A stretch of DNA of 64,000 bases from positions 1 through 64,000 of the forward strand of contig CASFTJ010000002.1 of the NCBI GenBank assembly GCA_949297715.1, in the 5' to 3' direction. This document shows, one piece after another, positions 1 through 64,000 of the stretch. The stretch is from an uncultured bacterium. Lineage in GTDB: Bacteria; Cyanobacteriota; Vampirovibrionia; Gastranaerophilales; Gastranaerophilaceae. The notes under the pieces were generated by a model, which saw only the letters and a list, made by a program, of their open reading frames with translations, was not told where the DNA came from and made no database searches. Position numbers and translations under genes: made by a program. Position 1 is the stretch's first letter; each line of letters starts with the position of its first letter.

Positions 1-1
1 A

Positions 2-3000
2 TACACAAATACTCAAGGTGCAATGACCGTAAACGGTAAAATAAATAACGAAGGCGGTAATTTAAAATTAGACAATAGCGGCACAGGTATCAGCATAACC
101 GACGGAGCATCAGTATCAAATAAAAACGGCAACTTAGATATATTAAATACAGGTGCTGATGGGATTTTTGTAGACAAGAATGCTGCGATTACAAATGAAA
201 ATGGCAATATGTTTGTTTCAAACAGCGGCGAAGGCGGTTTGACAATCAATGGTGTAGCATCAAATACAAAAGGAAATGCTGAATTTAACAATTCAAACGG
301 ATTTTTGAATGTAAACGGTAAAATTTCTAATAATGATAAACTTCTAGCAATTAGAAATACCGGTGACGGTTTAAATATTAATGAAGGCTCTTTTGTTGAT
401 AGTGAAGGTCAGCTATTGATCGAAAACAGCGGTATTAATGGAATGAATATTTCCGGCAGAGTAGATAGCAAAGGCGATGCTGATATAATCAATTCAAACG
501 GTAATTTGAATATAAATACAAATGCTGATATTAACCATAAATCTGTTGAAAATAATTATATAAATATTTCAAACTCAGGCAATAAACTTTACATTGACGG
601 TAATGTAGAGTCTGAAAATGGCAAGATGAATATTTCAAATACAGGTACTGGCGGTCTTCACATTGACAAGAACGGAAAAATTAGCGATGTAAAAGTTGAA
701 GTTGACAGTGGTGATGGCGATATAGAATATAACCATACTCCAGAAATAAATATCAGTAATGACAGTGTTGCTTCAATGGATATAGACGGAACGATTGATT
801 CTTATAACAATCACTATAACATTACAAATGCCGGTAAAGGCGGAATTAATATAAATGAAACTGCTAATATAAATGGAGTTACTGAAGAAGAATCAACAAT
901 AACAAACTTTGGTGACGGCGGCATTAAAATATCAGGCAACATAACAAGTGGGGATCCGTATTTAGGCGATCTTTACGGTGATGCTGGATTAACAATCAAA
1001 AATGACAATTCTGTATCAGGAATCCACGTAACCGAAACTGGCAACATAGATTCTAAGAATATAGATCATACGAATATTTACAACAATGGCGAACAAGGAA
1101 TTGTTGTAGATGGACAGATTAGCCAGAATTACGCAAAAAATACGCCTGACTCTTTGAAAATTGTAAACACAGGCAAAGGAGGAATTAATCTATCTTCAAC
1201 AGGCAGAATTAACAATACTTCCAGCACATACGTTGAAAACAGCGGTAAAGACGGCATTAAATTTGCAGGTTTAACAAAAACTAACGGTTTAACTGTAAAT
1301 AACAAAGATTCAAATGTAGTTATCGGTGATAATACAGATAATGACAAGTATATTACATCAAGCGGTGACGTTAAGATAGCCGTAAACAACGGAAGCATTC
1401 TTAACTACGGAGTTAACAAGACTTTAATAAATATTGAAAATGCAGCCTTGTTGAATATGAGTGCTACAGACGGTACAATCGGTCTTGATGATGGAAATTG
1501 TGGCGCAGCTTGTATAGGTGTAGGTCCTGACTCAAGGGATTTCACAAAGTCAATCAATGTAACTTCAGACGGAGCAATTACTGCAACAACTACTCAAGAT
1601 GCTTTAACTGATGATTTGGTAATCAATATTGCAGGTAAAAATTCAGATTTAAATATTGACCAAGTAAAAGCAGACGGAAAAGTAATATTAACAACTGCAG
1701 ATTTTGATGAAAATAACAAGGGTTATTCAATCCTGAATGCTTCAACGGATCCAACAAAAGCAAATATTGAAGGTAAAGGAATTGCATTAATCGCAAGCGA
1801 CAAAATTGGTGAAGCTGATAACAAACTTACATTCAACCAGACCGCAGGTAAGTTTAATATGGAAGGTTATGATTTGGATAATCTTACATATCAGCCGAAT
1901 GCAGAGTATGGAATGGATGTACTTGCAATAAATGATATCAATATCAAAGGTCAGGATGACAAATATGATACAAATGTATGTACAATGATTTCAAGAGAAG
2001 GTTCAATAAATGCAGAATTCTCAGGAAATACATATATAAGAGAAGTTACGGCAGACAAAGAACTTAACCTTGTAACAAGAGGTGCGGAATTTGTAATAGA
2101 TAACTTAGGCACAGTTCCATATACTCCGGAAGATTACTTTGGACCAAACGGAAACAATGCTCCAGATACGGTTATAGTAAAAGCTCTAGATATAAACCCG
2201 AACACAAGGGTTGATGATGCTGGACTTGTAGATGGAGTTCATAGTCACTGGGCAGATTCTCACATAATTATTAAAAACGGAAAAGTTGATGATAATGCAA
2301 AGATTGTCTTAACCGGTGATAATGTATATGCAGGCGGTTACCGTTTCTATATGGGTAAAGACAGAAACGAAGACGGAAAAACTTACTGGGTATATGATGA
2401 CAGAACTGCAATGACTGATATGAGCGGAAATGGCCCGACAATCAGAGTAAATGCAGTAAGAGAAGATGATGTAACATCAATCGGCAGACAAGAAGAAGAA
2501 CGTAACTATTATACAGGCGGCAGCGTACAAGAGGATGAGCCTTGGTATGACGACGATGACGATGATGATCATATAATTGTTCCGGAACCTGGTGACGATG
2601 ACGACGGCGACGATGGTGACGACGGTGACGATGGCGATGACGGCGACGATGGTGACGACGGCGACGATGGCGATGACGGCGACGATGGCGATGACGGCGA
2701 CGATGGTGACGACGGCGACGATGGCGATGACGGCGACGATGGCGATGACGGTGACGATGGCGATGACGGTGACGATGGCGATGACGGTGACGATGGCGAT
2801 GACGGTGACGATGAGCCTAATCCGCCTGTGGGTGATGACGATGATGATGATTTGCCGGTAACAAGGGATGACGCTAAGCGTACTTGGAAAAAAGTAATTG
2901 CAGACGATGTTAATATCATCGACAAACGTCAATACATAAGATTTCGTGTTGACCATAACCCTCATCCGGTAGTATTTGAAAGTATTCCTACAGTATCATC

Positions 3001-3256
3001 ACTTGTTGATGTTTCAAGAGGCGGTGTCGCTTTGACTCATAGCAATGCACTTAAAGTTGGTGATGTTGTTCCGGTTCATATTAAGTATGGTGACTTAAAT
3101 ATTGATGCAGATGTCAAAGTTGTAACCGCATCAGATAGAAGAGCCGGTGCAGAGTTTGTAAATCTTGATCAATCAACAGCAAACAGACTTCTTTATTTGA
3201 ACTTGATGCTTGAAGAAGATCAAAAATTAACACTTGGCGGTAATAACCAAATATAA
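2..3256 (+). CDS. giant beta-helix adhesin with Asp-rich repeat and C-terminal PilZ domain (5' truncated)
   Basis: The reading frame is open through the left window edge, so the start and any signal peptide are missing. Numbering here counts from the first in-window ATG at 23. Residues 1 to about 600 are short imperfect repeats of the type NSGxxGxxIxG alternating with GNxxxxN, typical of filamentous-haemagglutinin-like right-handed beta-helices. Residues about 640-830 form a less repetitive region. Residues 857-930 are GDDDD followed by 23 GDD triplets. The last 110 residues read as a PilZ domain: R969xxxR973 and D996xS998xxG1001, the two c-di-GMP-binding motifs, are both intact. By family the repeats would be surface-exposed, while PilZ domains act in the cytoplasm; the combination is odd. 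A terminator follows. The adhesin call is by repeat style; the PilZ call is by motif. Confidence 0.8.
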   Translation, partial: YTNTQGAMTVNGKINNEGGNLKLDNSGTGISITDGASVSNKNGNLDILNTGADGIFVDKNAAITNENGNMFVSNSGEGGLTINGVASNTKGNAEFNNSNGFLNVNGKISNNDKLLAIRNTGDGLNINEGSFVDSEGQLLIENSGINGMNISGRVDSKGDADIINSNGNLNINTNADINHKSVENNYINISNSGNKLYIDGNVESENGKMNISNTGTGGLHIDKNGKISDVKVEVDSGDGDIEYNHTPEINISNDSVASMDIDGTIDSYNNHYNITNAGKGGININETANINGVTEEESTITNFGDGGIKISGNITSGDPYLGDLYGDAGLTIKNDNSVSGIHVTETGNIDSKNIDHTNIYNNGEQGIVVDGQISQNYAKNTPDSLKIVNTGKGGINLSSTGRINNTSSTYVENSGKDGIKFAGLTKTNGLTVNNKDSNVVIGDNTDNDKYITSSGDVKIAVNNGSILNYGVNKTLINIENAALLNMSATDGTIGLDDGNCGAACIGVGPDSRDFTKSINVTSDGAITATTTQDALTDDLVINIAGKNSDLNIDQVKADGKVILTTADFDENNKGYSILNASTDPTKANIEGKGIALIASDKIGEADNKLTFNQTAGKFNMEGYDLDNLTYQPNAEYGMDVLAINDINIKGQDDKYDTNVCTMISREGSINAEFSGNTYIREVTADKELNLVTRGAEFVIDNLGTVPYTPEDYFGPNGNNAPDTVIVKALDINPNTRVDDAGLVDGVHSHWADSHIIIKNGKVDDNAKIVLTGDNVYAGGYRFYMGKDRNEDGKTYWVYDDRTAMTDMSGNGPTIRVNAVREDDVTSIGRQEEERNYYTGGSVQEDEPWYDDDDDDDHIIVPEPGDDDDGDDGDDGDDGDDGDDGDDGDDGDDGDDGDDGDDGDDGDDGDDGDDGDDGDDGDDGDDGDDGDDGDDGDDEPNPPVGDDDDDDLPVTRDDAKRTWKKVIADDVNIIDKRQYIRFRVDHNPHPVVFESIPTVSSLVDVSRGGVALTHSNALKVGDVVPVHIKYGDLNIDADVKVVTASDRRAGAEFVNLDQSTANRLLYLNLMLEEDQKLTLGGNNQI
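2606..2812 (+). repeat. in-frame 9-nt tandem repeat encoding (Gly-Asp-Asp)23
   Basis: There are 23 consecutive 9-nt units, alternating mainly between GGCGACGAT and GG(C/T)GATGAC, so an 18-nt superperiod is visible. The tract is much richer in G+C than its surroundings. It is a likely site of slipped-strand copy-number change; any change by whole units keeps the frame and preserves the downstream PilZ domain. Confidence 0.9.
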
Positions 3257-3278
3257 TGTGAAGTATATTATATAGATA

Positions 3279-3308
3279 GGAGTCGGACTTAAAAATCCGG
3301 CTCCTTTT
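3279..3308 (+). terminator. intrinsic terminator after the adhesin gene
   Basis: GGAGTCGGA pairs with TCCGGCTCC (one G-U) around an 8-nt loop, followed by TTTT. It lies 22 nt after the adhesin stop codon and separates it from fabI. Confidence 0.8.
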
Positions 3309-3339
3309 CTAATCAAGTAAAAAAGTTTTTAATTAAAAT

Positions 3340-3368
3340 TTGCTTTAAAAATATATTTTTGGTAAAAT
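3340..3368 (+). promoter_or_regulatory. sigma70-type promoter for fabI
   Basis: TTGCTT, a 17-nt spacer, then TAAAAT. The predicted transcript start near 3375 leaves a leader of about 33 nt containing GAGGGAG before the fabI ATG. Confidence 0.5.
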
Positions 3369-3407
3369 CAACACGTAAATAAAATTTTTGATGAGGGAGA
3401 AATAACT

Positions 3408-4220
3408 ATGAAATTAATGGAAGGCAAAAAGGGTGTTATTTTTGGAGTTTCAAACACCCACGGAATTGCTTATGCAATAGCAAGACAGCTATATGAAGCC
3501 GGTGCAGATATTGCATTTACTTACGCCGGTGAACCGATGGAAAAAAGAGTTCGACCACTTGCAGAAGAAATGGGCGCAAAGATTATTATGAACTGCGATG
3601 TTACAAAGGAAGATGAAGTAGCTGCAGTATTCAAAGAATGCGAAAGAGTATACGGAAAAATAGATTTTGTGGTACATGCGGTTGCATTTGCGGCAAAAGA
3701 AGATTTGCAAGGAAGATTCATTGATACTTCTCGTGCAGGTTGGGATTTGGCAATGGGTGTAAGTGCATATTCATTGATTTCTTTATGTAAACATGCAGAA
3801 CCTGTTATGAATGAAGGTGGTTCAATTTTTGCTCTGACTTACCTTGGTTCACAATATGTAGTAGCAAATTACAATATTATGGGTGTAGCAAAAGCTGCAT
3901 TAGAATCTTCAATGAGATATTTAGCCGCAGATCTTGGTAAAAAGGGTATCAGAGTCAACTGTATTTCTGCTGGTGCCGTTAAAACACTTGCAGCTAAAGG
4001 TATTTCGGGATTTGACAAAATGCTTAAAGCTGCAGTTGCTAAAGCACCTCTTGGACGTAATGTTTCACTTGAGGATGTCGGTAAAGCAGGTTTATACTTG
4101 GCTTCAGACTTATCAACCGGCACAACGGGTCAGATACTATACGTAGATTGCGGATGCCATGCTGTTTATGCATCATTAGAAGAAATGGAAATTATAGCAA
4201 ATTCTATTCCGAAAGCTTAG
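3408..4220 (+). CDS. fabI: enoyl-[acyl-carrier-protein] reductase (NADH), FabI type
   Basis: This enzyme reduces trans-2-enoyl-ACP in the last step of each fatty-acid elongation cycle. The 270-residue protein is the usual FabI length. It has an N-terminal Rossmann start (GVSNTHGIAYAIA) and the FabI catalytic spacing Y145-x9-Y155-x6-K162 in TYLGSQYVVANYNIMGVAKA, which distinguishes it from the classic YxxxK reductases. The C-terminal GQILYVDCGCHAVY also fits the family. It is monocistronic: it has its own promoter, a GAGGGAG ribosome site and a strong terminator. The tyrosine at the first catalytic position is the residue contacted by triclosan-type inhibitors in this family. The identification is secure. 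Confidence 0.96.
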   Translation: MKLMEGKKGVIFGVSNTHGIAYAIARQLYEAGADIAFTYAGEPMEKRVRPLAEEMGAKIIMNCDVTKEDEVAAVFKECERVYGKIDFVVHAVAFAAKEDLQGRFIDTSRAGWDLAMGVSAYSLISLCKHAEPVMNEGGSIFALTYLGSQYVVANYNIMGVAKAALESSMRYLAADLGKKGIRVNCISAGAVKTLAAKGISGFDKMLKAAVAKAPLGRNVSLEDVGKAGLYLASDLSTGTTGQILYVDCGCHAVYASLEEMEIIANSIPKA

Positions 4221-4240
4221 TAAAATATAAAAATTCTTAG

Positions 4241-4272
4241 CAGGTGGTAATTTGATAATTACCGCCTGTTTT
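4241..4272. terminator. bidirectional terminator between fabI and the convergent thioredoxin-like gene
   Basis: A 12-bp stem (CAGGTGGTAATT with AATTACCGCCTG, one G-U) has a TGAT loop and is followed by TTTT on the + strand. The convergent gene ends three bases further on, so the same hairpin can serve both directions. Confidence 0.85.
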
Positions 4273-4274
4273 GT

Positions 4275-4706
4275 TTAAGAATTATTTTTAGTTTCTAAGT
4301 AATTATCTAAAATTCGTTTTAAATTATTGTGAGTTTGGTATTTTTTTGGAATTCTTATATAACTGTTTTTTTCAGGATCAACCAAAAATAATGCAGGAAA
4401 TTCCTTTGCATTGTAGGATTTTGCAAGTTGTGCGTTTTCGGAGTTTTCTGTATTTAAAATTGAAAAATTAAAATATGAATTATAGTGTTTGTAAATATAT
4501 TGCCCTATTTTAAGAGATTTAAGAATGGATTTTATATCTTTTGAAGACACGAAAACGAGTAAAAACGGCTTATTACGTGTGATTGCATCTTGATATTCAA
4601 GCCCGACATAGTCTCTGGACAGATAGTTTGTAAAAATTAAACTGTCAGAATAGGCACATGTTTGTGTAAGTATAAATATAGTTAATATCAAAAATATTTT
4701 TTTCAT
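4275..4706 (-). CDS. exported thioredoxin-fold protein lacking the CxxC active site
   Basis: The 143-residue protein starts with a lysine-led hydrophobic segment ending in a CAYSDS-like cleavage region, so export is likely. The remainder follows a thioredoxin-like pattern: KPFLLVFVSS where the active-site strand would be, and EFPALFLVDP resembling the cis-proline loop region. The usual CxxC is absent (SSKD occupies the place), so a redox role is unlikely. A thioredoxin-like binding protein is the best guess. It lies downstream of an XRE regulator on the same strand with a 40-nt gap. The function is unknown. Confidence 0.55.
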   Translation of the reverse strand: MKKIFLILTIFILTQTCAYSDSLIFTNYLSRDYVGLEYQDAITRNKPFLLVFVSSKDIKSILKSLKIGQYIYKHYNSYFNFSILNTENSENAQLAKSYNAKEFPALFLVDPEKNSYIRIPKKYQTHNNLKRILDNYLETKNNS

Positions 4707-4746
4707 ATTTTTTTAAAATTCCAAAGGAAATATTTTTTGCTAAAAT

Positions 4747-5019
4747 TTATTCTAAAAAAGTAAAATTATTACCTAGAATTATTTCAAATTCTTGCATTAA
4801 ACCGGAAGCAGGGATATTAAGTCCTTCGCAAATTCGCCATATTGTACTCAACTGAGGGTCTTTAATTCCTTTTTCCAAATCAGCCCACATAGATTTTGTC
4901 ATACCAATTTCTGCAGAAATCAGACTTATGGATTTGCCGCATTTAATTCTATGTTGTTTAATTATTTCCCCAATAAGTTTTTGAAAGTTTTTTTTGTTTT
5001 CTAAATATTTATCTTGCAT
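4747..5019 (-). CDS. XRE-family helix-turn-helix regulator
   Basis: The 90-residue protein is essentially one HTH_XRE domain: IKQHRIKCGKSISLISAEIG, then MTKSMWADLEKGIKDPQLST as the recognition-helix region, then WRICEGLNIPASGLM. The domain occupies about residues 15-75. It is divergent from the prepilin gene starting at 5087. The 67-bp gap holds two near-identical palindromic sites, so autoregulation plus control of the prepilin gene is the natural inference. Confidence 0.85.
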   Translation of the reverse strand: MQDKYLENKKNFQKLIGEIIKQHRIKCGKSISLISAEIGMTKSMWADLEKGIKDPQLSTIWRICEGLNIPASGLMQEFEIILGNNFTFLE

Positions 5020-5032
5020 TTTAAATATTTTA

Positions 5033-5070
5033 GTGCTAAATTAAGAACAGTTTGTGCTAATATTAGAACA
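5033..5070. promoter_or_regulatory. two tandem operator-like sites between XRE regulator and prepilin gene
   Basis: Two 17-nt direct repeats, GTGCTAAATTAAGAACA (5033-5049) and GTGCTAATATTAGAACA (5054-5070), are offset by exactly 21 bp, two helical turns. Each is also an imperfect palindrome (GTGCTAA facing TTAGAAC). This is the arrangement expected for cooperative binding of an XRE dimer pair. The sites cover the likely promoters of both divergent genes. Confidence 0.65.
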
Positions 5071-5086
5071 ATATAGGAGTTTATAC

Positions 5087-5796
5087 ATGAAAACTAAAGC
5101 ATTTACAATGGCGGAAGTATTGATTACGATAGGTATAATTGGAATTATAGCCGCAATGACCTTTCCTTCATTAATAAACAGGTATCAAGAAAAAGTTGCA
5201 TACACAAGGTTAAGACATGCTTATTCTGTATTTTCCCAAGCGTATCTAAGAGTAACAGAAAGCAATGGTCCGTTAGATAGTTTGGATTTGGGGGAATTTG
5301 CAACCCCAGAAGGCGCAAAAAAAATGTATGATTATTTCAGCCTTTTTTAGCAGAGGCAGAGGATTGCGGGGATGAGTTCGGATGTTTTTATGATGGAGAT
5401 TACAAGACATTGACAGGAGGAATATACGGATTTTCACCAAGAAATCATTCAAAGTATGCAAGAGGTGTTTTAAATAACGGAACAGCATTTGCATTTGCAA
5501 GTGGAGGTAGCGGATGCAATGACAATGGAACAGTAAAAGGATATTGTGGAATTTTATATGTTGATATTAACGGTTACAAAAATCCTAATCAGGCAGGTGT
5601 TGATTATTTTGCATTTCACGTTACTAAAACCGGGATATATCCTGTAGGGATGCAAGGATTTGATGGCGGAACAAATGGTTATGTTTGTGAATATCAAGGA
5701 AATTCCAGGGGGAATGGTATTGGATGTACTGCCTATTTGATTTATAAAGGAAAAATGGATTATTTAAGGCGCGATATTTCTGAAGGATGGAAATAA
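5087..5796 (+). pseudogene. type IV prepilin-like (pseudopilin) gene with a -1 frameshift
   Basis: The start at 5087 is chosen because TAGGAG precedes it and the protein then begins MKTKAFTMAEVLITIGIIG, a prepilin-peptidase site with Ala rather than Gly at -1, Glu at +5 and a hydrophobic helix. The frame reads to a stop at 5350. A second frame, open from 5332 and overlapping the first, continues without a gap in sense as PFLAEAEDCG and carries a pilin-like C-terminal half rich in Gly and Cys to 5796. Loss of one T in the ATTATTTCAG stretch (about 5332-5340) explains the break. The second prepilin-like gene in this window (40258) has the same overall layout intact. It is either a true pseudogene, a phase-variable gene or a sequence error. 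Confidence 0.75.
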
Positions 5797-5862
5797 TATT
5801 TTTGCTCAAATCTTTTTTTATGTTATTCTTTAATACAGAAGTGTAACAAAGAAGGATAAGAA

Positions 5863-8517
5863 ATGACAGAGACTGCAATAAAGATAGAAGATTTACCGAC
5901 GGTATATGACCCTAAAGCAACGGAAGAAAGTATTTACAAATTTTGGGAAGAGGGCGGATTTTTCAAGGCTGATGCAACAAGCGATAAACCGCATTACTCT
6001 ATAGTAATACCCCCGCCGAATGTAACGGGAGTTCTTCATATGGGACATGCTCTTGATGAAACATTGCAGGATATTTTAACCCGTTACCACAGAATGTCAG
6101 GGTTTGAAACTTTATGGCTTCCTGGAACAGACCATGCTGGGATTGCGACTCAGAATGTCGTTGAGAAAAAACTTCGTGAAAAAGGGTTGTCTCGTTACGA
6201 TTTGGGACGTGAAAAGTTTTTGGAAGAAACCTGGAAATGGGCAAATAAACATAAATCAGCTATTTTGGATCAATGTAAACGTTTAGGAGCATCTTTTGAC
6301 CGTTCAAGAGAAAGATTTACGTTTGATGAAGGGTGTTCAAAAGCTGTAAAAGAAGTTTTTGTAAGACTTTATGAGAAAGGTATGATTTATAAAGGCAAAT
6401 ATATCGTAAACTGGTGCCCGAGATGTAACAGTGCGATATCAGACGTTGAAACCGAATACGTAACAGAACAAGGGCACATGTGGGAAATTTCATATCCTTT
6501 AAAAGGTGAGTCAGGTGCGATTATTGTTGCAACAACAAGACCTGAAACAATTTTCGGTGATGTTGCAATCGCAGTTCACCCGTCTGACCACAAATACTCT
6601 GAACTTGTCGGAAAAACGGTTGTAATTCCTCTAACAGGACGTGAAATTCCGATTATTGCAGATGAATACGTAGATAAGAATTTCGGAACAGGCGCCGTAA
6701 AAATTACGCCGGCTCACGACCCGAACGATTACGAAGTCGGAAAACGTCACAATTTAAAACCAATTTGGGTAATTGATGAAGAAGGCAAGATGAAAGCTTG
6801 TGGCGAAGTTCCGCCAGAACTTCACGGGCTTGACAGGTATGAAGCAAGAGAAAAAATTATCGGAATGCTCTCTTATAAGAATTTCTTGTTAAGAACACGT
6901 GATCATGAGCATAATGTCGGCAAGTGCCAGCGCTGCGGAACAACGATTGAACCGCTTCTTTCTGAACAATGGTTTGTGAAGATGGGCCCGCTTGCAAAAG
7001 AAGCAATAGCGGCAGTAAAAGACGGTCGTATAAAATTTGTTCCAGACAGGTGGGAAAAGAATTACCTGGGCTGGATGGAAAATATACGTGATTGGTGTAT
7101 TTCCCGTCAATTGTGGTGGGGACATCAAATTCCTGCTTATTATCACAATGTAACCGGAGAAATGGTTGTTGCAAGGGAAAATCCTGATCCTGAAAATTAT
7201 ACGCAAGATCCTGATGTTTTGGATACGTGGTTTTCGTCAGGTTTGTGGCCGTTCTCTACTATGGGCTGGCCAAACACAGACTCAGAAGACTTTAAAAAGT
7301 TCTATCCGACAACAACTTTAGTTACAGGATTTGACATTATTTTCTTCTGGGTTGCCAGAATGATAACAATGGGGCTTGAATTTACAGGTAAAGCACCATT
7401 TTCGACAGTTTATATCCACGGGCTTATCAGAGATGAAAAAGGTCAGAAAATGTCAAAATCAAAAGGTAACACTATTGATCCTGTTGAAATTATCGACAAA
7501 TACGGTAGTGACGCTTTAAGATTTACAATGACATCACTTTGTACTTACGGCGGTCAGGATATCAAAATCAGTGATGAAAGATTTGAATACGGCCGTAACT
7601 TCGCAAACAAAATTTGGAATGCGTCAAGGTTTGTCTTGATGAATTTATCAGGAGTAGACAATAAAGACATTGATTTTGACAGCCTTACAATTGCTGATAA
7701 ATGGATTTTGAATGAGTTAAATAATACATCAAAAGAGATTAACGAAAACATAAAAACCTATAGAATAGGGGAAACTGCGCATGTTTTATATGATTTCTTC
7801 TGGAATAAATATTGCGATTGGTATGTAGAGATTGCAAAAATTCAACTACAGGATGAAAGCTTAAAATTAAATACCCAAAGGGTTTTAAGATATGTTCTTG
7901 ATATGTCATTAAGAATGCTTCATCCGATAATGCCTCATATAACAGAACGTGTATGGCAGTTAATCCCCAAAGAAACCTCAACAAAAGCTATAATAGTTGC
8001 GGAATTTCCGACATTTAGCGAGGCTTTAGAGTTTCCGAAAGAAGCAGAAGAAATGGAGCTTGTTTTTGAGACAATCAAGTCGTTAAGAAATCTTCGTCAA
8101 GGCTTCAACATAGCAATGTCAGTAAAATTTGACATAGAAATTCGAGCAAGCAAGAATGAAAAACCGATATTTGAAGCGATAGAAGCGTATATAAAACGTC
8201 TTGCTCGTGTTGAAAATATTACATACGGAAAAGAATCTGATGAAGCTCCGAAAAAATCAGCAACAGCTGTTGTATGGGCATCAAAAATTGTTGTACCGTT
8301 AGAAAATCTAATAGATTTTAATGAAGAAATCGCACGTCAACAAAAGAAACTTGACAAACTGACAGCAGAGAAAAAATCGCTGTCCGGCAGAATAAATAAC
8401 CCCAAATTTGTGGCAAATGCGCCGCAAGAGCTTATAAAACAAACAAAAGAAAGAATTGAGGAGATTACCCTTCAGGAAAAAACGATAGAAATACTGATAA
8501 ATTCACTTAAAAACTAA
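5863..8517 (+). CDS. valS: valyl-tRNA synthetase
   Basis: This class Ia aminoacyl-tRNA synthetase charges tRNA-Val. The 884-residue protein fits the family. HMGH at 59-62 is the HIGH signature in the ValS-type context PPPNVTGVLHMGHAL, and KMSKS lies at 529-533. The editing (CP1) domain lies between them and includes ATTRPETIFGD. Two Cys pairs (CPRC and CQRC) suggest zinc-knuckle remnants. The C-terminal about 65 residues form the ValS-specific coiled-coil arm. AGAAGGA lies 7 nt before the ATG. No T-box-like leader fits in the short upstream gap. Confidence 0.98.
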   Translation: MTETAIKIEDLPTVYDPKATEESIYKFWEEGGFFKADATSDKPHYSIVIPPPNVTGVLHMGHALDETLQDILTRYHRMSGFETLWLPGTDHAGIATQNVVEKKLREKGLSRYDLGREKFLEETWKWANKHKSAILDQCKRLGASFDRSRERFTFDEGCSKAVKEVFVRLYEKGMIYKGKYIVNWCPRCNSAISDVETEYVTEQGHMWEISYPLKGESGAIIVATTRPETIFGDVAIAVHPSDHKYSELVGKTVVIPLTGREIPIIADEYVDKNFGTGAVKITPAHDPNDYEVGKRHNLKPIWVIDEEGKMKACGEVPPELHGLDRYEAREKIIGMLSYKNFLLRTRDHEHNVGKCQRCGTTIEPLLSEQWFVKMGPLAKEAIAAVKDGRIKFVPDRWEKNYLGWMENIRDWCISRQLWWGHQIPAYYHNVTGEMVVARENPDPENYTQDPDVLDTWFSSGLWPFSTMGWPNTDSEDFKKFYPTTTLVTGFDIIFFWVARMITMGLEFTGKAPFSTVYIHGLIRDEKGQKMSKSKGNTIDPVEIIDKYGSDALRFTMTSLCTYGGQDIKISDERFEYGRNFANKIWNASRFVLMNLSGVDNKDIDFDSLTIADKWILNELNNTSKEINENIKTYRIGETAHVLYDFFWNKYCDWYVEIAKIQLQDESLKLNTQRVLRYVLDMSLRMLHPIMPHITERVWQLIPKETSTKAIIVAEFPTFSEALEFPKEAEEMELVFETIKSLRNLRQGFNIAMSVKFDIEIRASKNEKPIFEAIEAYIKRLARVENITYGKESDEAPKKSATAVVWASKIVVPLENLIDFNEEIARQQKKLDKLTAEKKSLSGRINNPKFVANAPQELIKQTKERIEEITLQEKTIEILINSLKN

Positions 8518-8600
8518 ATAAAAAGCTGTAAAATAAGAACAAAATATGGGCTTAATTTTAATCTTTTTTAAGATTTATTGCTAAAGAATGTTAAAAAAGA

Positions 8601-8629
8601 TTTACAAATTGGCCATATTTTGTTACAAT
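8601..8629 (+). promoter_or_regulatory. probable rpsA promoter
   Basis: TTTACA, a 17-nt spacer, then TACAAT with an extended -10 TG (TGTTACAAT). A TATAAT at 8638 lies downstream without a matching -35. The leader would be about 34 nt and includes GGAG before the ATG. Confidence 0.45.
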
Positions 8630-8669
8630 AAAATTTGTATAATAGAGATTATCAGTAAATGGAGTAAAG

Positions 8670-9731
8670 ATGGCATCAAGTGAATTAGATTTTGAAGAAT
8701 TATTAAAACAGTATGACTATAATTTTCAGAAAGGTGATTTAGTAAAAGGTATAGTCTGTGGCTATGACAGTCAAGGTGTAATGGTTGATATAGGCGCAAA
8801 AACGATAGCAGTTGTTCCGACCAGAGAAGCCGTTGACAAAGAAGAAAATGTTGAGAATAAATTGGAAAAAGGTAAGGAATATGAATTTCTTATAATAAGA
8901 GAAGAAGATGAGGACGGAAAATTTCTTTTATCTCGTAAAAAAGTTGATTTTGCCTATGCTTGGAAAGAACTCGAAAAAGCAAAAGCTGCCGATGAAACAA
9001 TTCTCGGAACGATTGCCGGAATTGTTAAAGGCGGTGTTCTTGTTGAGATTTCAGGTATAAGAGGTTTTGTGCCATCATCACAATTGAGAAGTAAAGAAAC
9101 CGATCTTGAAGTTGGCGGAAAGTTGGAATTGAAAATATTAACACTTGATAGTCAACAGAACAACTTCATTTTATCAAATAAAAAGGTATATGAAGACAGT
9201 GCCGTCGAAGCTCGTAAGAATGTATTTTCACAAATAGAACCCGGTCAAATAGTAAAAGGTGATGTTGTAAGAATTACGGATTTTGGCGCATTTATTGACC
9301 TTGGCGGAATTGACGGGCTTTTGCCGTTGTCGCAGTTAAGTTGGAGATGGATAGATCATCCGACAGATATATTGAAAGTCGGCGATAAAATAGATGTTGA
9401 GGTAATTGCAGTTGACCACGACAAACAAAGAGTATCTTTAAGCCTCAAAAATCTTGAACCTGATCCGTGGCTGGAAGCTGAAAAACAAATTAAAGAAGGC
9501 GACAAGGTTGAAGGCACAATTACAAGAATCAAACATTTCGGCGCTTTTGTTGAGGTATTCCCTGGAGTTGAGGCTCTTTTACCACACAATGAGGTTGTCG
9601 AAATTCAAAATAAACAGGATTGTATTCTGCAGGTAGGCGATAAGGTTGAAACTTATATTCTTAAGTTTAACCCGACTGATAAACGAATAGCTTTGTCGGT
9701 TAGTGAACCTAAAGCTTCAACCGAAGAATAA
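8670..9731 (+). CDS. rpsA: 30S ribosomal protein S1 (four S1 domains)
   Basis: This RNA-binding protein helps mRNA engage the small ribosomal subunit. The 353 residues contain four OB-type S1 domains at roughly 20-90, 105-172, 190-260 and 276-346. The third and fourth have the clearest signature (ITDFGAFIDLGGIDGLLPLS; ITRIKHFGAFVEV). The six-domain proteobacterial S1 is about 550 residues; this shorter form is closer to cyanobacterial or Firmicute homologues. It stands alone between its own promoter and terminator. A general S1-domain RNA-binding protein is the only alternative. Confidence 0.92.
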   Translation: MASSELDFEELLKQYDYNFQKGDLVKGIVCGYDSQGVMVDIGAKTIAVVPTREAVDKEENVENKLEKGKEYEFLIIREEDEDGKFLLSRKKVDFAYAWKELEKAKAADETILGTIAGIVKGGVLVEISGIRGFVPSSQLRSKETDLEVGGKLELKILTLDSQQNNFILSNKKVYEDSAVEARKNVFSQIEPGQIVKGDVVRITDFGAFIDLGGIDGLLPLSQLSWRWIDHPTDILKVGDKIDVEVIAVDHDKQRVSLSLKNLEPDPWLEAEKQIKEGDKVEGTITRIKHFGAFVEVFPGVEALLPHNEVVEIQNKQDCILQVGDKVETYILKFNPTDKRIALSVSEPKASTEE

Positions 9732-9751
9732 AATATTGCATAATAATTTTT

Positions 9752-9780
9752 AAGGCCGGTAAATTAATACCGGCTTTTTT
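9752..9780 (+). terminator. intrinsic terminator after rpsA
   Basis: GCCGGTA pairs perfectly with TACCGGC around AATTAA, extended by a G-U and two A-U pairs, followed by six T. Confidence 0.9.
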
Positions 9781-9889
9781 ATTACTTTAAATGTTTGAAA
9801 TTTTGCTATTTTGTACATTAAGCGGAGGATTTTTGGTAATTTGATTGTAAAAAATCCTTAATATTGCCGTATAATTTGAATAGGTAATA

Positions 9890-9917
9890 TTGACTTTTAA
9901 AAAAAAATAATTATAAG
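9890..9917 (+). promoter_or_regulatory. probable promoter for the coiled-coil protein cluster
   Basis: TTGACT, a 16-nt spacer, then TATAAG, with a predicted start near 9924 and a GAAGGAGAG ribosome site before the gene at 9971. A TATAAT at 9870 is a weaker upstream candidate with a 19-nt spacer. Confidence 0.45.
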
Positions 9918-9970
9918 ACAGGTTGTAGCAGGTATAAAAATAAGATTTTATACGAGAAGGAGAGAACTTT

Positions 9971-11539
9971 ATGGGCATGGCAGCATCACAGGCAAGATAT
10001 TTAGGCTTGACCGCAAGGAAAACCAACGTTGAATATGAAGGACAACAAATAAACCAGGCTCGTACGGCTTTAGCAAACCAGAGTGCAAATACATTTAATG
10101 AACTTTTGGCGCTGGAAGTTCCGACAGCCCCGAGTACGCAGGATTATACGACAACGCAATATTCTTATGAAGACGGAACTGTGGCTGAAACAATTACAGA
10201 AATGACACCATTGGAAAATGATCCTGATGGCTACAACTATTTGGTTACTCATTATCATTATTCAGATGTTTTTACTGGTATTGAAAACATCAAACGTAAT
10301 CCTCAGGTTTACGTAAGTGACAGAATAGAAAAGAATGAAGTTGATAAAAATAAAGTAGGAAGTAAAACGGACGAAGTAACAGGTGCAACTACATACACAG
10401 TAAGAGGATATGAATGCAAGGCTTATGATGAAACAGATCCGGCACAAAAGGATTTATTTGATACCTTATCAAGCAGCTATACTGCGTTACAGGAAGCCGA
10501 TCCGACAGATTTAATGACATATACTGATTCGGGCGGTAAACTTCATATTGTATTAAATAGTGAATTGGAAGGTGCTTTAAAAGGCGAAAGCCCGGCAAAT
10601 GACTATTATATGAGCGGATCAAGAGCTGCAGTAATGGAAATAGAGGCAAACCCGATAGGTATAGCTTCAAATCCAGAAACTGGTGAAACTTCTTATACCG
10701 TAAACGGTTTTGAATGTACAAAATATGATGAAACAAATGAATCAATGAAGATAGCATTTGACAAGGCAGTTGCTCAAAATGCGGAATTGGGTAAATTGGA
10801 TCCGAATAGCATTTATATGTATACTGACGATAATGCTGCCGTACATTTTATATCTCAAAATGATATAAACGGTGTTATTTCAGGTGATGCCAATGCGACT
10901 GATTATTCTGTTGCAACAGGTGTTCCGACGATGCTTGGTAATATTGAACTTTCAATATATGATCCGACAGATAAAGAACAAAAAGAACAGTATGAACAGA
11001 TTTTGAAAGACTGGCCGGATTCAACTTTTGCAGCTTCTCCATCAACAATTTATACTTGGGAAAGTTCAGGTCAAAGGTATTTTGCGTGTTATGAAGATTT
11101 GATGGCATCTTGGAATGGAGCGATGAACCCTGCAATGCCTACTGAAAATCAACCTGAATTAAAATATTATTGTGCTCAGGATATTTCAACCAAAATTGAA
11201 AGAACAGAAAAAGCACTCATTGATTTTAACAGTGAAGGTCGTGCGGAATCCATCAGATATGAGAATTCATCAGCGGTTAGGACTTTAAAGACGGAAACAA
11301 TTACGGATGAAGCTGCATATGATGATGCTATGAATCAGTATTATTATGATCAGCAGGTTTATGAAAAGAAGATAGAAGATATTAACGCTAAAACTAAGAA
11401 AATTCAAGAACAGGACAGAACGCTTGAATTAAGGCTTAGACAGCTTGATACAGAGCAGGAAGCGCTTCAGACAGAAATGGAAGCTGTAGCGAAGGTTATT
11501 GAAAAGAATATCGAATCTACATTCAAAACATTCGAATAA
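9971..11539 (+). CDS. axial/secreted-type protein: conserved N- and C-terminal helices around a triplicated middle domain
   Basis: No known family is recognised. The 522-residue protein has no signal peptide. Its N-terminal helix (1-45, starting MGMAASQARYLGLTARK) matches the 108-residue protein at 12885 without gaps: R9, L13, K17, E21, Y22, Q25, I27, Q29, R31 and L34 are shared. The C-terminal about 65 residues are a coiled coil ending in a TEMEA...KNIESTF pattern, also shared with that protein. In between, YTV(R/N)G(Y/F)EC begins a repeat at residue 142 and again at 242 (period 100), with a degenerate third copy from about 326. Conserved terminal helices with a variable middle resemble flagellin, hook-associated and type III needle-complex proteins. 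An export operon lies 7 kb downstream. The role is inferred, not shown. Confidence 0.7.
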   Translation: MGMAASQARYLGLTARKTNVEYEGQQINQARTALANQSANTFNELLALEVPTAPSTQDYTTTQYSYEDGTVAETITEMTPLENDPDGYNYLVTHYHYSDVFTGIENIKRNPQVYVSDRIEKNEVDKNKVGSKTDEVTGATTYTVRGYECKAYDETDPAQKDLFDTLSSSYTALQEADPTDLMTYTDSGGKLHIVLNSELEGALKGESPANDYYMSGSRAAVMEIEANPIGIASNPETGETSYTVNGFECTKYDETNESMKIAFDKAVAQNAELGKLDPNSIYMYTDDNAAVHFISQNDINGVISGDANATDYSVATGVPTMLGNIELSIYDPTDKEQKEQYEQILKDWPDSTFAASPSTIYTWESSGQRYFACYEDLMASWNGAMNPAMPTENQPELKYYCAQDISTKIERTEKALIDFNSEGRAESIRYENSSAVRTLKTETITDEAAYDDAMNQYYYDQQVYEKKIEDINAKTKKIQEQDRTLELRLRQLDTEQEALQTEMEAVAKVIEKNIESTFKTFE

Positions 11540-11589
11540 TAGTTGTAATATTTTTGCAATTATATTGGAGCAGGTACAAAGAGGTAAAA

Positions 11590-12411
11590 ATGGCATACAA
11601 AAACGACAGTTATTTAGTAATAGCAAACAAATTCGGCTCTGCAAGCGGGGATGCCAAAGCACAGCTTTTTGAAACTTATGACAAATTGCGAGATTTAACG
11701 GTATCAGGAAGTGGTTCAGGAACTGGTTTTGAAATGACCGGAAGTTTTTTATACAGAATGGCAAGTTTGTTGGCGCCATCATCTTTTGCTAATGTTTTTG
11801 GTGCTTCAGAAGTTATGAATATTCCGGGAACCTCTTATGCTTCACAGTTTACGGGCAATTCTGCATTTGGTATTGATTCATTGTATAATTATTCAGGATT
11901 TCCCGGTGGTGGTGCCGCTCCTATATCTTGGGGATTAGACGGGTATGCAACAGGCGGTGCGGCTTCGATTGTTTCCGGCTGGGGAAGTGACAGCGGTGTT
12001 GCAACTGGTTACGCATCGGGTATTGGCGGAATTGCCGATATCGCAAGCGCTGCGGCTTACGGTGTCGGTACTGCTAACGGTTTTGGTATGGCTGCTCGTA
12101 ATATTGTTCTTCCGATTGCAGGTGTAATTTCAGGTTGGGGCGGTATTATGCAGGCAGCAGCACCTTATCTTGGCGAATACGGGCTTCCGGCTTTAGTTAT
12201 GGGTAACTTGATGCAAGGTACAACTTCAGCCGCTCTTGCAGCTTATCAAAATGTTACGGGTAATATTACAGCAAACGCTGATGTTATGCTTTCAAATAAA
12301 GTTCGTAATATTGAAACTGTTTGCAAAATGCTGGATACTCAAGGGGATGTTGTTAAAAAGATGCTTAAAGAGTCTATTGACGGCGATAGTAAAGCTATTC
12401 AAAACCTCTAA
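11590..12411 (+). CDS. glycine/alanine-rich hypothetical protein
   Basis: The start at 11590 is preferred over an in-frame ATG at 11554 because AGAGG precedes it at normal spacing. The 273-residue protein has a short helical N-terminus and a long Gly-, Ala- and Ser-rich middle (about 40-200) with weakly hydrophobic stretches. A helical C-terminal 50 residues contain NKVRNIETVCKMLDTQGDVV. There is no Sec signal peptide. It lies 50 nt after the 522-residue protein on the same strand, so cotranscription is likely. The composition recalls secreted translocator or filament proteins, but no family is recognised. Confidence 0.65.
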   Translation: MAYKNDSYLVIANKFGSASGDAKAQLFETYDKLRDLTVSGSGSGTGFEMTGSFLYRMASLLAPSSFANVFGASEVMNIPGTSYASQFTGNSAFGIDSLYNYSGFPGGGAAPISWGLDGYATGGAASIVSGWGSDSGVATGYASGIGGIADIASAAAYGVGTANGFGMAARNIVLPIAGVISGWGGIMQAAAPYLGEYGLPALVMGNLMQGTTSAALAAYQNVTGNITANADVMLSNKVRNIETVCKMLDTQGDVVKKMLKESIDGDSKAIQNL

Positions 12412-12425
12412 TTTAATTGTAAATT

Positions 12426-12454
12426 TTGCTTAAAATACCCTAAAGTTTTATTAT
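12426..12454 (+). promoter_or_regulatory. probable promoter for the two small coiled-coil genes
   Basis: TTGCTT, a 17-nt spacer, then TATTAT, beginning 14 nt after the preceding stop codon. A transcript from here would carry a leader of about 140 nt before the gene at 12600. Confidence 0.45.
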
Positions 12455-12599
12455 TCTTTGCCGATAAATACCTTGTAATGACACAAAGTATGAGTGGACT
12501 TGCAACGTTAAGACATGTTAAGAGAATCTGAAAAACATGGCAATTTCAGTATTTTAAATGTTTTTATATAGTTGTAGGTCTAAAGTGTAAAGGATTAAT

Positions 12600-12872
12600 A
12601 TGATTCGTGATACTTTAGAGATGAATATAAAGCGGTTTTTAGACTTTGCGATATATTCAAAGAACTTCCTGATAAGGAAGAACCCGATAAAAGCGTTGAT
12701 AAATTCGTTTGTAGATGGTTTAAAAGATTTTCTAACAATGAACAAGAAAAGAAAAATGGCACAATACAGATTGAATTATCATATGCATCAGTTTAGAAAG
12801 ATGGAACAGTTGATTGCAGAAAACAATCAGCACACCTTTTTAAAAGGCAACAATCTTAACGAAACCAGATAA
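12600..12872 (+). CDS. small basic helical hypothetical protein
   Basis: The 90-residue Lys/Arg-rich protein has two predicted helical parts: residues 1-45 with amphipathic FLDFAIYSKNFLIRKNPIKAL, and 46-90 with Met, Gln and His. AAAGGA lies 5 nt before the ATG. An internal ATG at residue 47 is possible but lacks a clear ribosome site. It ends 12 nt before the 108-residue coiled-coil gene, so the two are probably cotranscribed. There is no recognised family. A small export chaperone for its neighbour is one possibility, from size and context only. Confidence 0.55.
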   Translation: MIRDTLEMNIKRFLDFAIYSKNFLIRKNPIKALINSFVDGLKDFLTMNKKRKMAQYRLNYHMHQFRKMEQLIAENNQHTFLKGNNLNETR

Positions 12873-12884
12873 AGGAACGGAAAA

Positions 12885-13211
12885 ATGGGTGTCATTACAG
12901 ATTCCATAAGAATGCAGTACTTGAATAATCAAAAGCTGGATTTGGAATACAAAATTCAGTTGATAACTCAATCAAGAATGGGTTTAACTCAAGCTGCAAG
13001 TGATTTGATGCAAGTAGGCACCGATTATTCACCTGATTCTCCGGTAGTAAAGCAGTTAAACCAGCGTCAGGCAAAACTGAAAGTATTAGAGCAAAAATTA
13101 GAGCAACAAATGATTCAATACCAAACAAGACTGCAAATGGTAACTACAGAACTTGAAGCTTGTCGTGGAAGATTATACGGTAACATAGGCAAAGCATTCT
13201 CTTATAACTAA
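12885..13211 (+). CDS. minimal member of the axial-type coiled-coil family
   Basis: The 108 residues consist only of the two ends of the 522-residue protein at 9971. The N-terminal 40 residues align without gaps (R9, L13, K17, E21-Y22, Q25, I27, Q29, R31, L34 identical). The C-terminal coiled coil ends in TELEACRGRLYGNIGKAF, against TEMEA...KNIESTF in the long protein. A 15-residue Pro/Asp/Ser linker (TDYSPDSPVV) replaces the 400-residue middle. This short two-helix hairpin with no signal peptide is like needle, rod or filament subunits exported by type III machines. The function is inferred from architecture and location only. Confidence 0.75.
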   Translation: MGVITDSIRMQYLNNQKLDLEYKIQLITQSRMGLTQAASDLMQVGTDYSPDSPVVKQLNQRQAKLKVLEQKLEQQMIQYQTRLQMVTTELEACRGRLYGNIGKAFSYN

Positions 13212-13233
13212 TAAAGATTAATTATAAAAGATT

Positions 13234-13869
13234 TTAATTTCCTGCCTGAATAAATAAGCTTATGATATCGTTAAGCATTGAATATTGACGATGAATTTTT
13301 TGAGTTTGATTTTCAAGAAGTCCGATTTGTTTTCTGCATTCTGCGATACTGTTTTGGCATTCACGTGCAGAGGCGTTAAGGTTTTCTTGAACAGCCTGAG
13401 CTTCTTGTAAAACACTCTTCATTGAAATTCCAAGAGCTTCCATAGTTTGCTTAATAATTTGTGCTCCTGTTTGTTTAGAAACATTAGACGGGATTTTTGC
13501 AATCAATTGTCTTAATACTTCAACATTTGCCGGGAGTTCAAATACTTCAGAATTACCTGTAAAAGTTTCGTTACTAATCGGGCTTGGAGCCTGTTGTTTT
13601 TCGGGAATTGTCCCGAAGTTATATGTGGTTTTGGTTGGAATAGACATAAAATCATTTGAGGTTTCAATATTATTTTTTTGACCTTGCGCGCCATCCTGTA
13701 GAAAGTCAAACGGCGGCATCGGCTCATTATAAACAGGTTCTTCAATGTTTTTTGTTTGAATAGAAACATCTTCTACTGTTTCCTGTGGCATAATTTCGAC
13801 ATCTGTCTGTTTTTTTAGTGCATCAACTATTTTTTTCCCGACACCTTCGGTCATTCTATTATTTACCAT
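13234..13869 (-). CDS. coiled-coil hypothetical protein, cytoplasmic
   Basis: The start at 13869 is chosen because TTGAGGGA precedes it and because the predicted transcript start (about 13896) lies downstream of the alternative ATG at 13920. The 211 residues divide into a low-complexity acidic N-terminal half and an ordered C-terminal 100 residues: VEVLRQLIAKIPSNVSKQTG, then AQIIKQTMEALGISMKSVLQ, then a coiled coil with conserved Cys/Gln and a hydrophobic end (LNDIISLFIQAG). The SKQTGAQIIKQTMEALG stretch looks conserved in style, but I cannot assign a family. It is convergent with the axial-type cluster, 22 nt apart. Confidence 0.6.
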   Translation of the reverse strand: MVNNRMTEGVGKKIVDALKKQTDVEIMPQETVEDVSIQTKNIEEPVYNEPMPPFDFLQDGAQGQKNNIETSNDFMSIPTKTTYNFGTIPEKQQAPSPISNETFTGNSEVFELPANVEVLRQLIAKIPSNVSKQTGAQIIKQTMEALGISMKSVLQEAQAVQENLNASARECQNSIAECRKQIGLLENQTQKIHRQYSMLNDIISLFIQAGN

Positions 13870-13902
13870 TTTTTCCCTCAAATTATTCTTATAACTACCA
13901 GA

Positions 13903-13931
13903 ATTATACAAAGGACACAAATATATTTCAA
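13903..13931 (-). promoter_or_regulatory. sigma70-type promoter for the coiled-coil gene at 13234
   Basis: On the - strand TTGAAA, a 17-nt spacer, then TATAAT. The predicted start near 13896 gives a 27-nt leader and supports the translational start at 13869. Confidence 0.65.
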
Positions 13932-14002
13932 GAAATTCAAGTCTTAAAGTTAAAAAATGATTACAAAACGTATCAGTTTATGAGGAAAGTACATATTTCG
14001 GC

Positions 14003-14031
14003 TTGCCAGTGATGTGTTGGTATGTTATATT
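14003..14031 (+). promoter_or_regulatory. sigma70-type promoter for the purH-like gene
   Basis: TTGCCA, a 17-nt spacer, then TATATT with an extended -10 TG. The leader is about 17 nt and contains AAGGGGAA. Confidence 0.6.
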
Positions 14032-14054
14032 TAAACTCGTTTAAGGGGAATTTT

Positions 14055-15491
14055 ATGAAAAAGAAAGTTTATATCAGTGTTTTTGAAAGTGAGTCAGTTG
14101 CGGACTATGCGAAAGTTTTGGCAGAAAAGTTTGATTATGAAATTGTTTCATCCGGCAAAACGCTTGAATTTTTGCGTCGGAAAGGTCTTAATGTTTCTGA
14201 TATAGAAGATATGGTATTATCGGACGGATTTTACAGGAAGTCTTCTATAGAAAACCTTGTAAAAGAAAATTTGGACATGATAATAGTAATGCTTCAGTCG
14301 GTAGATGATATAGCCGAAAAAACAGATGATATAAGGCAATTTACGGAGGCTTTAAATATATCAGATTTTGCGATTTTACGAACCGGAGCAAAGTATTTTG
14401 AAAATACTATTGTTGTGACTGATGTAAACGATTTTTACGGTGCAATAAATGTTAATCCTTATGAAAGACAGTTACTTGCATTAAAAGCTTTTCAGTATTT
14501 GGCTGATTATGATTGTGCTGTTTCGGAAAAAATAGGGGTTTATTCAGGAGAAGATGAGAGAAAGCTTTTTAGCTGGTCTAAGCTTTATGATTTAAAGTAC
14601 GGTTCAAACCCGCAGCAGAAGGCTGCTTTATATAAGTCGGACGTTATGGCGGATTATATCATTTTGAATGAGAACGAGCTTTCGCATAATGATATTTTGA
14701 ATGTGACAACAGCGGTCAATTTAGTAAGTGAATTTTATGATGTAAATGCTGTTTCTATAGTTAAGCATAACTTGCCTTGCGGGGTAGCTTTAGGTAAAAG
14801 TATATTTGAAGCTTATACAAAAGCTTTTGATTGTGATCCTTTTGCAACTTTCAGCGGGACTATTGCTTTTTCTCAAACCGTAAATTTTGAAGTTGCAAAA
14901 CATCTTAATTCAATGTCTGTAAAAGTAGTTGTCGCACCTTATTATGACGATGATGCACTTGAGCTTTTAAGAAAAAATGGTGATTTAAAGATTGTTCGAG
15001 TCACAACAGCTCTTAAGGATTTTAAAAATTACATAACGGAAGAAATTGATGTAACTCCTTTTGGTATTTTAGTTCAGGACGCAAATAAAAGCGAATTGGA
15101 TAAAGATTTGTTTAAAGTTGCAACCAAAACAAAACCAACGACAGAGCAGCTGGAGGATGCGATTTTTGCTTGGAAAGTTGCAAAATATGCAAGAACAAAC
15201 TCTGTAATAATAGCTAAAGATTTTAAAACATCAGCAATTGTTCAAGGGCAAGTGGATCTTATATCTGCAACGGAATTGGCGTTGGATGTAGCTTGTGAGA
15301 ATTCAAAAGATGCCGTTATGGCTTATGATGATCCGATTGAAACTGAAGAATGTATAAATGCAGCAGCGCAAGGTCGAATATCTTTAATAATTGAGCCAGG
15401 CGGAGCTATAAATGATGCAAGTATATTTGAAACTGCTGATAAATTCGGTATTGCTGTAGTTGTAACTGGTATAAGAAATTTGAAGTTTTAA
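14055..15491 (+). CDS. divergent PurH-like protein (AICAR transformylase domain; degenerate IMP cyclohydrolase domain)
   Basis: PurH makes FAICAR from AICAR and closes it to IMP, the last two steps of purine synthesis. The start at 14055 follows AAGGGGAA. Of 478 residues, the C-terminal two thirds follow PurH: LKYGSNPQQKAA, the catalytic Lys-His in SIVKHNLPCGVAL (usual KHxNPCG), TNSVIIAKD and IIEPGGAINDASIFETADKFGIAVVVTG. The N-terminal 150 residues keep the fold pattern, but the family motif GFPEMLDGRVKTLHP is gone (SDGFYRKSSIENL stands there), and SDAFFPF near the C-terminus has become AYDDPIE. It may be a transformylase-only enzyme or a repurposed paralogue. It is monocistronic. Confidence 0.75.
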   Translation: MKKKVYISVFESESVADYAKVLAEKFDYEIVSSGKTLEFLRRKGLNVSDIEDMVLSDGFYRKSSIENLVKENLDMIIVMLQSVDDIAEKTDDIRQFTEALNISDFAILRTGAKYFENTIVVTDVNDFYGAINVNPYERQLLALKAFQYLADYDCAVSEKIGVYSGEDERKLFSWSKLYDLKYGSNPQQKAALYKSDVMADYIILNENELSHNDILNVTTAVNLVSEFYDVNAVSIVKHNLPCGVALGKSIFEAYTKAFDCDPFATFSGTIAFSQTVNFEVAKHLNSMSVKVVVAPYYDDDALELLRKNGDLKIVRVTTALKDFKNYITEEIDVTPFGILVQDANKSELDKDLFKVATKTKPTTEQLEDAIFAWKVAKYARTNSVIIAKDFKTSAIVQGQVDLISATELALDVACENSKDAVMAYDDPIETEECINAAAQGRISLIIEPGGAINDASIFETADKFGIAVVVTGIRNLKF

Positions 15492-15505
15492 GGCAGTAAT
15501 AAGGT

Positions 15506-16396
15506 TTATTTTTTTATATCGGAGAGAATTTTTTCTCTTAAATCTTTGTAGTAGTTTAATATGTTTTCAAGCTGAGTGTAAAAAAGCTTTTCTCCGTGAT
15601 TGTTAATTTCGGCTAAGCTTGGGGTTGAATAAGTTTCTTCAATAATTATCGGTTCGTCAATGTTGTTTTTGACTTTCATAATTCTGGTATTGTTTAAGAC
15701 TGCGGCTGCCCAAAACCATAAATCATCATTTGTCGGTGCAAGTTTCTTGAAAAGTTCTTCGTTAGTGACGTCTTTAAATAGTGAATGCGGCGGGTATAAA
15801 ACCCCTCCGACTCCGACAAGAATATTTCCAAATGACGGATATTTATAACATTTTTTTTGTTTGGTTTTTATTTTGTTATCTTTAAATGTAATTTTCTTTG
15901 TTTTGTGACAGTGGATGTGATTTGGGAATTTAAGATATGATTTGTATAATCTTTCAATTGTTTTAGGATGATAAAAAACATCATCATCTGCTGTAATTAT
16001 TATATCTTCAGGAAATTCTTTAATGGTCGGAACAAGCTTTTTATAAGATCTTAAATCTTTGCACCAGCGGATTGTAAGCCCGAAATTTTTGAGTCTTAAA
16101 ACTTCATTAGATAAATCTTTTTCCCGATTTGGGAATTGTTCTTCCGCAAGCCATAAAATCAGCATATCAGGTTTTAAAGTTTGGTTGAGTAAAGAAGAAA
16201 GGTTTTTATGAAGGCTTGGGATTCTGTCGGGAAAAGATGTAAGAGAAACAATAATTTTCGGTTCTCTTTTTTGTGCGGATAAACCGTTTGTGTTAACGGG
16301 TGTGTACTTATATTTTTTAGCAGTGTTGTATCGGAATTTTAATCCGAAAACAGTAATAATTCTTTTGCTTCCGAATTTTTCTTTTTTGAAAAACAA
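15506..16396 (-). CDS. glycosyltransferase, GT2-like
   Basis: The 296-residue protein starts with TTG, fixed by a strong AGGAGG 7 nt upstream. After a Lys-rich first 45 residues comes a GT-A-type pattern: KIIVSLTSFPDRIPSLHKNL (start of a nucleotide-sugar fold), LNQTLKPDMLILWL, and ADDDV as the metal-binding DxD at about residue 137. The C-terminal part includes NDDLWFWAAAV. There is no membrane segment. Sugar donor and acceptor cannot be told. It is convergent with the purH-like gene (14 nt apart). A probable small RNA or attenuated leader lies just upstream on the same strand, so expression may depend on read-through. Confidence 0.75.
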   Translation of the reverse strand: MFFKKEKFGSKRIITVFGLKFRYNTAKKYKYTPVNTNGLSAQKREPKIIVSLTSFPDRIPSLHKNLSSLLNQTLKPDMLILWLAEEQFPNREKDLSNEVLRLKNFGLTIRWCKDLRSYKKLVPTIKEFPEDIIITADDDVFYHPKTIERLYKSYLKFPNHIHCHKTKKITFKDNKIKTKQKKCYKYPSFGNILVGVGGVLYPPHSLFKDVTNEELFKKLAPTNDDLWFWAAAVLNNTRIMKVKNNIDEPIIIEETYSTPSLAEINNHGEKLFYTQLENILNYYKDLREKILSDIKK

Positions 16397-16470
16397 TATT
16401 AAGCCTCCTGTTTATTTAAATTTTAGTAAGACTTAATATTTATGTCAACAAATGAGAAAATTGGAAATAT

Positions 16471-16498
16471 AAAAAAAGACGGCAGTAATACCGCCGTT
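16471..16498 (-). terminator. intrinsic terminator of the candidate small RNA
   Basis: A 7-bp stem with one A-C mismatch (ACGGCAG with CGCCGT on the + strand, loop TAATA) is followed on the - strand by seven T. No protein gene lies upstream on this strand to account for it. Confidence 0.7.
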
Positions 16499-16672
16499 TA
16501 CTTTTATCAAGAACTATAAAAAGGTTACTGTGCAGACCTTTTGTTCTTTTTAAATAGTTTGAAAAAGTTTTTGGAATTATAATGTCTGTTTTTTAGTTTT
16601 TGGTGTCTGATTTGTCATAAATAAATAAAGTCTTAAATGTGTATAGTTTGGAGAATATTCATCACGTAATTT
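16471..16672 (-). ncRNA. candidate small RNA, or attenuated leader of the glycosyltransferase gene
   Basis: A perfect-consensus promoter (TTGACA-N17-TATAAT, 16679-16707) and an intrinsic terminator (16471-16498) on the - strand bracket about 200 nt without a convincing reading frame. Near the 3' end a two-part hairpin is visible at 16509-16548: AAGAAC pairs with GTTCTT and AAAAGGT with ACCTTTT around a 10-nt loop. The 5' half is A-rich and looks unstructured. The glycosyltransferase ribosome site lies about 60 nt beyond the terminator, so either a free-standing RNA or a terminated leader is possible. No known RNA family is recognised. Confidence 0.55.
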
Positions 16673-16678
16673 TATTTC

Positions 16679-16707
16679 ATTATAAGACGTATCATGTCTA
16701 ATGTCAA
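16679..16707 (-). promoter_or_regulatory. perfect-consensus sigma70 promoter with a palindrome in its spacer
   Basis: On the - strand TTGACA, 17 nt, TATAAT. It is the only promoter here matching all twelve consensus bases. The spacer holds an imperfect palindrome AGACGTATCATGTCT (16685-16699), a possible operator for the divergent XRE regulator starting at 16788. Confidence 0.75.
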
Positions 16708-16787
16708 TTAATTAAAGAAAAAATATGACTTTATGCACCCTTAAATCGTTATAACAATAAAGTTAGTATATTAGAAGGATGGCATTT

Positions 16788-17471
16788 ATGTATAAAAATT
16801 TAAAAACTGCATTCGGTGAGAATTTAAAATATTTGAGAAAATCCAAAGGTTTAACGCAGGAACGGCTTGCGGAAATTTTAGGTATATCACACAGACAACT
16901 TTCCAGAATAGAGGCTGGAGATAATTTCCCATCAGTTGAAACATTGGAAAAAATAAGTTTATATTTAGAAACAGAATTAAAGGTATTGTTTGATTTTGAA
17001 TGGGATAAAAAATATGCGGTATTATCAAACGGGACGGATGAAAGACCAGTATTTGAGGTGTCATTGAATGATACTGTCATAAATCTTGCAAATTACACAA
17101 AGAGATTTACTCAAAAACAGGCGGATAGTTTTTCGGATTGTGAAAACATAGAAAATTCCGATAAAAGTATGCTAAATTCTGCAAAAAATATAAATAAACC
17201 GATAACTGTAGTTTATAAAGAGCCGAATGGCGAGCTTTCGCATATAAAAACCTATTATCCTGACGGCACGATTGAAGTTGCGATGTCAAAAGAGCAGGTG
17301 GAAACGGGAAAAATTCGCAAATTAATAAACGAAGATTTAGATAAAATCGGAGATGACTTAAATAAATTGAATTTTATAAGGTTAGCGATGGAATCTTTAG
17401 ACAGTCGTGAAAAGTTAGAGCAATTAAAAAATCTGATAAAGGGAATGGAGATAATTCTCGGTTCAAAATAA
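16788..17471 (+). CDS. XRE-family regulator with C-terminal extension
   Basis: The start at 16788 is preferred because AGAAGG lies 9 nt upstream; the ATG at 16779 abuts it. The HTH_XRE domain covers residues 5-65: FGENLKYLRKSKGLTQERLA, then LGISHRQLSRIEAGDNFPSV, then LEKISLYLETELKVLFDFEW. The following 160 residues include a short beta-like stretch (PITVVYKEPNGELSHIKTYYP) and a helical C-terminus (LKNLIKGMEIILGS). They resemble no ligand domain I know. It is divergent from the candidate small RNA, whose promoter spacer contains a palindrome it could bind. The target is inferred. Confidence 0.85.
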   Translation: MYKNLKTAFGENLKYLRKSKGLTQERLAEILGISHRQLSRIEAGDNFPSVETLEKISLYLETELKVLFDFEWDKKYAVLSNGTDERPVFEVSLNDTVINLANYTKRFTQKQADSFSDCENIENSDKSMLNSAKNINKPITVVYKEPNGELSHIKTYYPDGTIEVAMSKEQVETGKIRKLINEDLDKIGDDLNKLNFIRLAMESLDSREKLEQLKNLIKGMEIILGSK

Positions 17472-17477
17472 TAAATA

Positions 17478-17505
17478 TTGCAGGAATTTTATTTTATACT
17501 AGAAT
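17478..17505 (+). promoter_or_regulatory. sigma70-type promoter for dCMP deaminase
   Basis: TTGCAG, a 16-nt spacer, then TAGAAT, with the predicted start near 17512 and GGAAAGGG before the ATG at 17532. Confidence 0.55.
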
Positions 17506-17531
17506 AGATTTAACGGAAAGGGATATGAAGT

Positions 17532-17981
17532 ATGGAAATAAAATCTTGGAATGATTATTTTTTGGATTTGGCAAAGACTTGTGCAAGCCGTTCAAACTGT
17601 ATAAGAGCGCAGGTAGGAGCGGTAATCGTCGGGGATGATAAAAAGATAAAGGCGACAGGATATAACGGGACACCATCAAAAGTTGAATCCTGTTATGAAC
17701 GAGGTGAATGTTACCGTATAAAGAATAATATTCCGTCCGGCACAAGATATGAAACCTGCCGTTCAATTCACGCGGAACAGAACGCTATAATACAAGCAGG
17801 TCAAGACAGATGTAAAGGTTCAACGATGTATATTTGGGGACACGATTTTATTTGCATATTGTGTAAAAGATTTATAGTTCAAGCGGGCATAAAGGATGTT
17901 TATTTGAAAAAGAATGAAGATTCCCCGATAAAATATGTGACTGTTGAGGATATAAGAAAAGAACTTGAAGAAACTAGATAA
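17532..17981 (+). CDS. dCMP deaminase (ComEB-like cytidine/deoxycytidylate deaminase)
   Basis: The enzyme deaminates dCMP to dUMP, feeding thymidylate synthesis. The 149-residue protein has the zinc-dependent deaminase fold: RAQVGAVIV, TGYNGTPS, the HAE motif in SIHAEQNAI with its catalytic Glu, and the Cys pair CILC. The usual Pro before the first Cys is replaced by Ile (FICILC). An extra Cys-rich insert (SCYERGECYRI) before the HAE motif is typical of dCMP rather than cytidine deaminases and binds a second zinc in known members. It has its own promoter and no operon partner. Confidence 0.9.
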   Translation: MEIKSWNDYFLDLAKTCASRSNCIRAQVGAVIVGDDKKIKATGYNGTPSKVESCYERGECYRIKNNIPSGTRYETCRSIHAEQNAIIQAGQDRCKGSTMYIWGHDFICILCKRFIVQAGIKDVYLKKNEDSPIKYVTVEDIRKELEETR

Positions 17982-18115
17982 TTTTCAAATACTAAAATTT
18001 AAAACAGTTAATATTATCTTGCAATGACATGACTTCAGGCAAAAAATCATTAAATAATTCGTACGAAATCTTGTATTTTGTCTACATCGAACGGTTGATT
18101 TTGCGGAAAAATGAC

Positions 18116-18145
18116 TTAACAAAACCGCCGGGGATAAGTTAATAT
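18116..18145 (+). promoter_or_regulatory. possible promoter of the flagellar-type export operon
   Basis: TTAACA, an 18-nt spacer, then TAATAT, 24 nt before the fliE ATG. No sigma28-like (TAAA-N15-GCCGATAA) or sigma54-like (TGGCAC-N5-TTGC) site was found in the 187-bp gap. A housekeeping promoter is the best candidate, weakly supported. Confidence 0.3.
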
Positions 18146-18168
18146 AAGAAAAGAAAGGCAGGGAACAG

Positions 18169-18516
18169 ATGGAATACAATGCAGGATGGATGCCTAAATA
18201 TGATTTGGAAGCCCGAATACAGCACACAAAGCTGGACAGCGGGATTTACGGAATGGAACCTGCAAGGTTACGGAGAGTGGAAACGCCGGCAACAGGTGAT
18301 TTCAAGGCGGTATTTTCGGGGCTTGTAGAGAATCTGAATGCAGAGTTGAATGCTCCCGACAACCTTTTGAAAGATGTAATGAGCGGGAATAACAACATAG
18401 ATATTCATGATGTTATGACAGCGATGGCAAAATCGGAAATCAGCGTAAACGTAGCGACACAGATAACGGGAAAAGTCATACAAGCGTATGATAAAGTAAT
18501 GCAGATTCAGGTGTAG
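18169..18516 (+). CDS. fliE: flagellar hook-basal body protein FliE
   Basis: FliE joins the MS ring to the rod of the flagellar basal body. The 115-residue protein ends in the characteristic FliE helix pair: IDIHDVMTAMAKSEISVNVA, then TQITGKVIQAYDKVMQIQV, closely matching the family's LHDVMIAMEKA...RNKLVEAYQEIMRMQV. The first 60 residues are poorly conserved, as usual. It heads a run of export genes and is followed after 67 nt by fliF. GAAAGGCAGGG precedes the start. Confidence 0.9.
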   Translation: MEYNAGWMPKYDLEARIQHTKLDSGIYGMEPARLRRVETPATGDFKAVFSGLVENLNAELNAPDNLLKDVMSGNNNIDIHDVMTAMAKSEISVNVATQITGKVIQAYDKVMQIQV

Positions 18517-18583
18517 AATATTGTAATATTCTATATTTATTAGGGAAACCAAGACTAAAAAATAAAAACAGACCGGGGAAGAA

Positions 18584-20230
18584 ATGGACTTTCAAAAATT
18601 ACTTGAGAATAAGATATTATTATACGGTGTGATAGCTGCAGCCGTAATAATTGTTATTGCGATTATATCAATAGGCGTAATAGCGGGTAATGGGAAGAAC
18701 AGTAAAGGAGCAGCAAGAGTTGTCAGCGAAAAAGTAATAAAAGAGCCTTTAGATCTTTTGCAGACGGATAATTTGGGTAAAGCGATAGAAATACAGGCAC
18801 TTTTGGCAAGAGAAGGCATTGTTGCAAGCCGTAAAGAAAACGGAACAAAATCGGTAATATTTTTGAAAGAATACACTCTAACCCAAAGAGATCAGGCGCT
18901 TTTAGCGATAGTAAAAAGCGGTTTAATGGACCAAAATGTCGGGCTTGAAATTTTTGACAAGGGTGATTTTACATCAACCAAAGAAGATAAAAAGATAAGA
19001 TTAGCAAGGGCAATAAACGGAGAATTGTCAAGACTTATAAGAAAGATTCCCCCGATAGAGAATGCATCGGTATTTATTTCAATACCGGAAGAATCAATGT
19101 TTACTTCAATGCAGAAGCCTGTAACAGCGACTGTACAGGTTTCGATACCGGCAGGAGATAAACTTGATCCTTTAAAAGTTAAAGCGATAACTAACCTTCT
19201 GTTAGGAAGCGTAAGCGGGCTTGTTGCGGATAATGTTTCTATTACAGATACAAACGGTAACGTTTATTCAAGCATGATAGATGCAGATGATGAGATGTTG
19301 TCTAAGCTTCAGGAAAATGACAAATACATGCAGCAAAAAGTTTCAAGGCAGCTAGACAGATTAATAGGTGCCGGAAACTATACAGCAACAGTAAGCACAT
19401 ATCTTCGTCAGGTTCCTATGGAAAGGACAAGGATTGAATATGATCCGAATAAAAAAGCTTCAGTTTCGGAGCAGTCATTTACGGAAGGTTTAGGCGATCA
19501 GACTCGTGACAGCAATAAAAACCCGAATGCAGTAAGTGTTTATATTCCAAACGGGATAGCGGCAGGCGGACAGAATTCAAGTCAAGACAGAAGTTATAGC
19601 CGTTCCGCTACAGAAACACAGTATGGTGTTACAAAAACCCAGACAAATGAATATTTGAAGCCAGGAGTTGTAGAAGAAATTTCGATTGCCGTAACGATGG
19701 AAAAAACAGCGATTCCTGCAAATACAACGGTAGAAGAATTAAAAGAATTAATTGCGACAACGGCAAGCCCCAAAGCTTTACCGGAAAACGTAACGATAGC
19801 ATTTTCAGATACATCAGAGCTTAACCTTGCAGGCGACAGACAGGCAAATCTTCCGAAACCTGATGAAAGTGGCAATCCATGGTGGATTACGATTGCACTA
19901 TGCGTAATCGGTTTAATAGGTGTTTCAAGGGTTGTTCACAGCAAGTTGAGAAAAGCTCAGGAAGAACACGAAAAAGAAGTTGCGATGCTACGACAAAAAG
20001 AAGCTGAACAAGACAGATTAATTCAAGATATGAACACAAGAGCAGCGCAGTTGACGGAAAGACAATCAGAACTTGCTCAAGGCTTGTTGGAAGCACAACA
20101 GAGAGAATATCTTGCACTTCATACGACGGATGATTTGGTTAATACTCTTGCAAATATGTCTGCAAATATATCCGAGTCTGATGAAAAAGATGCAGCAGAT
20201 AAGATTAAGAGCTGGATAGAAGAGACATAG
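18584..20230 (+). CDS. fliF: flagellar MS-ring protein FliF
   Basis: The protein forms the inner-membrane MS ring that houses the export gate. The 548 residues show an N-terminal membrane segment (about 12-33), then ring-building motifs typical of FliF: EIQALLAREGI, QRDQALLAIVKSGLMD, RLARAINGELSRLIRKIP and ENASVFISIPE. A second membrane segment lies near 428-446 (WWITIALCVIGLIGV). A long cytoplasmic coiled coil ends in KDAADKIKSWIEE, like the FliG-binding tail of flagellar FliF. There is no lipobox, so it is flagellar-type rather than an injectisome SctJ. The coiled coil between membrane and tail is longer than usual. Confidence 0.92.
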   Translation: MDFQKLLENKILLYGVIAAAVIIVIAIISIGVIAGNGKNSKGAARVVSEKVIKEPLDLLQTDNLGKAIEIQALLAREGIVASRKENGTKSVIFLKEYTLTQRDQALLAIVKSGLMDQNVGLEIFDKGDFTSTKEDKKIRLARAINGELSRLIRKIPPIENASVFISIPEESMFTSMQKPVTATVQVSIPAGDKLDPLKVKAITNLLLGSVSGLVADNVSITDTNGNVYSSMIDADDEMLSKLQENDKYMQQKVSRQLDRLIGAGNYTATVSTYLRQVPMERTRIEYDPNKKASVSEQSFTEGLGDQTRDSNKNPNAVSVYIPNGIAAGGQNSSQDRSYSRSATETQYGVTKTQTNEYLKPGVVEEISIAVTMEKTAIPANTTVEELKELIATTASPKALPENVTIAFSDTSELNLAGDRQANLPKPDESGNPWWITIALCVIGLIGVSRVVHSKLRKAQEEHEKEVAMLRQKEAEQDRLIQDMNTRAAQLTERQSELAQGLLEAQQREYLALHTTDDLVNTLANMSANISESDEKDAADKIKSWIEET

Positions 20231-20267
20231 TTTTAAGCAAAAGAAAAATAGGAAAAAGGGAAATTTA

Positions 20268-21329
20268 ATGGCAATAAAAGGGTTTGATTACGCAGAATTT
20301 GCAAAAAATCTGACAGCGCAGGCAAAAGATATAGTGCCTGCAGACTTTAATGAAAATCAAAAACAGTTTGTCATCAATACCTTATTTAATTTATCCAGTA
20401 TGGCAGGAAAGGCACTTGCCGAAGATAAAGAAAGTAATTTTAATGCTGAACAGGCGATGCTTATCACGCAGATAATTGCGGAATGGTCATTCCATAAATC
20501 CGTAGACCTTATAAGATCGGGTATTCCGCAGCAATACTGGGATCCTATAATGCAAAAGATTGCATATACGATTTTTGAAATAGCACAGCAGACTTTCAGA
20601 CAAAATCTTCCTCAGGATCAAATATTGCAGCTTATAGAGCACCACGTCAAGAAAGCTTATGATGAGGCGATACAAGAACTAAAAGACAGGAATTTAATTT
20701 CAGAAGCTTTGATGGAGCAGGCCGTAAAGCAGTCGAACATAGACACAATGATGCAGCAAATGCAGGATGAACAACAAGCTCCTCCCCAAGCACAAGCTCC
20801 AGCATCCCCCACACCTCCACCGGCAAAACCCGTATCAACACGCAATACATCTCCTGTTCCGGCAAAAGGCGGTGCGCCTTCAGCTCCTGTTGATATGTCT
20901 AAGCCTATCGAAAAATACAAACCTCCGAAACTTCTTAAACTTGTTGCGGTAGCGTTGCTGCTTAAACGAGTAACTGATGACAGGGTTCAGTCAATATTGA
21001 ATCATTTTGAACAGGATGATGCCGGAACTGTTTTAAGATACATGTATGTGGACAATTTAGAAGAAAAAGTTGATCCGTCCGTAACAATGCGAGTGCTTGA
21101 GGATATAGGCAAAAATCTTCCGTCCGCAACAGAAGTTAATACAAATTTACTTGTCGAAAGAGTAAAAGCAACAGCTGCAATGATGGACAAGCAGAAGCTG
21201 GAATCAATGGTACAGCTTGAAAGACCGAATGTTCGCAGATTTGTTTTTAATGCTATGGAAGGTGAATTTTATAAAATGTCACCACGAGTTGCGGCAGTTA
21301 TTGCCTCGCATCTTGAACATAGTGTATAA
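20268..21329 (+). CDS. FliG-like protein with a novel N-terminal domain
   Basis: The gene sits where fliG is expected, between fliF and fliH. The C-terminal about 110 residues (LNHFEQDDAGTVLRYMYVDN through NVRRFVFNAMEGEFYKMSPR) are compatible with a very divergent helical FliG-type domain, although the classic FliG motifs are weak. Residues 1-170 are something else. They match the membrane protein at 48693 (IIAEWSFHKSVDLIRSGIP against VIAEWVFHKTVDLIASGVP, and similar spacing of FDY, FA, AG and NLI motifs). A Pro/Gln/Ala linker (about 170-215) joins the parts. The FliG call rests on position plus weak pattern. The domain may replace FliG-N as the FliF adaptor. Confidence 0.65.
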   Translation: MAIKGFDYAEFAKNLTAQAKDIVPADFNENQKQFVINTLFNLSSMAGKALAEDKESNFNAEQAMLITQIIAEWSFHKSVDLIRSGIPQQYWDPIMQKIAYTIFEIAQQTFRQNLPQDQILQLIEHHVKKAYDEAIQELKDRNLISEALMEQAVKQSNIDTMMQQMQDEQQAPPQAQAPASPTPPPAKPVSTRNTSPVPAKGGAPSAPVDMSKPIEKYKPPKLLKLVAVALLLKRVTDDRVQSILNHFEQDDAGTVLRYMYVDNLEEKVDPSVTMRVLEDIGKNLPSATEVNTNLLVERVKATAAMMDKQKLESMVQLERPNVRRFVFNAMEGEFYKMSPRVAAVIASHLEHSV

Positions 21330-21341
21330 TGAAATTGAATC

Positions 21342-22172
21342 ATGATTATCAAAAAGAAAAGAACCGGAAAACCGAAGATTTCCAAACCGGAAATTATTAA
21401 GGTTCAGTCGGAAGCGGGGAATTTGGGATATGAAACGCTTCAGGAAAATGAGCCTGATTTTGGCATGCCGGATTTAGAAAATGTAAATATTGATAATTCA
21501 CAGTCGGAATATGAAGAGTTAGAAGCAGAAGTTGAACAGCCTCAAGAAGAAGCACAGGAACCAGAAGAAATTGATTTGTTTAATTTAGATAACATAGATT
21601 TTTCTCAGCGTCAGGAAAGGCGTCGTGGCGATCGCAGACGCGGTTTCAGGCGTGTAGATGAGCGGAATTTGATTTCCCGTGCACGAGAAGAAGCAGATAG
21701 TATTAGAGAAGCTGCCGCTAAAGAAGGTTATCAGGAAGGTTTAAATCAGTCTTCAGAGGATATTGCGCAGGTTAGAGAGGCTTTCAAAGATTTTTTGAGT
21801 GCTCCGCAGGAGGTTTTTGAATATATTGCGCCTGATATTTTGGAGATAAGTATTGATATAGCTCAAAAAATAATTAAAAATGAAGTAACTCAAAATCCTC
21901 AGATTGTGTTATCCAAAATAACGGAAATCCTGAAAACACTATCGAAAGAGGAACCAAAAGTTACGATAAGGGTAAATCCGTCGCAGGTAAGTATTGCAAA
22001 ACAGGGGATTCCGGAAATGCTTAATGAGGCGGGCTTAGAAACGAAGATTGTCATATTGCCTGATGAAGAAGTGTCAGAAGGCGGGTGTATAGTTTCAACC
22101 AATAATGGTGTAATAGATGCGACAATAGAAAGTCAAATCGCAATAGTTATGGAGGCTCTTAAAGAAGTTTAA
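21342..22172 (+). CDS. fliH: flagellar assembly protein FliH / SctL-like stator
   Basis: FliH/SctL proteins hold the export ATPase at the gate. Of 276 residues, the first 110 are acidic and low-complexity, ending in an Arg-rich patch (ERRRGDRRRGFRR). Residues about 115-170 form the coiled coil AREEADSIREAAAKEGYQEG, with the family's EGxxxG-like spacing. The C-terminal 100 residues match FliH/SctL: ISIDIAQKIIKNEVTQNPQI, VTIRVNPSQVSIA, ILPDEEVSEGGCIVSTNNGVIDATIESQ. It starts 12 nt after the FliG-like gene and its stop codon shares one base with the flhA start (TAATG), so translation is coupled. Confidence 0.88.
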   Translation: MIIKKKRTGKPKISKPEIIKVQSEAGNLGYETLQENEPDFGMPDLENVNIDNSQSEYEELEAEVEQPQEEAQEPEEIDLFNLDNIDFSQRQERRRGDRRRGFRRVDERNLISRAREEADSIREAAAKEGYQEGLNQSSEDIAQVREAFKDFLSAPQEVFEYIAPDILEISIDIAQKIIKNEVTQNPQIVLSKITEILKTLSKEEPKVTIRVNPSQVSIAKQGIPEMLNEAGLETKIVILPDEEVSEGGCIVSTNNGVIDATIESQIAIVMEALKEV

Positions 22173-24277
22173 TGGCAGCACAAGGATCAGCAGGGGGTAC
22201 AAATTTAAGTGAAGTTGCAATGGCGATATTCGTCTTGCTTCTTATTGTCTTGTTGTTAGTCGAATTGCCTAATTGTGTTGTCAACTTTTCAATATGTTTA
22301 AATATAACTCTTGGTGTTATATTGCTGATGATATCGTTGTATGTAAAGAAAACTTTGGAACTTGCGGCATTTCCGTCTATAATCCTTATTGGTACAATGT
22401 TTCGACTTGTACTTTCAATCGCATCAACAAGGTTAATTCTTTCAAAAGGTGAGGCGGGAGAAGTTATTCACGCATTCGGAACGTTCGTAACCGGCGGTAA
22501 TATGGTTGTCGGCGGCGTAATCTTCCTTATCATAACGGTTGTACAGTTTATGGTAATCACAAAAGGTGCCGAACGTATCGCTGAAGTTTCTGCAAGGTTT
22601 GCCTTGGATGCTATGCCAGGTAAACAGATGACGATTGACGCCGATTTTAACGCAGGGTTAATTTCACCTGAAGAAGCGACTCAAAGACGTGAAGATTTGC
22701 AGAGAGAATCAAACTTGTTCGGTTCAATGGATGGTGCGATGAAGTTCGTAAAAGGGGATACTATAGCAGGTATTATCATCGTACTTATCAACATTATCGG
22801 CGGTTTGTGCGTCGGTTGTTTAATGAATCAAATGCCTATAGCAGATGCTGTTAACCAATATACAATCTTAACCATAGGTGACGGTCTGGCATCTCAGGTG
22901 CCGTCTTTGTTGATGTCAATTGCAGCCGGTATCTTTATGACACGTGCTTCTGCTGCTAATTCATTGGGTTCTGATGTTACGGCTGAAATTAAAAGTAAAC
23001 CTAATGCTCTGTTTTTGTCGGCAGGGTTCTTACTTTTATTGGCATTTACTGGGCATACATGGTTTTGGGAAGGGACTGGGCTTCCGTTTTTACCGTTTTT
23101 CTTATTTGCAATCGGACTTGGTATTACCGGATTTTCAACCCTTATCAATGCAGATGTTCAATCTCAATTAGGGCAGTTGGAAAGCGTTAGACAAAATATG
23201 CAGGATTTGGTTAACCCGAACAGAATGTATGAGCGTTTGGGGGTTGATATTTTAAGTCTTCAGGTTGGATCAAACCTGCTTGTAATTGCCGATCCTGATC
23301 AGGAAGGTCAATTGCTTGCTAAAATTGCTGCTCTTCGTCAAAGGGTTACGGATGAACTCGGTTATATTTTGCCGAACATAAGAATTATGGATTCATCGGC
23401 TCTTGATGCTAACGAGTATATGATTCAAATTCGCGGTAATACTGTCGATACAGGGTATGTGTATCCCGGAAGGCTTATGGTTATTGCTGATCAGTGGGAT
23501 GCTATAAAGAAGGAAGTTCCGCAGGATGCGATAATCGGTATTGATCCGACTTACCAAACTCAAGCATATTGGATTACGCCGGACGATGCCAAAACCGCAA
23601 GATCAGTGACGGCATTTGATTCGACTGACGTTATTGTAACTCACCTTCAGGAATGCGTAAGAAAACATGTTGATGAAGTTATGACAAAAACCGATGTGTT
23701 GAAGCTTATGGAACTTGTACGTTCTCAAGATCCGACACTTGTTAATGACCTTGTTCCGACAATTATTTCCACAAGTGATTTGAGAAAGATTTTTGTTAAC
23801 TTAATCAGAGAAAAAGTTTCAATAAAGGATATTATTTTTGTATTTGAAAGACTTTGCGATTATGCAAGATTTTCAAAAGAACCGGATATTTTGTCGGAAC
23901 GTTTAAGAGCTGCTTTAGGGCGCCAGATTTGTCTTGCAAACGTTGAAGATGACAAAGTTTTATATGCACTTACACTTTCTCCTGAGTGGGAAAAAACTCT
24001 GGATGACAGTTGTCAGAGAACGGAGCTTGGAACAATGTTCCTTTTAAATCCTATGCAGGTGCAGGAATTGATTGAAACTACCGCTTCTACGATGGTTCGT
24101 GCGCATCAGGCATGCGGTAGAAATCCTGTTGTTTTGTGCTCACCAAGAATAAGGCTTCCTCTTTATCAGCTTTTGGAACGTCACATTCCGACTGTTGTTG
24201 TAATTTCTTATTCTGAACTTATTACGGATATTAAGGTTGAGGCGGTTGATACAATTGGCGAAAGTTACGCTATGTAG
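22172..24277 (+). CDS. flhA: flagellar/type III export gate protein FlhA
   Basis: FlhA is the large export-gate subunit. The N-terminal half (about 1-320) has eight likely membrane segments and the hallmark cytoplasmic loop FALDAMPGKQMTIDADFNAG with SMDGAMKFVKGDTIAGIIIV. The C-terminal 350 residues are the substrate- and chaperone-binding domain (YVYPGRLMVIADQWD, VLKLMELVRSQDPTLVNDLVP, AHQACGRNPVVLCSPRIRLP). The 701-residue length fits FlhA. The coupled start overlaps the fliH stop. Homology alone does not separate FlhA from SctV, but the FliE/FliF neighbours favour a flagellar-lineage system. Confidence 0.95.
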   Translation: MAAQGSAGGTNLSEVAMAIFVLLLIVLLLVELPNCVVNFSICLNITLGVILLMISLYVKKTLELAAFPSIILIGTMFRLVLSIASTRLILSKGEAGEVIHAFGTFVTGGNMVVGGVIFLIITVVQFMVITKGAERIAEVSARFALDAMPGKQMTIDADFNAGLISPEEATQRREDLQRESNLFGSMDGAMKFVKGDTIAGIIIVLINIIGGLCVGCLMNQMPIADAVNQYTILTIGDGLASQVPSLLMSIAAGIFMTRASAANSLGSDVTAEIKSKPNALFLSAGFLLLLAFTGHTWFWEGTGLPFLPFFLFAIGLGITGFSTLINADVQSQLGQLESVRQNMQDLVNPNRMYERLGVDILSLQVGSNLLVIADPDQEGQLLAKIAALRQRVTDELGYILPNIRIMDSSALDANEYMIQIRGNTVDTGYVYPGRLMVIADQWDAIKKEVPQDAIIGIDPTYQTQAYWITPDDAKTARSVTAFDSTDVIVTHLQECVRKHVDEVMTKTDVLKLMELVRSQDPTLVNDLVPTIISTSDLRKIFVNLIREKVSIKDIIFVFERLCDYARFSKEPDILSERLRAALGRQICLANVEDDKVLYALTLSPEWEKTLDDSCQRTELGTMFLLNPMQVQELIETTASTMVRAHQACGRNPVVLCSPRIRLPLYQLLERHIPTVVVISYSELITDIKVEAVDTIGESYAM

Positions 24278-24286
24278 GGTGTAGAA

Positions 24287-24496
24287 ATGCTTAAAAGAAT
24301 TGTTTTGTTTTTAATAGAGATTTATCAAAAAATTTCAAAATATACTCCTGCTGTATGCAGATATTATCCGACTTGTTCAGAATACACCCGTCAGGCTATT
24401 TTAAAATACGGGCTTAGAAAGGGCGGATGGCTTGGGATAAAAAGAATTTGCCGTTGTCACCCCTGGCATGACGGCGGATATGATCCGGTACCGTAA
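24287..24496 (+). CDS. yidD: YidD-family membrane protein insertion efficiency factor
   Basis: This small basic membrane-associated protein helps YidC-dependent insertion. The 69 residues carry the full family signature [19 protein letters not shown] and [15 protein letters not shown]. It starts 9 nt after flhA, so it appears to ride at the end of the export operon rather than beside yidC and rnpA as in many bacteria. The cotranscription may aid insertion of the gate proteins, which is inference. Confidence 0.93.
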
Positions 24497-24510
24497 TATT
24501 TCATATATTT

Positions 24511-26238
24511 TTAACTTTTCAAAAGCATTATTGCAAGCGGCGAGTCTGTTCTGCCGTTAAGTGTTTTATCTACTTCTTTAAGTTTTTTGGAAATAGTTTC
24601 CATTTCGTCTGTCCAGATGAAGTTTGAAAGAACATATTCTTCGGCTTTTTTAAAGTCTGCATCTATTTGTATTCTTACAATTTCTGCAAGCATTTTCTTT
24701 GCTGTCGGAATCATTTTATCAATGTTTACGTGAATTTTACCTTCCGAATTAAGCTCTATTGCGCCGTTTTCTGCAAAATATTTCGTTTGCATAACTGTTC
24801 TTACTCTGTGGGCTTGTGAAAGTGTTGGTTTTGATTTTAGAAAATTGTCTGCCGCAAAGGTTACAAGTATCTGCAGAACTTGTTCGTGGGTGTACATTCC
24901 TTTTTCTTCAAGCAAGTCCAGAAATGCAAGCCCGCCCATATCGGCTTTGTTTTCTTCAATTATGCTTTTGTATTTGCCAAGGGCTTCTGTGCCTTTGTTC
25001 GGACCGAGAGAATGGGTGTTTTCATGACCTATCGTAAACCAGTGATCCGCTTCATCCAGATAAAATTTGTGCTGGTCTTTATCTAATGTCGCATCGAGCC
25101 TTTTTTGAAGTTTATCTTTTTCTGAAATAAATCTGATTTGTCTGTGATAAACATTTCTTCTGCCGCCGCCGATTGTAAGTGAAAGCTTGTCATCATTCGG
25201 AAGATTCTCGGCAAGCGTAATCCCCGCTCTGTATGCCCCGACATCTCCGGCTAAAACCACAATATCTGCATCTATCATTGTTTGTTTTGATTCTTCGGTT
25301 TTGGAAATGTTTTGTTCATATTCATCGTGATAAGGCATGTTCGCCGCAAGCAACGGTAAGTATTCTTTTATTTTTAATATGGCTTCTGTGCCTTTTTTGT
25401 TCACTATGCCGACTCTGCCGCCAAGAAAATCTTTTGATATCGGTTTTATATTGTGTTCCTCCAGAAGCTTTTTCAGTTCTTCATTTTCAATAACACTCTC
25501 GGTCATTTCGTCAGCGTAGTTTTCTCTTGTTATTGTAAATTCCAACGGGGTGTCTTGCAATTCTGCCCATTTTTTATCTGCATAAGCATCAAGCATCGGA
25601 TCTGCTTCTCTTAGGGCTACTGCTTGAAGTCTTAAGTATTCATTGAAGTTATCATTTGTTGAAGTGTCTGCAGCTTCTTCAAGCTTTTCAGCTGCCATTC
25701 TAAATTCTTCGCTAAAGTATTTTACATAATCTATTGCAATAAGTTCGTCATCCTTTCTTTTTACTATGGAGCGTTGGTTAAGAATTTTGCGGACTTCTTC
25801 AATTTTTCCTTCTTTTAGCATTTTTATAAGAATTTTATGAAATTCTTCTTTAGTTAAATCTTCAGGATACAAACCTTTTCCGGGGCATTCCGTTATGCCT
25901 TTTGCAAGATTTATTTTTGTTGTTTCTCTGTCTATGGCGCACATTCCTTTTTGAGCTGCAAAAAGTATATGAGTTAATTCTGCTTCTTTGTTGCCTTTTA
26001 AAATTTCATTTTCAAGAAATGCTTCAAACGCAATGTTGTGATGGTTATCCATGCGTTTGAAAACTTTTTCTATAAAATATGCCGCTTTTACAAGGTTTTT
26101 AAGTGCTTTTTTGTCGCCGTCTGCCAGCGCTGAATATTCGGGAGCATCAATATCTAACATCTTTTTTGTGTTTAGATATTCTTTATTCGTACGTTTTTTT
26201 AATTCTTCTAATGAATAGTTAAGTTCAAAAGTTTCCAT
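24511..26238 (-). CDS. M49-like (dipeptidyl-peptidase III type) zinc metallopeptidase with HExxH motif
   Basis: The 575-residue protein lacks a signal peptide, so it is cytoplasmic. H405-E-N-T-H409 followed about 20 residues later by E428-E-N-K-A-D433 reproduces the M49 pair of zinc motifs (HExxGH and EExxAE/D), but with the five-residue HExxH form instead of the six-residue one typical of the family. Upstream elements such as DIVVLAGDVGAYRAGITLAENLP and GGGRRNVYHRQIRF also fit the DPP III fold. M49 enzymes release dipeptides from peptide N-termini. GGGAGAGAG precedes the start. It is convergent with yidD. Confidence 0.75.
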   Translation of the reverse strand: METFELNYSLEELKKRTNKEYLNTKKMLDIDAPEYSALADGDKKALKNLVKAAYFIEKVFKRMDNHHNIAFEAFLENEILKGNKEAELTHILFAAQKGMCAIDRETTKINLAKGITECPGKGLYPEDLTKEEFHKILIKMLKEGKIEEVRKILNQRSIVKRKDDELIAIDYVKYFSEEFRMAAEKLEEAADTSTNDNFNEYLRLQAVALREADPMLDAYADKKWAELQDTPLEFTITRENYADEMTESVIENEELKKLLEEHNIKPISKDFLGGRVGIVNKKGTEAILKIKEYLPLLAANMPYHDEYEQNISKTEESKQTMIDADIVVLAGDVGAYRAGITLAENLPNDDKLSLTIGGGRRNVYHRQIRFISEKDKLQKRLDATLDKDQHKFYLDEADHWFTIGHENTHSLGPNKGTEALGKYKSIIEENKADMGGLAFLDLLEEKGMYTHEQVLQILVTFAADNFLKSKPTLSQAHRVRTVMQTKYFAENGAIELNSEGKIHVNIDKMIPTAKKMLAEIVRIQIDADFKKAEEYVLSNFIWTDEMETISKKLKEVDKTLNGRTDSPLAIMLLKS

Positions 26239-26299
26239 TTTCTCTCTCCCATATAATATTTTCTTTCAAATTATAGCATTTTTTATAAAAATTGTAAAA

Positions 26300-26770
26300 T
26301 TATTTATGATAAGTTTCGCCTTTGATTATTTTAAAGGCGCGGTAAATTTGTTCTATTAGAATAAGTCTTGCAAATTGGTGCAGAAAGGTCATTTTAGATA
26401 AGCTTATTTTAAAATCCGCTCTTTTTGATACTATTGGTGAAAGCCCATAAGATGAACCTATTACAAATACAACTTCCGCTATTCCTTCTTTTGTCAGATT
26501 ATCAATTTTTTGAGCAAAATCTTCTGAGGATAGCATTTTTCCTTTAATTTCAAGGGTAATTACGTAGGAAAGCGGTTTTATATGAGCTAGAATTTTTTCA
26601 GCTTCTTCGTCCAGAGCTTTTGTAATCAGGTGTTTATCTTTTATCTCTACCGGTTGAAGTTCAATAATTTCAAGGCTTGTGTAATGTGTAAGGCGTTTTT
26701 CAAATTCTTCAATTCCGTCTTTTAAAAATTTTTCTTTAAGTTTCCCAAGCGCAATAATTTTTATAATCAT
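26300..26770 (-). CDS. rlmH: 23S rRNA (pseudouridine-1915-N3) methyltransferase RlmH
   Basis: RlmH is a SPOUT-class enzyme that methylates pseudouridine 1915 in helix 69. The 156-residue protein has the N-terminal IIKIIALGKLKEKFLKDGIEEFEKRL and the C-terminal knot region VVFVIGSSYGLSPIV, then ISLSKMTFLHQFARLILIEQ and QIYRAFKIIKGETYHK, ending in the conserved YHK. The family usually reads GGAxG where this has GSSYG, a mild deviation. It starts 2 nt after the mscS stop codon, so the two are cotranscribed. Confidence 0.95.
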   Translation of the reverse strand: MIIKIIALGKLKEKFLKDGIEEFEKRLTHYTSLEIIELQPVEIKDKHLITKALDEEAEKILAHIKPLSYVITLEIKGKMLSSEDFAQKIDNLTKEGIAEVVFVIGSSYGLSPIVSKRADFKISLSKMTFLHQFARLILIEQIYRAFKIIKGETYHK

Positions 26771-26772
26771 GA

Positions 26773-27636
26773 TTATGCGCCTGTTTTTTCAATATAAACA
26801 GAGGTTGATGGGAATGCAAAGTTAAGCCCTTCTGCTCTAAACTGTTTTATCGCTTCAAGTAAAATTTCGGATTGAATTTTTTTGTATTCATTGTAAGAAC
26901 CCGTTTTGGCATAGGCAATACATCTTATATTAATGGAACTTTCGGCTAAAGTATCTGTAAAAACAACGTAGTCATTATGTATATCTTTATTTTCGTGCAG
27001 AATTCCTTCTAATATTTGAATTGCTCTTTCTAATTTGTCGTCGGGAGTGTCGTATGTAAGAGTAAACACTTCGTTAATTCTGCGTTTTTTAGCTGCTGAA
27101 ACATTGCATATATTACTGTTTGAGGCGCTGCTGTTAGGAACAATGTACAAAAAATTGTCTAGAGTTCTAATTTTGGTGGACATTAAATTTACATCTTCAA
27201 CGTATCCTTCAACTCCGTTTACGATAACGTAATCACCTATTCTGTAGGCTTTGTCGCTGAAAATAGAAAGTGTGCCGAAAATATTTGCAATAGTTGCGTT
27301 AGCTGCAAAGCCGACAGCCAAACCTGTAATTCCGAAACCTGTGATAAGTGATGTTACCGAGTATCCGAAGCTTTGTAAGAATGAGGCTACAATAAAGAAT
27401 ACTATTAAAAATTTGAAAATTCTATCCAAAATCGGTAAAAATTGGATTAATTGGTTTTTGGAATCTTTTGCTAAAGCATGTTCTTTAACTTTAGAGCTGA
27501 ATATATCAACAACTTTGAAAAGAACTATAATTAAAAGGATATTAATTACAATGCCGACAATAAAATCAAAGTGAGTTGATTTTAAAAGTTGGTTAATCTT
27601 ATCAAGGTGGTCAATTATGCTGTCTATAAGTTCCAT
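26773..27636 (-). CDS. small-conductance mechanosensitive channel, MscS family
   Basis: The protein forms a stretch-activated pore that relieves osmotic shock. The start at 27636 follows AGGAG; a longer frame to 27756 would overlap the tRNA-Gly gene and its promoter and is rejected. The 287 residues have three membrane segments, the third (about 90-115) being the Gly/Ala-rich pore helix TGFGITGLAVGFAANATIAN. This is followed by the beta domain signature GDYVIVNGVEGYVEDVNLMSTKIRT and a mixed C-terminal domain. The MscS/YkuT subtype cannot be fixed. It is cotranscribed with rlmH. Confidence 0.9.
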   Translation of the reverse strand: MELIDSIIDHLDKINQLLKSTHFDFIVGIVINILLIIVLFKVVDIFSSKVKEHALAKDSKNQLIQFLPILDRIFKFLIVFFIVASFLQSFGYSVTSLITGFGITGLAVGFAANATIANIFGTLSIFSDKAYRIGDYVIVNGVEGYVEDVNLMSTKIRTLDNFLYIVPNSSASNSNICNVSAAKKRRINEVFTLTYDTPDDKLERAIQILEGILHENKDIHNDYVVFTDTLAESSINIRCIAYAKTGSYNEYKKIQSEILLEAIKQFRAEGLNFAFPSTSVYIEKTGA

Positions 27637-27691
27637 AAATACTCCTATAAAAAGTTTTCTTAGCAAGAGGATAACACAAAAAAGAAAAATA

Positions 27692-27720
27692 TTGCAAAAA
27701 AAAAATGTTTGGGTTAGAAT
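27692..27720 (+). promoter_or_regulatory. promoter of tRNA-Gly
   Basis: TTGCAA, a 17-nt spacer, then TAGAAT, placing the transcript start near 27727, 15 nt before the mature tRNA 5' end. Confidence 0.65.
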
Positions 27721-27741
27721 CTTCATGCGAAAGCGAAAGTT

Positions 27742-27814
27742 GCGGAAGTAACTCAATGGCTAGAGTCCCTGCCTTCCAAGCAGGTTGTTGCGAGTTCGAG
27801 TCTCGTCTTCCGCT
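27742..27814 (+). tRNA. tRNA-Gly (anticodon TCC)
   Basis: It folds as a full cloverleaf: acceptor GCGGAAG with CTTCCGC and discriminator T, anticodon stem CCTGC/GCAGG around CTTCCAA giving anticodon TCC, and T arm GCGAG/CTCGT around TTCGAGT. The CCA end is not encoded. It has its own promoter and terminator. Confidence 0.96.
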
Positions 27815-27821
27815 AATAAAG

Positions 27822-27850
27822 AACACTCATCGTCAGATGGGTGTTTTTTA
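27822..27850 (+). terminator. intrinsic terminator after tRNA-Gly
   Basis: AACACTCATC pairs with GATGGGTGTT (one wobble) around GTCA, followed by TTTTT. Confidence 0.9.
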
Positions 27851-27870
27851 TTAGCCTGAAATGACTATGG

Positions 27871-27998
27871 ACGAGAAATCATTTTGAGTTCGAGCGGCCT
27901 GCGAGCAAAGTGCGGAGGCTTGAGTGTGAAAGAATTATATTCTTGAACACTCAACCGGAGACACGTTTAATGCGAGCAGGCCAAGACAGTCTCGTCTT
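27871..27998. repeat. nested inverted-repeat element splitting a copy of the tRNA-Gly 3' end
   Basis: Four nested arms are visible: ACGAGA/TCTCGT (27871-27876 with 27990-27995), GGCCTGC/GCAGGCC (27896-27902 with 27976-27982), TTGAGTGT/ACACTCAA (27920-27927 with 27947-27954) and AAGAAT/ATTCTT around TAT. The element is flanked by GAGTTCGAG (27886-27894) and TCTCGTCTT (27990-27998). Joined, these equal the 18 nt at 27792-27809 in the tRNA T arm and acceptor. It looks like a 95-nt hairpin element inserted in a duplicated tRNA fragment. There is no protein gene inside. Confidence 0.6.
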
Positions 27999-28006
27999 AT
28001 TATAAA

Positions 28007-28501
28007 TCAATATCCGTAGTAGTAATTATTTGTTCTTATAGTTCCGTTTATATTATGATTCATTTGCCCATATATAGTATGATTTACCTGTATAGGTTGT
28101 CTAAGTGCATCCGCCGCATTGTTAATTGCCTGTATTTTTTTCAATTCCTTTATATTTTCTAAGTACTGTTCGTAAGTGCCATCACAGTTTTGATCATAAC
28201 TTGGAGTATAAGAATTTGGAGTATTAGGAATGGTGTAATTTAAAAAAGTTTGATCATATATACGTTTAGCTTCACAATATTTTATTATATATTGTTCCAC
28301 ACTACCATCACAAGCAGGATCATATTCCGGAACCCGCCAATAATAAACCTTTTTCCTTTTATTGCAGCGACATTGTGTTTGAATATAATCAGGCTGGCTT
28401 GCAATACATTTTTTGTGACATGGTTTCTTTTCACAATTCACTGCATTGGCAGGAAGCGCAATTATAAGTACTAATAAAATCGACAAAAATTTAAATTTCA
28501 T
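28007..28501 (-). CDS. exported Cys-rich hypothetical protein with two YDxxCDG repeats
   Basis: The 164-residue protein begins with a clear Sec signal peptide (MKFKFLSILLVLIIALPANA). The mature part has eight Cys in its first half (CEKKPCHKKC, CRC and others) and two similar blocks, EYDPACDGSVEQYI and SYDQNCDGTYEQYL, about 50 residues apart. It ends in an Asn/Tyr-rich tail. AGGAG precedes the start, which lies inside the end of the upstream gene (11-nt overlap), so the two are cotranscribed. No family is recognised. Disulphide-stabilised surface or periplasmic location is inferred. Confidence 0.6.
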   Translation of the reverse strand: MKFKFLSILLVLIIALPANAVNCEKKPCHKKCIASQPDYIQTQCRCNKRKKVYYWRVPEYDPACDGSVEQYIIKYCEAKRIYDQTFLNYTIPNTPNSYTPSYDQNCDGTYEQYLENIKELKKIQAINNAADALRQPIQVNHTIYGQMNHNINGTIRTNNYYYGY

Positions 28502-28904
28502 TTTTTATTCTCCTTTTAATTTCTTCTTCTGAAATTGGCAAAACTTTTATTCCATTTTCAGATGATTCATTTTTAATAATGTAATTATTTGTATTACTTT
28601 GTTTCAAAGAAAAATGAAAATGCCCGCTTTTAGGTACAGCATTATCCATCATTGGTTTTATCTCCTTATAATCTGCCAATAGAAATAGTTCCTTATCAAT
28701 TAACCGCAATAATAAAAAACACCTTGAACCTGTATTTAACTCTTCATCTATCAAAACTTTTTGTTCTGGTCTTATGCCAAACCAATTAGCAGTCAATGCG
28801 GGTGAGATAATTAATACAGAATTTTTAAATAGTTTTGTTCTTCCAATTCTTTTTAGCTTTAATTCATTTTCTAAAAATTCTTCCTTCCATTCTTGATTAT
28901 TCAT
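28491..28904 (-). CDS. hypothetical cytoplasmic protein
   Basis: The 137-residue protein has no signal peptide or membrane segment. It is a mix of beta-like stretches (SVLIISPALTANWFGI, CFLLLRLIDKELFLLADY) and charged helices at both ends. GGHF-like aromatic residues (SGHFHFSLKQ) stand out, but no family is recognised. It overlaps the downstream exported Cys-rich gene by 11 nt, so the pair forms one unit. It is divergent from the XRE regulator at 29087, with 182 nt between them. Confidence 0.5.
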   Translation of the reverse strand: MNNQEWKEEFLENELKLKRIGRTKLFKNSVLIISPALTANWFGIRPEQKVLIDEELNTGSRCFLLLRLIDKELFLLADYKEIKPMMDNAVPKSGHFHFSLKQSNTNNYIIKNESSENGIKVLPISEEEIKRRIKNEI

Positions 28905-29086
28905 AGCTCTTCCGTCCTTACTCTTTAAACATTCCTAACACATTATGAAATATTATAAAAATTAATATATCTTATTAATAATTTTTACACATCATGTGAT
29001 TATAGGAATATTTACGCACAAAAATTGTCATAACTTATTATGTATTTTATTTGAATAGACAATTATTCTTTTATATGGAGGCTGTT

Positions 29087-29434
29087 ATGACAAACATTAA
29101 ACAAAAATTCGGTAAAAGAGTAAAAGAACTTAGAAAAAATAAAGGATTTACGCAAGAACAGATTGCCGAACGGATCGGAATAGAACCTCCAAATATTTCA
29201 AAATTAGAAAAAGGAACCCACTTTCCACTTCCTGAAAATATTGAAAAAATTGCAAAGGCCTTAGATGTAAAAGTTGTAGATTTATTTGATTTTGAACACT
29301 TTAGCAATAAGAATATATTATTAAAAGAGATTCATACTTATCTTGAACATGCAGACGAAAAAGAAATTGAATTCTTATACAAAATGATCTATAATTTGAG
29401 TCTATTTAAAAACAAATATAAATCTAATCCTTAA
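29087..29434 (+). CDS. XRE-family regulator
   Basis: The start at 29087 is fixed by TGGAGG 6 nt upstream; the in-frame ATG at 29051 lacks a ribosome site. The 115 residues carry an HTH_XRE domain at 5-62 (GKRVKELRKNKGFTQEQIA, IGIEPPNISKLEKGTHFPLP, IEKIAKALDVKVVDLFDFE). A short helical tail may mediate dimerisation. The end of the domain (VVDLFDFE) resembles that of the regulator at 16788 (KVLFDFE). The upstream gap contains CACATCATGTG (28988-28998) and CATAA...TTATG (29029-29042), small inverted repeats that could be operators. It has no obvious operon partner. Confidence 0.85.
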   Translation: MTNIKQKFGKRVKELRKNKGFTQEQIAERIGIEPPNISKLEKGTHFPLPENIEKIAKALDVKVVDLFDFEHFSNKNILLKEIHTYLEHADEKEIEFLYKMIYNLSLFKNKYKSNP

Positions 29435-29755
29435 GGATTAGTCCTATCTTGCTAATTTGCAAAAATAAAAGTTATTCTTTTGAGGGGTGAAAAAAGCCCC
29501 AAAACAGGGTATAGTATTATTGTAAGCTTGTTATATCCAGGCACTTTTTTCGGGGTTGCGACAAGATTTTTTCTTTTGCGGTTTGGTTTAAAATATAGCA
29601 AGCTTATTCCCTTTAAAAATCAATCTTCTCATAATATAAGTTACATCTTTAATACTATGTACAAAATTTTATAAATATCAATGGTTTTCACGTTTGATAT
29701 ACTAAGGCTTGGCAGAAATGACAGGTCTTTTTTTTGAGTGCGGAAGGGAAATTTT
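29435..29755. other. intergenic region without a convincing gene
   Basis: A 64-codon frame at 29480 has an unlike-protein composition and is not called. The region contains GGGG..GCCCC and TAAGCTTG/CAAGCTTA inverted repeats and an eight-T run near 29730. A weak TTGCTA-N18-TATTCT promoter could feed a transcript of about 260 nt. Nothing here is strong enough to call an RNA gene. Confidence 0.3.
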
Positions 29756-30685
29756 TTATATTTCCAAAATAGGAATGTCGTTTTCCAATTTGATTTCAAA
29801 TTCTGTACCTTCGGGTATTACGACTTCATTTCCCGGAAGAAACAGTGCTACAATCGGTGCAATAAATAGGTCTGCGGTTTGAAGCAAGGCGCCTGTCAGA
29901 AAGTAAAAAGGTTTTGTGACAGTGCTCACGCATTCGTCTGCTGTTGTTTTGCATGGATCTTTAAAAATGGTATGTATTGTCCCATTATTGACTGTGTCGG
30001 CAAGATTGTCTTTATAATTTGAAGGCCCTGCAACTGCTCCTAAAAGCACACCTTTTTTATTCATTTTTGTTATGTATGCTTCTGCCGGATAAGTTATGTT
30101 CTCAAGTTTAACCTGCTTAATCATAACTTTTAAAGTTCCGCTAGAACCGCATTTTCGAGGCGGTTTGTTTTTCACTATCTCGCCTGTAAATACAAGTTTT
30201 ACAGGCTCTTTGTCCGTAAAAACCCTTTCAGGATACATTGATTCAAATTGAACTTCCGCTCCGCCTGTTGTTTCGTAAGACATTGTTTGCATCGACTTTA
30301 CGTCAAAAGTTCTCCCCTTTTCAAGCATGGTAGCCGCAAGTTCTTTTCCTGCAAGACATTTGTAAGCCGATTTGAAAGCTTCGACTGTACCGTTTCTTTG
30401 AACCGTGATTGCTTCATTTGGACATCCGAATGTTTTGTCTTCATCAACAAGGTTGATTACATCAGAAGTTTTATTTGGTTGGATTGCGTCTGCGGAAGTC
30501 GCGGTTTCTTCAGATAAGTTATCAGAAACTTGTATTTTTGAATTTTCCGCCTCAGAGTAATCTGCAGGTACAGCTAAAGGAATATTTGAAATTTCATCGT
30601 TGAAATTTCTTTCTTCTGCAAAACAAGGGGTAAAAGTTTGGGATAATACTGCACTTAGCAACAAAACACTAAATATTTTTTGCAT
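29756..30685 (-). CDS. exported protein with C-terminal IPxGxEFEIKL motif (paralogue of 49653)
   Basis: The 309-residue protein has an N-terminal signal peptide (LLLSAVLSQTFTPCFA). Residues 25-90 are acidic and disordered-looking. From about 90 to the end lies a mixed domain with SSGTLKVMIKQVKLENITYP, a near-membrane hydrophobic stretch LFIAPIVALFLPGN and the final VIPEGTEFEIKLENDIPI. The protein at 49653 ends in the same motif (SIPAGSEFEIKLQEDVYL) and shares the preceding domain order. This motif recalls beta-rich IPAGT segments of VirB10/TrbI-like envelope proteins, but I cannot claim that family. Two conserved-looking Cys pairs lie in the domain. Confidence 0.6.
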   Translation of the reverse strand: MQKIFSVLLLSAVLSQTFTPCFAEERNFNDEISNIPLAVPADYSEAENSKIQVSDNLSEETATSADAIQPNKTSDVINLVDEDKTFGCPNEAITVQRNGTVEAFKSAYKCLAGKELAATMLEKGRTFDVKSMQTMSYETTGGAEVQFESMYPERVFTDKEPVKLVFTGEIVKNKPPRKCGSSGTLKVMIKQVKLENITYPAEAYITKMNKKGVLLGAVAGPSNYKDNLADTVNNGTIHTIFKDPCKTTADECVSTVTKPFYFLTGALLQTADLFIAPIVALFLPGNEVVIPEGTEFEIKLENDIPILEI

Positions 30686-31026
30686 TATTTAAATCCTTAT
30701 AAAAAGTGGGGTAAACGTTTCAAGATATCCAACCGATAGCCTGAACATATATACAATAAATCAATATTATCTTTTTAACAATCGTTCAGAAAAACGATTA
30801 CATTAAAAATGTTCAAAATAGAATTATTATTTATTAAAAATTTATTATATTAAAATTCTAAACAGGCTTAAATTGTTTTAATCATTAATAAAGAGCCGGT
30901 TAATATTAGCCGCATGGTCAGGTTAAATATATAACTTGTCCAAAATGATATAGAATGTGACTATATACAAAAACGAGATTTATGTGCTAGAATATAATTG
31001 TTGAGAAATAAAGAAGGGAAAATAAA
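30686..31026. other. divergent intergenic region with an extended -10 promoter
   Basis: It separates divergent genes. An extended -10 element TGCTAGAAT (30985-30993) precedes the gene at 31027. A hairpin AATCGTT/AACGATT (30780-30799) lacks a T-run, and a near-palindrome CGGTTAATATTAGCCG (30897-30912) could be an operator. No small gene or RNA is evident in the remainder, which is very AT-rich. Confidence 0.4.
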
Positions 31027-31551
31027 ATGGCAAAGTTAAGATATATTATACCGGCTGCAGTATTTTCGCTGGTGTTTGGAATTGCTGCGACAACCGGCAT
31101 TACGTTTGCAAACGGAGCGGGAATAAATCTTGAAAATCCGTTAATTTCGGTTGCAGCACCGGTAGCTACTAAAACATATCTGAGTGTAAATCCGCTGGAT
31201 ATGGTTAATAATCCGTCTTTTTATCTTAACAAAAATGTAAAAATCAAAGCAAGATTTGATAAATTTTCAACGCTAGGACTTGATTACAAACCTGCGATGA
31301 AAAGTTCGGAAGATTACATATCATTTTTAATTCAGCGTCCTGATGTTTTGGATCATAATGTTCCGCTATCGGAGCTTAAGATTTTTATTAAGCGGACTGA
31401 AGCTGAAAAGCATATAGATCTTGATGCGGGAGATATAGTGGAATTTTCCGGCAAGGTATTTTCAAATGCGTTAGGGGATGTTTGGATGGATGCCGAACAG
31501 TTTAATGTTTTGACGAAGAAAAATAAGGATACCGAGAAGAAAGCAAATTAG
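31027..31551 (+). CDS. exported hypothetical protein, OB-like
   Basis: The 174-residue protein begins with a signal peptide or N-terminal anchor (YIIPAAVFSLVFGIAATTG, then TFANG). Residues 55-165 read as one small beta-rich domain: NPSFYLNKNVKIKARFDKFS, SFLIQRPDVLDHNVPLSELK and GDIVEFSGKVFSNALGDVWM. The pattern NPxxYxNKxVxxxGxF...G.V resembles OB-fold or tRNA-anticodon-like exported domains, but no family is claimed. It is followed after 40 nt by the GH57 gene on the same strand, probably one transcript. Confidence 0.6.
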   Translation: MAKLRYIIPAAVFSLVFGIAATTGITFANGAGINLENPLISVAAPVATKTYLSVNPLDMVNNPSFYLNKNVKIKARFDKFSTLGLDYKPAMKSSEDYISFLIQRPDVLDHNVPLSELKIFIKRTEAEKHIDLDAGDIVEFSGKVFSNALGDVWMDAEQFNVLTKKNKDTEKKAN

Positions 31552-31591
31552 GCTTTTAATTTAATAGAAACTTTATTTGAGGAGTTATGGA

Positions 31592-34087
31592 ATGACTGAA
31601 GCTGCACAAACAGAAAAATTTTTAACAATACACGGGCACTTTTACCAGCCGCCAAGAGAAAATCCCTGGTTGGAGGCAATAGAGCTTCAGGACAGTGCGC
31701 TTCCTTTCCATGATTGGAATGAGCGAATTAATAAAGAATGCTATAACCCTAATTCAGTATCAAAAATAGTTGACAGCAGAAACAGAATTCTTGATATAGT
31801 AAACAATTACGAACACATGAGCTTTAACTTCGGGCCGACACTTCTTTCGTGGATGGAGCAGTTTGCCCCTCTTACGTATGAGAGGATAATAAAGGCAGAT
31901 ATACAAAGTATCAGCGAACATGACGGGCATGGAAATGCGATGGCGCAGGTTTATAACCATATAATCATGCCGTTGGCAAATGAAAATGACAAGATTACTC
32001 AGGTTAAGTGGGGTATAAGGGATTTTGAATACCGCTACGGCAGAAAACCTGAGGGAATGTGGCTTGCTGAAACCGCAGTTGATGATGATACTTTGCGGGT
32101 TTTGGAAGAAAACGGAATAAAATTCACTGTACTTTCACCTTATCAGGCTTTAAAAGTCAGAAAAGAGGGTGATAAAAAGTGGACGGATGTAAGCTGGGGT
32201 AATATAGATCCGGCTCGTTCTTACAGGTATTACATAAAATCTGCTCCCGGAAAGTTTATAGATTTATTTTTTTATGATGGTGCAATTTCAAAGTCTGTTG
32301 CATTTGACGAGCTTTTAAAGGACGGAAATAAATTTGCAAAACGCTTGAAGGACGGAATTTCTGATTGCAGGGATTATCCTCAGCTTATTAATATTGCAAC
32401 TGATGGCGAAAGTTACGGACATCATACCAAGTTTGGTGACATGGCGCTTGCTTATGTACTCCAAATCAAGGCAAAAGAAGAAGGTTTTATTATCACAAAC
32501 TATGGTGAATACCTCGCAAAATACAGAAGTGATTATGAAGTAGATATAAAACAGGCATCAAGCTGGAGTTGTTTCCATGGTGTAGGCAGATGGAAAGAAG
32601 ATTGCGGCTGCTCAACAGGCGGACATCCGGGATGGAATCAGAAATGGAGAAAGCCTTTAAGAGATGCCCTTGATTATTTAAGGGATGAACTTATAAAGTT
32701 GTTTGAGGATGAAGCACCGAAATATTTCAAGAAAAATTGCTGGGAAGTAAGGAACAATTATATTGACGTAATTTTAGACAGAAGTTCTTTGAGTGTTAAT
32801 AAATTTCAAAAGGAAAATTTTCTTTCGGATTTGTCTGATGAAAGTAAAGTAAAAGCAATGGAATTGTTGGAAATACAACGTCAGGCACAGTTGATGTATA
32901 CAAGCTGCGGGTGGTTTTTCTCCGAAATTTCCGGGATTGAAACCGTACAGATTATGAAATATGCGGCTCGAGCCATGCAGCTTGCGGCAGTATTTACGAA
33001 AAAAGATTTTGAATCAAGGTTTACTGAAATTCTTTCCGAGGCCAAAAGTAATATCACGGAATACGGTACAGGCAGAGATATTTTCAATAATTTTGTAAAA
33101 CCATCAATTGTTACAACAAAGCAGGTTGCAAGTTTATGGGCAATTTCATCTTTATATCAGGATTTTGAAGATGAAGAAGATGTTTATTGTTATAAAATTA
33201 TTCGTGACGATTACCAAAAAATCCAAAAGGGTAATTCTAATTTTGTCGTAGGGCATATTGAAATTCGTTCAAGAATAACCAGACAGAAATCTAATTTAAT
33301 GTTTGCTTTAATGCAATATTCAGGCGGAGATTTTCATTGTGCGATAAAAGAGTATTCGGATGATATTGAATATAACAAAATGAAAAATGATTTGATGAAA
33401 ACATTTATGCTTAATCCTCTGACTGAGATTATAAGAGCTTTGGATGAAAACTTCGGCAAAGATTACTTTACGCTAAAAGATATCTTTATTGAAGAAAGAC
33501 GTAAAATTCTACAAAGACTTCTTAAGGATAAAATGGAAAAATTTGCGCAGACATATCAGGATATGTATGATGAGGGTAAAAGTTCAATTTATCATATGCA
33601 ATCTCTCGGGCTTGCAATTCCCGATGAATTTAAGATTGCTGCAGAATACGCTCTTAGCCGCAGATTTAATGAGCTGATAAAAGATTCTAACGGTTTTGTT
33701 GAGCCTGCAGTTTTGCAGCAGGCAACCGATATAAATTATGAAGCTAAATCAATGGGCATAAAGCTTGACAAACAGCCTTCCAACAAAATTTTCAGTAAGA
33801 AAATTCTTCAAAATATTAACAGGCTTGCATATAGTTTTGAAATTCAGCAGGCAGATGTTGTCTTGGAATTATTTGATTATGTTGAAAAGTTAGAATTGGA
33901 AGTTGATATATCAGAGGCGCAAAATATATTCTTCTCTAAAATTTATTTGAATATAGAAGAAATAATTGCCTCAAGTGTTAATACGAAAAGAAATAATGAT
34001 AAGCGTTTTGCAGAAATGCTTCTTGATATCGGTACGAAACTTAATATAAACACTGAATTTTACAGGGTAAAACTTGCAAAGGTATAA
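31592..34087 (+). CDS. glycoside hydrolase family 57 (DUF3536-type alpha-amylase-like) protein
   Basis: The start at 31592 follows GAGGAG by 7 nt. The 831-residue protein opens with the GH57 signature HGHFYQPPRENPW and continues with SEHDGHGNAMAQVYNHIIMP, EGMWLAETAVDDDTLRVLEE (region of the nucleophile Glu) and NIATDGESYGHHTKFGDMAL. CFHGVGRWKEDCGC and GGHPGWNQKWRKPLRDALDY follow. The C-terminal half (about 420-830) is helical, as in the DUF3536 group. GH57 enzymes act on alpha-glucans by cleavage or transglycosylation. There is no signal peptide, so a role in glycogen-type storage polymer turnover is likely, though the exact reaction is unknown. Confidence 0.88.
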   Translation: MTEAAQTEKFLTIHGHFYQPPRENPWLEAIELQDSALPFHDWNERINKECYNPNSVSKIVDSRNRILDIVNNYEHMSFNFGPTLLSWMEQFAPLTYERIIKADIQSISEHDGHGNAMAQVYNHIIMPLANENDKITQVKWGIRDFEYRYGRKPEGMWLAETAVDDDTLRVLEENGIKFTVLSPYQALKVRKEGDKKWTDVSWGNIDPARSYRYYIKSAPGKFIDLFFYDGAISKSVAFDELLKDGNKFAKRLKDGISDCRDYPQLINIATDGESYGHHTKFGDMALAYVLQIKAKEEGFIITNYGEYLAKYRSDYEVDIKQASSWSCFHGVGRWKEDCGCSTGGHPGWNQKWRKPLRDALDYLRDELIKLFEDEAPKYFKKNCWEVRNNYIDVILDRSSLSVNKFQKENFLSDLSDESKVKAMELLEIQRQAQLMYTSCGWFFSEISGIETVQIMKYAARAMQLAAVFTKKDFESRFTEILSEAKSNITEYGTGRDIFNNFVKPSIVTTKQVASLWAISSLYQDFEDEEDVYCYKIIRDDYQKIQKGNSNFVVGHIEIRSRITRQKSNLMFALMQYSGGDFHCAIKEYSDDIEYNKMKNDLMKTFMLNPLTEIIRALDENFGKDYFTLKDIFIEERRKILQRLLKDKMEKFAQTYQDMYDEGKSSIYHMQSLGLAIPDEFKIAAEYALSRRFNELIKDSNGFVEPAVLQQATDINYEAKSMGIKLDKQPSNKIFSKKILQNINRLAYSFEIQQADVVLELFDYVEKLELEVDISEAQNIFFSKIYLNIEEIIASSVNTKRNNDKRFAEMLLDIGTKLNINTEFYRVKLAKV

Positions 34088-34669
34088 TTACCAGTCGTAG
34101 GAGCCGTATTTTTTATATAATTCGATAGTGTTGGAAATTTTGTGTTCAACAGATGCAATTTTTTTTAATACTTCAGGGGAAGAGTTTTTCTGTTTTAAAA
34201 GCTCAAGTTCAAGGAGATCTTCTTTAGCTTTTCTGACTCGTTGTTTGGTATTTTCTCTTTCGAGAAATAGCCAGCCCTCAAATCCGCATCCGGGAGGCAC
34301 AATTGACCACGGAGTTGCCGGGCAGTGCTTGCACAAGACCGGACGTTCTTCATAAATTGAGCACAAATTGTTATCCAGAAGATATTTGCAGCCATAAAAA
34401 GTTAATTTGCTTTCATCGAAGTTGTCGTCTTCTTTCAAAAGTTCAATTACGTTATCCACGACTTCTGCATCAATTTTTCTGGCAGCGTCAATAGACGGGT
34501 AAGGTACAAAAATTCGTAAAAACTCACAAGCCCCTTCATCATTTTCGGCCTGAAGTTTAAACAATTCTTCATAAGGCTTAGATGTTGTGACAACTCTGCA
34601 GCAGCGTCCGCACATTTTGCAAAGTTCCTGCGGTCGGCGGGCAAGGTATGTTTCTTCGTAGTTTCCCAT
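34088..34669 (-). CDS. YkgJ-family cysteine cluster protein
   Basis: The 193-residue protein has the YkgJ pattern of metal-binding Cys: CKMCGRCC near residue 18, then GCKYL, CSIYEERPVLCKHCP and GCGF. The CxxCxxCC...C...RPxxC layout suggests zinc or iron-sulphur binding; its biochemical role is unknown. It shares the layout, including LRIFVPY against LSIFIPY, with a second YkgJ protein at 41933, so the two are paralogues. It is convergent with and abuts the GH57 gene. The C-terminal 50 residues are a charged helix. Confidence 0.82.
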   Translation of the reverse strand: MGNYEETYLARRPQELCKMCGRCCRVVTTSKPYEELFKLQAENDEGACEFLRIFVPYPSIDAARKIDAEVVDNVIELLKEDDNFDESKLTFYGCKYLLDNNLCSIYEERPVLCKHCPATPWSIVPPGCGFEGWLFLERENTKQRVRKAKEDLLELELLKQKNSSPEVLKKIASVEHKISNTIELYKKYGSYDW

Positions 34670-34796
34670 AATTTAATTATATTCAAAATCTGTTTTAAAA
34701 AAAATATAATTAACATTTCTTAAACTTTCAAAAATAAAAGCAATAAATTACAAAAAAAATACTTTTAATATATAAGTAGTTTAAAAAGGTAGTGTT

Positions 34797-35768
34797 ATGA
34801 CATCAGTACAAAATCAGGGAAATCAACAAATTCAAGGTGCGATACCTCAAATAAAGCCTGCATATTCTCAGCAATCTTCAACCCCGCAGGTTCAGTCGGT
34901 AACTCAAGGATATAATACAGTTCCGACTATTCCGACGGCTCCTGTAGCACCGCCGCCGACTCTTCAAGCCCCTGTTGTTCAGCAGACACCGGCAGCGCAA
35001 TCTTCGCAATCGCCAAGTTATGCAGGGGTAAATATTCAGATTTATAATCCGTCGGTTGGAATTCCGAACATAAATCCGACCGGCAACATGCCGCAATCAC
35101 AGTCCCTACCTGGGATAGCTTATCCTTCAAATTATTATACACAGCAATTTGTACCTCAACCGCAGCCACAAATTATAGCACAAGGAGGTCAAGGCGGAAA
35201 TGCTACGGTTTATAATACAAATAATATTCCCCCAACATCCTCAGGCGGAATTGGCAATTCAATAGGAAACAGTCAAGATACTTCAAATGCCGCAGCAAAA
35301 GATATAACAAATGCAACAACTACAACAACCGAAAATAAAGAAACAACCAAAACGGAAGAAAAGAAGAAAACCGAAAAGCGTAAAGTTGTTGAATTAACGG
35401 ATGAATATATTAAAAATCTTGAAAATTATTTAAACAGTCAAGACAAAGAAGTTCGAATGATGGGTGCAAAAGAAGTCGTTGCAAGACTTCAGGAGGACGA
35501 CAGCAGAAAAGATGATCCTGCACTAACCGCATTAATCAATAAAATGCTTCAAGATCCTGACCAGCATATAAGAATTCTTGCATTAAGCATGTTAGACGCA
35601 AGAGTTTGCACAGGAAACGATTACACGGTAAATGTCTTGAAGAAGATGCAAAATTCAACCTCAGGCTACGGACAGGATGCGGCTCAGGCAACCAACATTC
35701 TTCTGAAAATGTCAGGCAAAGTAGTTGAAAAAGAATTTGAAGTTCCTGAAAATTCTTCAAAAAAATAA
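34797..35768 (+). CDS. HEAT-repeat protein with long Pro/Gln/Ser-rich N-terminal region
   Basis: Residues 1-170 of 323 are low complexity (Gln, Pro, Ser, Asn, Thr), probably disordered. Residues 175-200 are a highly charged Lys/Glu linker. Residues 200-305 form two to three HEAT-like helical repeats (LNSQDKEVRMMGAKEVVARL, LQDPDQHIRILALSMLDARV). There is no signal peptide. HEAT repeats bind proteins, so a scaffold role is plausible. It is followed after 11 nt by a small membrane protein gene on the same strand, likely one operon. No specific family is recognised. Confidence 0.6.
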   Translation: MTSVQNQGNQQIQGAIPQIKPAYSQQSSTPQVQSVTQGYNTVPTIPTAPVAPPPTLQAPVVQQTPAAQSSQSPSYAGVNIQIYNPSVGIPNINPTGNMPQSQSLPGIAYPSNYYTQQFVPQPQPQIIAQGGQGGNATVYNTNNIPPTSSGGIGNSIGNSQDTSNAAAKDITNATTTTTENKETTKTEEKKKTEKRKVVELTDEYIKNLENYLNSQDKEVRMMGAKEVVARLQEDDSRKDDPALTALINKMLQDPDQHIRILALSMLDARVCTGNDYTVNVLKKMQNSTSGYGQDAAQATNILLKMSGKVVEKEFEVPENSSKK

Positions 35769-35779
35769 GGTTATAGAAA

Positions 35780-36244
35780 ATGAACATCATAAGCGCAGTA
35801 AAAAATAATTACGGTAAATATATAGCCAAAGGCGTCGGGGCCGTCGGACTCGGGCTTATACTGCGTGATGCGCATAATATCGGAAAGCTTCAGGCAGATG
35901 TCCGCTCACAAAGCAGAGATGCTGATATAAGCATGGATTTATACGAAAATTCACAGCGTTTGGATTCTCCAAGCCTACTGAAAAGTGAAGTTAAAGATAA
36001 AGTAATGAAATGGCATATGGACAGTAATGTTCCGTCATTTTTTAATTCAGCAATCGGGTATTTTTCAGGTTTAGGCTCAATGCTTGTTGAATGTGTTGTT
36101 CCTTTAGGGCTTTCTGCTGTTGCACTGCTTGCAAAAGGTAAAAAACTGGCTTGCGGAAGTGCAATCGGACTTGCAGCTTATGCAGGATTTAATTTTATCA
36201 AAGACGGTTTTGGCATAGGTACAACTAAATTCCTGCAGAAATAG
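35780..36244 (+). CDS. small hypothetical membrane protein
   Basis: The 154-residue protein has two or three hydrophobic stretches: 18-30 (KGVGAVGLGLILRD), about 92-118 (YFSGLGSMLVECVVPLGLSA) and 124-140 (CGSAIGLAAYAGF). Between them is a polar helix (about 35-85). There is no classical signal peptide. The gene overlaps the 3' end of the convergent gene at 36225 by 20 nt. Cotranscription with the HEAT-repeat gene upstream is likely. No family is recognised. Confidence 0.5.
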   Translation: MNIISAVKNNYGKYIAKGVGAVGLGLILRDAHNIGKLQADVRSQSRDADISMDLYENSQRLDSPSLLKSEVKDKVMKWHMDSNVPSFFNSAIGYFSGLGSMLVECVVPLGLSAVALLAKGKKLACGSAIGLAAYAGFNFIKDGFGIGTTKFLQK

Positions 36245-37097
36245 ATTTTATAATCTTTTTTACCTTAAAAAATTCGTTTGTTAATTCTCTGCCGTTTTTT
36301 ATTCCGATAAAATTCGCATAAAAATCAATCATTAAATGTTGCGAGAATCTGTTTTGTCTGTAATATGCCTTACGGGATTTTTTGATAATCTTTTGGGAAA
36401 GTTCATAAATTTTGTTTTTTTCTGTGTCATTTGTAAGCAGAAGAAATCGTGAATAATTTTGAAAATCCAGAAGTGCCATCGGCATTACAAGGTCGCAGTT
36501 GAGAAATCTTGTTGTTTTGCGTTTTATTATATCAACTATATTAAAAGCCTTTGAATTTTCGTCCATTAGAACATTTTGGGAATTTACAAAATCAAACATG
36601 TGTAATCTTTTGTGAATTGTCTTGATTTCTTTTTCAAAATCGTCGTAACTTTCTTGAGGAAACTCTGAAACTTTTCTTAAATAATCAATAAAATCGGGTA
36701 AATCTGCTTTTGTAACATACTGGTATTTTTTGTCTTCAAAATGTTTAATCCCGCACGGAATCCCGTTTTGTCGTATTATTACCGATGCAAATTCGTTTAA
36801 AGAAGCAATTTTTTGCCCCAGGTTAAGCTCCGGAAAGTAATCTTTCTCTGGTTTTAGAGAAATTTTTTTTAAAGGTGCAGCCTCAAATTTGTCAACTTTA
36901 AGCATAAAAGTGTCATTTCCCGGAATGTGATAAACTGTGCTTGAAAACCCTTCTCCTGCCTTAAATTCCGGTGCCAAAGACTCTCGTAAGACTTTTACGG
37001 AATCTTTTCTGTCAAAAAATTCACGAAAATTTTCGTAAGTTTGTCCGCTTTCTCGTATTCCTTTAAATGCAATTTTATTAGATAAATTAATTTTCAT
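36225..37097 (-). CDS. protein-kinase-fold-like protein with N-terminal IAFKG motif
   Basis: The 290-residue protein shows several kinase-like landmarks. A glycine loop with a following valine lies at GEGFSSTVYHIPG (about 48-60), then a lysine in FMLKVDKF like the beta-3 Lys. A catalytic-loop-like FDFVNSQNVLMDE with Asn before VL follows, and then NIVDI where the DFG Asp would be. The spacing Asp-x5-Asn is one residue longer than in canonical kinases, so activity is uncertain. The C-terminal part is helical and basic. It starts NLSNKIAFKG with no signal peptide. It is 28 nt downstream of trmD on the same strand, possibly transcribed with it. Kinase-like effectors of secretion systems are one analogy. 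Confidence 0.45.
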   Translation of the reverse strand: MKINLSNKIAFKGIRESGQTYENFREFFDRKDSVKVLRESLAPEFKAGEGFSSTVYHIPGNDTFMLKVDKFEAAPLKKISLKPEKDYFPELNLGQKIASLNEFASVIIRQNGIPCGIKHFEDKKYQYVTKADLPDFIDYLRKVSEFPQESYDDFEKEIKTIHKRLHMFDFVNSQNVLMDENSKAFNIVDIIKRKTTRFLNCDLVMPMALLDFQNYSRFLLLTNDTEKNKIYELSQKIIKKSRKAYYRQNRFSQHLMIDFYANFIGIKNGRELTNEFFKVKKIIKSISAGI

Positions 37098-37125
37098 TTC
37101 GGGTAAATTTATATCTAAATCAATG

Positions 37126-37797
37126 TTATTTTAGTAAGTCAGGGCGTTTTAATTTAGTTCTAATCAGCCTTTGGCTGTTTCTGAATTCCGTAATATCTTT
37201 ATGGTTTCCGTTTAACAATACTTCAGGTACCTTTAAACCTCTATATTCTCTTGGTTTTGTGTATTGAGGATATTCTAAAAGCCCGTCAGAAAAACTGTCG
37301 TCTTCTGCACTTTCGATTTTACCTAAAGTCCCTTCAATTTTTCGGCTTACAGCGTCAATTACACAAAGTGCAGGAAGTTCTCCGCCTGTCAGAACAAAAT
37401 CTCCCAAAGAAATTTCTCTTGGTTTTATTATATCACGAATCCTTTCATCAAACCCCTCATAATGCCCGCAAAGACAGATTATCTGATTAAATCCCGCAAG
37501 CTCTTTTACAATCCTTTCGCATAAAGGCTCTCCCTGTGGTGAAAGCATTATTGTAAGAGAGTTCTCAAGCTTTTCTACACTTTCATACGCTTCCACATAA
37601 GGCTGAGGCATCAAAACCATTCCCGCTCCGCCTCCGTAAGGGGTGTCATCCACTTTTCTGTGTTTGTCGTGTGTAAATTCTCTCGGGTTTATTGTATTCA
37701 CTTCAATTACATCTGCCTCTATGGCTCGTTTTAAAATACTGTATGAGCAGTGGGTTTCTATCATCTCCGGAAACAGTGTTAATACGTCAAATCTCAT
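37126..37797 (-). CDS. trmD: tRNA (guanine-37-N1)-methyltransferase TrmD
   Basis: TrmD methylates G37 next to the anticodon and prevents frameshifting. The 223 residues contain the family landmarks FDVLTLFPEMIE, DDTPYGGGAGMVLMPQP, IMLSPQGEPL, IICLCGHYEGFDERI, EISLGDFVLTGGELPALCVI and YTKPREYRGLKVPEVLLNGN, i.e. the complete SPOUT knot and the tRNA-binding tail. The start overlaps the rimM stop by four bases (ATGA), so translation is coupled. The rimM-trmD order is the common bacterial one, but rpsP and rplS are not beside them here. Confidence 0.97.
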   Translation of the reverse strand: MRFDVLTLFPEMIETHCSYSILKRAIEADVIEVNTINPREFTHDKHRKVDDTPYGGGAGMVLMPQPYVEAYESVEKLENSLTIMLSPQGEPLCERIVKELAGFNQIICLCGHYEGFDERIRDIIKPREISLGDFVLTGGELPALCVIDAVSRKIEGTLGKIESAEDDSFSDGLLEYPQYTKPREYRGLKVPEVLLNGNHKDITEFRNSQRLIRTKLKRPDLLK

Positions 37798-38306
37798 TCC
37801 AGAAGCCCCTCTATATTGTTTATTGTTATTTTTTTGTCTTTTAGGCTTACTTCTGTTACTATCGCCTGTACAAAAGGTACAAGAGATATGTTTTTGGATT
37901 TAGTTTTTACAGATAGCAAATCATTTGCTCCGTTATTTGATACCCCGACTACAAAACCGACTTTTGCACCGTTTTCATCCACTACATCAAGCCCGACAAG
38001 TTCGTCTATCAGAAACTCGTCTTCTTCAAGCGATTCTCTTATCGTTTCTTCTTCCACAAAAAGCAGACTTCCTTTATATTCAAGAAGTTCATCTATAGAA
38101 TTTATTCCGTTAAATTTAACTATCGCTGTGTTCTTTTGAACTCTTACATTTTTTATTTTTAACGGTTTGTATTCATTTTCGGATTTCACGAAAACTTCTT
38201 TTAAATTGCAGAAAAAATCTTCCTGATTTCTTGAAAATCCGACTTTTGCTTCTCCTTGAATTCCGTGAAAATTTAGGATTTTACCGACTGAAATAAATTT
38301 TGTCAT
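37794..38306 (-). CDS. rimM: ribosome maturation factor RimM
   Basis: RimM assists 30S head assembly around S19. The 170-residue protein has the N-terminal RimM barrel (ISVGKILNFHGIQGEAKVGF) and the PRC-barrel C-terminal half (LIDELVGLDVVDENGAKVGF, LLSVKTKSKNISLVPFVQAI). It overlaps the upstream zinc-ribbon gene and the downstream trmD gene by four bases each, indicating a tightly coupled three-gene unit. Confidence 0.95.
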   Translation of the reverse strand: MTKFISVGKILNFHGIQGEAKVGFSRNQEDFFCNLKEVFVKSENEYKPLKIKNVRVQKNTAIVKFNGINSIDELLEYKGSLLFVEEETIRESLEEDEFLIDELVGLDVVDENGAKVGFVVGVSNNGANDLLSVKTKSKNISLVPFVQAIVTEVSLKDKKITINNIEGLLE

Positions 38307-39412
38307 GATTCGGCTGTTTCTTCAACTTCAACTTTTTTAGGTTTTCTTCCGCGTTTCGGTTTTTCTTCTTCTAAAACATCGCTATTTTCAGCAGGTTGAG
38401 GCTGTTCAACTTCACTTTCTGCTGCGGCAGCCTGTTCTTCAGCAGCTTTTTTTGCGGCTTTTTCTGCGGCTTTAGCAGCAGCCTTAGCTTCTGCTAAAGC
38501 TTGATGTTCTTCCATTTTTTTCTTAAATTCTTCCGGAATATCGGTTCTGTCCTGATTCCATCTTTGTAATCCCATTTGTGAGCGGATTAAGCCGATTCCT
38601 ACGTGAACTCGCCACTCATCCATTTTTAACTGTGCCGCAATAATCTTGTGGCATCCGATTGGAGGTAACGGAAGTAATGGCTCATACAAGTTTTTAATTG
38701 CAAAAAGCTGATCCGGTGAGATTGCAAGCTTACGTTTCGGGAACGGAATTTTTGGAAGCATAAGCTTTTGTCTTACAAGATTTATACCGAAAAATACTTT
38801 TCTCGGTTCAAGTCCTATTTTTTCTCCGATAACTTCGTGCGCATCAGGGTTTGGAAGCGGAAGCATCATTTTGTAGAGCAATTCAATTTGTTCAAGCTGT
38901 TCCTTGCTTACTAAAAGCTGTTTTGGCGCTTTCGGTTTGCCTTGCGGACGTCTGTTGTTAAATCTGTTATTACCCTGAGGGCGTCTGTTATTGTTGTTAA
39001 ATCTGTTGTTATAACCGCCCTGCTGAGGTCTTTGATTGTTACGGCGCTGGTTGTATCCGCCACCTTGATTATTTCTGTTATAACCACCCTGACGATTGTT
39101 GTTGTCACGTCTAAAGCCGCCTTGATTATTGTAATTGCGCTGCTGCTGCGGTCTTCTGTAACCTTGGTTTTCGTTTCCGCCGCTTGAATAACTGTTATAG
39201 AACTGCGGTCTGTCTTCTGTACTGTAGCTCCTCAAATTCTGCTGTTCTTCTTCATTTGAGGGTTGTGGTGCACTGTAAGATTCTCCGCTATCGCCGGAGG
39301 ATGGGTTTATCATCATCTTCTTATCAGGATACAGACAATCCGGACATATTACTCTTTTGGGGTTTTTCGTTTCAAATTCACGCCCGCACTTAACGCACTT
39401 GTTTACATACAT
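38303..39412 (-). CDS. zinc-ribbon, RG/N-rich, AT-hook-like putative RNA/DNA-binding protein
   Basis: Order of parts in 369 residues: a zinc ribbon (CVKCGREF...CPDC, 6-26) and an acidic spacer. Then comes a 90-residue tract rich in Arg, Asn, Gln and Gly with repeated RRPQG and NNQGG (about 80-165). Two tandem copies of a 55-residue helical unit follow (QLEQIELLYKMMLPLPNPDA and QLFAIKNLYEPLLPLPPIGC, each ending near a VxxGIxLxR helix). Last is an Ala/Glu coiled region and KPKRGRKPKK, an AT-hook-like tail. It is the first gene of a coupled unit with rimM and trmD, pointing to ribosome or RNA work. No family is recognised. Confidence 0.65.
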   Translation of the reverse strand: MYVNKCVKCGREFETKNPKRVICPDCLYPDKKMMINPSSGDSGESYSAPQPSNEEEQQNLRSYSTEDRPQFYNSYSSGGNENQGYRRPQQQRNYNNQGGFRRDNNNRQGGYNRNNQGGGYNQRRNNQRPQQGGYNNRFNNNNRRPQGNNRFNNRRPQGKPKAPKQLLVSKEQLEQIELLYKMMLPLPNPDAHEVIGEKIGLEPRKVFFGINLVRQKLMLPKIPFPKRKLAISPDQLFAIKNLYEPLLPLPPIGCHKIIAAQLKMDEWRVHVGIGLIRSQMGLQRWNQDRTDIPEEFKKKMEEHQALAEAKAAAKAAEKAAKKAAEEQAAAAESEVEQPQPAENSDVLEEEKPKRGRKPKKVEVEETAES

Positions 39413-39515
39413 ATTGAAAGCCTCTTAATTAGAAAAAATAATTGCATAATAAAAATTAATTTAAAAAAAGATTACTCCTCGGTAAAATATAAATATCAAT
39501 ATACTTAATACTCAT

Positions 39516-39544
39516 ATAATAACACAGATACAAAATATTTGCAA
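39516..39544 (-). promoter_or_regulatory. promoter of the zinc-ribbon-rimM-trmD unit
   Basis: On the - strand TTGCAA, a 17-nt spacer, then TATTAT. The transcript would start near 39509 with a leader of about 97 nt. Confidence 0.55.
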
Positions 39545-39555
39545 GTGGAGATTAA

Positions 39556-39993
39556 TTATTTTTCAACCCAAATGGTCACCGGACCGTCGTTTATTAGCGA
39601 TATTTCCATCATCGCGCCAAATTTACCTGTCTTAACAATAAGTCCTGATTTTGATAAAAGTTTTACAAATCCCTCATACAATTCGTTTGCGATTTCAGGA
39701 TTGGCTGCGTTATCAAAACTCGGACGAGTGCCTTTTTTGCAGTCTGCGCATAGGGTAAACTGTGATACTACAAGTATTTCGCCTTTGGTATTTTGGATGG
39801 AAAAATTCATTTTTTCATTTTCATCTTCAAATATTCTTAAATTTAAAACTTTTTGTGAAAGTTTTTCTGCATTTTCAAGTGTATCTGATTTTTCTACCCC
39901 TAAAAATATAAGCATGCCGGCATTTATGGAGGAATAAATCTCGCCGTCAATCTTAACGGAAGCTTCTTTAACTCTTTGTATTAGCGCTTTCAT
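39556..39993 (-). CDS. dtd: D-aminoacyl-tRNA deacylase
   Basis: Dtd hydrolyses D-aminoacyl-tRNAs and mischarged glycyl-tRNA-Ala. The 145-residue protein carries the family start MKALIQRVKEASVKIDGEI, the catalytic SQFTLCAD motif and the cross-subunit motif near the C-terminus, here NDGPVTIWVE rather than the usual NxGPVT. The length is as usual. The first 26 bases overlap the end of the upstream AbrB-like gene, so the two are cotranscribed. Confidence 0.94.
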   Translation of the reverse strand: MKALIQRVKEASVKIDGEIYSSINAGMLIFLGVEKSDTLENAEKLSQKVLNLRIFEDENEKMNFSIQNTKGEILVVSQFTLCADCKKGTRPSFDNAANPEIANELYEGFVKLLSKSGLIVKTGKFGAMMEISLINDGPVTIWVEK

Positions 39994-40144
39994 CCTTTTT
40001 TTCTACTTTCTTGATTTTTAAAATATCATTTTCTATTTGCATTTCAATATTATCATTTTCAGGATCTATTTTAAGTAATTCAATTATCACTTTTGGAATA
40101 AATAAAGACCAGCCGTTGCCGGTTCTAAATAAGCGTCTTTCCAT
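39968..40144 (-). CDS. AbrB/MazE-like (SpoVT-AbrB) DNA-binding protein
   Basis: The ATG at 40144 is preferred to a GTG at 40153 because AGG sits at proper distance only for the former. The 58-residue protein is a swapped-hairpin domain: RRLFRTGNGWSLFIPKVIIE, then LLKIDPENDNIEMQIENDILKIKK. Such proteins are transition-state regulators or antitoxins. No toxin gene is adjacent, since dtd follows. It is divergent from a prepilin gene across about 110 bp with three CATGT-centred repeats, so autoregulation and control of the prepilin gene are plausible. Confidence 0.75.
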   Translation of the reverse strand: MERRLFRTGNGWSLFIPKVIIELLKIDPENDNIEMQIENDILKIKKVEKKDESANTKS

Positions 40145-40171
40145 GTTATGCACCTATACTTAACATTGTCT

Positions 40172-40223
40172 ATAACATGTACTTTATAAAAGAGAAAACA
40201 TGTTTTATACTATACCATGTTTA
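40172..40223. promoter_or_regulatory. three CATGT-centred operator-like repeats between AbrB-like and prepilin genes
   Basis: ATAACATGTA (40172), the perfect 12-bp palindrome AAAACATGTTTT (40195-40206) and ACCATGTTTA (40214) share a TATAxxCATGT core in alternating orientation. They lie between the divergent start codons at 40144 and 40258. They overlap plausible -10 elements (TATACT at 40206). Confidence 0.5.
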
Positions 40224-40257
40224 TAACCAGTTATATACAATTTAAAGAAAGGTGATT

Positions 40258-40917
40258 ATGAAAAAAGGATTTACGATGTCGGAAGTTTTGATTACTCTTG
40301 GCGTTTTGGGGGTGGTAATTGCAATGACGCTTCCGACTGTAATAAATAACGCTAAAGAACGTGAAACTGTTACTAAAGTGAAAAAATTTTATTCTACAAT
40401 GAGTCAGGCTTTGCTTATGGCGATTAGTAAACACGGTTATGTTGATAGCTGGAATTTTTGTGAAAAGGCTAATGCGCAATGTGTTGCTGAATTTGTCAGC
40501 TATTTGAAACCTGAACTTAAAATAGCTTATGATTGTGGTGATGATACTGAGTGTCCGGGAATGGCTGATAAATATATTACTCTTGATGGAAAGGATTATA
40601 CCAATGTTTCATATAAAAATGCTTCCCATTTTTATAGAATGACTTTATTTGATGGAAGCCATTTGTGGATTAGGCATAGTGAGTCAAATACTTGTGAAAA
40701 CTCTGATACTGGTACTAAAAATGTCTGCGGGCTTATTTGGGTTGATGTCAACGGCGCTAAAAAACCAAATCAATTCGGTAATGATGTTTTTGCATTCTTT
40801 ATTTTAAAAGATAGGATAATTCCTCATTCCGGGAATGATTGCTATCCTGGGAAAGGCGGATGGGGATGTGCAAGGTATATTTTGGAGCATGACAATATGA
40901 AATATCTTAGAAACTAG
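40258..40917 (+). CDS. type IV prepilin-like (pseudopilin) protein
   Basis: The start at 40258 follows AAGAAAGG; a GTG two codons upstream is rejected. The 219-residue protein begins MKKGFTMSEVLITLGVLGVV: short basic leader, Gly at -1, Phe at +1, Glu at +5 and a hydrophobic helix, as processed by prepilin peptidase. The mature domain has several Cys (NFCEKANAQC, CGDDTEC, CYPGKGGWGC) likely in disulphides, and DVNGAKKPNQFGNDVFAF. The frameshifted gene at 5087 has the same form (DINGYKNPNQAGVDYFAF). It is a minor pilin or pseudopilin; no assembly genes are in the window. Its stop overlaps the convergent rlmN by four bases. Confidence 0.85.
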   Translation: MKKGFTMSEVLITLGVLGVVIAMTLPTVINNAKERETVTKVKKFYSTMSQALLMAISKHGYVDSWNFCEKANAQCVAEFVSYLKPELKIAYDCGDDTECPGMADKYITLDGKDYTNVSYKNASHFYRMTLFDGSHLWIRHSESNTCENSDTGTKNVCGLIWVDVNGAKKPNQFGNDVFAFFILKDRIIPHSGNDCYPGKGGWGCARYILEHDNMKYLRN

Positions 40918-41933
40918 TCAATTTTTCCTCTTAACTGTCCGCAGGCTGCATCTATGTCTGAGCCTCGCTCTAACCTTACCGTAACCTTTTTACCAGAATG
41001 CTCTAGCAGGTATTTAAACTTCTGTATTGAATTGTTCGAAGGGCGCTGATAATCGTTCTTTGCGGTCGGATTATAGGGAATCAGGTTTACGTTGCATTTT
41101 ATTTCGCTTAAATATTCCGCAAGCTCTTTGGCGCTTTCAATTGTGTCATTTAAATCCTTTATCAGCAAATATTCTATTGTAATTCTTCGCCCTGTTTTAT
41201 TTACATAGCTTTTCATCGCTTTTTTTAATTCTGACATATCGTATTTGTTCTCTATCGGCATTATCTGCTTTCTGATAGCGTGGTTCGGAGCATGTAGCGA
41301 AATCGCAAGCGTTGATTGCATATCATTTTCCGCTAGTTTATACATTTGAGGAATTATTCCGCTTGTTGAAACGGTTATCCTTCTTGCACCTATCTGGAAG
41401 CTTTCGTTAAATATTTCCATCGCTTTTAATACGTTATCAAGATTTAGTAAGGGTTCTCCCTGCCCCATAAATACAATATTTGTTACTTTTAAGCCCGTAT
41501 CTCTTTGGATTGTCAAAACTTGTTCCAGTATTTCTTTATAGGTTAAATTCCGAATAAAGCCTCGTTTTCCCGTTGCGCAAAAGGTGCAGTTTACAGCACA
41601 TCCGATTTGAGAGCTTACGCAGGCTGTCAGGTTCGCTCTGTTGTCAAATCTCATTAATACGGTCTCTACACACTCGCCGTCAGGATATTCAAGTAAATAT
41701 TTTATTGTCCCGTCTGAACTTACCTGTTTAACTTTTATTTTTACATCGGTTACCGTCGCTATTTGCTTTAATTCTTCTCTGAATTTTACCGACAAATCTG
41801 TCATATCATCAATTTCTTTTACAGATTTCAGGTAAATCCAGTTGTGAATCTGGCGGGCTCTGAATTTGGAGGCCTTTAATGTGTCTGTTATTTCTTCGAT
41901 TTCTTTTAAATTTAATCCTGATAATATTTTCAT
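40914..41933 (-). CDS. rlmN: 23S rRNA/tRNA adenine-C2 methyltransferase RlmN
   Basis: RlmN is a radical-SAM enzyme that methylates C2 of A2503 in 23S rRNA and A37 in some tRNAs. The 339 residues contain the [4Fe-4S] motif CTFCATGKRGF (CxxxCxxC counted with the preceding C), VTNIVFMGQGEPLLN, ITVSTSGIIPQMYKLA, LAISLHAPNHAIRKQIMPI and IEYLLIKDLNDTIESA. The C-terminal TVRLERGSDIDAACGQLRG contains the methyl-carrying Cys. The start shares a base with the stop of the upstream YkgJ gene (TAATG). Confidence 0.97.
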   Translation of the reverse strand: MKILSGLNLKEIEEITDTLKASKFRARQIHNWIYLKSVKEIDDMTDLSVKFREELKQIATVTDVKIKVKQVSSDGTIKYLLEYPDGECVETVLMRFDNRANLTACVSSQIGCAVNCTFCATGKRGFIRNLTYKEILEQVLTIQRDTGLKVTNIVFMGQGEPLLNLDNVLKAMEIFNESFQIGARRITVSTSGIIPQMYKLAENDMQSTLAISLHAPNHAIRKQIMPIENKYDMSELKKAMKSYVNKTGRRITIEYLLIKDLNDTIESAKELAEYLSEIKCNVNLIPYNPTAKNDYQRPSNNSIQKFKYLLEHSGKKVTVRLERGSDIDAACGQLRGKID

Positions 41934-42607
41934 TACTTCACCGGAATTTTTTCCTTGTAATATTCCACAACCTCAATCATAGCATGAAGATAAAGCGTTT
42001 GTTCCTCGCTCTTTTCTCGCCAGAAGCAAAATCCGCAGCTTGAAGGTAATATGCATAAAGGATTGTCCGGAAAGTCCCGACAAATCTGCGGTCTGTTTTC
42101 GTAATCCGAACATCTTTTGTCTTGTGTCAACTTCGGGCAGTGGTAAAAATAAACTTTTTCTTCTTTATTTTCTTCCAATAGCGCAATGTATTCAGGATAA
42201 ACTTTTCGGGCTTCTTCTTTATCTTTATAGGGAATAAAAATACTTAAAAACTGCTTTGCGAAATTGTCGCCGTTTTCTGCCCGTTTTTTTAATTCTTCTG
42301 GAGAATATTCGCTGCAAGCTAAGTTACAGCAGGTTGCGCATCCTAAGCATTTGTAATTTGAACGTTCTTTTAATATATTTTGAAATTTTATATAAACTTC
42401 TTTGGAAATTTTATTCTCTAACAGGTTAAGAAATTCTGTCTGCCATTTTCTGCCGTCACTATCGGGCGGAAATTCAGTAAAAATGTCAGCCTCAAGCCCT
42501 TTGGGTTTAATCCTTTCTGAAAGTTCTTGAATTTCACTTATCGCCTGTTTGAATTTTTCCCTAAATACGGTTCGCTGTTTGTTTACTATGCTGTTTAAAT
42601 TCTCCAT
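41933..42607 (-). CDS. YkgJ-family cysteine cluster protein
   Basis: The 224-residue protein has the Cys cluster CLGCATCCNLAC near residue 90, then HCPKL, CSDYENRPQICRDFPDNPLC and SCGFCFW. It has the layout of the YkgJ protein at 34088 with a longer helical N-terminus (about 70 extra residues). The two share (F/L)xIF(I/V)PY and ENRPQIC/EERPVLC blocks. The role is unknown; metal binding is expected. Translation is coupled to rlmN, itself an iron-sulphur enzyme, so help with cluster supply or RNA modification is a reasonable guess only. Confidence 0.8.
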   Translation of the reverse strand: MENLNSIVNKQRTVFREKFKQAISEIQELSERIKPKGLEADIFTEFPPDSDGRKWQTEFLNLLENKISKEVYIKFQNILKERSNYKCLGCATCCNLACSEYSPEELKKRAENGDNFAKQFLSIFIPYKDKEEARKVYPEYIALLEENKEEKVYFYHCPKLTQDKRCSDYENRPQICRDFPDNPLCILPSSCGFCFWREKSEEQTLYLHAMIEVVEYYKEKIPVK

Positions 42608-42676
42608 AGCAAAATCATAGCATAAAAGCCTTTAGTATTCTTATTCTGGATTATTATTTAAATTAAAAGCTTTCGG

Positions 42677-43708
42677 CTATTCTTCGTTTTGTGAAAGCAT
42701 ATTGTATGTATAATCCATTTTCTTATCAAAAATATTTTCGTTCGGATCGTCTAATATTGACATATTTGCATAATATGAAACTGCGTCAATAGAGCCGTTG
42801 CCGACATTTTTATCATCAAAATCCATTGCGTAATAGAAGGCTGCCATTTCTTTTGCTGAAATTACGCCGTCACCATCGTGGTCAAGCTTTTTAAATACGT
42901 TATTATTACTTGCTTCCATTTGCTTAATTTCAGCATCTGACAATCCCTCATTCTGGAATTTCATAAATGCTTCTTTGCTGATTGTTTCTCCGCCATCACC
43001 GTATTTTTCTGAAATAAACTTGGTCATTGATCCGCCAAGTTTTTGGAAACCTTGACTTAATGCCGTTTGAATTTTTTTGATATCTTCCGGTGTCGGGTTT
43101 TTCTTTGACATTAAAGCGGATATCTCATCTGAAATTACAGAAATTTTAACATCTTCTGCATGCATCATTTTATTAAACAAGTTATTTGCAACGCTGCCGG
43201 TTTTAAAATCTCCGTCAGCAGGAGTGTTTGCAACGATGTTAGCTTCACTTGCGCTTGATTTTGAAGTCGGTGTTTTAGTTTGGGTTACGGCAGATGCAGG
43301 TTGGGTTTGTATAATTGGTGGAGTTGCCGTAGTGGGTATTGCTTGTGAAGTTGATGTTGTTTGCGTTGGAGCTGTTGGAGCTGTTGGGGTTGCTGGTGCT
43401 GAAGAATTACCTAGCAATAAGCTTTTAATTTTACCCATTATGCTGTCATCAATCTCCATTGTTTGACCATTTAATATGGTAAAATTGTTTTTTACGGATT
43501 TATTACCGATTTGGTCTATGTTACTTGTACCTGTATAATTTGTCGTTTGTCCGTTTTTAATCCTTTGCTCATTATCCGCTTTGACAAGTTTCATAACTTC
43601 TTGCCAAACATTAATTTTTACCTTTTTACAATCGGCAGTGCTCATTCCCAAGCTTGATGCAATCGCTTGGGTTACGCCTTGTCCTGTGGTGACTTTGATT
43701 TCTGCCAT
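42677..43708 (-). CDS. EF-hand calcium-binding protein with Thr/Pro-rich linker
   Basis: Of 343 residues, 1-95 form a helical N-terminal domain (VTTGQGVTQAIASSLGMSTA, VWQEVMKLVKADNEQ). Residues 105-165 are Thr/Pro/Ala-rich linker. From about 180 come helices and a canonical EF-hand loop DHDGDGVISAKE, followed 30 residues later by a degenerate second loop (DFDDKNVGNGSID). There is no Sec signal peptide. If exported it would need a non-Sec route. It is monocistronic, with a perfect 22-bp palindrome 19 nt before the start codon. The calcium-binding call is secure for the loop, but the function is unknown. Confidence 0.7.
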   Translation of the reverse strand: MAEIKVTTGQGVTQAIASSLGMSTADCKKVKINVWQEVMKLVKADNEQRIKNGQTTNYTGTSNIDQIGNKSVKNNFTILNGQTMEIDDSIMGKIKSLLLGNSSAPATPTAPTAPTQTTSTSQAIPTTATPPIIQTQPASAVTQTKTPTSKSSASEANIVANTPADGDFKTGSVANNLFNKMMHAEDVKISVISDEISALMSKKNPTPEDIKKIQTALSQGFQKLGGSMTKFISEKYGDGGETISKEAFMKFQNEGLSDAEIKQMEASNNNVFKKLDHDGDGVISAKEMAAFYYAMDFDDKNVGNGSIDAVSYYANMSILDDPNENIFDKKMDYTYNMLSQNEE

Positions 43709-43726
43709 GGTAAAACCTCTTCTATA

Positions 43727-43748
43727 ATACTTTATATATATAAAGTAT
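43727..43748. promoter_or_regulatory. perfect 22-bp AT-rich palindrome upstream of the EF-hand gene
   Basis: An 11-bp half-site, ATACTTTATAT, is followed directly by its inverted copy, ending 19 nt before the start codon at 43708. It could be an operator or a cruciform/mRNA hairpin in the leader. There is no T-run, so it is not a terminator. Confidence 0.45.
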
Positions 43749-43806
43749 ATATACCCAGCAAAATTTCATTTGTTTTAATTTTTGTAAATAAAAATTTACA
43801 AATAAC

Positions 43807-44814
43807 TTAATTTGTAATATCCCATCTTCCGCAGGTGCCGCCCCAGCGTGCAATGATGTTGCCCTTGATGTCTTTTATTTTTTCAACGTGTTGAATTCCA
43901 TCATTTCCTTCTATGATGGTAATAACTTCACAGTTGTTTGAGCATCCGTTGCATTCGCAGGTGATTGAGTGAAAGTGCATATCACCGACTTCCCAGCCTT
44001 TGAATTTCGTTGAGGCATCGGTGTATTGGTGATTTTCCATTGCTAATAAAGCTGCACCTATTGCTCCCATTGTCTGGTGATTTTCCGGAACGATAACTTT
44101 GTGACCTAAGGCTTCTTCAAATGCTTTTACCATACCTTGGTTCGTTGCAACACCACCTTGGAAAGAGAATACGGGAAGAAGTTCTTTTCCTAAGGCAAGG
44201 TTTGACAGGTAATTACGTACAAGAGCCTGACATAGGCCGTAGAGTAAATCTTCTACAGGATAGCCGAGCTGTTGTTTGTGGATAAGATCGCTTTCTGCAA
44301 AAACCCCGCAACGACCGGCAATTCTTGCAGGATTTGTTGATTTAAGCGCTGTTTCGCCAAACTTTTCTATCGGAACATTTAGTCTGTTTGCCTGTTGATC
44401 CAGAAAACTTCCTGTGCCTGCTGCGCAAACCGTGTTCATTGCAAAATCCGTTACAATACCGTCACGTAAAATGATAATTTTGCTGTCCTGACCGCCGATT
44501 TCTAATATAGTCTGAACCCCAGGAACATTTATGCTTGCGGCAACTGCGTGGGCGGTGATTTCGTTCTTAATAATATCCGCTCCAACAAGTGCACCGGCTA
44601 GATTCCTGCCCGAACCTGTCGTGCCTACTCCCATTACGTTGTATTCGGTAAGTTTTTTTGAATATAACTCATTTAAACCTTTCTGGACTGCCATTACAGG
44701 TTTGCCGGCAGTTCTTAGCATGTAACTGTCTACGTATTTCCCTTTTTCATCAACTAATGCTAGTTTTGTTGTTACTGACCCTACGTCTATCCCTAAATAT
44801 ACTGTTAAACTCAT
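43807..44814 (-). CDS. BadF/BadG/HgdC-type ATPase (acyl-CoA dehydratase activase family)
   Basis: These ASKHA-fold ATPases use ATP to pass an electron to a partner 2-hydroxyacyl-CoA dehydratase or benzoyl-CoA reductase. The 335 residues show the phosphate-1 loop LGIDVGSVTTKLALVD, TTGSGRNLAGALVGAD, GGQDSKIIIL, the cluster-ligand motifs MNTVCAAGTGSFLDQQ and GRCGVFAESDLIHKQQ, and FQGGVATNQGMV. A C-terminal extension of about 70 residues beyond a usual activase carries CECNGCSNNC, a Cys cluster also seen at the end of activase domains in very large multidomain relatives. No dehydratase subunit gene is adjacent, so the partner is unknown. Confidence 0.85.
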   Translation of the reverse strand: MSLTVYLGIDVGSVTTKLALVDEKGKYVDSYMLRTAGKPVMAVQKGLNELYSKKLTEYNVMGVGTTGSGRNLAGALVGADIIKNEITAHAVAASINVPGVQTILEIGGQDSKIIILRDGIVTDFAMNTVCAAGTGSFLDQQANRLNVPIEKFGETALKSTNPARIAGRCGVFAESDLIHKQQLGYPVEDLLYGLCQALVRNYLSNLALGKELLPVFSFQGGVATNQGMVKAFEEALGHKVIVPENHQTMGAIGAALLAMENHQYTDASTKFKGWEVGDMHFHSITCECNGCSNNCEVITIIEGNDGIQHVEKIKDIKGNIIARWGGTCGRWDITN

Positions 44815-44888
44815 ATTTTCACTTCCTTATTTAAAGCTGCCGAAGGCTTTGTTTAATTGTTTTACGGCTATTGTAAATTCTTAACCCT

Positions 44889-44917
44889 ACTCTAGCATAA
44901 AAAAAATATCCCGTAAA
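44889..44917 (-). promoter_or_regulatory. possible promoter of the BadF-type gene
   Basis: On the - strand TTTACG, a 17-nt spacer, then TAGAGT with an extended -10 TG. The leader would be about 68 nt and contains AAGGAAG before the start. Confidence 0.35.
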
Positions 44918-44930
44918 CTGTTTATATGTT

Positions 44931-45215
44931 TTAGGATTCTTCTTGAAGTTTTTTGAGGTATTCTTGCTTTGTTTCTTCAAGATGTTTTTCTAAAATTTTG
45001 AGATGTTCTACTGCTATTTTGCTGTGCTCATCAACTGCTTGTTTCCATACCTCTAAATTAGCTTTTTCTGAGTCTTTCGCATTCTCAAATGTGTGATGTG
45101 TCATTAAATTCTTTATTGTTTGCGAAAGGTTCTCTCTTTCTTTTTTTATATCTTCCAGTTGTTCTTCAAGATGTTTTAACATTGATTTTGTGTTTTCTTT
45201 TGAGTCGTTTGACAT
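44931..45215 (-). CDS. short coiled-coil hypothetical protein
   Basis: The start at 45215 follows AGGAG by 8 nt; the longer frame to 45269 lacks a ribosome site and runs into the upstream terminator. The 94-residue protein is almost entirely helical and charged (KENTKSMLKHLEEQLEDIKK, VEHLKILEKHLEETKQEYLK), an obvious coiled coil. There is no signal peptide or family match. It follows the coiled-coil gene at 45327 on the same strand, but a terminator lies between them. Confidence 0.55.
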   Translation of the reverse strand: MSNDSKENTKSMLKHLEEQLEDIKKERENLSQTIKNLMTHHTFENAKDSEKANLEVWKQAVDEHSKIAVEHLKILEKHLEETKQEYLKKLQEES

Positions 45216-45267
45216 ATAAATTGCTCCTATAATCCCTTTTATTTTGATTTTATTACAAACATAATTC

Positions 45268-45294
45268 AAAAAAAAGCGCAGAACCCACTGCGCT
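45268..45294 (-). terminator. intrinsic terminator after the coiled-coil gene at 45327
   Basis: AGCGCAG pairs perfectly with CTGCGCT around a 6-nt loop, followed on the - strand by a run of eight T. Confidence 0.9.
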
Positions 45295-45326
45295 TTGTGT
45301 ATTTTTTATTTGTAATTATTAACTTG

Positions 45327-45971
45327 TTATCTTGAAAATTTACTGATGTCTTCATCTATAAATTTTTTATTGTTGTTTTCTTCTGTTTTTATTATCTGTA
45401 TTCTGGTTTCGGCTTCCTTAATAGCCTGTTCTTTGGCTTCAATCCCATCCAGATTACCCGACTCAATGTCTTTCACTATTTCTGCTTGCAGACGATGAAT
45501 TTCTGCTTCTAATTTCTGTATACCTTCCGGTTTTGGGTTTTGCGCTTCTCCATTCTGCTTTGCATCTAATTCAGTTTCCATTTGCTGTTTTTTTAATTCG
45601 AGTTCTTTTGCTATTGCTTCAAGTTTTGGAGCTATGACTTTTTTTAATTTTTCTGTTTCTTTATTAATTATTGTTTTAAAATCTTCCGGGGTGATTGGAA
45701 TGTCTTTGTACATAAGTTCCATATGTTCACCAGGATTGTTATCATAGTATTTTTGTATATCCTTTGCTTTTTTCTCAAGTTTTGCTTTTTCATCATCAAT
45801 TTGATTTAAATCAGGCTGTTCTTCTGCTTTTTCTTCTTTATTGTAATAATTTTGAATGTCTTCATTAGTTTTTTGTTTTTCAAGTTTTTTCTTATCTTCT
45901 TCTGAAAGGTCTGTTCCATTAATAGTTATATCGTGCGGAAGCCCTGTGTCATTGATCTGATATTCACTCAT
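45327..45971 (-). CDS. charged coiled-coil hypothetical protein
   Basis: The 214-residue protein is dominated by Lys/Glu/Gln heptads (EEDKKKLEKQKTNEDIQNYY, KLEAIAKELELKKQQMETEL, LEAEIHRLQAEIVKDIESG). Two related segments, DIQNYYNKEEKAEEQPD and DIQKYYDNNPGEHMEL, suggest a short internal repeat. The first 20 residues (INDTGLPHDITINGTDL) are polar. There is no signal peptide, membrane segment or recognised family. Terminators on both sides make it a single-gene unit between hppA and the short coiled-coil gene. Confidence 0.55.
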   Translation of the reverse strand: MSEYQINDTGLPHDITINGTDLSEEDKKKLEKQKTNEDIQNYYNKEEKAEEQPDLNQIDDEKAKLEKKAKDIQKYYDNNPGEHMELMYKDIPITPEDFKTIINKETEKLKKVIAPKLEAIAKELELKKQQMETELDAKQNGEAQNPKPEGIQKLEAEIHRLQAEIVKDIESGNLDGIEAKEQAIKEAETRIQIIKTEENNNKKFIDEDISKFSR

Positions 45972-46070
45972 AAAAATTTTCTCCTTTTATTATCTACACA
46001 GAGGATGTATTCGGCAGAAAGAACTTATAACTTTAATTTTTTATTAATATGATACATAAATTTACAAATG

Positions 46071-46100
46071 AAAATCGCCCCGATTTTCACCGGAGCGATT
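46071..46100 (-). terminator. intrinsic terminator after hppA
   Basis: A 10-bp stem (AATCGCCCCG with CGGAGCGATT, one wobble) around an 8-nt loop is followed by TTTT on the - strand, 45 nt after the hppA stop. Confidence 0.85.
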
Positions 46101-46144
46101 CTTTATATGAGAAATACTCATATTCCCTAGTTTTTGTTTTTTAT

Positions 46145-48598
46145 TTAGCCTTCTGTTTCTGCTTTTGCTTCAACGTTGGCTTTTGATGGGATTCTCATTG
46201 CGTAGAATGATCTGATTACGAAAATTAATGCAATAACTAAGAATACCCATCCTGCAATCGGCGCAATTTCTCTGAAACTTGCTGATATTGCGATTTCCAT
46301 TGCCAGAAGTCCGAATAATGTTGTAAATTTGATAATCGGGTTCATTGCAACTGATGAAGTGTCTTTGAATGGATCGCCTACAGTGTCACCGACTACTGTT
46401 GCTTCGTGAAGCGGCGTTCCTTTTTCTGCCAAGTCAACTTCTACAATTTTCTTGGCGTTATCCCAGCAGCCGCCTGCGTTTGCCATAAATACTGCTTGGA
46501 ATAAACCAAATACTGCTATTGCAATCAAGTAGCTTACAAAGAACGCAACAGGTGCTGATGTCATACAGCCAGGTGCTGATAGACATGCAAATGCAAGTGC
46601 AAAGGCAAACAGTGCGATAAAGATATTTATCATACCTTTTTGAGCATATTGCGTACAAATTTTTACAACTTCTTTTGAGTTTGCAACATTTGCACTCTTT
46701 GAATCTGCTTCTCCGAGTTTGATGTTGTCTTTAATGTATTCGGTTGCTGAATAAGCACCTGTTGTAACGGCCTGCATTGAAGCTCCGCTAAACCAGTAGA
46801 TTACAGCTCCGCCTGCGAGGAAGCCAAGCAATGTATAAGGATTTAATACATTTAAAATCATTTCAGGCTCTAATCCAAGTGTTGATTTGATGACTAAGAT
46901 TAAAGAGAAAATCATTGTAGTAGCACCTACAACCGCTGTTCCGATAAGTACGGGTTTTGAAGTTGCTTTGAAGGTGTTTCCTGCACCGTCGTTTTCTTCT
47001 AAGTATTTTTTAGCGTTGTCAAAATCAGGTTTAAATCCGAAATCTTTTTCGATTTCTTCAGAAATATTCGGAATATCTTCGATTAAAGACAATTCGTAAA
47101 CTGATTGAGCGTTATCTGTTACAGGGCCGTAAGAGTCAACTGCGATTGTAACAGGCCCCATACCCAAAAATCCGAAAGCTACAAGCCCGAAAGCAAATAC
47201 TGACGGATAAATCATTAATTCTGACGGAATAAATGTTGATGCAACATAAGCTAATCCCATCAAAAGCACAATTACCATACCAATCCAAAATGCGGAGAAG
47301 TTACCTGCAACAATTCCTGAAAGAATGGTTAATGATGCGCCGCCTTCACGGGAGGCTGTTACTACTTCTTCTGTGTGTTTAGCCTTAGGTGAAGTGAATA
47401 TTTTAGTGAATTCAGGAATAAGAGCTGCACCTAAGGTTCCGCAAGAAATTATGCAGGAAAGAACCAGCCACAAGTTTCCTTCCAATCCTCCGAGAAGCCA
47501 GTGGCTTACTCCGAATGTCATACCAATTGATAATATAGATGTTAACCAAACAAGGTTGGTTAATGGTTTTTCAAAATCGAATTTCTGAGTTTTAGCTGCG
47601 TAAATTCTGTCTGCTACACCGTTAATCCAGTATGCAACAACTGATGTTACAATCATCAAAAATCTCATTACAAAAATCCAAGTTAAAAGTTGAACTTGAT
47701 TTTCAGAACCAGCAACTGCAAGCAAGATAAATGAAACGAGTGCAACTCCTGTGACCCCGTAAGTTTCAAATCCGTCAGCAGTCGGTCCTACAGAATCTCC
47801 TGCGTTGTCGCCTGTGCAGTCTGCTATAACACCGGGGTTTCTCGGGTCATCTTCTTTGATGCCGAATTGAATTTTCATCAAATCAGAGCCGATATCCGCA
47901 ATTTTTGTGAAAATTCCGCCTGCAACACGGAGGGCTGAAGCGCCTAAAGATTCACCGATTGCAAAACCGATAAAGCATGCACCTGCGATTTCGCCCGGTA
48001 CAAACAATAGAATTGTAAGCATCAAAATCAATTCAACTGATACAAGGCAAACACCGATTGACATACCGGCTTTCAGCGGAATGTTCAATACATTAAGCGG
48101 GTTGCCTTTTAATGAAGCAAACGAAGTTCTTGCGTTTGCAAGGGTGTTCATTCTGATTCCGAACCATGCAACTGCATAAGAGCCTAAAATCCCGATTACT
48201 GACCATGCCAGAATAATCAGAACGTTTTTAAGCGGCATTCCCTGCAGATAGCCGAAATAAAACGCAATACACAGCCCTATCAACACTTCAAGAACTAAAA
48301 GAAATTTGCCCTGCTGAATAAGGTAAGTTTTGCAGGTTTCAAAAATAGTGTTGCCTACATCAGCCATCGCTGCGTGGACTTCCAGTTTTTTAATCCTTGC
48401 AAATTCAATAAATCCGAATATCAAGCCGATAACCGAAATTGCAATACCAATAAGCAGCAGATTGTAGCTTGAAAGGCTTGCGTCTTTAATACTCGGAACA
48501 ACTAAATCAGCTTCGCTTGCAAGAGCAGGCGAAACAGAGCAGAACAATGCAGCAAGAAGAGCCGCCATCGTTCCGGATGAAAGTAATTTCTTAAACAT
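46145..48598 (-). CDS. hppA: membrane-bound ion-translocating pyrophosphatase, K+-independent signature
   Basis: The enzyme couples pyrophosphate hydrolysis to H+ or Na+ transport. The 817 residues have about 16 membrane segments and the catalytic loops IKEDDPRNPGVIADCTGDNA, TASREGGASLTILSG and GDTVGDPFKDTSSVAMN. K544 in GNTFKA occupies the position where K+-dependent members have Ala, marking the K+-independent class. Two features are unusual. The usual DNVGDVAGMGADLFGSY is DNAGDSVGPTADGFETY here, and an acidic insert of about 15 residues (ISEEIEKDFGFKPDFDNAKK) precedes GNTFKA. The ion carried cannot be told. It is a single-gene unit with a strong promoter and terminator. Confidence 0.93.
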   Translation of the reverse strand: MFKKLLSSGTMAALLAALFCSVSPALASEADLVVPSIKDASLSSYNLLLIGIAISVIGLIFGFIEFARIKKLEVHAAMADVGNTIFETCKTYLIQQGKFLLVLEVLIGLCIAFYFGYLQGMPLKNVLIILAWSVIGILGSYAVAWFGIRMNTLANARTSFASLKGNPLNVLNIPLKAGMSIGVCLVSVELILMLTILLFVPGEIAGACFIGFAIGESLGASALRVAGGIFTKIADIGSDLMKIQFGIKEDDPRNPGVIADCTGDNAGDSVGPTADGFETYGVTGVALVSFILLAVAGSENQVQLLTWIFVMRFLMIVTSVVAYWINGVADRIYAAKTQKFDFEKPLTNLVWLTSILSIGMTFGVSHWLLGGLEGNLWLVLSCIISCGTLGAALIPEFTKIFTSPKAKHTEEVVTASREGGASLTILSGIVAGNFSAFWIGMVIVLLMGLAYVASTFIPSELMIYPSVFAFGLVAFGFLGMGPVTIAVDSYGPVTDNAQSVYELSLIEDIPNISEEIEKDFGFKPDFDNAKKYLEENDGAGNTFKATSKPVLIGTAVVGATTMIFSLILVIKSTLGLEPEMILNVLNPYTLLGFLAGGAVIYWFSGASMQAVTTGAYSATEYIKDNIKLGEADSKSANVANSKEVVKICTQYAQKGMINIFIALFAFALAFACLSAPGCMTSAPVAFFVSYLIAIAVFGLFQAVFMANAGGCWDNAKKIVEVDLAEKGTPLHEATVVGDTVGDPFKDTSSVAMNPIIKFTTLFGLLAMEIAISASFREIAPIAGWVFLVIALIFVIRSFYAMRIPSKANVEAKAETEG

Positions 48599-48637
48599 AA
48601 ACTCTCCCTCTTTAAATTAAGTCGTTACACGCCAAAT

Positions 48638-48666
48638 ATTATACTTCAAAGAAAAAAATATTACAA
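48638..48666 (-). promoter_or_regulatory. promoter of hppA
   Basis: On the - strand TTGTAA, a 17-nt spacer, then TATAAT. The leader is about 34 nt and ends in AGAGGGAGAG before the start. Confidence 0.65.
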
Positions 48667-48692
48667 CTTTTAACAATATTTGAATACTTATT

Positions 48693-49637
48693 TTAAGGTT
48701 CTAAAATCCGTTTGTAATAAATATCACTTTTAATCGACAAAAAGCTTGCAATAAGGAATAGTAATGCCATACTTGAAATAATTTCTCCGCACAGAATTCC
48801 TTTATCAAAATAGTAAATTATATACGCAAACAGTTTAGGAAATACCAGAAAATGTGCAACAGTAATAAAAGGATGAAGTTTTATGACATCCCATATTGAA
48901 ACCGGCACCCAGAGCCCTTTGTCTTCAATATAACTCTCAAATGTCAAAAACCGCCACAAAAGCGTGCAGAAAAACGCAAGAATTACAAAACCGAATGCAA
49001 TCTGCCCTGATAAAAACGTTGCAACTGTCATCAGGTAAAATACAACAAGCGCAAGCGGAAATGCAATACTGAAATAAAGATTTCCTTTTAATACCCCGAA
49101 AACAGAAATCTTCATTATTTCAACATCTTCGTTCTGTTTCTGCAGGTAATCCTCCATGTTTGAATGTTTTATTGCCGCTGTATAAATCTCTTTGTCGATT
49201 AAATTTTTGTCCAATAAATCTTTTAACGATTTTTTAAAACTTTTATCAACTAATTTTTCTATTTTTATCAAATGTCTTTCTCTTTGCGGGCCGAATTTTT
49301 CCAGCTTTCCCGTCTGTTTTAAATTCTTCAGTCCAAAGTCATACAAATCCGAATACAGGTTATTTAAAACGGTTTCATGCAAATCCTCAGGAACCCCTGA
49401 TGCAATAAGGTCAACGGTTTTGTGAAAAACCCATTCTGCTATAACCTGTACAAAAATACTGCGTAATTCATTATCTTTGCAATCCTCCAAACTTACACGC
49501 TCTCCGGCAAGAATGGAATACTTATAAACCAGATCACGGATGTAAATTCCTCTGTCACTGTATTCTTCAGGTATTATACCTCTTACCTGAAACCTCAGTT
49601 GATTGGCAAATCCTTTATAATCAAATTCTTCGTTCAT
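48693..49637 (-). CDS. membrane protein sharing the N-terminal domain of the FliG-like protein
   Basis: Residues 1-170 of 314 parallel the N-terminal domain of the FliG-like protein at 20268: FDYKGFANQL against FDYAEFAKNL, VIAEWVFHKTVDLIASGVP against IIAEWSFHKSVDLIRSGIP, then LLDKNLIDKEIYTAAIKHSN against LKDRNLISEALMEQAVKQSN. Residues 185 to the end instead hold about four membrane segments (LYFSIAFPLALVVFYLMTVA, IAFGFVILAFFCTLLWRFLT and two more). So the same cytoplasmic domain is attached to a membrane anchor here. It is 15 nt downstream of an exported-protein gene on the same strand, likely one operon. The function is unknown. Confidence 0.7.
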   Translation of the reverse strand: MNEEFDYKGFANQLRFQVRGIIPEEYSDRGIYIRDLVYKYSILAGERVSLEDCKDNELRSIFVQVIAEWVFHKTVDLIASGVPEDLHETVLNNLYSDLYDFGLKNLKQTGKLEKFGPQRERHLIKIEKLVDKSFKKSLKDLLDKNLIDKEIYTAAIKHSNMEDYLQKQNEDVEIMKISVFGVLKGNLYFSIAFPLALVVFYLMTVATFLSGQIAFGFVILAFFCTLLWRFLTFESYIEDKGLWVPVSIWDVIKLHPFITVAHFLVFPKLFAYIIYYFDKGILCGEIISSMALLFLIASFLSIKSDIYYKRILEP

Positions 49638-49652
49638 TTAACTTCCCTTTTC

Positions 49653-50549
49653 CTATAAACTCAAATAAACATCTTCCTGCAATTTGATTTCGAATTCGCT
49701 TCCGGCAGGGATCGAAACTCTTCCGCCCTTATGCCCGATTGAGAATATCGGAGAACCTGCAAAGTTTACGACATAAGTAACCGCACCAACGATTGTCGGG
49801 ATTGGTGAAATTATTACACCAATCGGGTTATCGGCAAGTTTTTTTGAGGTGCTTCTTGTTTTTTGATAGAATGCTTCGCCTTTGTCAATTTGGTTCATAA
49901 CCCCTTTCCAGTATTCACGTTTGCCTTTTATGTTATTGATAAATATTTTTTTATGGTTTGCTTTTGTGACTTTGCCGTGTGCAGAGTACGTCCGTCCGTT
50001 AAATTTCACGCTTTCAATTCTTAATACGACAAGTCCGCCGTTTCCGGTAATTTGCGGAAGATGAGAGTCTTCAACAGATGCCGTAAAGACTGTTCCTGCA
50101 GGTATTGTCACGTACCTCTGGTAAACAGGAGTTAAAGACGTGAAGCTTACTTTAGAGCCTTCTTTCAGGTAATCTGATACAAGATTATTTGATTTAAGGC
50201 GGAATTTTGTGCCTTTTTTAATTTTTATTGCAGTAAAGTCATCTTTGGTAAGTGTTGTGCCCGGAAGATTTTTATTAACTTTTTTCTTTACGGGTTCTGT
50301 TACTGTCGGGGTTGTTTTAGGAGGGGCAGATGTCGTTGTTTTTGTTGGAGCAGTTGTTGTTTTAGGTTGTGTTGTTACTGTTTTGGAAGGGGTTGCTGTT
50401 TTTGGAAGCGGGGGAAGATTTTGCTGCTCAAGTTTTGAGGGGTTGTAATTTTTTCTTATCTCCTCATCCACCGACAAATCGAGTTCCAAAGCCAAAGCAG
50501 GCGCTATTGTTAAATATAAACCTAATATAGCAAAAACTATCCTCTTCAC
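49653..50549 (-). CDS. exported protein with C-terminal IPxGxEFEIKL motif (paralogue of 29756)
   Basis: The 298-residue protein has a signal peptide (IVFAILGLYLTIAPALA), a Thr/Pro/Lys-rich linker (about 45-95), then a domain with TIKP-like beta segments: KIKKGTKFRLKSNNLVSDYL, VTIPAGTVFTASVEDSHLPQ, GGLVVLRIESVKFNGRTYSA, ending in SIPAGSEFEIKLQEDVYL. The last motif and domain order match the protein at 29756. The linker would span a wall or periplasmic layer. It is probably cotranscribed with the membrane protein at 48693, which shares a domain with the export-operon FliG-like protein, hinting at an envelope complex. Confidence 0.6.
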   Translation of the reverse strand: MKRIVFAILGLYLTIAPALALELDLSVDEEIRKNYNPSKLEQQNLPPLPKTATPSKTVTTQPKTTTAPTKTTTSAPPKTTPTVTEPVKKKVNKNLPGTTLTKDDFTAIKIKKGTKFRLKSNNLVSDYLKEGSKVSFTSLTPVYQRYVTIPAGTVFTASVEDSHLPQITGNGGLVVLRIESVKFNGRTYSAHGKVTKANHKKIFINNIKGKREYWKGVMNQIDKGEAFYQKTRSTSKKLADNPIGVIISPIPTIVGAVTYVVNFAGSPIFSIGHKGGRVSIPAGSEFEIKLQEDVYLSL

Positions 50550-50560
50550 AATTCCCTCTT

Positions 50561-50614
50561 AAAAATTAACGCCACTTTTATTTAGCTTAGTAAAAATCAA
50601 TAAAAGTGACGTTA
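50561..50614 (-). terminator. intrinsic terminator after the gltA-type gene
   Basis: A 16-bp stem (TAACGCCACTTTTATT, 50567-50582, with its inverted copy at 50599-50614, one wobble) is followed on the - strand by a T-rich run. It separates this gene from the exported-protein gene downstream. Confidence 0.85.
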
Positions 50615-50625
50615 TAAAGTTGTAA

Positions 50626-51999
50626 TTATTCAGCTAAAAGCTCATTGATAGCTTTAGCTGCTTTTTTGCCGGCACCCATTGCGTTGATTGCGTTTGATTC
50701 TCCAACAGGCGCAACGTCTCCGCCTGCGTAAACAGTCGGAATATTTGTTGCTCTGGTTTCGCCATCAACCGTAATGTAGCCTTTTTTATCGGTAATTATT
50801 TCAATACCGTCAGCTTCTGCGGATCTTTGTATAATCGGGTTTGGGCCTGTGCCTAGCGCAACGATTACAGTATCAAGTTCTACGGTTTCGATTTTGCCTG
50901 TCGGAACAGGTTTTCTGCGCCCGCTTTCATCAGGTTCGCCAAGCTCCATTACTTCCAATTCAACGGCTTTTACATAACCGTCTTGTCCAAGAATTTCTTT
51001 TGGTGCATATAAAAATTTGAATATAACGCCTTCTTCTTTTGCGTGGCGGATTTCTTCAAGTCTTGCCGGAAGTTCTTTTTCCGTACGTCTGTAAATGATG
51101 TAAACTTCTTCAAAACCTACTCTGACAGCAGTTCTTGCTGCATCCATCGCAACGTTTCCGCCTCCGAATACCGCAACTTTCTTACCTACTCTTAAAGGTG
51201 TCGGGCTATCAGGTTGTCCGGCGTGCATCAAGTTTACTCTTGTCAAAAATTCGTTAGCTGAAAATACTCCGTTCAAGTTTTCGCCAGGAACGTGAAGCAT
51301 TTTCGGCAAACCTGCGCCTGAGCAGATGAAGATTGCGTCAAACCCGTCTTCTTTTAATTGTTTAATAGTAATTGATTTTCCGACAACGACATTTGTGTGG
51401 AACTCAACTCCCATAGCTTTGAGGTTGGTAATTTCTCTGTCAAGAACGGTTCTTGGAAGTCTGAAAGGCGGAATTCCGTATCTTAATACACCGCCGAGTT
51501 CGTGAAGTGCTTCAAAAACAACAACTTCGTGTCCTGCTTTTCTAAGGTCTGCAGCAGCTGTAATTCCTGCACACCCAGATCCGACTATCGCAACTTTTTT
51601 GCCTGAAGGCTTAATTTCCGGCATATCAGCTTTTGTATTATCGCCTACATATCTTTCTAAAGCCCCGATTGCAACTGGAAGTCCTTTAATTCCTAAAATA
51701 CATTTGCCTTCACATTGTCTTTCCTGCGGGCAAACACGACCGCAGACTGACGGAAGCATACTTGTTTCACGAATAATTTCGCCTGCTTTATCAAGGTTGC
51801 CTTCCTTAATTTCGTGGATAAATTGCGGAATTTGAATGTTAACAGGACATCCTTTTACGCACTGCGGATTTTTACAATTCAAACATCTTGAAGCCTCAAG
51901 CTTAACCTGTTCCGGTGTAAGATTGCTTTCTACCGGATCAAAATTTGAACGTCTTTGAATTTTATCCTGCTCTATTACTCGTTGTCTTTCTACAGCCAT
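50626..51999 (-). CDS. NAD(P)H-dependent glutamate synthase small-subunit-type flavoprotein (GltA/GltD/NfnB family)
   Basis: The start at 51999 follows AAGGGG by 7 nt; a longer frame would run through the gene's own promoter. The 457 residues comprise an N-terminal Cys-rich [4Fe-4S] domain (CLNCKNPQCVKGCPV, VCGRVCPQERQCEGKC). An FAD site follows (VAIVGSGCAGITAAADLRKA, then GGVLRYGIPPFRLP), then an NAD(P) site (KVAVFGGGNVAMDAARTAVR) and the C-terminal VYAGGDVAPVGESNAINAMG. The length and lack of a large-subunit gene nearby match the stand-alone GltA/NfnB-type group. No NfnA-like gene is adjacent either. The electron partner, and so glutamate synthesis itself, is unproven. Confidence 0.85.
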   Translation of the reverse strand: MAVERQRVIEQDKIQRRSNFDPVESNLTPEQVKLEASRCLNCKNPQCVKGCPVNIQIPQFIHEIKEGNLDKAGEIIRETSMLPSVCGRVCPQERQCEGKCILGIKGLPVAIGALERYVGDNTKADMPEIKPSGKKVAIVGSGCAGITAAADLRKAGHEVVVFEALHELGGVLRYGIPPFRLPRTVLDREITNLKAMGVEFHTNVVVGKSITIKQLKEDGFDAIFICSGAGLPKMLHVPGENLNGVFSANEFLTRVNLMHAGQPDSPTPLRVGKKVAVFGGGNVAMDAARTAVRVGFEEVYIIYRRTEKELPARLEEIRHAKEEGVIFKFLYAPKEILGQDGYVKAVELEVMELGEPDESGRRKPVPTGKIETVELDTVIVALGTGPNPIIQRSAEADGIEIITDKKGYITVDGETRATNIPTVYAGGDVAPVGESNAINAMGAGKKAAKAINELLAE

Positions 52000-52041
52000 T
52001 TTATATCCCCTTCTTATATATAGTCTACTATTAATATCAGT

Positions 52042-52070
52042 ATTGTAATTAAAAAACGCAATCAATGCAA
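52042..52070 (-). promoter_or_regulatory. promoter of the gltA-type gene
   Basis: On the - strand TTGCAT, a 17-nt spacer, then TACAAT, back to back with the mutS2 promoter. The leader is about 35 nt. Confidence 0.6.
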
Positions 52071-52097
52071 GAATTAATTTAAAAACTTCATAATCGC

Positions 52098-52125
52098 TTG
52101 CAAAAAAGGCTTTAAATTGTAAAAT
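52098..52125 (+). promoter_or_regulatory. promoter of mutS2, placing the transcript start at the start codon
   Basis: TTGCAA, a 16-nt spacer, then TAAAAT. Six discriminator bases separate it from the A of the mutS2 ATG, which lacks any ribosome site, suggesting a leaderless mRNA. Confidence 0.55.
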
Positions 52126-52131
52126 TTCCTT

Positions 52132-54516
52132 ATGGATATTCAATCAAAGACATTAAAGACTTTAGAATTCGACAAGATACAGGAAAAAATATCGCTTTTT
52201 GCAAAAACTTCACAAAGCAAAGAGTTGGCTTTAGGGGCTAAAATTTATGATGAATATTCCGAAATTATAAAGGCATTAAATTACACAAAAGAAGCCAAAA
52301 GTATTCTGGATTATGCAATAGATTTGCCGATAGGTTTTGTAGCGGACATAAATCAAATTCAAAAAAGTGCTTTAATAAGTTATCTTACCCCCGAAGAACT
52401 TTCAGATGTTGCGCAGACACTTCGTTCTTCCCGACTTGTCAAAAAGTTTTTGTCTGACAATTCGGAGCAGATTAAGATTCCGCAGTTGTTTGGGTTATCT
52501 CAAAATCTTTTGCAGGCAAGGGATTTGGAAGAAAAAATCTTTGATACTTTTGACGATAATTTAGAGATTAAAAAAGATGCAACCCCTGAACTTAAAGGGT
52601 TATGGGCATCGTTAGGCGACAATGAAAAGAATTTAAGAACAAGGGTTAATGACTTGTTAAATTCAGCGGAATTTTCGAAACATTTGCAGGAGAATATTTA
52701 CACAACCCGTGATGACAGGATTGTTTTTCAGGTAAAAGCGCCTTCCAAGAATAAAGTTAGAGGCATAGTTCACGATGTATCCGCAACGAACAAGACTTTT
52801 TATATTGAGCCGGAAGAACTTGTGCCTGTGAATAACAAAATTCGTGAAATCAGAGCGCAAATTCATGCTGAAGAAGTGAGAATTTTGGTAGAACTTTCTT
52901 CTTTTGTGAAAGAAAAAATGACGGATTTAAAAATTGCCGAAAGAACGATTGCAGAAATTGACTTTCATTTTGCAAAAGCAAGGTATGCCGCAAGAATTCA
53001 GGCTGTAGAACCCGAGATTATTCCGCCAAATAACGGAGAAAAGGTTGTAATTTTTGAAAATATGCGCCATCCGCTTCTTATCGGGACTGTTGAGAATATT
53101 GTCTCAAACAATTTTGAGATTGGCAGAGATTACAAATCCATTATAATAACAGGTTCAAACACAGGCGGAAAAACGGTTACGATAAAAACAATCGGCCTAT
53201 TTTTGTTGATGGCAAAAGCGGGATTTTTTCTCCCTTGCACAATGGCAAAGCTCTATCCGTTTAAAAAAGTTTTTGCCGACATCGGAGATGATCAAAGTAT
53301 TTTGCAAAGTTTGTCCACATTTTCTTCTCACATGAAAAATATAATAGACATTGTTGAAAAATCCGATGAAGAAACTTATGTTTTGCTGGACGAAATTTGC
53401 GCGGGAACCGATCCTCAGGAGGGTTCTGTTTTAGCAAAAGTTATTCTTGAATATCTGGCAAAAAAGAAAGTAATATCAACGGTTACGACACACTACGGCG
53501 AATTAAAGGCGCTTGAGTATTCAAATCCTTACTTCAAAAATGCTTCGGTTGAATTTGATACAAATACTCTAAAACCGACCTACAAACTGTTAATAGGAAT
53601 TCCGGGACTCAGTAACGCAATAGCAATTTCTGCAAACTTGGGGCTTAATAAAGAAATAACAGAAAAAGCTAAAGAAATTTTGATAAACCAAAAAGATCCC
53701 TCAATTTTGGTTGTTGAAAAGCTTCAGGAAACCCAGCAAAAACTCAGCGATAATCTTAAAAATACCGAAATCGCCAAAGAAGAAGCTGATGAATTAAAGA
53801 AAGAATATGAAGAAAATCTTGAAGCAATTAAAAAAGATAAGAAAAAAACAATCAAAAATATAAAAAACAAATTTGATTACGAAATGCTTGAGGTTAGAGC
53901 GGAATTAAAAGAAATAATAGATGATATGCGCAAAGAAAAAACCGAAAAAATTGCGCGCAGATCTTATTCTCGTCTTGCAAAGCTGGAACAGGGGTTTAGA
54001 GAAAAACTTGATGAATATGAAGAAAAAAACAGTTATCAGCCTGTAGATTTTGAGAAAATTCAAATCGGAGAAAAATTAATTGTAAAAGAGCTTCACCAGC
54101 CTGTTGTACTTCTTTCAAAGCCTGATAAGAAGGGCAAAGTGCTGGTTCAGATGGGGAACATAAAAACAAATATGCCTAAGGATAAGCTTGCACCTTACGA
54201 TAAAAAATACGAAATAAAATCAAGTATATATAAACCTGTAATGACCGAGCGGTTTGAACTTAGAAAAACTGAAGTTTCAAACAGGCTTGATTTGAGAGGA
54301 AAAACGGTTGAGGATTCACTGGATGAGCTTGAAATTTTTCTGGATCACGCAAGTTTAGCGGGCTTTAGTGAAGTTACGGTAATCCACGGTCACGGCACAG
54401 GTGCTTTAAAATCTGCGGTTAGAGATTTTTTAAAGACATCTCCATATGTAAAAGAGTTTCGTGCAGGCGGTGACGGCGAAGGCGGCGACGGGGTAAGTGT
54501 TGTTGGGTTAAGGTAG
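52132..54516 (+). CDS. mutS2: MutS2 family ATPase/endonuclease
   Basis: MutS2 proteins suppress recombination or, in some bacteria, split collided ribosomes. The 794 residues begin SKTLKTLEFDKIQEKISLFA, the family start. Walker A is GSNTGGKT at 341-348 and Walker B is VLLDEICAGTDPQEGS. The ABC core is followed by a long coiled coil (about 510-640), a KOW-like stretch (EKLIVKELHQPVVLLSKPDK) and a C-terminal Smr nuclease domain with LDLRG and HGHGTG. There is no mismatch-recognition domain, as expected. There is no Shine-Dalgarno sequence. Confidence 0.95.
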   Translation: MDIQSKTLKTLEFDKIQEKISLFAKTSQSKELALGAKIYDEYSEIIKALNYTKEAKSILDYAIDLPIGFVADINQIQKSALISYLTPEELSDVAQTLRSSRLVKKFLSDNSEQIKIPQLFGLSQNLLQARDLEEKIFDTFDDNLEIKKDATPELKGLWASLGDNEKNLRTRVNDLLNSAEFSKHLQENIYTTRDDRIVFQVKAPSKNKVRGIVHDVSATNKTFYIEPEELVPVNNKIREIRAQIHAEEVRILVELSSFVKEKMTDLKIAERTIAEIDFHFAKARYAARIQAVEPEIIPPNNGEKVVIFENMRHPLLIGTVENIVSNNFEIGRDYKSIIITGSNTGGKTVTIKTIGLFLLMAKAGFFLPCTMAKLYPFKKVFADIGDDQSILQSLSTFSSHMKNIIDIVEKSDEETYVLLDEICAGTDPQEGSVLAKVILEYLAKKKVISTVTTHYGELKALEYSNPYFKNASVEFDTNTLKPTYKLLIGIPGLSNAIAISANLGLNKEITEKAKEILINQKDPSILVVEKLQETQQKLSDNLKNTEIAKEEADELKKEYEENLEAIKKDKKKTIKNIKNKFDYEMLEVRAELKEIIDDMRKEKTEKIARRSYSRLAKLEQGFREKLDEYEEKNSYQPVDFEKIQIGEKLIVKELHQPVVLLSKPDKKGKVLVQMGNIKTNMPKDKLAPYDKKYEIKSSIYKPVMTERFELRKTEVSNRLDLRGKTVEDSLDELEIFLDHASLAGFSEVTVIHGHGTGALKSAVRDFLKTSPYVKEFRAGGDGEGGDGVSVVGLR

Positions 54517-54573
54517 TTTTTACATTAATAAAATATTCGATTGTTTGTAATTATATAAAATAATCATTTTCTG

Positions 54574-54582
54574 TGTTATAAT
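54574..54582 (+). promoter_or_regulatory. extended -10 promoter of the M20 peptidase gene
   Basis: TGTTATAAT is a full extended -10 element; no good -35 lies 17 nt upstream, as often with this class. The leader is about 25 nt and contains AAGGAG. Confidence 0.5.
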
Positions 54583-54613
54583 GTAGAGTAAGAATTATAT
54601 TAAGGAGTTTGGT

Positions 54614-55774
54614 ATGCTAATTAGTGAATTAAGAGAAGAAAATGAGCTTATAGATTTATTTTGCGGGCTTGCTGAAACCCCGTCGCCATCAATGCAGGAA
54701 GAAAAAGTTATTGCATTCCTTGAGGATTACTGCCGTAAAAATAATCTTGAATACAGGCTTGACGGTTATAAAAATGTTTTGATAAAAGTTCCTGCAACTG
54801 ACAGCACAAAGCCGCCGTTGCTTTTGTCCAGTCATATGGATGTTATAGGCGACGACAGCCCTGTGGAAGCTTATTTGGACGGAGATTTGATAAGAGCAAA
54901 AGGCAGAACACTCGGTGCTGACGATAAAGCAGGGTTAGCTAATGCACTTTATTTTGCAACAAAGCTTTCGAAATCCTCAATGCCTCATGGTGAATTGGAA
55001 CTTGTGTTTACCAGAGATGAAGAAAACGGAGCGTCGGGAATCAGAAATATTGAATTTGATAAACTGAATTCTAAATATGCTCTAGTACTTGATAGCGATA
55101 GCTTGGGACAGCTTATGACATCGGGTGCCAGCTATACTACCGTAAAAATTCACGTAACAAGCTTTAAAGGCGGTCATTCGGGAATTGATATTGCAGATCC
55201 GACAAGAGAAAATGCCGCAAAACTTATTGCTGATATAGTTTCAAATCTTCCGCAAGGGGTTTACTATTCCGAAAACGGCCAGGTTGTTACTTCCTGCAAT
55301 ATCGGCGGAATAATTTCAGGTAATGTAAAGGTTACAAATATAATTAACACCACAGCTGAGGCAAGCTATTCTATCCGAAGCTCAAGCAGAAAAATGGAAG
55401 AAGAACTTAAAAATCGTATGATTTTTGAAATTGATGATTTTAACAAACAATATGAAGGTATTGCAAAAGCTGAAATAGTTTTTGAAGAACATCTTCCGCC
55501 GTTTGAAAAAGCCGAGGATGATTATATTCCGATATTGTTTGAGGCAGTTGCAAGAAAAGTCGGGGTAACTCCTGAAATCTCATCTTTCCACGCAGGTGCG
55601 GAAACTCATATTTACGCAAACAGAACAAATTCAAAAGGCGAAAAATTTCTTCCGTTCTTGGTGGGACTTGCGGATGTTCAGAATATGCACTCTTCAGAGG
55701 AAAATGTTAATTACAAATCCATAATCAAAGGTCAAGAATTGCTTGAAGCTTTCTATCAAGCTTACAGTGATTAA
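54614..55774 (+). CDS. M20-family zinc aminopeptidase, tripeptidase-T-like
   Basis: The protein is a cytoplasmic di-zinc peptidase. The 386 residues show the metal-binding series SSHMDV (His), GADDKAG (bridging Asp), TRDEENG (catalytic and metal Glu), LDSDSLG and the final His in HSSEENV. A dimerisation lid domain lies in the middle (about 175-290, with FKGGHSGIDI). PepT and the related M20B peptidases cleave N-terminal residues from di- and tripeptides. No amidohydrolase-specific feature is apparent. It has its own promoter and terminator and no operon partner. Confidence 0.85.
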   Translation: MLISELREENELIDLFCGLAETPSPSMQEEKVIAFLEDYCRKNNLEYRLDGYKNVLIKVPATDSTKPPLLLSSHMDVIGDDSPVEAYLDGDLIRAKGRTLGADDKAGLANALYFATKLSKSSMPHGELELVFTRDEENGASGIRNIEFDKLNSKYALVLDSDSLGQLMTSGASYTTVKIHVTSFKGGHSGIDIADPTRENAAKLIADIVSNLPQGVYYSENGQVVTSCNIGGIISGNVKVTNIINTTAEASYSIRSSSRKMEEELKNRMIFEIDDFNKQYEGIAKAEIVFEEHLPPFEKAEDDYIPILFEAVARKVGVTPEISSFHAGAETHIYANRTNSKGEKFLPFLVGLADVQNMHSSEENVNYKSIIKGQELLEAFYQAYSD

Positions 55775-55805
55775 TTTGCCCGAGAGGATAATTTAATTAT
55801 GCAAA

Positions 55806-55834
55806 AAAGAGCAGTTATTATAACTGCTCTTTTT
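55806..55834. terminator. bidirectional terminator between M20 peptidase and lytic transglycosylase genes
   Basis: A perfect 12-bp stem (AAAGAGCAGTTA with TAACTGCTCTTT) has a TTA loop, a T-run on the + strand and an A-run (T on the - strand) on the other side. It lies between convergent genes. Confidence 0.92.
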
Positions 55835-55860
55835 ATTGAAATTTCTTTAAGCCTTACACC

Positions 55861-56460
55861 TTATATAGCAAGTGTAGTAGCTTCAATTTCAAGTTCTATT
55901 GGCATTTCTTCGACAACTTCTACTTTTTTAACTTCCTGTTTAACAGCAGGTGCTGATGTTTTTGCAGGTGTTACAGGTTTTGCAGCCTTAACCATCATTA
56001 AATCGGGATTTGCTTTGTAGTTACGATAGTCAGCCATAATCTTGTTAACGAAACGTCTAGTTTCAGCATACGGCGGAACTGCATTGTAACGTTTAACATT
56101 TCCCGGCCCTGCATTGTAAGCTGCAAGTGCCAATTCCATAGAACCGAACATTTTGTACATCATCTTGTAGTACATAATTCCGCCTTTGATGTTATCATTC
56201 AAAAGGTACGGATTTAATCCCATTCTTTTGGCAGTAGACGGCATTAATTGGAAAACTCCGACGGCCCCGTGGCTGCTTTTTGCTTCGTGTCTGAAACCTG
56301 ATTCGGTTCTTGCAATAGACAAAGCAATAGCAGGATCTACTCCCATCTCAAGTGCATGTTTCACAATAGTCGCTTTTACGGTGTTGACATCCGCAGCCTG
56401 CGCGGGGGTATTGCAAAATATACACGCGAGTGCAAAAGTGATTAGTAATAGTTTTCTCAA
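55861..56460 (-). CDS. lytic transglycosylase (SLT domain)
   Basis: The enzyme cleaves peptidoglycan glycan strands. The start is TTG with AGAGGA 8 nt upstream. The 199 residues begin with a signal peptide (LLITFALACIFCNTPAQA). The SLT/GEWL domain (about 25-145) has the catalytic Glu in ALSIARTESGFRHEAKSSHG, GAVGVFQLMPSTA and ALAAYNAGPGNVKRY. The C-terminal 50 residues are a Pro/Lys/Glu-rich tail. It has its own promoter. Such enzymes often make space for envelope-spanning export machines, but there is no direct link here beyond that general fact. Confidence 0.93.
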   Translation of the reverse strand: MRKLLLITFALACIFCNTPAQAADVNTVKATIVKHALEMGVDPAIALSIARTESGFRHEAKSSHGAVGVFQLMPSTAKRMGLNPYLLNDNIKGGIMYYKMMYKMFGSMELALAAYNAGPGNVKRYNAVPPYAETRRFVNKIMADYRNYKANPDLMMVKAAKPVTPAKTSAPAVKQEVKKVEVVEEMPIELEIEATTLAI

Positions 56461-56563
56461 AATGTAATCCTCTGGTTGTAAATTGAAAATTCTTGAATAA
56501 ACTAACCTCTCTCCTTATTTTTGTTCAAGGTGTTAACCTTCAAGAACTAAATCTTATATACCT

Positions 56564-56591
56564 ATAATATTACAAAAAATTTAAATTTCAA
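56564..56591 (-). promoter_or_regulatory. promoter of the lytic transglycosylase gene
   Basis: On the - strand TTGAAA, a 16-nt spacer, then TATTAT. The leader of about 97 nt includes a small hairpin AAGGT/ACCTT flanked by GTTC/GAAC (56523-56547). It is too short for a c-di-AMP riboswitch. Confidence 0.45.
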
Positions 56592-56692
56592 GCCCTTGTT
56601 TTTTGAGTGTGGCGAAAACACTTGTGGGGTGTCGTTATGCAGAATGTTAAGAATGTAAATTCCGTGTCAAGTAAAAGTCAAATTTGTTAAGT

Positions 56693-56720
56693 TTGTGATA
56701 ATTTTTTTTTATGATAGAAT
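56693..56720 (+). promoter_or_regulatory. promoter of mtnP
   Basis: TTGTGA, a 16-nt spacer, then TAGAAT, with the start near 56727 and AAAGGAG before the ATG at 56757. Confidence 0.5.
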
Positions 56721-56756
56721 TTTTACAAGGAATTAGAGTTTAAAAAGGAGACATAA

Positions 56757-57560
56757 ATGGAAAATAAAAAGCTTGCAACAATCGGCGTTTTTGGCGGATC
56801 AGGATTTTACAAATTTCTTGAAGATATTGAGGAGGTAAGGATAGAAACCCCTTACGGAATGCCGAGCGACAATCTTTTTATCGGTAAAATCGGGCCTCAT
56901 AAAGTAGCCTTTATGCCAAGACACGGAAGAAATCATTCTATTTTGCCTCACCTTTTGAATTACCGAGCAAATGTTTGGGCTATGAAGTCAATCGGGGTTG
57001 AAAGAGTAATTTCTCCTTGTGCTGCCGGAAGCCTTCAAAAACACGTAAAACCCGGAGATTTTGTAATTTGCGATCAGTTTGTGGATTGGACAGACGGAAG
57101 AAAATCAACTTTCTTTGAAGGTCCTATCGTAACTCACCCTTCTGCTGCCGAAACTTATTGCCCTGAACTTAGAAAGCTTGCGATTGAAACAGGTAAAGAA
57201 ATCGGGCTTACTATTCACGAGACCGGAACTGTTGTTGTAATTAACGGGCCCAGATTTTCGACTAAATCGGAATCTAAATTCTTTACAAATCAAGGTTGGG
57301 AAGTTATAAATATGACCGCTTTCCCTGAAAATTATCTTGTCAGAGAAATGGATATGTGTCCTTTGAATATTTCATTAATAACCGATTATGATGCGGGGTT
57401 AGTCGGGGATGTTCCGCCTGTTTCTCATCAGGAAGTGACAGAAGTGTTTGCAAATAATCTTGCTAACCTTAAAACATTGCTCTTTAAGATGATTGAAAAA
57501 ATTCCGGCAGAACGCAACAATTGTGTGTGTGCTAAGACTCAAAAAATGTCAAGGTTATAA
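56757..57560 (+). CDS. mtnP: S-methyl-5'-thioadenosine phosphorylase
   Basis: The enzyme splits methylthioadenosine to adenine and methylthioribose-1-phosphate for methionine salvage. The 267 residues have IGVFGGSGFYKF, the phosphate-site MPRHGRNHSILPHLLNYRAN, SPCAAGSLQKHVKPGDFVIC, DQFVDWTDGR and the purine/methylthioribose-site NMTAFPENYLVREMDMCPLN with ISLITDYD. The MTA- rather than inosine-type motif MTxxPE is clear. It is followed after 22 nt by yggT on the same strand. Confidence 0.94.
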   Translation: MENKKLATIGVFGGSGFYKFLEDIEEVRIETPYGMPSDNLFIGKIGPHKVAFMPRHGRNHSILPHLLNYRANVWAMKSIGVERVISPCAAGSLQKHVKPGDFVICDQFVDWTDGRKSTFFEGPIVTHPSAAETYCPELRKLAIETGKEIGLTIHETGTVVVINGPRFSTKSESKFFTNQGWEVINMTAFPENYLVREMDMCPLNISLITDYDAGLVGDVPPVSHQEVTEVFANNLANLKTLLFKMIEKIPAERNNCVCAKTQKMSRL

Positions 57561-57582
57561 ACTCTTATAGGAGGTTAAAAAT

Positions 57583-57852
57583 ATGATAAGAGGCTTAATA
57601 TTTGGTATAAACAATATATTTTTAATTTTCTATATTTTGATATTTACAAGATTATTATTAAGCTGGGTGCCAAGAGTGGATTGGTATAAGCAGCCTTGGA
57701 GATTTGTTTATCAATCGACAGAACCTTATCTTGCATTGTTCAGGAGATTTATTCCGCCGATTAGGATGATTGATATTTCGCCTATAGTTGCGTTGTTGGT
57801 GTTGCAAATTGTTCAGCAGCTTATAATTTTTGCGCTTTTCCAATTTGTTTAA
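57583..57852 (+). CDS. YggT family integral membrane protein
   Basis: The 89-residue protein has two membrane segments (about 8-25 and 66-85) separated by the family motif LLSWVPRVDWYKQPWRFVYQ and TEPYLALFRRFIPPIRMIDI, followed by SPIVALLVLQIVQQ. YggT proteins are found beside cell-division or envelope genes in Gram-positives, cyanobacteria and plastids; their role is unsettled, with links to osmotic stress and division. TAGGAGG precedes the start. It is probably cotranscribed with mtnP. Confidence 0.9.
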   Translation: MIRGLIFGINNIFLIFYILIFTRLLLSWVPRVDWYKQPWRFVYQSTEPYLALFRRFIPPIRMIDISPIVALLVLQIVQQLIIFALFQFV

Positions 57853-57938
57853 ATCGGTTAATTTGCGGGATTGAGGGCTTTATTCCGTTATCTTAATATA
57901 TTGTTTTTTTTTCGAGTTTGGTATAGAGTTTAAATATT

Positions 57939-59279
57939 ATGAAAATAATAATTTTTGGCGCAACAGAGGTGGGATGTCTTCTAGCAACTGAGTTTTTTGA
58001 AGACCATGACATTACGATAATAGATAAAGAAGAAAATCGCACGGATGAGTTTAATAAGCTTGATATAAGCTTTGTTCAGGGAAATGCTTCGGATCTTGAT
58101 GTTTTAAATCAGGCAGATATAAAAAATGCTGATATATTCATAGCTTGTACGGCGATGGATGAGATTAATATTGTAGCTTGTCTTGCAGCAAAAAGGTACG
58201 GAAAGATAAGAACGATTTGTTTTGTAAGTAAAGAAGAATATAAAAATACACTTACTTATGAAAAAAATGATGATTATTTTACGGATGTTTTCATAGATTA
58301 TATAATTTGGCCGGAAGAACTTTTGACGCAGGAAATTTTCAGAATAGTGACGGTGGCGCACGCATTGGATGTAGAAAATTTTGCTGACGGCAGGGCAAGA
58401 CTTCTTGAGTATAAAGTTAAAGAAGGGCTTCCAATAATAGGTCAAAAAATTAAAGACATAGGATTTACCGAAGAAACTTTGATAGTCGGAATTACCAGAG
58501 ATGGAGATTTGTTTATACCGAACGGCGAAACCGAGATTTTGGCAGAGGATAAATTAATATTTATGGGAACTTCGCATTCATTAGATATTCTTGCGGGGAC
58601 TTTTTTCCACGAGAAGGAATGCGTTAAAAATGTTGCGATAATTGGTGGTGGAAACGTCGGATTAATGCTTGCAAAGAGTTTAGAAACGCTCAAAATTAAA
58701 ACAAAAGTTATAGAAAAAAATCTGGAAAGATGCCATTATTTGGCGGAAGAACTCTGCAATACCTTAGTCATAAACGGCGACGGCACAGATTTGAAGCTTT
58801 TGGATGAAGAAGATATAGGATCTTCGGATGTTGTGATAAGTGTTACGAATAATGATGAAAGAAATCTGCTTTGTTCGCTTCTTGCGAAACAATTAGGGGT
58901 TAAAAGAGTAATAGCAAGAGTTTCAAAAGTTTTAAATATTCCTTTGTTTGAAAAAGTCGGAATAGATATTGCGATATCTCCTAAAAATTCTGCGTTGAAC
59001 GAGGTAAGGAATGATTTGCAGGAAAATGATGTTGATATTCTTGCAACAGTAGAGCAGGGACAGGGTGAAGTTCTTGAGATCGGAGTTCTGCCTGAATTTA
59101 GCTGCAGGAAAATTATGGACTTAAATCTTCCAAAGCGTGCAATTATCGGGGTAATTCAAAGAAAAAATGCTGTGATTATACCGAAGGGTGATACGGAACT
59201 TCGTTCCGGCGATGTATTGATAATATTTACGCAGGCGGAAGATGCTCCTGAAATTAAGAAATTCTTTAAGGTGAAATAG
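57939..59279 (+). CDS. trkA: Trk potassium-uptake regulatory subunit TrkA
   Basis: This cytoplasmic gating ring protein of the Trk K+ channel binds NAD(H). Its 446 residues contain two tandem RCK units. The first starts KIIIFGATEVGCLLATEFFE and the second KNVAIIGGGNVGLMLAKSLE, each followed by a TrkA-C domain (about 140-215 and 365-440, with RSGDVLIIF at the end). The first nucleotide loop has lost one Gly (GATEVG). The gene is one base from trkH. Confidence 0.94.
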   Translation: MKIIIFGATEVGCLLATEFFEDHDITIIDKEENRTDEFNKLDISFVQGNASDLDVLNQADIKNADIFIACTAMDEINIVACLAAKRYGKIRTICFVSKEEYKNTLTYEKNDDYFTDVFIDYIIWPEELLTQEIFRIVTVAHALDVENFADGRARLLEYKVKEGLPIIGQKIKDIGFTEETLIVGITRDGDLFIPNGETEILAEDKLIFMGTSHSLDILAGTFFHEKECVKNVAIIGGGNVGLMLAKSLETLKIKTKVIEKNLERCHYLAEELCNTLVINGDGTDLKLLDEEDIGSSDVVISVTNNDERNLLCSLLAKQLGVKRVIARVSKVLNIPLFEKVGIDIAISPKNSALNEVRNDLQENDVDILATVEQGQGEVLEIGVLPEFSCRKIMDLNLPKRAIIGVIQRKNAVIIPKGDTELRSGDVLIIFTQAEDAPEIKKFFKVK

Positions 59280-59280
59280 T

Positions 59281-60753
59281 ATGCGCTTAAGTTATCTTGC
59301 AAACGCACTTGGTATAATTCTTAAATATATTGGTCTAGTTATATTAATACCGATTTTGGTTGCTGTTATATACAAAGATTATTTTTCTATTTATCCGTTT
59401 TTAATTTCAGGGGTTGTTGCAATTGTAGTAGGTTATATTTTAAGAAGATTTATAAAAGATCCATCATCAGAAGAAAATCTAAACGATATAAAAAAATCAG
59501 AAGCTCTTTTTATTGTGGCATTTTCATGGATTTTATTCGGAATTATTTCAGGGCTTCCGTATTTATTTTATGGGTTGACTCCAACGGACGCAATGTTTGA
59601 GTCAGTTTCAGGAATAACAACAACAGGGGCGACAATCCTTACAAGTTATGATTATCCGGCGGCATTTTTCTTTTGGCGCTCATTGTCCCAGTGGTTGGGC
59701 GGTTTGGGAATAATCGTGTTGTTTATAGCGATTTTGCCACAATTTGCGGTTGCAGGTCGTCAGATGTTTTTTGCGGAGGCTCCGGGACCGACAGAGGATA
59801 AGATTACTCCCAGAATCCGTAATACGGCAGGGGCTTTGTGGAAAATTTATGCAGGGCTGACTTTTATAGAAGTTATATTGCTACATTTCACCGGAATGCC
59901 TTGGTTTGATTGTGTATGTAATTCGCTTTCAACTCTTGCAGCGGGTGGATTTTCACCAAATTCAATGAGTATTGCTGGGTACAATTCTGAGGCTGCAATT
60001 TGGATTACAACATTTTTTATGTTTTTGGCAGGAGCAAGTTTTGTTCTTCAATATAAAATTATTGTTCAAAGAAAACCTTCATTAATTTTCAAAAATGAAG
60101 AATTTAAAGTTTATACTGGAATGATACTGGTAATGTCATTGTTAATAGCAGCCGCACTTTATTTCAATGATGGTTACAGTATAAAAGATGGGATTATGCA
60201 CGGACTTTATCAGGTAATAAGTATAACAACATCAACCGGAAGTTCAAGTGTAGATTTTGCTCAATGGAGTTTTGTTCCGCAGGTACTTTTGTTTGCTGTA
60301 ATGTTTATGGGTTCTTGCGCGAGTTCTGCAGGCGGCGGTATTAAAATGGTCAGATGGATGCTTGTATATAAGTCTATGAAAAATGCGATTACAAAAGTAT
60401 TACATCCGAATGCAATTTTGAATGTTAAAGTGGATAATGCAATTGTGCCTCATGAAATTTTAAATCAGACTGTTGTTTTTGTGTTCTTTTATTTTCTATG
60501 TTTTGCAGTTGGTGCATTTTTAATTGCCGTTATAGAACACAGTGTAACAATAGGATTGACGGGTTCAATTACAGCACTTGGCAATATTGGACCAGGGTTA
60601 GGAAGTGTTATAGGTCCTATGGGATCTTTTAGTAATACGCACGAAGCAACTAAAATTATTATGATAATATCAATGCTGGTCGGCAGGCTTGAAATTGTGC
60701 CGTTTTTAGTAATGTTCCAAAGAGAGTTTTGGTCATTCAAACGTCAGGCTTAA
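59281..60753 (+). CDS. trkH: Trk potassium-uptake channel subunit TrkH
   Basis: This is the K+-conducting membrane subunit. The 490 residues have about ten membrane segments and four pore-loop selectivity regions: SVSGITTTGATILT, SLSTLAAGGFSPNS, ITTSTGSSSVDFAQ and ALGNIGPGLG, with the conserved filter glycines present. SQWLGGLGIIV and SSAGGGIKMVR are also TrkH hallmarks. It follows trkA directly, so the two are translated together. Confidence 0.95.
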   Translation: MRLSYLANALGIILKYIGLVILIPILVAVIYKDYFSIYPFLISGVVAIVVGYILRRFIKDPSSEENLNDIKKSEALFIVAFSWILFGIISGLPYLFYGLTPTDAMFESVSGITTTGATILTSYDYPAAFFFWRSLSQWLGGLGIIVLFIAILPQFAVAGRQMFFAEAPGPTEDKITPRIRNTAGALWKIYAGLTFIEVILLHFTGMPWFDCVCNSLSTLAAGGFSPNSMSIAGYNSEAAIWITTFFMFLAGASFVLQYKIIVQRKPSLIFKNEEFKVYTGMILVMSLLIAAALYFNDGYSIKDGIMHGLYQVISITTSTGSSSVDFAQWSFVPQVLLFAVMFMGSCASSAGGGIKMVRWMLVYKSMKNAITKVLHPNAILNVKVDNAIVPHEILNQTVVFVFFYFLCFAVGAFLIAVIEHSVTIGLTGSITALGNIGPGLGSVIGPMGSFSNTHEATKIIMIISMLVGRLEIVPFLVMFQREFWSFKRQA

Positions 60754-60884
60754 AATATTTTTTAGTTTTATTTTATAGAATTTTGAGAATATTTTTAAAA
60801 GATAATCTTTATAAATGATTAAAATGAACAAATCCTGTAATAAAATCGTTTACTAGATGAACAAAGGTTTTGAGGAATTTTTAA

Positions 60885-62342
60885 TTGAAAGTTTCCGTTA
60901 AAATAAAAATATTTTTGATAGTTACAGGCTTATTAATATCATTTACCCCTGTATTTTCTGCAGAAGTTGCAGCTGTACAAAAGGGGATGGTTTTGTCGCT
61001 GGAGGATTGTATTGAAATTGCATTAAAGAATAGCCCGAATATTAAAAAATCAAGATATAATTACAGGTTAAGCAAGACTGATGTAAATATTGCCAAATCC
61101 GATTTTTTCCCGACGTTGAATTTAAGTACAGGGCTTGATTATAATGACAGCCATTCAAGATATAGCGATATTAATAACAATTATTATAACGCTCAAGCCT
61201 CAATAAATCAGATGATATGGAATTTTGGAAAAACTAATGCAAGAATTAAAATGCAGAAGTTTAATATGATATCATCTCAGTTCAGTTTTGATAATACTGT
61301 ATTGTCGACCATTTATACCGTAAAAAACAATTATTATGCAGTGTTGGCGGCAAAGGCAGCGATGGATGTAAATAGGGCAAATGTTCAGATTAATGAGAGA
61401 AATTACCAGAGGACGAAGGCGTATTTTGACGAGGGGATAAGATCAAGAATTGATCTGGTTAATGCAGAAGTATATTTAAGCGATTCAAAAGTATCGCTTG
61501 TGCGGTCGGAAAACCAGTTTAAGAATGCGATGGTAAAGCTTAACAATTCAATGTACATAGCTTATGCACCTGAATACGAAATTAAAAATACCGAAACATT
61601 TAACTTTAAGCGGAATGAGATTCCTGTAAATCTTGAAAAAATTTCGGAAAAAGCAGATTTAAGCAAATTGCCTGAAAATGTATCAGATGCAACATTAACT
61701 TCTTCGGTTGAAAAACTTAATGTAATGGAGAATTTTCAATTTGATCCGTTTCCTTACACTTTTGAGAAGGCGGTAGAAATAGCGATAGATAACAGACCTG
61801 ATTTAAAGGCTTATGAAAATACATTGAAAGCAATGAAGCAATCACTTTTATATATCAAACGTCAGTATTATCCGACATTATCAGGAACTGCGGGATATTC
61901 ATTAAGGGATGCAAAATATAGTACAAATTCATTTAATATGGGAATTACTTTAAACACTTCATTAAACATAATGAGTCAGAAAAATCAGGTAGATGCCGGA
62001 AAAATTCAGGTAGAACTTGCGCAAAACGAAATTGACTTATTAAAGCAGAATATATATTTTGAAGTTCAAGCAGCTTATATAGATATGATTCAATTGGAAA
62101 AACAAATTCCTTTGTTAGCAGTAAAAGTAAAGCAAACATTGGAAAATTTAGAACTTGCGGATGGGCGTTATTTTGTCGGAATAGGCGATTATATAGAGCT
62201 TCAGGATGCAAAAGTTAATTATAACAATGCACAGCAGGCTTATGTTCAAGCGGTATATAATTATAATGTAGCCAGAGCCGCTCTTGAGCAGTCAATGGCA
62301 ATGAAACCGAATGTAAAAATTAATATTGAGGATAAGGACTAA
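60885..62342 (+). CDS. TolC-family outer-membrane efflux protein
   Basis: The start is TTG with TGAGGA 8 nt upstream. The 485 residues begin with a signal peptide (KIFLIVTGLLISFTPVFSAE) and then two tandem OEP repeats: LSLEDCIEIALKNSPNIKKS with long coiled-coil helices, and EKAVEIAIDNRPDLKAYENT with a second coiled coil. This is the duplicated barrel/tunnel layout of TolC. Its presence implies a Gram-negative-type outer membrane. It is translationally coupled to the adaptor gene (TAATG). Confidence 0.9.
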   Translation: MKVSVKIKIFLIVTGLLISFTPVFSAEVAAVQKGMVLSLEDCIEIALKNSPNIKKSRYNYRLSKTDVNIAKSDFFPTLNLSTGLDYNDSHSRYSDINNNYYNAQASINQMIWNFGKTNARIKMQKFNMISSQFSFDNTVLSTIYTVKNNYYAVLAAKAAMDVNRANVQINERNYQRTKAYFDEGIRSRIDLVNAEVYLSDSKVSLVRSENQFKNAMVKLNNSMYIAYAPEYEIKNTETFNFKRNEIPVNLEKISEKADLSKLPENVSDATLTSSVEKLNVMENFQFDPFPYTFEKAVEIAIDNRPDLKAYENTLKAMKQSLLYIKRQYYPTLSGTAGYSLRDAKYSTNSFNMGITLNTSLNIMSQKNQVDAGKIQVELAQNEIDLLKQNIYFEVQAAYIDMIQLEKQIPLLAVKVKQTLENLELADGRYFVGIGDYIELQDAKVNYNNAQQAYVQAVYNYNVARAALEQSMAMKPNVKINIEDKD

Positions 62343-63514
62343 TGGAAATTAAACAATTTTTCACAAAGCGATATATATTGACAGGAGCGGTGCTTTTGGG
62401 AGTGATACTTAGTGTAGCAGGTTATGTAGCGGTAAAAAATAAAGTAAGATATATAACAAAGCCATTGAAGCGTTGTACAATTACAGAAATCGTAGAGGCT
62501 TCAGGCACAATAAATCCTGTAAATACTGTAAGTGTAGGTTCAACGGTATCAGGTTTGATAAAAGAGATTTATGTTGATTTTAACTCAGAGGTCAAAAAAG
62601 GCCAGTTGATGGCGCAGATTGACCCTGCCAATTTCGAAGCAACCGTACAGCAAAATCAGGCACAAATCGCAAATGCCCAGGCTAATCTGGCAAAACTTCA
62701 AGCCGTAATGGATTATGATTATAAAATGTATATAAGATACAAAAATCTATATGCAAAAAATTTCGTAGCGAAAAGCGAATTAGACCAGGCAGAGAGCACA
62801 TACAAATCGGATCTTGCACAGATAAATTCGGCCAAAGCACAAATAACTCAATATCAAGCAACATTAAAAACTGCACTTACAAACCTTGGCTATACCAAAA
62901 TAATAGCCCCTGTAGACGGGACGGTAATTTCAAGAGAAATAGACCTAGGTCAGCCTGTTGCCGCAAGTTTTCAAGCACCGGAACTTTTCACAATAGCGCA
63001 GGATTTAACCCAGATGCAAATTGAAGTAAATGTATCTGAAGCAGATATCGGAAAAGTTAAAGAAGGACAGGATGTTACATACACTCTAGACGGTTATGCG
63101 GATAGTCTTTTTACAGGTAAAGTTACTCAGGTAAGACTTGCCTCCACCACAACAAGCAACGTTGTTACTTATTCGGTAATAGTTGGTGTTAAAAACGAAG
63201 ATTTAAAACTTAAGCCAGGAATGACTGCAAATGTTTCAATTATTACGAATAAGCGTGAAAATGTACTTTGTCTACCAAATATGGCAATGAAATTTACTCC
63301 TTCAACCGACGGTACAAAATATGAAAAACAAGGAATATGGCTTTTAGAAAAAAATAAACCGGTAAGACATGAAATTAAAACAGGTGCAGGCGATGATGAT
63401 TTTACTGAACTTATATCTGATGATATAAAAGAAAACGATTTGATAATTACAGGTATCAAAGGTAAGTCCAAAACAGCATCCAAAAATGCTCCACGTCGTC
63501 GCGGAATGTTTTAA
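62342..63514 (+). CDS. MacA-like periplasmic adaptor of a tripartite ABC efflux pump
   Basis: The protein links the inner-membrane ABC transporter to the TolC channel. The 390 residues have an N-terminal membrane anchor (about 10-29), a split lipoyl domain (SVGSTVSGLIKEIYVDFNSE and TKIIAPVDGTVISREIDLGQ) around a coiled-coil hairpin (about 95-180) and beta-barrel domains (SEADIGKVKEGQDVTYTLDG, KPGMTANVSIITNK). The order anchor-lipoyl-hairpin-lipoyl-barrel is that of MacA. It lies between the TolC and ABC genes of the same operon. The substrate is unknown. Confidence 0.9.
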   Translation: MEIKQFFTKRYILTGAVLLGVILSVAGYVAVKNKVRYITKPLKRCTITEIVEASGTINPVNTVSVGSTVSGLIKEIYVDFNSEVKKGQLMAQIDPANFEATVQQNQAQIANAQANLAKLQAVMDYDYKMYIRYKNLYAKNFVAKSELDQAESTYKSDLAQINSAKAQITQYQATLKTALTNLGYTKIIAPVDGTVISREIDLGQPVAASFQAPELFTIAQDLTQMQIEVNVSEADIGKVKEGQDVTYTLDGYADSLFTGKVTQVRLASTTTSNVVTYSVIVGVKNEDLKLKPGMTANVSIITNKRENVLCLPNMAMKFTPSTDGTKYEKQGIWLLEKNKPVRHEIKTGAGDDDFTELISDDIKENDLIITGIKGKSKTASKNAPRRRGMF

Positions 63515-63524
63515 AGGAATAAAA

Positions 63525-64000
63525 ATGGCACTAATAGAAGTAAAAGATGCGATAAAAACATATCAAACAGGCGAGGACAGCTTTAATGCACTTAATTGTG
63601 TATCATTAAGTGTTGAAGAAGGGGAGTTTGTCGCAATTATGGGCGCTTCAGGCTCCGGCAAATCAACATTTATGAATATGCTTGGAACTCTTGATAAGCC
63701 GAATTCGGGAAGTTACTATCTTGATGGGATTGATATGCTTAATCTTACACCAAATGAGGTTGCCGAAATACGTAATGTAAAAATGGGTTTTGTATTTCAG
63801 GGATTTAACCTTATTGCAAGGACAACAGCCCTTGAAAATGTGGAACTTCCGATGATATATAAGGGAATTCCCGAAGAAGAACGGATTGAGCGAGCCAAAG
63901 CTGCATTAAAAATAGTCGGACTTGAGGCAAGAGAAGATCATATGCCGAATCAAATGTCAGGCGGTCAGCAGCAGCGTGTGGCGATTGCCCGAGCAATAAT
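63525..64000 (+). CDS. MacB/LolD-type ABC transporter ATP-binding protein (3' truncated by window end)
   Basis: The frame starts 10 nt after the adaptor stop, with AAAGGA before the ATG, and stays open to the window edge (158 codons). Visible are Walker A GASGSGKST, the MacB/LolD-type GTLDKPNSG, Q-loop VFQGFNLIARTTALENVELP and the signature MSGGQQQRVAIARAI. Walker B lies beyond the window. It could be a free ATPase subunit or the N-terminal part of a fused MacB. It completes a TolC-adaptor-ABC operon, likely exporting a drug, lipid or peptide. Confidence 0.92.
   Translation, partial: MALIEVKDAIKTYQTGEDSFNALNCVSLSVEEGEFVAIMGASGSGKSTFMNMLGTLDKPNSGSYYLDGIDMLNLTPNEVAEIRNVKMGFVFQGFNLIARTTALENVELPMIYKGIPEEERIERAKAALKIVGLEAREDHMPNQMSGGQQQRVAIARAI

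What the first reader, a model, noticed from the sequence alone, without database searches (positions are those of the whole stretch)
2..3256. Surface-type beta-helix adhesin carrying an intact c-di-GMP-binding PilZ domain at its C-terminus
Seen: about 600 residues of haemagglutinin-like repeats, a GDD tract, then R969xxxR973 and D996xSxxG1001, both halves of the PilZ c-di-GMP motif. Known: c-di-GMP is cytoplasmic and PilZ domains act inside the cell. Inference: either the C-terminus stays inside and acts as a c-di-GMP-controlled retention plug for a surface filament, or the domain has been repurposed outside. A one-protein signal-to-adhesion switch would be new to me.
Basis: partly seen in the sequence, partly recalled or inferred. 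Interest (0 to 1): 0.82.

Follow-up and report, generated by a model that had tools for sequence, protein, structure and literature searches.

The report
Secreted adhesin with exported PilZ domain
Gut bacteria of the order Gastranaerophilales secrete large surface-adhesion proteins that end in a domain normally used only inside cells to sense the messenger c-di-GMP; the domain keeps its binding-site residues but appears to work outside the cytoplasm, probably as the anchor or release gate of the adhesin.

Summary
Window 2-3256 is the C-terminal 1084 residues of a gene cut by the contig start: beta-helix repeats, an Asp-rich linker, then a true PilZ domain with RQYIR and DVSRGG intact. It is neither chimera nor frameshift. 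The own genome has a second copy, and 157 of 286 genomes of the order carry the domain. Full-length relatives read: Sec signal peptide, LktA-type two-partner-secretion (TPS) domain, beta-helix (whole proteins about 1,000 to 6,400 residues), PilZ at the extreme C-terminus. The fold matches c-di-GMP-bound PilZ structures. Both motifs survive in 55 of 62 distinct copies; dN/dS is 0.02-0.07.

New here: several lines put this PilZ outside the cytoplasm. Free-standing signal-peptide-PilZ proteins exist, one divergent from a TPS transporter gene. No transmembrane segment precedes the domain. Giant members have almost no linker. Cysteine is about 20-fold rarer than in the same bacteria's cytosolic PilZ proteins.

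Most likely role: a folded C-terminal retention domain at the TpsB pore, analogous to the CdrA/HMW1 hook, its pocket binding c-di-GMP or another phosphate ligand. Location is well supported; mechanism and ligand are inferred. No published description was found in the library searched.

The parts
2..3256 (+). C-terminal 1084 residues of a TPS-type (LktA-family) adhesin gene; 5' end lost at the contig start
   Evidence: open frame; window = first 64,000 bases of contig C2; full-length orthologs L007, L008, L009, L011 and L165 begin with a signal peptide and in L007 an NF012204 domain
2..2506 (+). haemagglutinin-like repeat (beta-helix) region and the conserved C-terminal part of the adhesin body
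   Evidence: repeat pattern read directly; same body in full-length orthologs; beta-helix is inference from the TPS family, not modelled here
2537..2866 (+). acidic low-complexity linker, including (GDD)x23 at nt 2606-2812; composition varies between relatives (GDD, DTDT, DPT, PTEPT)
2867..3253 (+). C-terminal PilZ domain (129 residues; Pfam core about nt 2924-3190)
   Evidence: PF07238 E 4.4e-9; AlphaFold2 pLDDT above 85 over most of residues 41-110; Foldseek and VIA-align to solved PilZ structures
2927..2941 (+). RxxxR half of the c-di-GMP motif (RQYIR)
   Evidence: invariant in alignment A1
3008..3025 (+). D/NxSxxG half of the c-di-GMP motif (DVSRGG)
   Evidence: Ser and last Gly invariant even in the 28-sequence divergent set
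3408..4220 (+). enoyl-ACP reductase-like gene (fabI), followed by valS at 5863-8517: conserved downstream neighbours of the orthologous adhesin
   Evidence: 97-99% identical next to the adhesin in six same-genus loci and 91% in L012; gene names from sequence similarity known to me

Best explanation
This is the C-terminal half of a two-partner-secreted surface adhesin (TpsA) whose last domain is an exported PilZ domain. The chain is made with a Sec signal peptide, crosses the inner membrane N-terminus first, and its LktA-type TPS domain starts export through a ShlB/TpsB pore; the beta-helix then folds outside (established for TPS, inferred here). PilZ arrives last. I propose that it folds in the periplasm as a compact barrel that does not pass the pore and so holds the filament on the cell, taking the place of the disulfide hook of CdrA/HMW1. 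Its conserved RxxxR + D/NxSxxG pocket would bind c-di-GMP or another phosphate-bearing ligand that tightens or loosens this hold. Shown: architecture, PilZ homology and fold, family-wide conservation, association with TpsB. Well supported: location outside the cytoplasm (about 0.8). Inferred: retention function (about 0.45) and ligand gating (about 0.3).
For: Signal peptide + NF012204 TPS-type domain + repeats + C-terminal PilZ in full-length relatives. ShlB/TpsB with POTRA_2 in the genomes checked and BamA-type Omp85 in 14 of 14, so an outer membrane and the partner transporter exist. tpsB lies divergent and adjacent to giant PilZ adhesins in G080, G145, G137 and G148, and to a free signal-peptide-PilZ protein in G007 and G013. 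Domain always at the extreme C-terminus, where CdrA has its periplasmic hook (PMC8472254; PMC5422565). Cysteine 0.1% against 2.2% in cytosolic PilZ of the same order. Some giants keep the PilZ fold but lost the ligand motif, which suggests a structural role that does not need the ligand. LapG not found in 14 genomes, so a CdrA-type cleavage circuit is not apparent.
Against: No experiment places the domain. Plain c-di-GMP is regarded as cytosolic (PMC8472254), so an intact pocket outside needs an unusual source or another ligand. Retention is by analogy of position; TPS adhesins without PilZ occur in the same genomes, so PilZ is not needed for secretion. The window's own ShlB gene lies on another contig (C8), not beside the adhesin. 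The cysteine contrast compares two clades, not independent samples.
Confidence: 0.45

Rival explanations
1. Surface-exposed receptor: PilZ is carried fully outside and binds an extracellular ligand (c-di-GMP released by neighbours, another cyclic dinucleotide, or phosphorylated glycans), anchoring the adhesin or tuning adhesion.
For: Exported, cysteine-poor domain with an intact pocket in most copies. Extracellular c-di-GMP is reported to affect Campylobacter biofilms (PMC9608569). A polysaccharide flippase gene lies directly upstream of the adhesin in several genera, so a glycan link is conceivable. The long acidic linker suits a displayed head.
Against: TPS chains exit N-terminus first, so the last domain is the one most likely to be held back. 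A free PilZ beside tpsB fits a periplasmic partner equally well or better. No ligand evidence.
Confidence: 0.2
2. One reading: PilZ stays in the cytoplasm, binds c-di-GMP there and stalls Sec translocation, so the filament spans the envelope until c-di-GMP falls.
For: c-di-GMP is cytosolic; the genome has at least six strong GGDEF proteins; the motif is conserved; linkers in the short class are about 130 or more residues in most members by a rough measure.
Against: Free signal-peptide-PilZ proteins; linkers of only about 20-30 residues in 5,000-6,400-residue members; cysteine depletion; PilZ copies without motif; no hydrophobic stop-transfer segment near PilZ.
Confidence: 0.12
3. Secretion aid: PilZ is an intramolecular chaperone or TpsB-docking module that acts during export and is then cleaved off; the pocket binds a TpsB or lipid phosphate group.
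For: Linkage of PilZ proteins to tpsB, including a free version; low-complexity linker before it could be a cleavage site.
Against: LktA-type proteins without PilZ share the genome and, where only one ShlB-type gene was found (e.g. G018), presumably the transporter; no protease or cleavage site identified.
Confidence: 0.13
4. Artefact: chance motif, chimeric contig or frameshift.
For: The gene is cut by the contig end and contains long repeats.
Against: Same architecture in many genomes, two copies in this one, synteny, dN/dS 0.02-0.07.
Confidence: 0.01

Closest known systems
LktA-family filamentous adhesins (NCBIfam NF012204), two-partner secretion / type Vb
   Same: N-terminal FxxPxG secretion domain well above cut-off, repeat body, ShlB/FhaC-type partner in the genome
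   Different: ends in a PilZ domain; one transporter gene appears to serve several adhesins; bodies up to about 6,400 residues
CdrA (Pseudomonas aeruginosa) with LapD/LapG
   Same: TPS adhesin whose surface retention depends on a C-terminal periplasmic element and on c-di-GMP (papers PMC4694147, PMC5422565, PMC8472254)
   Different: CdrA has a disulfide hook and indirect control through LapD/LapG; here a PilZ domain is fused to the adhesin itself and LapG was not found
Cytosolic c-di-GMP PilZ proteins (YcgR, Alg44, MapZ, MrkH)
   Same: fold (Z 9-11) and both ligand motifs
   Different: those act in the cytoplasm (established knowledge); this one follows a Sec signal, is cysteine-poor, and is a separate clade from the order's own cytosolic PilZ proteins (support 100/99)

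Membership tests
PilZ domain (PF07238) | sequence match above the curated cut-off | tested here: met
   36.4-37 bits against 22.5; 30 of 30 aligned relatives match PilZ at E up to 0.1
PilZ domain (PF07238) | PilZ barrel fold | tested here: met
   AlphaFold2 then Foldseek and VIA-align: best rows are solved PilZ structures, Z up to 11.6, 4rt0_C Z 10.9 at 2.4 A over 95 residues
PilZ domain (PF07238) | RxxxR and D/NxSxxG motif residues | tested here: met
   present in the window and in 55 of 62 distinct copies
PilZ domain (PF07238) | binds c-di-GMP | not testable with these tools
   needs purified protein
Two-partner secretion TpsA, LktA family | signal peptide and NF012204 N-terminal domain | tested here: met
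   met in full-length relatives; the window's own N-terminus is off the contig
Two-partner secretion TpsA, LktA family | cognate ShlB/TpsB transporter in the genome | tested here: met
   own genome C8, 647 aa, ShlB and POTRA_2
CdrA/LapG-type c-di-GMP retention | LapG protease (PF06035) | tested here: not met
   0 of 14 genomes while the control genome Caulobacter rings; distant homologs could be missed
CdrA/LapG-type c-di-GMP retention | C-terminal disulfide hook | tested here: not met
   no cysteine in the window's last 400 residues

The most novel reading that the evidence does not exclude
An extracytoplasmic c-di-GMP (or other cyclic-dinucleotide) receptor fused to a surface adhesin: binding outside the cytoplasm directly gates retention or release of the adhesin at its TPS pore, a one-protein switch without LapD/LapG.
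Probability: 0.25. Interest if true: 0.9.

Novelty: new variant of a known kind. Interest (0 to 1): 0.7.

Why it matters
PilZ domains are treated as cytoplasmic c-di-GMP receptors. A whole order of animal-gut bacteria appears to export them, with the ligand site under strong purifying selection, on the end of its largest surface proteins. Either cyclic dinucleotides act outside the cytoplasm here, or the c-di-GMP site has been reused for another ligand. Both are testable with a small soluble domain. It also offers a possible anchor mechanism for type Vb adhesins that lack the known hook and protease.

Tried and rejected
Chimera/frameshift: rejected. Transmembrane anchor between adhesin and PilZ: no hydrophobic segment found near PilZ by a simple hydropathy scan. 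LapD/LapG circuit: LapG not found; LapD not searched. Spread beyond the order: none at E 1e-6 in 382 genomes drawn from the class (more distant copies could be missed). The family search with PF07238 missed the window's own domain, so absences from family searches are weak. In-frame stops inside some matches: in the one case looked at (L067) the stop is simply the gene end; no recoding pursued. Linker length as an envelope-spanning ruler: lengths run from about 20 to over 300 residues by a rough measure, so no ruler. Papers: no report found of PilZ with Gastranaerophilales, of periplasmic or extracellular PilZ, or of haemagglutinins in Melainabacteria; the library lacks most subscription journals.

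Full report
What is there. The open frame 2-3256 (+) is the C-terminal part of a large gene whose start lies off the contig: the window is the first 64,000 bases of contig C2 of a 2.02-Mb, 34-contig genome. Its nearest relatives in named collections are MAGs labelled Candidatus Gastranaerophilales. The frame holds about 830 residues of repeat-rich adhesin, an acidic linker with 23 GDD units, and a 129-residue C-terminal domain.

The domain is PilZ. Alone it scores 36.4 bits against PF07238, cut-off 22.5; all 30 relatives in alignment A2 match PilZ. AlphaFold2 gives a barrel plus C-terminal helix, pLDDT 86-95 per block from residue 41 to 110. Foldseek puts solved PilZ structures at the top, and VIA-align gives Z 11.6 to MotI/DgrA and 10.9 to Alg44 with c-di-GMP, against about 5 for unrelated barrels.

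It is a real fusion. The genome has a second copy at the end of contig C10 (941 residues, open at the contig end) with its own GDD linker and PilZ, and an LktA-type N-terminal half on C27. In the order, 157 of 286 genomes and 28 of 50 genera have the domain at E 1e-3 or better, usually two copies. In a class-wide sample of 382 genomes it was seen only in this order at E 1e-6. Orthologs share the downstream genes fabI and valS and an upstream polysaccharide flippase. Between close relatives the domain shows dN/dS 0.02-0.07.

Full architecture. Full-length relatives begin with a signal peptide (for example MNSRKRTTRLISAALTSLFLLNQTMMISAFA in L014) followed by NF012204, the LktA-family adhesin secretion domain (E 1e-35 to 1e-45). 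Weaker domain hits revealed giant proteins of about 4,200 to 6,400 residues; those whose start was read carry the same kind of N-terminus, and in them PilZ is again at the C-terminus. Free-standing proteins of 169-174 residues consist of a signal peptide, a short spacer and PilZ with both motifs.

Partner. ShlB/TpsB-type transporters occur in the 14 genomes checked, though the G059 match is weak and may be its BamA. The gene lies divergent and next to giant PilZ adhesins in G080, G145, G137 and G148, and next to the free signal-peptide-PilZ gene in G007 and G013, with a 73-bp gap. G007 and G013 are one genus, so that is one independent case. The same genomes also have LktA-type proteins of about 580-900 residues without PilZ, so PilZ is an optional module.

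Which side of the membrane. Four observations favour the outside. First, the signal peptides, with no hydrophobic segment near PilZ. Second, the free signal-peptide-PilZ proteins. Third, the near absence of a linker in giants, about 20-30 residues by a rough measure, which makes a cytoplasmic C-terminus with the body outside hard to arrange. Fourth, cysteine: 7 in 7,316 residues of 62 exported domains (26 divergent ones: 7 in 3,068), against 41 in 1,890 residues of 18 cytosolic PilZ domains of the same order; every cytosolic one has at least one. The exported and cytosolic sets are separate clades (support 100/99), so the p-value of that comparison should not be taken literally.

The pocket. 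55 of 62 distinct copies keep both motifs. In 28 divergent sequences the Ser and last Gly of D/NxSxxG are invariant and the two Arg are kept in 20 and 22. A minority, mostly giants, have lost the motif but kept the domain. I read this as a structural role common to all plus a ligand role in most. This is inference. The A2 alignment was chosen from motif-bearing members, so its invariant Arg columns are not independent evidence.

Mechanism. TPS adhesins exit N-terminus first. In CdrA a C-terminal hook stalls in the pore and the periplasmic protease LapG releases it when c-di-GMP is low (PMC8472254, PMC5422565, PMC4694147). PilZ sits at the same place in the chain. LapG was not found in 14 genomes. 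I therefore propose a PilZ retention domain in the periplasm, possibly ligand-gated (0.45). The ligand is open: c-di-GMP is considered cytosolic (PMC8472254), though effects of extracellular c-di-GMP on Campylobacter have been reported (PMC9608569).

Verdict. Observation confirmed; interpretation partly supported.

Noticed in passing
L086:3665-4684 (-), own genome C10: An isolated 339-residue frame matching the C-terminal end of a giant PilZ adhesin, flanked by unrelated genes: probably a decayed remnant, still with both PilZ motifs.
   Followed up: partly
L165:885-2333 and the same place in L007, L008, L009, L011, L012, L014, L015, L164: A polysaccharide (MOP-type) flippase gene lies directly upstream of the PilZ adhesin in several genera, hinting at a glycan connection.
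   Followed up: partly
L163:2286-2729 and L169:5812-6312: A small gene resembling an OmpH/Skp periplasmic chaperone (my reading of the sequence, not scanned) sits beside the ShlB/TpsB gene in the own genome and in G044.
   Followed up: no
G050:C20 and G213:C15; also L014: Tandem arrays of two or three PilZ adhesin genes in some genera.
   Followed up: no
L052:2964-6134 (+): A 1,056-residue protein with a run of PWSADVPW / VEHVEGVEHVEG short repeats, next to the second adhesin's N-terminal half.
   Followed up: no

What the first reader, a model, noticed from the sequence alone, without database searches (positions are those of the whole stretch)
9971..13211. Undescribed axial-protein-like family: matching terminal helices, wildly different middles
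Seen: the 522- and 108-residue proteins share their first 40 residues without gaps (R9, L13, K17, E21, Y22, Q25, I27, Q29, R31, L34) and their C-terminal coiled-coil ends (TE(M/L)EA ... NI(E/G)x(T/A)F). The long one carries a 400-residue insert. Known: flagellins, hook-associated proteins and needle subunits are built this way and lack Sec signals. Inference: these may be substrates or filament parts of the export machine encoded at 18-24 kb.
Basis: partly seen in the sequence, partly recalled or inferred. Interest (0 to 1): 0.82.

Follow-up and report, generated by a model that had tools for sequence, protein, structure and literature searches.

The report
Hairpin-ended σ28-driven protein family
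Gut bacteria that have lost flagellin still carry a stripped-down flagellum-type export machine, and this window shows a large, unnamed family of proteins with near-identical end helices and widely varying middles, preceded by the flagellar late-gene type of promoter, that are probably what this machine exports or builds outside the cell.

Summary
The 522- and 108-aa proteins share N- and C-terminal helices (hhalign 97.7%, E 2e-12). AlphaFold models D108 as a two-helix hairpin and A522 as the same end helices around three β-α repeats. They belong to a family with no match above cut-off in Pfam, NCBIfam, PHROGs or PDB sequences. It is in all 117 Gastranaerophilaceae genomes searched, with at least 13 long members here. 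In three other families of the class it occurs as 109-aa forms without insert. A522 and D108 thus look like an insert-bearing and a compact version of one hairpin.

New here: most paralogues carry a σ28 (FliA)-type promoter (11/12 in this genome against 3/239 control ORFs), and a consensus site, found in 67/76 relatives, precedes the D108 operon. FliA is encoded, while flagellin is absent from the genome and genus. The 18-24 kb cluster is an old, distinct flagellum-derived export system (FlhA-W, 35-39% identical to flagellar FlhA, below cut-offs for both FlhA and SctV). In 30 genomes with both loci on one contig, A522-D108 lies 7-17 kb from it.

Best reading: exported or axial proteins of this system. 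Export and polymerisation are untested.

The parts
9971..11539 (+). A522: long family member; end helices 2-46 and 447-521 around about 400 aa with three β-α repeats
11590..12411 (+). B: 273-aa protein, Gly/Ala-rich with hydrophobic segments and a conserved C-terminal end; 40-44% identical to the gene next to the 109-aa hairpin gene in families f4 and f10
12441..12467 (+). σ28 (FliA)-type promoter TAAAGTTT-N11-GCCGATAA ahead of the C90-D108 operon
   Evidence: a site of this form within 700 nt upstream of D108 in 67 of 76 loci
12600..12872 (+). C90: small ORF between promoter and D108, no family match
12885..13211 (+). D108: compact family member, two-helix hairpin (helices 3-45 and 53-105)
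18169..18516 (+). FliE of system W
   Evidence: PF02049, E 1.2e-17
18584..20230 (+). FliF of system W, below curated FliF and SctJ cut-offs
20268..21329 (+). Protein in the FliG position, no family match; identity as FliG is inference from gene order
21342..22172 (+). FliH of system W
   Evidence: PF02108, E 1.2e-25
22172..24277 (+). FlhA-W, export gate, clade separate from flagellar FlhA

Best explanation
The family consists of proteins exported, without a Sec signal, by a flagellum-derived type III export system ('W': fliE, fliF, a fliG-position gene, fliH, flhA at 18-24 kb) that has been kept although flagellin was lost. The core is an antiparallel two-helix hairpin of about 108 residues (D108; the 109-aa forms in other families). 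The loop between the helices accepts inserts of roughly 200-550 residues, giving A522 and its paralogues. The constant hairpin would be the part recognised by the exporter and stacked into a rod, needle or filament outside; the inserts would face outwards and diversify. σ28 (FliA) turns most of the genes on, as it does filament genes in flagellated bacteria. Shown: homology, hairpin-plus-insert architecture, copy number, σ28-type sites, FliA, absence of flagellin, linkage, phyletic coupling. Inferred: export, assembly, exposure.
For: Family and homology. Short form and conserved hairpin-then-B gene order in other families. Models: D108 helices 3-45 and 53-105; A522 helix 2-46, β-α repeats, helix 447-521. 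A522's top Foldseek rows are mostly flagellar filament chains, best E 1.8e-4. No Sec-type N-terminus or transmembrane stretch by hydropathy in A522 or D108. σ28-type site upstream of 11/12 own paralogues vs 3/239 ORFs, p 9e-16; 9/18 paralogues of other genera vs 2/676, p 3e-14; 67/76 D108 loci. FliA above cut-off, E 2e-72. No Flagellin_N match in G000 or genus g1; only two weak Flg_bb_rod matches. W is an old separate FlhA clade that occurs beside flagellar FlhA in other families. A522-D108 is 7-17 kb from flhA-W in the 30 genomes counted with both on one contig. Of 164 genomes with a family hit only one, at E 0.007, lacks FHIPEP.
Against: No direct evidence of export or polymerisation. TM to flagellins is about 0.1 and A522's pTM 0.52, so packing of its end helices is not established. 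G045 and G252 have no full-length flhA yet keep 13-14 family matches. Genome-wide, σ28-type sites are no more frequent than the reversed control pattern (32 vs 33), so only their placement before family genes counts. A522 itself has only a weak σ28-like site. In families f4 and f9 the short forms coexist with a real flagellum and could serve that. f5, f6 and f7 have FHIPEP but no clear family match.
Confidence: 0.58

Rival explanations
1. Tip and translocator set: D108 is a needle-like subunit, A522 and its paralogues are tip- or adhesin-like proteins with inserted domains, and B (hydrophobic segments, conserved C-terminal end) is a pore-forming translocator, so W would be an injection-type apparatus.
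For: D108's best structural neighbours include the coiled coil of a T3SS translocator (TMq 0.86-0.87); B is conserved next to the hairpin gene across families and has hydrophobic segments; size and hairpin shape of D108 fit a needle subunit.
Against: Foldseek E-values are 0.06 or worse and unrelated coiled coils score as well; no sequence match to needle or translocator families; FlhA-W scores closer to FlhA than to SctV.
Confidence: 0.15
2. Cytoplasmic helpers: the hairpins are export chaperones or stalk-type coiled coils (FlgN-, FliT- or FliJ-like), co-regulated with the system but not exported.
For: About 109 aa, all-helical, several copies per genome in f4, f9 and f10.
Against: Large, partly β-rich, variable inserts are unusual for chaperones; no match to those families in Pfam or NCBIfam.
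Confidence: 0.12
3. Not tied to export: a lineage-specific coiled-coil family whose σ28 control and closeness to flhA-W reflect shared regulation only, for instance cell-envelope or intracellular proteins.
For: G045 and G252 keep many members without full-length flhA; unrelated ORFs of this genome also follow σ28-type sites.
Against: Recurrent linkage to flhA-W in several genera, axial-protein-like build and near-absence from genomes without FHIPEP.
Confidence: 0.15

Closest known systems
Flagellin and hook-associated axial proteins (FliC, FlgL, FlgK, FliD)
   Same: Constant helical ends, variable inserted middle, no Sec signal evident, σ28-type promoters, multicopy; Foldseek ranks flagellar filament chains first for A522
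   Different: No Flagellin_N or other axial Pfam match; ends unrelated in sequence; core is a single hairpin and compact forms without insert exist; TM about 0.1
T3SS needle and tip proteins (SctF, SctA)
   Same: Small helical hairpin subunit plus larger relatives with domains inserted between the hairpin helices (architecture of tip proteins recalled, not tested here)
   Different: No sequence match; FlhA-W nearer to FlhA than to SctV; nothing else of an injectisome shown
Flagellar export core (FliE, FliF, FliH, FlhA), here system W
   Same: Homologous genes; in a relative (G142) together with flgB-, flgC-, flgF- and flgG-like rod genes
   Different: FliF and FlhA below curated cut-offs; FlhA-W a clade apart from the flagellar FlhA of the same genomes; kept in genomes without flagellin. 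Partial flagellar sets in Gastranaerophilales were reported and read as not encoding a functional flagellum (PMC4040986)

Membership tests
Flagellin / flagellar axial protein | Match to Flagellin_N or another axial-protein family | tested here: not met
   No axial-protein match above cut-off for A522 or D108 (D108 has a sub-threshold flagellin model at E 0.08); no Flagellin_N match anywhere in G000
Flagellin / flagellar axial protein | N- and C-terminal helices bracketing a variable middle | tested here: met
Flagellin / flagellar axial protein | N- and C-terminal helices pack on each other | tested here: inconclusive
   D108: hairpin. A522: both helices predicted, but pTM 0.52 and coordinates not available for a packing check
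Flagellin / flagellar axial protein | σ28-dependent transcription | tested here: inconclusive
   Promoter-type sites strongly enriched and FliA encoded; no expression data
Flagellin / flagellar axial protein | Exported by an FlhA-type apparatus and polymerised | not testable with these tools
   Needs fractionation, gene removal, microscopy
T3SS needle protein (SctF) | Match to needle families or solved needle chains by sequence | tested here: not met
T3SS needle protein (SctF) | Short two-helix hairpin | tested here: met
   D108
Canonical flagellar system (for the 18-24 kb cluster) | Curated FlhA and FliF scores, and flagellin in the genome | tested here: not met
   FlhA 694.4 < 772.1 and FliF 106.7 < 129.75 bits; no flagellin; only two weak Flg_bb_rod matches in G000
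Injectisome (for the 18-24 kb cluster) | SctV and SctJ scores over curated cut-off | tested here: not met
   SctV 583.1 < 692.25, SctJ 50.8 < 161.95 bits

The most novel reading that the evidence does not exclude
Gastranaerophilales carry an undescribed branch of type III export, a flagellum-derived system without flagellin and apparently without hook, whose extracellular structure is made of a σ28-driven multigene family of hairpin proteins with exchangeable, fast-evolving inserts: flagellin functionally replaced by unrelated proteins.
Probability: 0.35. Interest if true: 0.9.

Novelty: new variant of a known kind. Interest (0 to 1): 0.72.

Why it matters
Partial flagellar gene sets in gut Gastranaerophilales have been read as not encoding a functional flagellum (PMC4040986). 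Here a separate FlhA lineage is conserved across families of the class, σ28 is kept although flagellin is gone, and σ28-type promoters sit before a large unnamed protein family with the build of axial proteins. If right, this is a working export apparatus in common gut commensals with a new class of surface or secreted proteins, and a natural case of filament proteins being replaced while the export engine is kept. It also gives coordinates and a profile for a family that public libraries leave unnamed.

Tried and rejected
Chance or coiled-coil similarity alone: rejected by shuffles and profile comparisons. Known family: none above cut-off in Pfam, NCBIfam, PHROGs or PDB sequences; a sub-threshold ZinT match of the A522 repeats was not followed. 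Occurrence outside the class: weak hits in other members of the phylum (E 2.7e-4 or worse) taken as coiled-coil noise. A genome-wide σ28 regulon from the motif alone: not possible, 32 sites against 33 for the reversed pattern. Gene conversion between paralogues: contig ends share identical 5' or 3' pieces, but whole genes may be near-identical repeats, so recombination is not claimed. Papers: searches for Melainabacteria with type III secretion and for Vampirovibrionia with flagella returned no title describing this family or system.

Full report
What is there. A522 (9971-11539) and D108 (12885-13211) are as described. Their first 45 residues show 12 ungapped identities, a score reached by none of 20,000 shuffles, and the last 51 align at 25%. 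Alone that is thin, but profiles settle it: D108 orthologues against the joined termini of the long forms give 97.7% and E 2e-12.

Size of the family. A522 has matches in all 117 genomes of its family that were searched; D108 has them in 111, as a rule one orthologue per genome. The window's genome holds eight complete long members (333-659 aa) and five more 5' ends that stop at contig ends, where the 5' coding pieces are identical within groups of two and three contigs; three further contigs end in a 3' end. That makes at least 13 long members plus D108. None of those tested has a match above cut-off in Pfam, NCBIfam or PHROGs, and the profiles have no relative among PDB sequences.

The compact form is probably ancestral. 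A profile of the joined end helices hits 164 of 240 genomes of the class. In families f4, f9 and f10 the hits are complete proteins of 109 aa, 1-7 matches per genome. Their profile aligns with D108 over 106 ungapped columns at 34% identity. In f4 and f10 the hairpin gene is followed, in three of the loci read, by gene B, 40-44% identical to B of the window. So A522 corresponds to a 109-aa gene with some 400 residues inserted at the loop; the direction of change is inferred. Orthologues of A522 vary from 323 to 599 aa, largely by presence or absence of repeats (occupancy 0.43, 0.77 and 1.0 for the three). Elsewhere in the phylum only weak hits appear.

Structure. AlphaFold gives D108 two helices, 3-45 and 53-105, pLDDT 84.6. 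The model superposes on antiparallel hairpins of solved proteins over about 100 residues at 1.0-2.2 A, so the two helices pair. A522 has helix 2-46, β-α repeats and helix 447-521, pLDDT 87.4 but pTM 0.52. Foldseek ranks flagellar filament chains first (best E 1.8e-4; 14 of the first 20 rows are chains of flagellar structures), but TM is about 0.1: a similar order of elements, not a shown common fold.

Regulation. TAAAG-N13..15-[AGT]CCG[AT], the σ28 form, lies within 180 bp of the start of 11 of 12 paralogues of the genome against 3 of 239 other ORFs (p 9e-16), and of 9 of 18 paralogues of other genera against 2 of 676 ORFs (p 3e-14). Before the C90-D108 operon the window has TAAAGTTT-N11-GCCGATAA at 12441, the textbook FliA consensus (from memory). 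A site of this form lies within 700 nt upstream of D108 in 67 of 76 loci, with diverged spacers. Genome-wide the pattern is no commoner than its reverse, so its position before family genes is what carries the evidence. A522 itself has only a weak site. FliA is encoded (C1:184597-185259, E 2e-72).

The export machine. Pfam confirms FliE, FliF, FliH and FlhA at 18-24 kb. FlhA and FliF miss the curated cut-offs of both the flagellar and the injectisome models. In ten genomes examined closely, two kinds of full-length FlhA appear: F (E about 1e-260) and W (about 1e-215), 35-39% identical between kinds and 60-94% within W, each on its own side of a fully supported branch. G118, G142, G123 and G005 have both. 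In G142 the W cluster includes FlgF-, FlgG-, FlgB- and FlgC-like rod genes. Flagellin_N is absent from G000 and the whole genus, and by my count of the listings present in 39 of 143 genomes of the family. Two weak Flg_bb_rod matches remain in G000, against 4-8 in most flagellated relatives. So W and σ28 persist without flagellin; absence of a hook gene is inferred from these counts.

Coupling. In the 30 genomes I counted with both loci on one contig, A522-D108 lies 7-17 kb from flhA-W (hand count); in 22 others they are on different contigs. Family hits without any FHIPEP: one genome, at E 0.007. Two genomes, G045 and G252, have only partial FlhA-like genes yet 13-14 family matches. No D108 was found in G045 and no hit of D108 strength in G252. 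Co-loss and assembly gap cannot be told apart.

Mechanism. Most likely the hairpin is the export- and assembly-competent constant part, the inserts are exposed, and σ28 ties expression to completion of the basal structure, as in flagella. These three clauses are inference; the rivals and their weights are given separately.

Literature. Partial flagellar sets in Gastranaerophilales are known and read as not encoding a functional flagellum (PMC4040986); some members have full sets (PMC3787301). I found no description of this family or of W as a separate system, which is a statement about the searches made.

Noticed in passing
L247 (G000:C1:272995-274047) and L251/L255 (G000:C3:13307-14383): Two further FlhA-like genes: one of about 492 aa matching only the cytoplasmic half of FlhA, with counterparts in G006, G073, G005, G045 and G252; and one of about 592 aa matching FHIPEP positions 254-656, whose N-terminus resembles the window's FliG-position protein by eye. 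They could be soluble substrate receptors.
   Followed up: partly
window 46011-46035 (-), before ORF 45327-45971 (-): A σ28-type site 40 nt before a 214-aa Lys/Glu-rich ORF of unknown function; similar sites precede other unknown ORFs of the genome (L117, L126, L127, L132, L136, L137, L139, L140).
   Followed up: partly
G000 contig ends C3 (both), C4, C8, C9, C14, C16, C21: Eight contig ends fall inside family genes with identical 5' or 3' DNA: assembly breaks at this family, so copy numbers in short-read assemblies are minima.
   Followed up: partly
window 13234-13920 (-): 228-aa ORF convergent with D108, no family match above cut-off.
   Followed up: no
L103 3812-8718; L102 2399-17001: In the one-contig genome G118 (f4) one 109-aa hairpin gene lies near two flagellin-like ORFs and another between a FliD-like gene and an flgB-flgC-fliE-fliF-type cluster (read from sequence): the short form may serve the flagellum there.
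   Followed up: no
window 10598-10786 (A522 residues 210-272): Sub-threshold match of the A522 repeats to ZinT (PF09223, E 4e-4, 20.7 bits against a cut-off of 27).
   Followed up: no

Follow-up and report, generated by a model that had tools for sequence, protein, structure and literature searches.

A conserved candidate small RNA gene facing an XRE-family regulator in a genus of Gastranaerophilales

We describe a predicted transcription unit on the reverse strand of a 64-kb stretch of DNA (hereafter the window) from a gut bacterium. Its group, the Gastranaerophilales, is related to cyanobacteria but does not photosynthesise. The unit carries its own promoter and its own terminator, which are conserved together across the genus, has no conserved coding capacity and lies divergent from a gene for an XRE-family regulator. 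We read it, at a probability of roughly 0.6, as a stand-alone, genus-specific small RNA gene that would be controlled by the XRE protein and act in trans. The window lies on contig C2 of a 2.02 Mb genome (G000), and the genus was sampled with 14 genomes. The unit and its regulator consist of the following features.

16679–16707, reverse strand: sigma70 promoter of the RNA, TTGACA-N17-TATAAT, found by motif search
16680–16700, reverse strand: inverted repeat resembling an operator, (T)AGAC-N7-GTCTTA, within the promoter spacer and a single base away from the -10
16471–16672, reverse strand: predicted non-coding RNA of about 202 nt, its start placed 7 nt past the -10
16571–16587, reverse strand: core AGACATTATAATTCCAA (= AGACWTTATAATTCCAA, 17 nt), identical in 11 genomes save for one A/T variant
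16509–16548, reverse strand: two-part hairpin AAGAACAAAAGG...CCUUUUUAUAGUUCUU, a lineage-specific long form predicted by folding, with some compensatory pairs in six sequences
16470–16497, reverse strand: intrinsic terminator, ACGGCGG-TAT-TACTGCCGT followed by CTTTTTTT, kept in 12/12 genomes with the RNA
16779–17471, forward strand: XRE-family (HTH_3) regulator of 230 aa, divergent from the RNA and the putative controller of its promoter, recognised by Pfam and fold match

The initial annotation had described the window's only perfect sigma70 promoter, some 200 nt without a gene, a two-part hairpin and an intrinsic terminator, and all four were borne out. The perfect TTGACA-N17-TATAAT occurs a single time in the 64-kb window, compared with an average of 0.04 in shuffled sequences (4 of 100 shuffles contain one). 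From the predicted start at about 16672 there follow approximately 200 nt without a gene, and no ORF of at least 60 aa was found inside the unit. The hairpin, AAGAAC...GUUCUU at 16548–16509, is present in the MFE fold, and the 205-nt RNA folds better than its shuffles (z -2.34), with 1 of 200 shuffles equally good. The terminator closes the unit from 16497 to about 16470. The further proposal of a new small RNA is likewise supported, in that the unit is conserved, stands alone, is non-coding and lacks an Rfam counterpart: the Rfam search suggested in that annotation was run and gave no match to the window RNA at the gathering threshold. Matches to SSRC34_2, L20_leader and rseX at relaxed thresholds were dismissed as driven by the terminator. 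An internal promoter at the core (TATAAT within AGACTTTATAATTCC) was also considered and rejected, as the -35 is inconsistent and paralogous RNAs lack the TATAAT.

The unit was recovered from 12 of 14 genus genomes by searches with the DNA and with the regulator, and its predicted transcripts are 144–204 nt long. Promoter and terminator are retained in all 12, and the core in 11, whereas identity of the XRE protein falls as low as 53% across the same genomes. Within the promoter 19 of 29 positions are invariant (21 of 29 in the alignment without G011). In that same alignment without G011, just 5 of 85 columns are invariant in the 5′ part of the RNA and 16 of 17 in the core. The core, AGAC[A/T]TTATAATTCCAA, is common to 11 of the 12 genomes with the RNA and degenerate in G011, and the CAAACTATTT segment is retained as the terminator is. 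The hairpin varies, with the long form in six genomes, a short form (ATTTTATCGTTCCCGATAAAAT and its relatives) in five and none in G012; among the six long forms compensatory changes are limited and covariation is thin. Conservation of promoter, hairpin and terminator as a set, on which the initial annotation had staked its proposal, thus held for promoter and terminator and less constantly for the hairpin. A MAFFT alignment of the 12 transcripts places the 3′ hairpins wrongly between two sublineages, and structure was therefore assessed per sublineage. In the covariance search in related genomes that had also been suggested, a model built from G002, G005, G007, G008 and G012 only returned the window RNA at exactly 16587–16471 (38 bits), a match whose first position is the start of the core. 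Run over 146 genomes of the family, this five-genome model found genus members only. A second match in the window, at 46020–46106 on the forward strand (31 bits), was discarded as chance, since it is AT-rich, has a hairpin of its own and lacks the core.

Predicted ensembles leave most of the core unpaired (mean unpaired probability 0.56–0.87), and it would present, on these predictions, an accessible conserved segment of the kind expected in a small RNA. Sites complementary to it were as numerous as those of reversed-pattern controls, i.e. at chance level, and for eight genes of the window the duplex energies of the RNA with their translation starts were no better than those of shuffles. The core opens with AGAC and in this resembles an operator half-site; given this GAC, selection on the DNA itself could account for part of its conservation.

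The XRE gene is the neighbour that stays with the RNA. At every locus that could be checked the two are transcribed divergently (in G008 the contig ends there), and the two genomes lacking the RNA, G004 and G013, lack an XRE orthologue also. The regulator scores 55.3 bits against HTH_3 (PF01381), above the Pfam cut-off of 23, and the predicted fold of its HTH part matches C.BclI, C.AhdI, C.Esp1396I and SinR among the matches listed. Residues ~123–230 form a C-terminal domain of about 108 aa, for which an alpha/beta part and then two long helices are predicted; neither a Pfam family nor any of the structural matches listed covers it. In the 2-Mb window genome the XRE protein has 34 matches, and XRE-type HTH genes are strongly expanded there. 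At one locus (L035, G009) a repeat-rich insert of GTCATCCTGAG... units lies between the XRE gene and a comEB-like gene; it is absent there in the other genomes inspected.

The palindrome in its best form reads TAAGAC-TTTATAC-GTCTTA; it lies in the spacer and extends to the -10. The context GAC-N7-GTC-N-TATAAT is found at 12/12 genus loci, in two paralogous modules and in a further genus (g19). When 59 genomes were searched for the composite site TTGACA-N3-GAC-N7-GTC-N-TATAAT with at most one mismatch, 15 matches were returned versus 2 for a reversed control. An XRE gene runs divergently from 14 of the 15, and the fifteenth (G008) lies at a contig end. By kind, they comprise 12 orthologous loci, the two paralogous modules (G005 and G012) and one locus in another genus (G031), where the site is divergent from a full-length regulator homologue. 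The paralogous modules lie about 11–12 kb from the first and combine a 137-aa XRE gene with a second short terminated RNA.

L093, 1501–1710 (G012): second module of XRE gene, operator-promoter and RNA
L094, 1501–1695 (G005): second module of XRE gene, operator-promoter and RNA

The RNAs of these modules differ in sequence but retain a CAGAC-T-TTTC motif at a position similar to that of the core. The composite site is hardly found away from XRE genes, and this distribution supports action of the XRE protein at the palindrome, with binding as the probable mode.

The circuit might work as follows. The RNA promoter would be intrinsically strong, and the XRE protein would most likely bind AGAC-N7-GTCT between its -35 and -10. 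The same protein would also occupy a related site in the promoter of its own gene, thereby repressing both the RNA and itself; repression is the expected sign because the promoter carrying the palindrome has perfect hexamers to begin with. A signal would release the repressor, whereupon the RNA would be made and would end at its own terminator. It would then act in trans, most likely via the unpaired invariant core AGACWUUAUAAUUCCAA, which may pair with mRNAs or bind a protein.

The initial annotation had also suggested that the unit may be a terminated leader upstream of the glycosyltransferase gene; as an attenuator it would control that gene by regulated readthrough of the terminator. The neighbouring features, both outside the unit, are these.

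15506–16396, reverse strand: glycosyltransferase-like gene (GT-A/GT2-like, sub-threshold in Pfam)
16420–16448, reverse strand: the glycosyltransferase gene's own promoter, TTGACA-17-TAAAAT, 11/12 consensus, between the RNA terminator and the glycosyltransferase start codon

The gene scores 18.8 bits against the Pfam GT2 family, below the cut-off of 23.3, and likely starts at a TTG behind AGGAGG. In six genomes it follows the RNA on the same strand, about 75 nt past the terminator, and the order of promoter, untranslated RNA, intrinsic terminator and same-strand gene is indeed that of attenuated 5′ leaders. However, we regard an attenuator as highly improbable. The near-consensus glycosyltransferase promoter beyond the terminator is kept in 6/6 genomes having the adjacent gene, and in six others the RNA stays although no glycosyltransferase lies behind it: a convergent purH takes this place in G002, G005, G007, G008 and G012, and a different convergent gene in G011. 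No match to the glycosyltransferase was found in the genomes G002, G005, G008 and G012; the match in G007 is weak, lies on another contig and contains an internal stop, and in G011 the gene lies about 3 kb from the RNA, behind purH. The gene occurs without the RNA in G004, where it is leaderless and directly behind another reading frame, and in G013. Moreover, the terminator showed no alternative anti-terminator pairing. Known attenuated leaders thus differ from the window RNA in that its downstream gene is inconstant and has a promoter of its own, and no switching structure is held in common. Because each occurs without the other and the glycosyltransferase has its own promoter, the RNA and the glycosyltransferase gene, judged from their distribution, assort independently. 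In six genomes the spacer of the glycosyltransferase promoter keeps a GTC that forms GAC-N11-GTC with the -35 and stands close to where the RNA promoter has its own; it may be a half-operator for the XRE regulator or chance.

Three further readings keep the unit and change its meaning. That it is a short mRNA for a small peptide is the least probable of all: ORFs of 9–22 codons do exist in the 5′ part of some genomes, but no ORF common to the transcripts of the 12 genomes was found, and those of G002, G003, G005 and G011 contain no complete ORF of at least 6 aa. The main rival, which we nevertheless consider unlikely, is that the RNA is functionless, a terminated by-product of selection acting only on the DNA operator and promoter of the XRE gene. 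The operator palindrome is the most strongly conserved part of the promoter, the AGAC at the start of the core could mark an intragenic binding site, and the transcripts opposite this regulator are different ones in other genera, all of which would fit this reading. Yet invariance of the core extends past the half-site through TTATAATTCCAA, the CAAACTATTT segment and the terminator are retained too, and CAGAC-T-TTTC recurs in the paralogous RNAs without the remaining sequence. Rather doubtful, finally, is that the XRE protein activates the RNA instead of repressing it, or does both as in a C-protein-like switch. The controllers matched by its HTH fold (C.BclI, C.AhdI and C.Esp1396I) both activate and repress, and the half-sites GACT/AGTC of the canonical C-box, GACTTATAGTC (PMC4321490), resemble the GAC...GTC of the window site. 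Against this, the palindrome lies in the spacer, beside the -10 of a promoter with perfect hexamers, which is the position of a repressor. The likeness to C proteins in HTH fold and palindromic site is also bounded by differences: the window regulator has its extra C-terminal domain, and the half-sites are spaced by 7 in the window site compared with 5 in the C-box. No restriction-modification genes were found among the window ORFs examined, at 9–22 kb.

For an XRE-controlled small RNA as we propose it, the nearest published analogue that we found is the Brt/Trp system of Bartonella henselae. Brt RNAs are 194–203 nt long, genus-specific and multicopy, and each is paired with an XRE/HTH (Trp) gene; they have been proposed as trans-acting small RNAs, with no relatives outside the genus (PMC5387305). 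The likeness lies in a genus-specific non-coding RNA of about 200 nt that is genetically paired with an XRE regulator. However, Brt sits upstream of, and in tandem with, the trp gene, which it may control by termination (PMC5387305), whereas the window RNA is divergent from its XRE gene, shares a common intergenic region with it and has an operator-like palindrome in its promoter. Because Brt and trp are in tandem and the genes here are divergent, we treat the resemblance as one of analogy and not of membership; the two are likened by description, and common origin is not implied. A stand-alone, non-coding RNA of about 170–200 nt also recalls 6S RNA (RF00013). This identity was rejected: the locus gives no match to the model, whereas 6S-like matches lie elsewhere in these genomes, among them a candidate at G000:C9:56396-56558.

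Lastly, we surveyed the divergent partners of the regulator in the wider family, where a profile of its C-terminal domain has matches in 12 of the 41 genera. In genus g19 the promoters are perfect or near-perfect and contain the GAC-N7-GTC site; the candidate RNAs there are about 75 nt long, with weak terminators. In genus g17 the palindrome is different, and the candidate RNAs are structured, strongly terminated and 126–130 nt long, with a common ATTTCCTTA segment before the terminator. These g17 RNAs have no evident similarity to the window RNA. Elsewhere the partners are protein-coding: regulator homologues face a GT2 gene in genus g4, mostly capsule-type glycosyltransferase genes in genus g6 (a pirin-like gene instead in G078) and polysaccharide flippase-like genes in genus g49.

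L120, 876–1005, reverse strand: g17 candidate RNA, divergent from a regulator homologue
L122, 2254–2381, forward strand: g17 candidate RNA, divergent from a regulator homologue
L123, 2255–2381, forward strand: g17 candidate RNA, divergent from a regulator homologue
L124, 2257–2382, forward strand: g17 candidate RNA, divergent from a regulator homologue
L113, L112, L115, L118, L104, L105 and L110: regulator homologues in g4, g6 and g49 facing GT2, capsule-type glycosyltransferase or flippase genes

This survey therefore indicates that the regulator family faces either non-coding RNAs or surface-polysaccharide genes. The role in surface glycosylation put forward in the initial annotation draws its one line of support, weak and indirect, from the XRE relatives that face glycosyltransferase or flippase genes in other genera; a link of the RNA to surface glycans is possible on this comparison of neighbourhoods. 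Tentatively, and at less than even odds, we suggest that the XRE lineage defined by its C-terminal domain stands at the head of a two-gene control module and has exchanged its divergent partner several times. In at least two genera (g1 and g17, possibly also g19) the partners would be terminated non-coding RNAs without relation to one another, and in others glycosyltransferase or flippase genes. The window RNA would then be one of several independently acquired small RNAs paired with this regulator, plausibly controlling surface glycans.

We found no descriptions of small RNAs for Gastranaerophilales in the open-access literature, and a conserved RNA with a candidate regulator therefore provides a concrete entry point. 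The unit offers a promoter, an operator, a regulator, RNA boundaries and a 17-nt core for tests in a surrogate host or for searches of gut metatranscriptomes. Moreover, if it is true that the regulator family swaps RNA and glycan-gene partners, these genera would form a natural series on the recruitment of small RNAs into a transcription-factor circuit.
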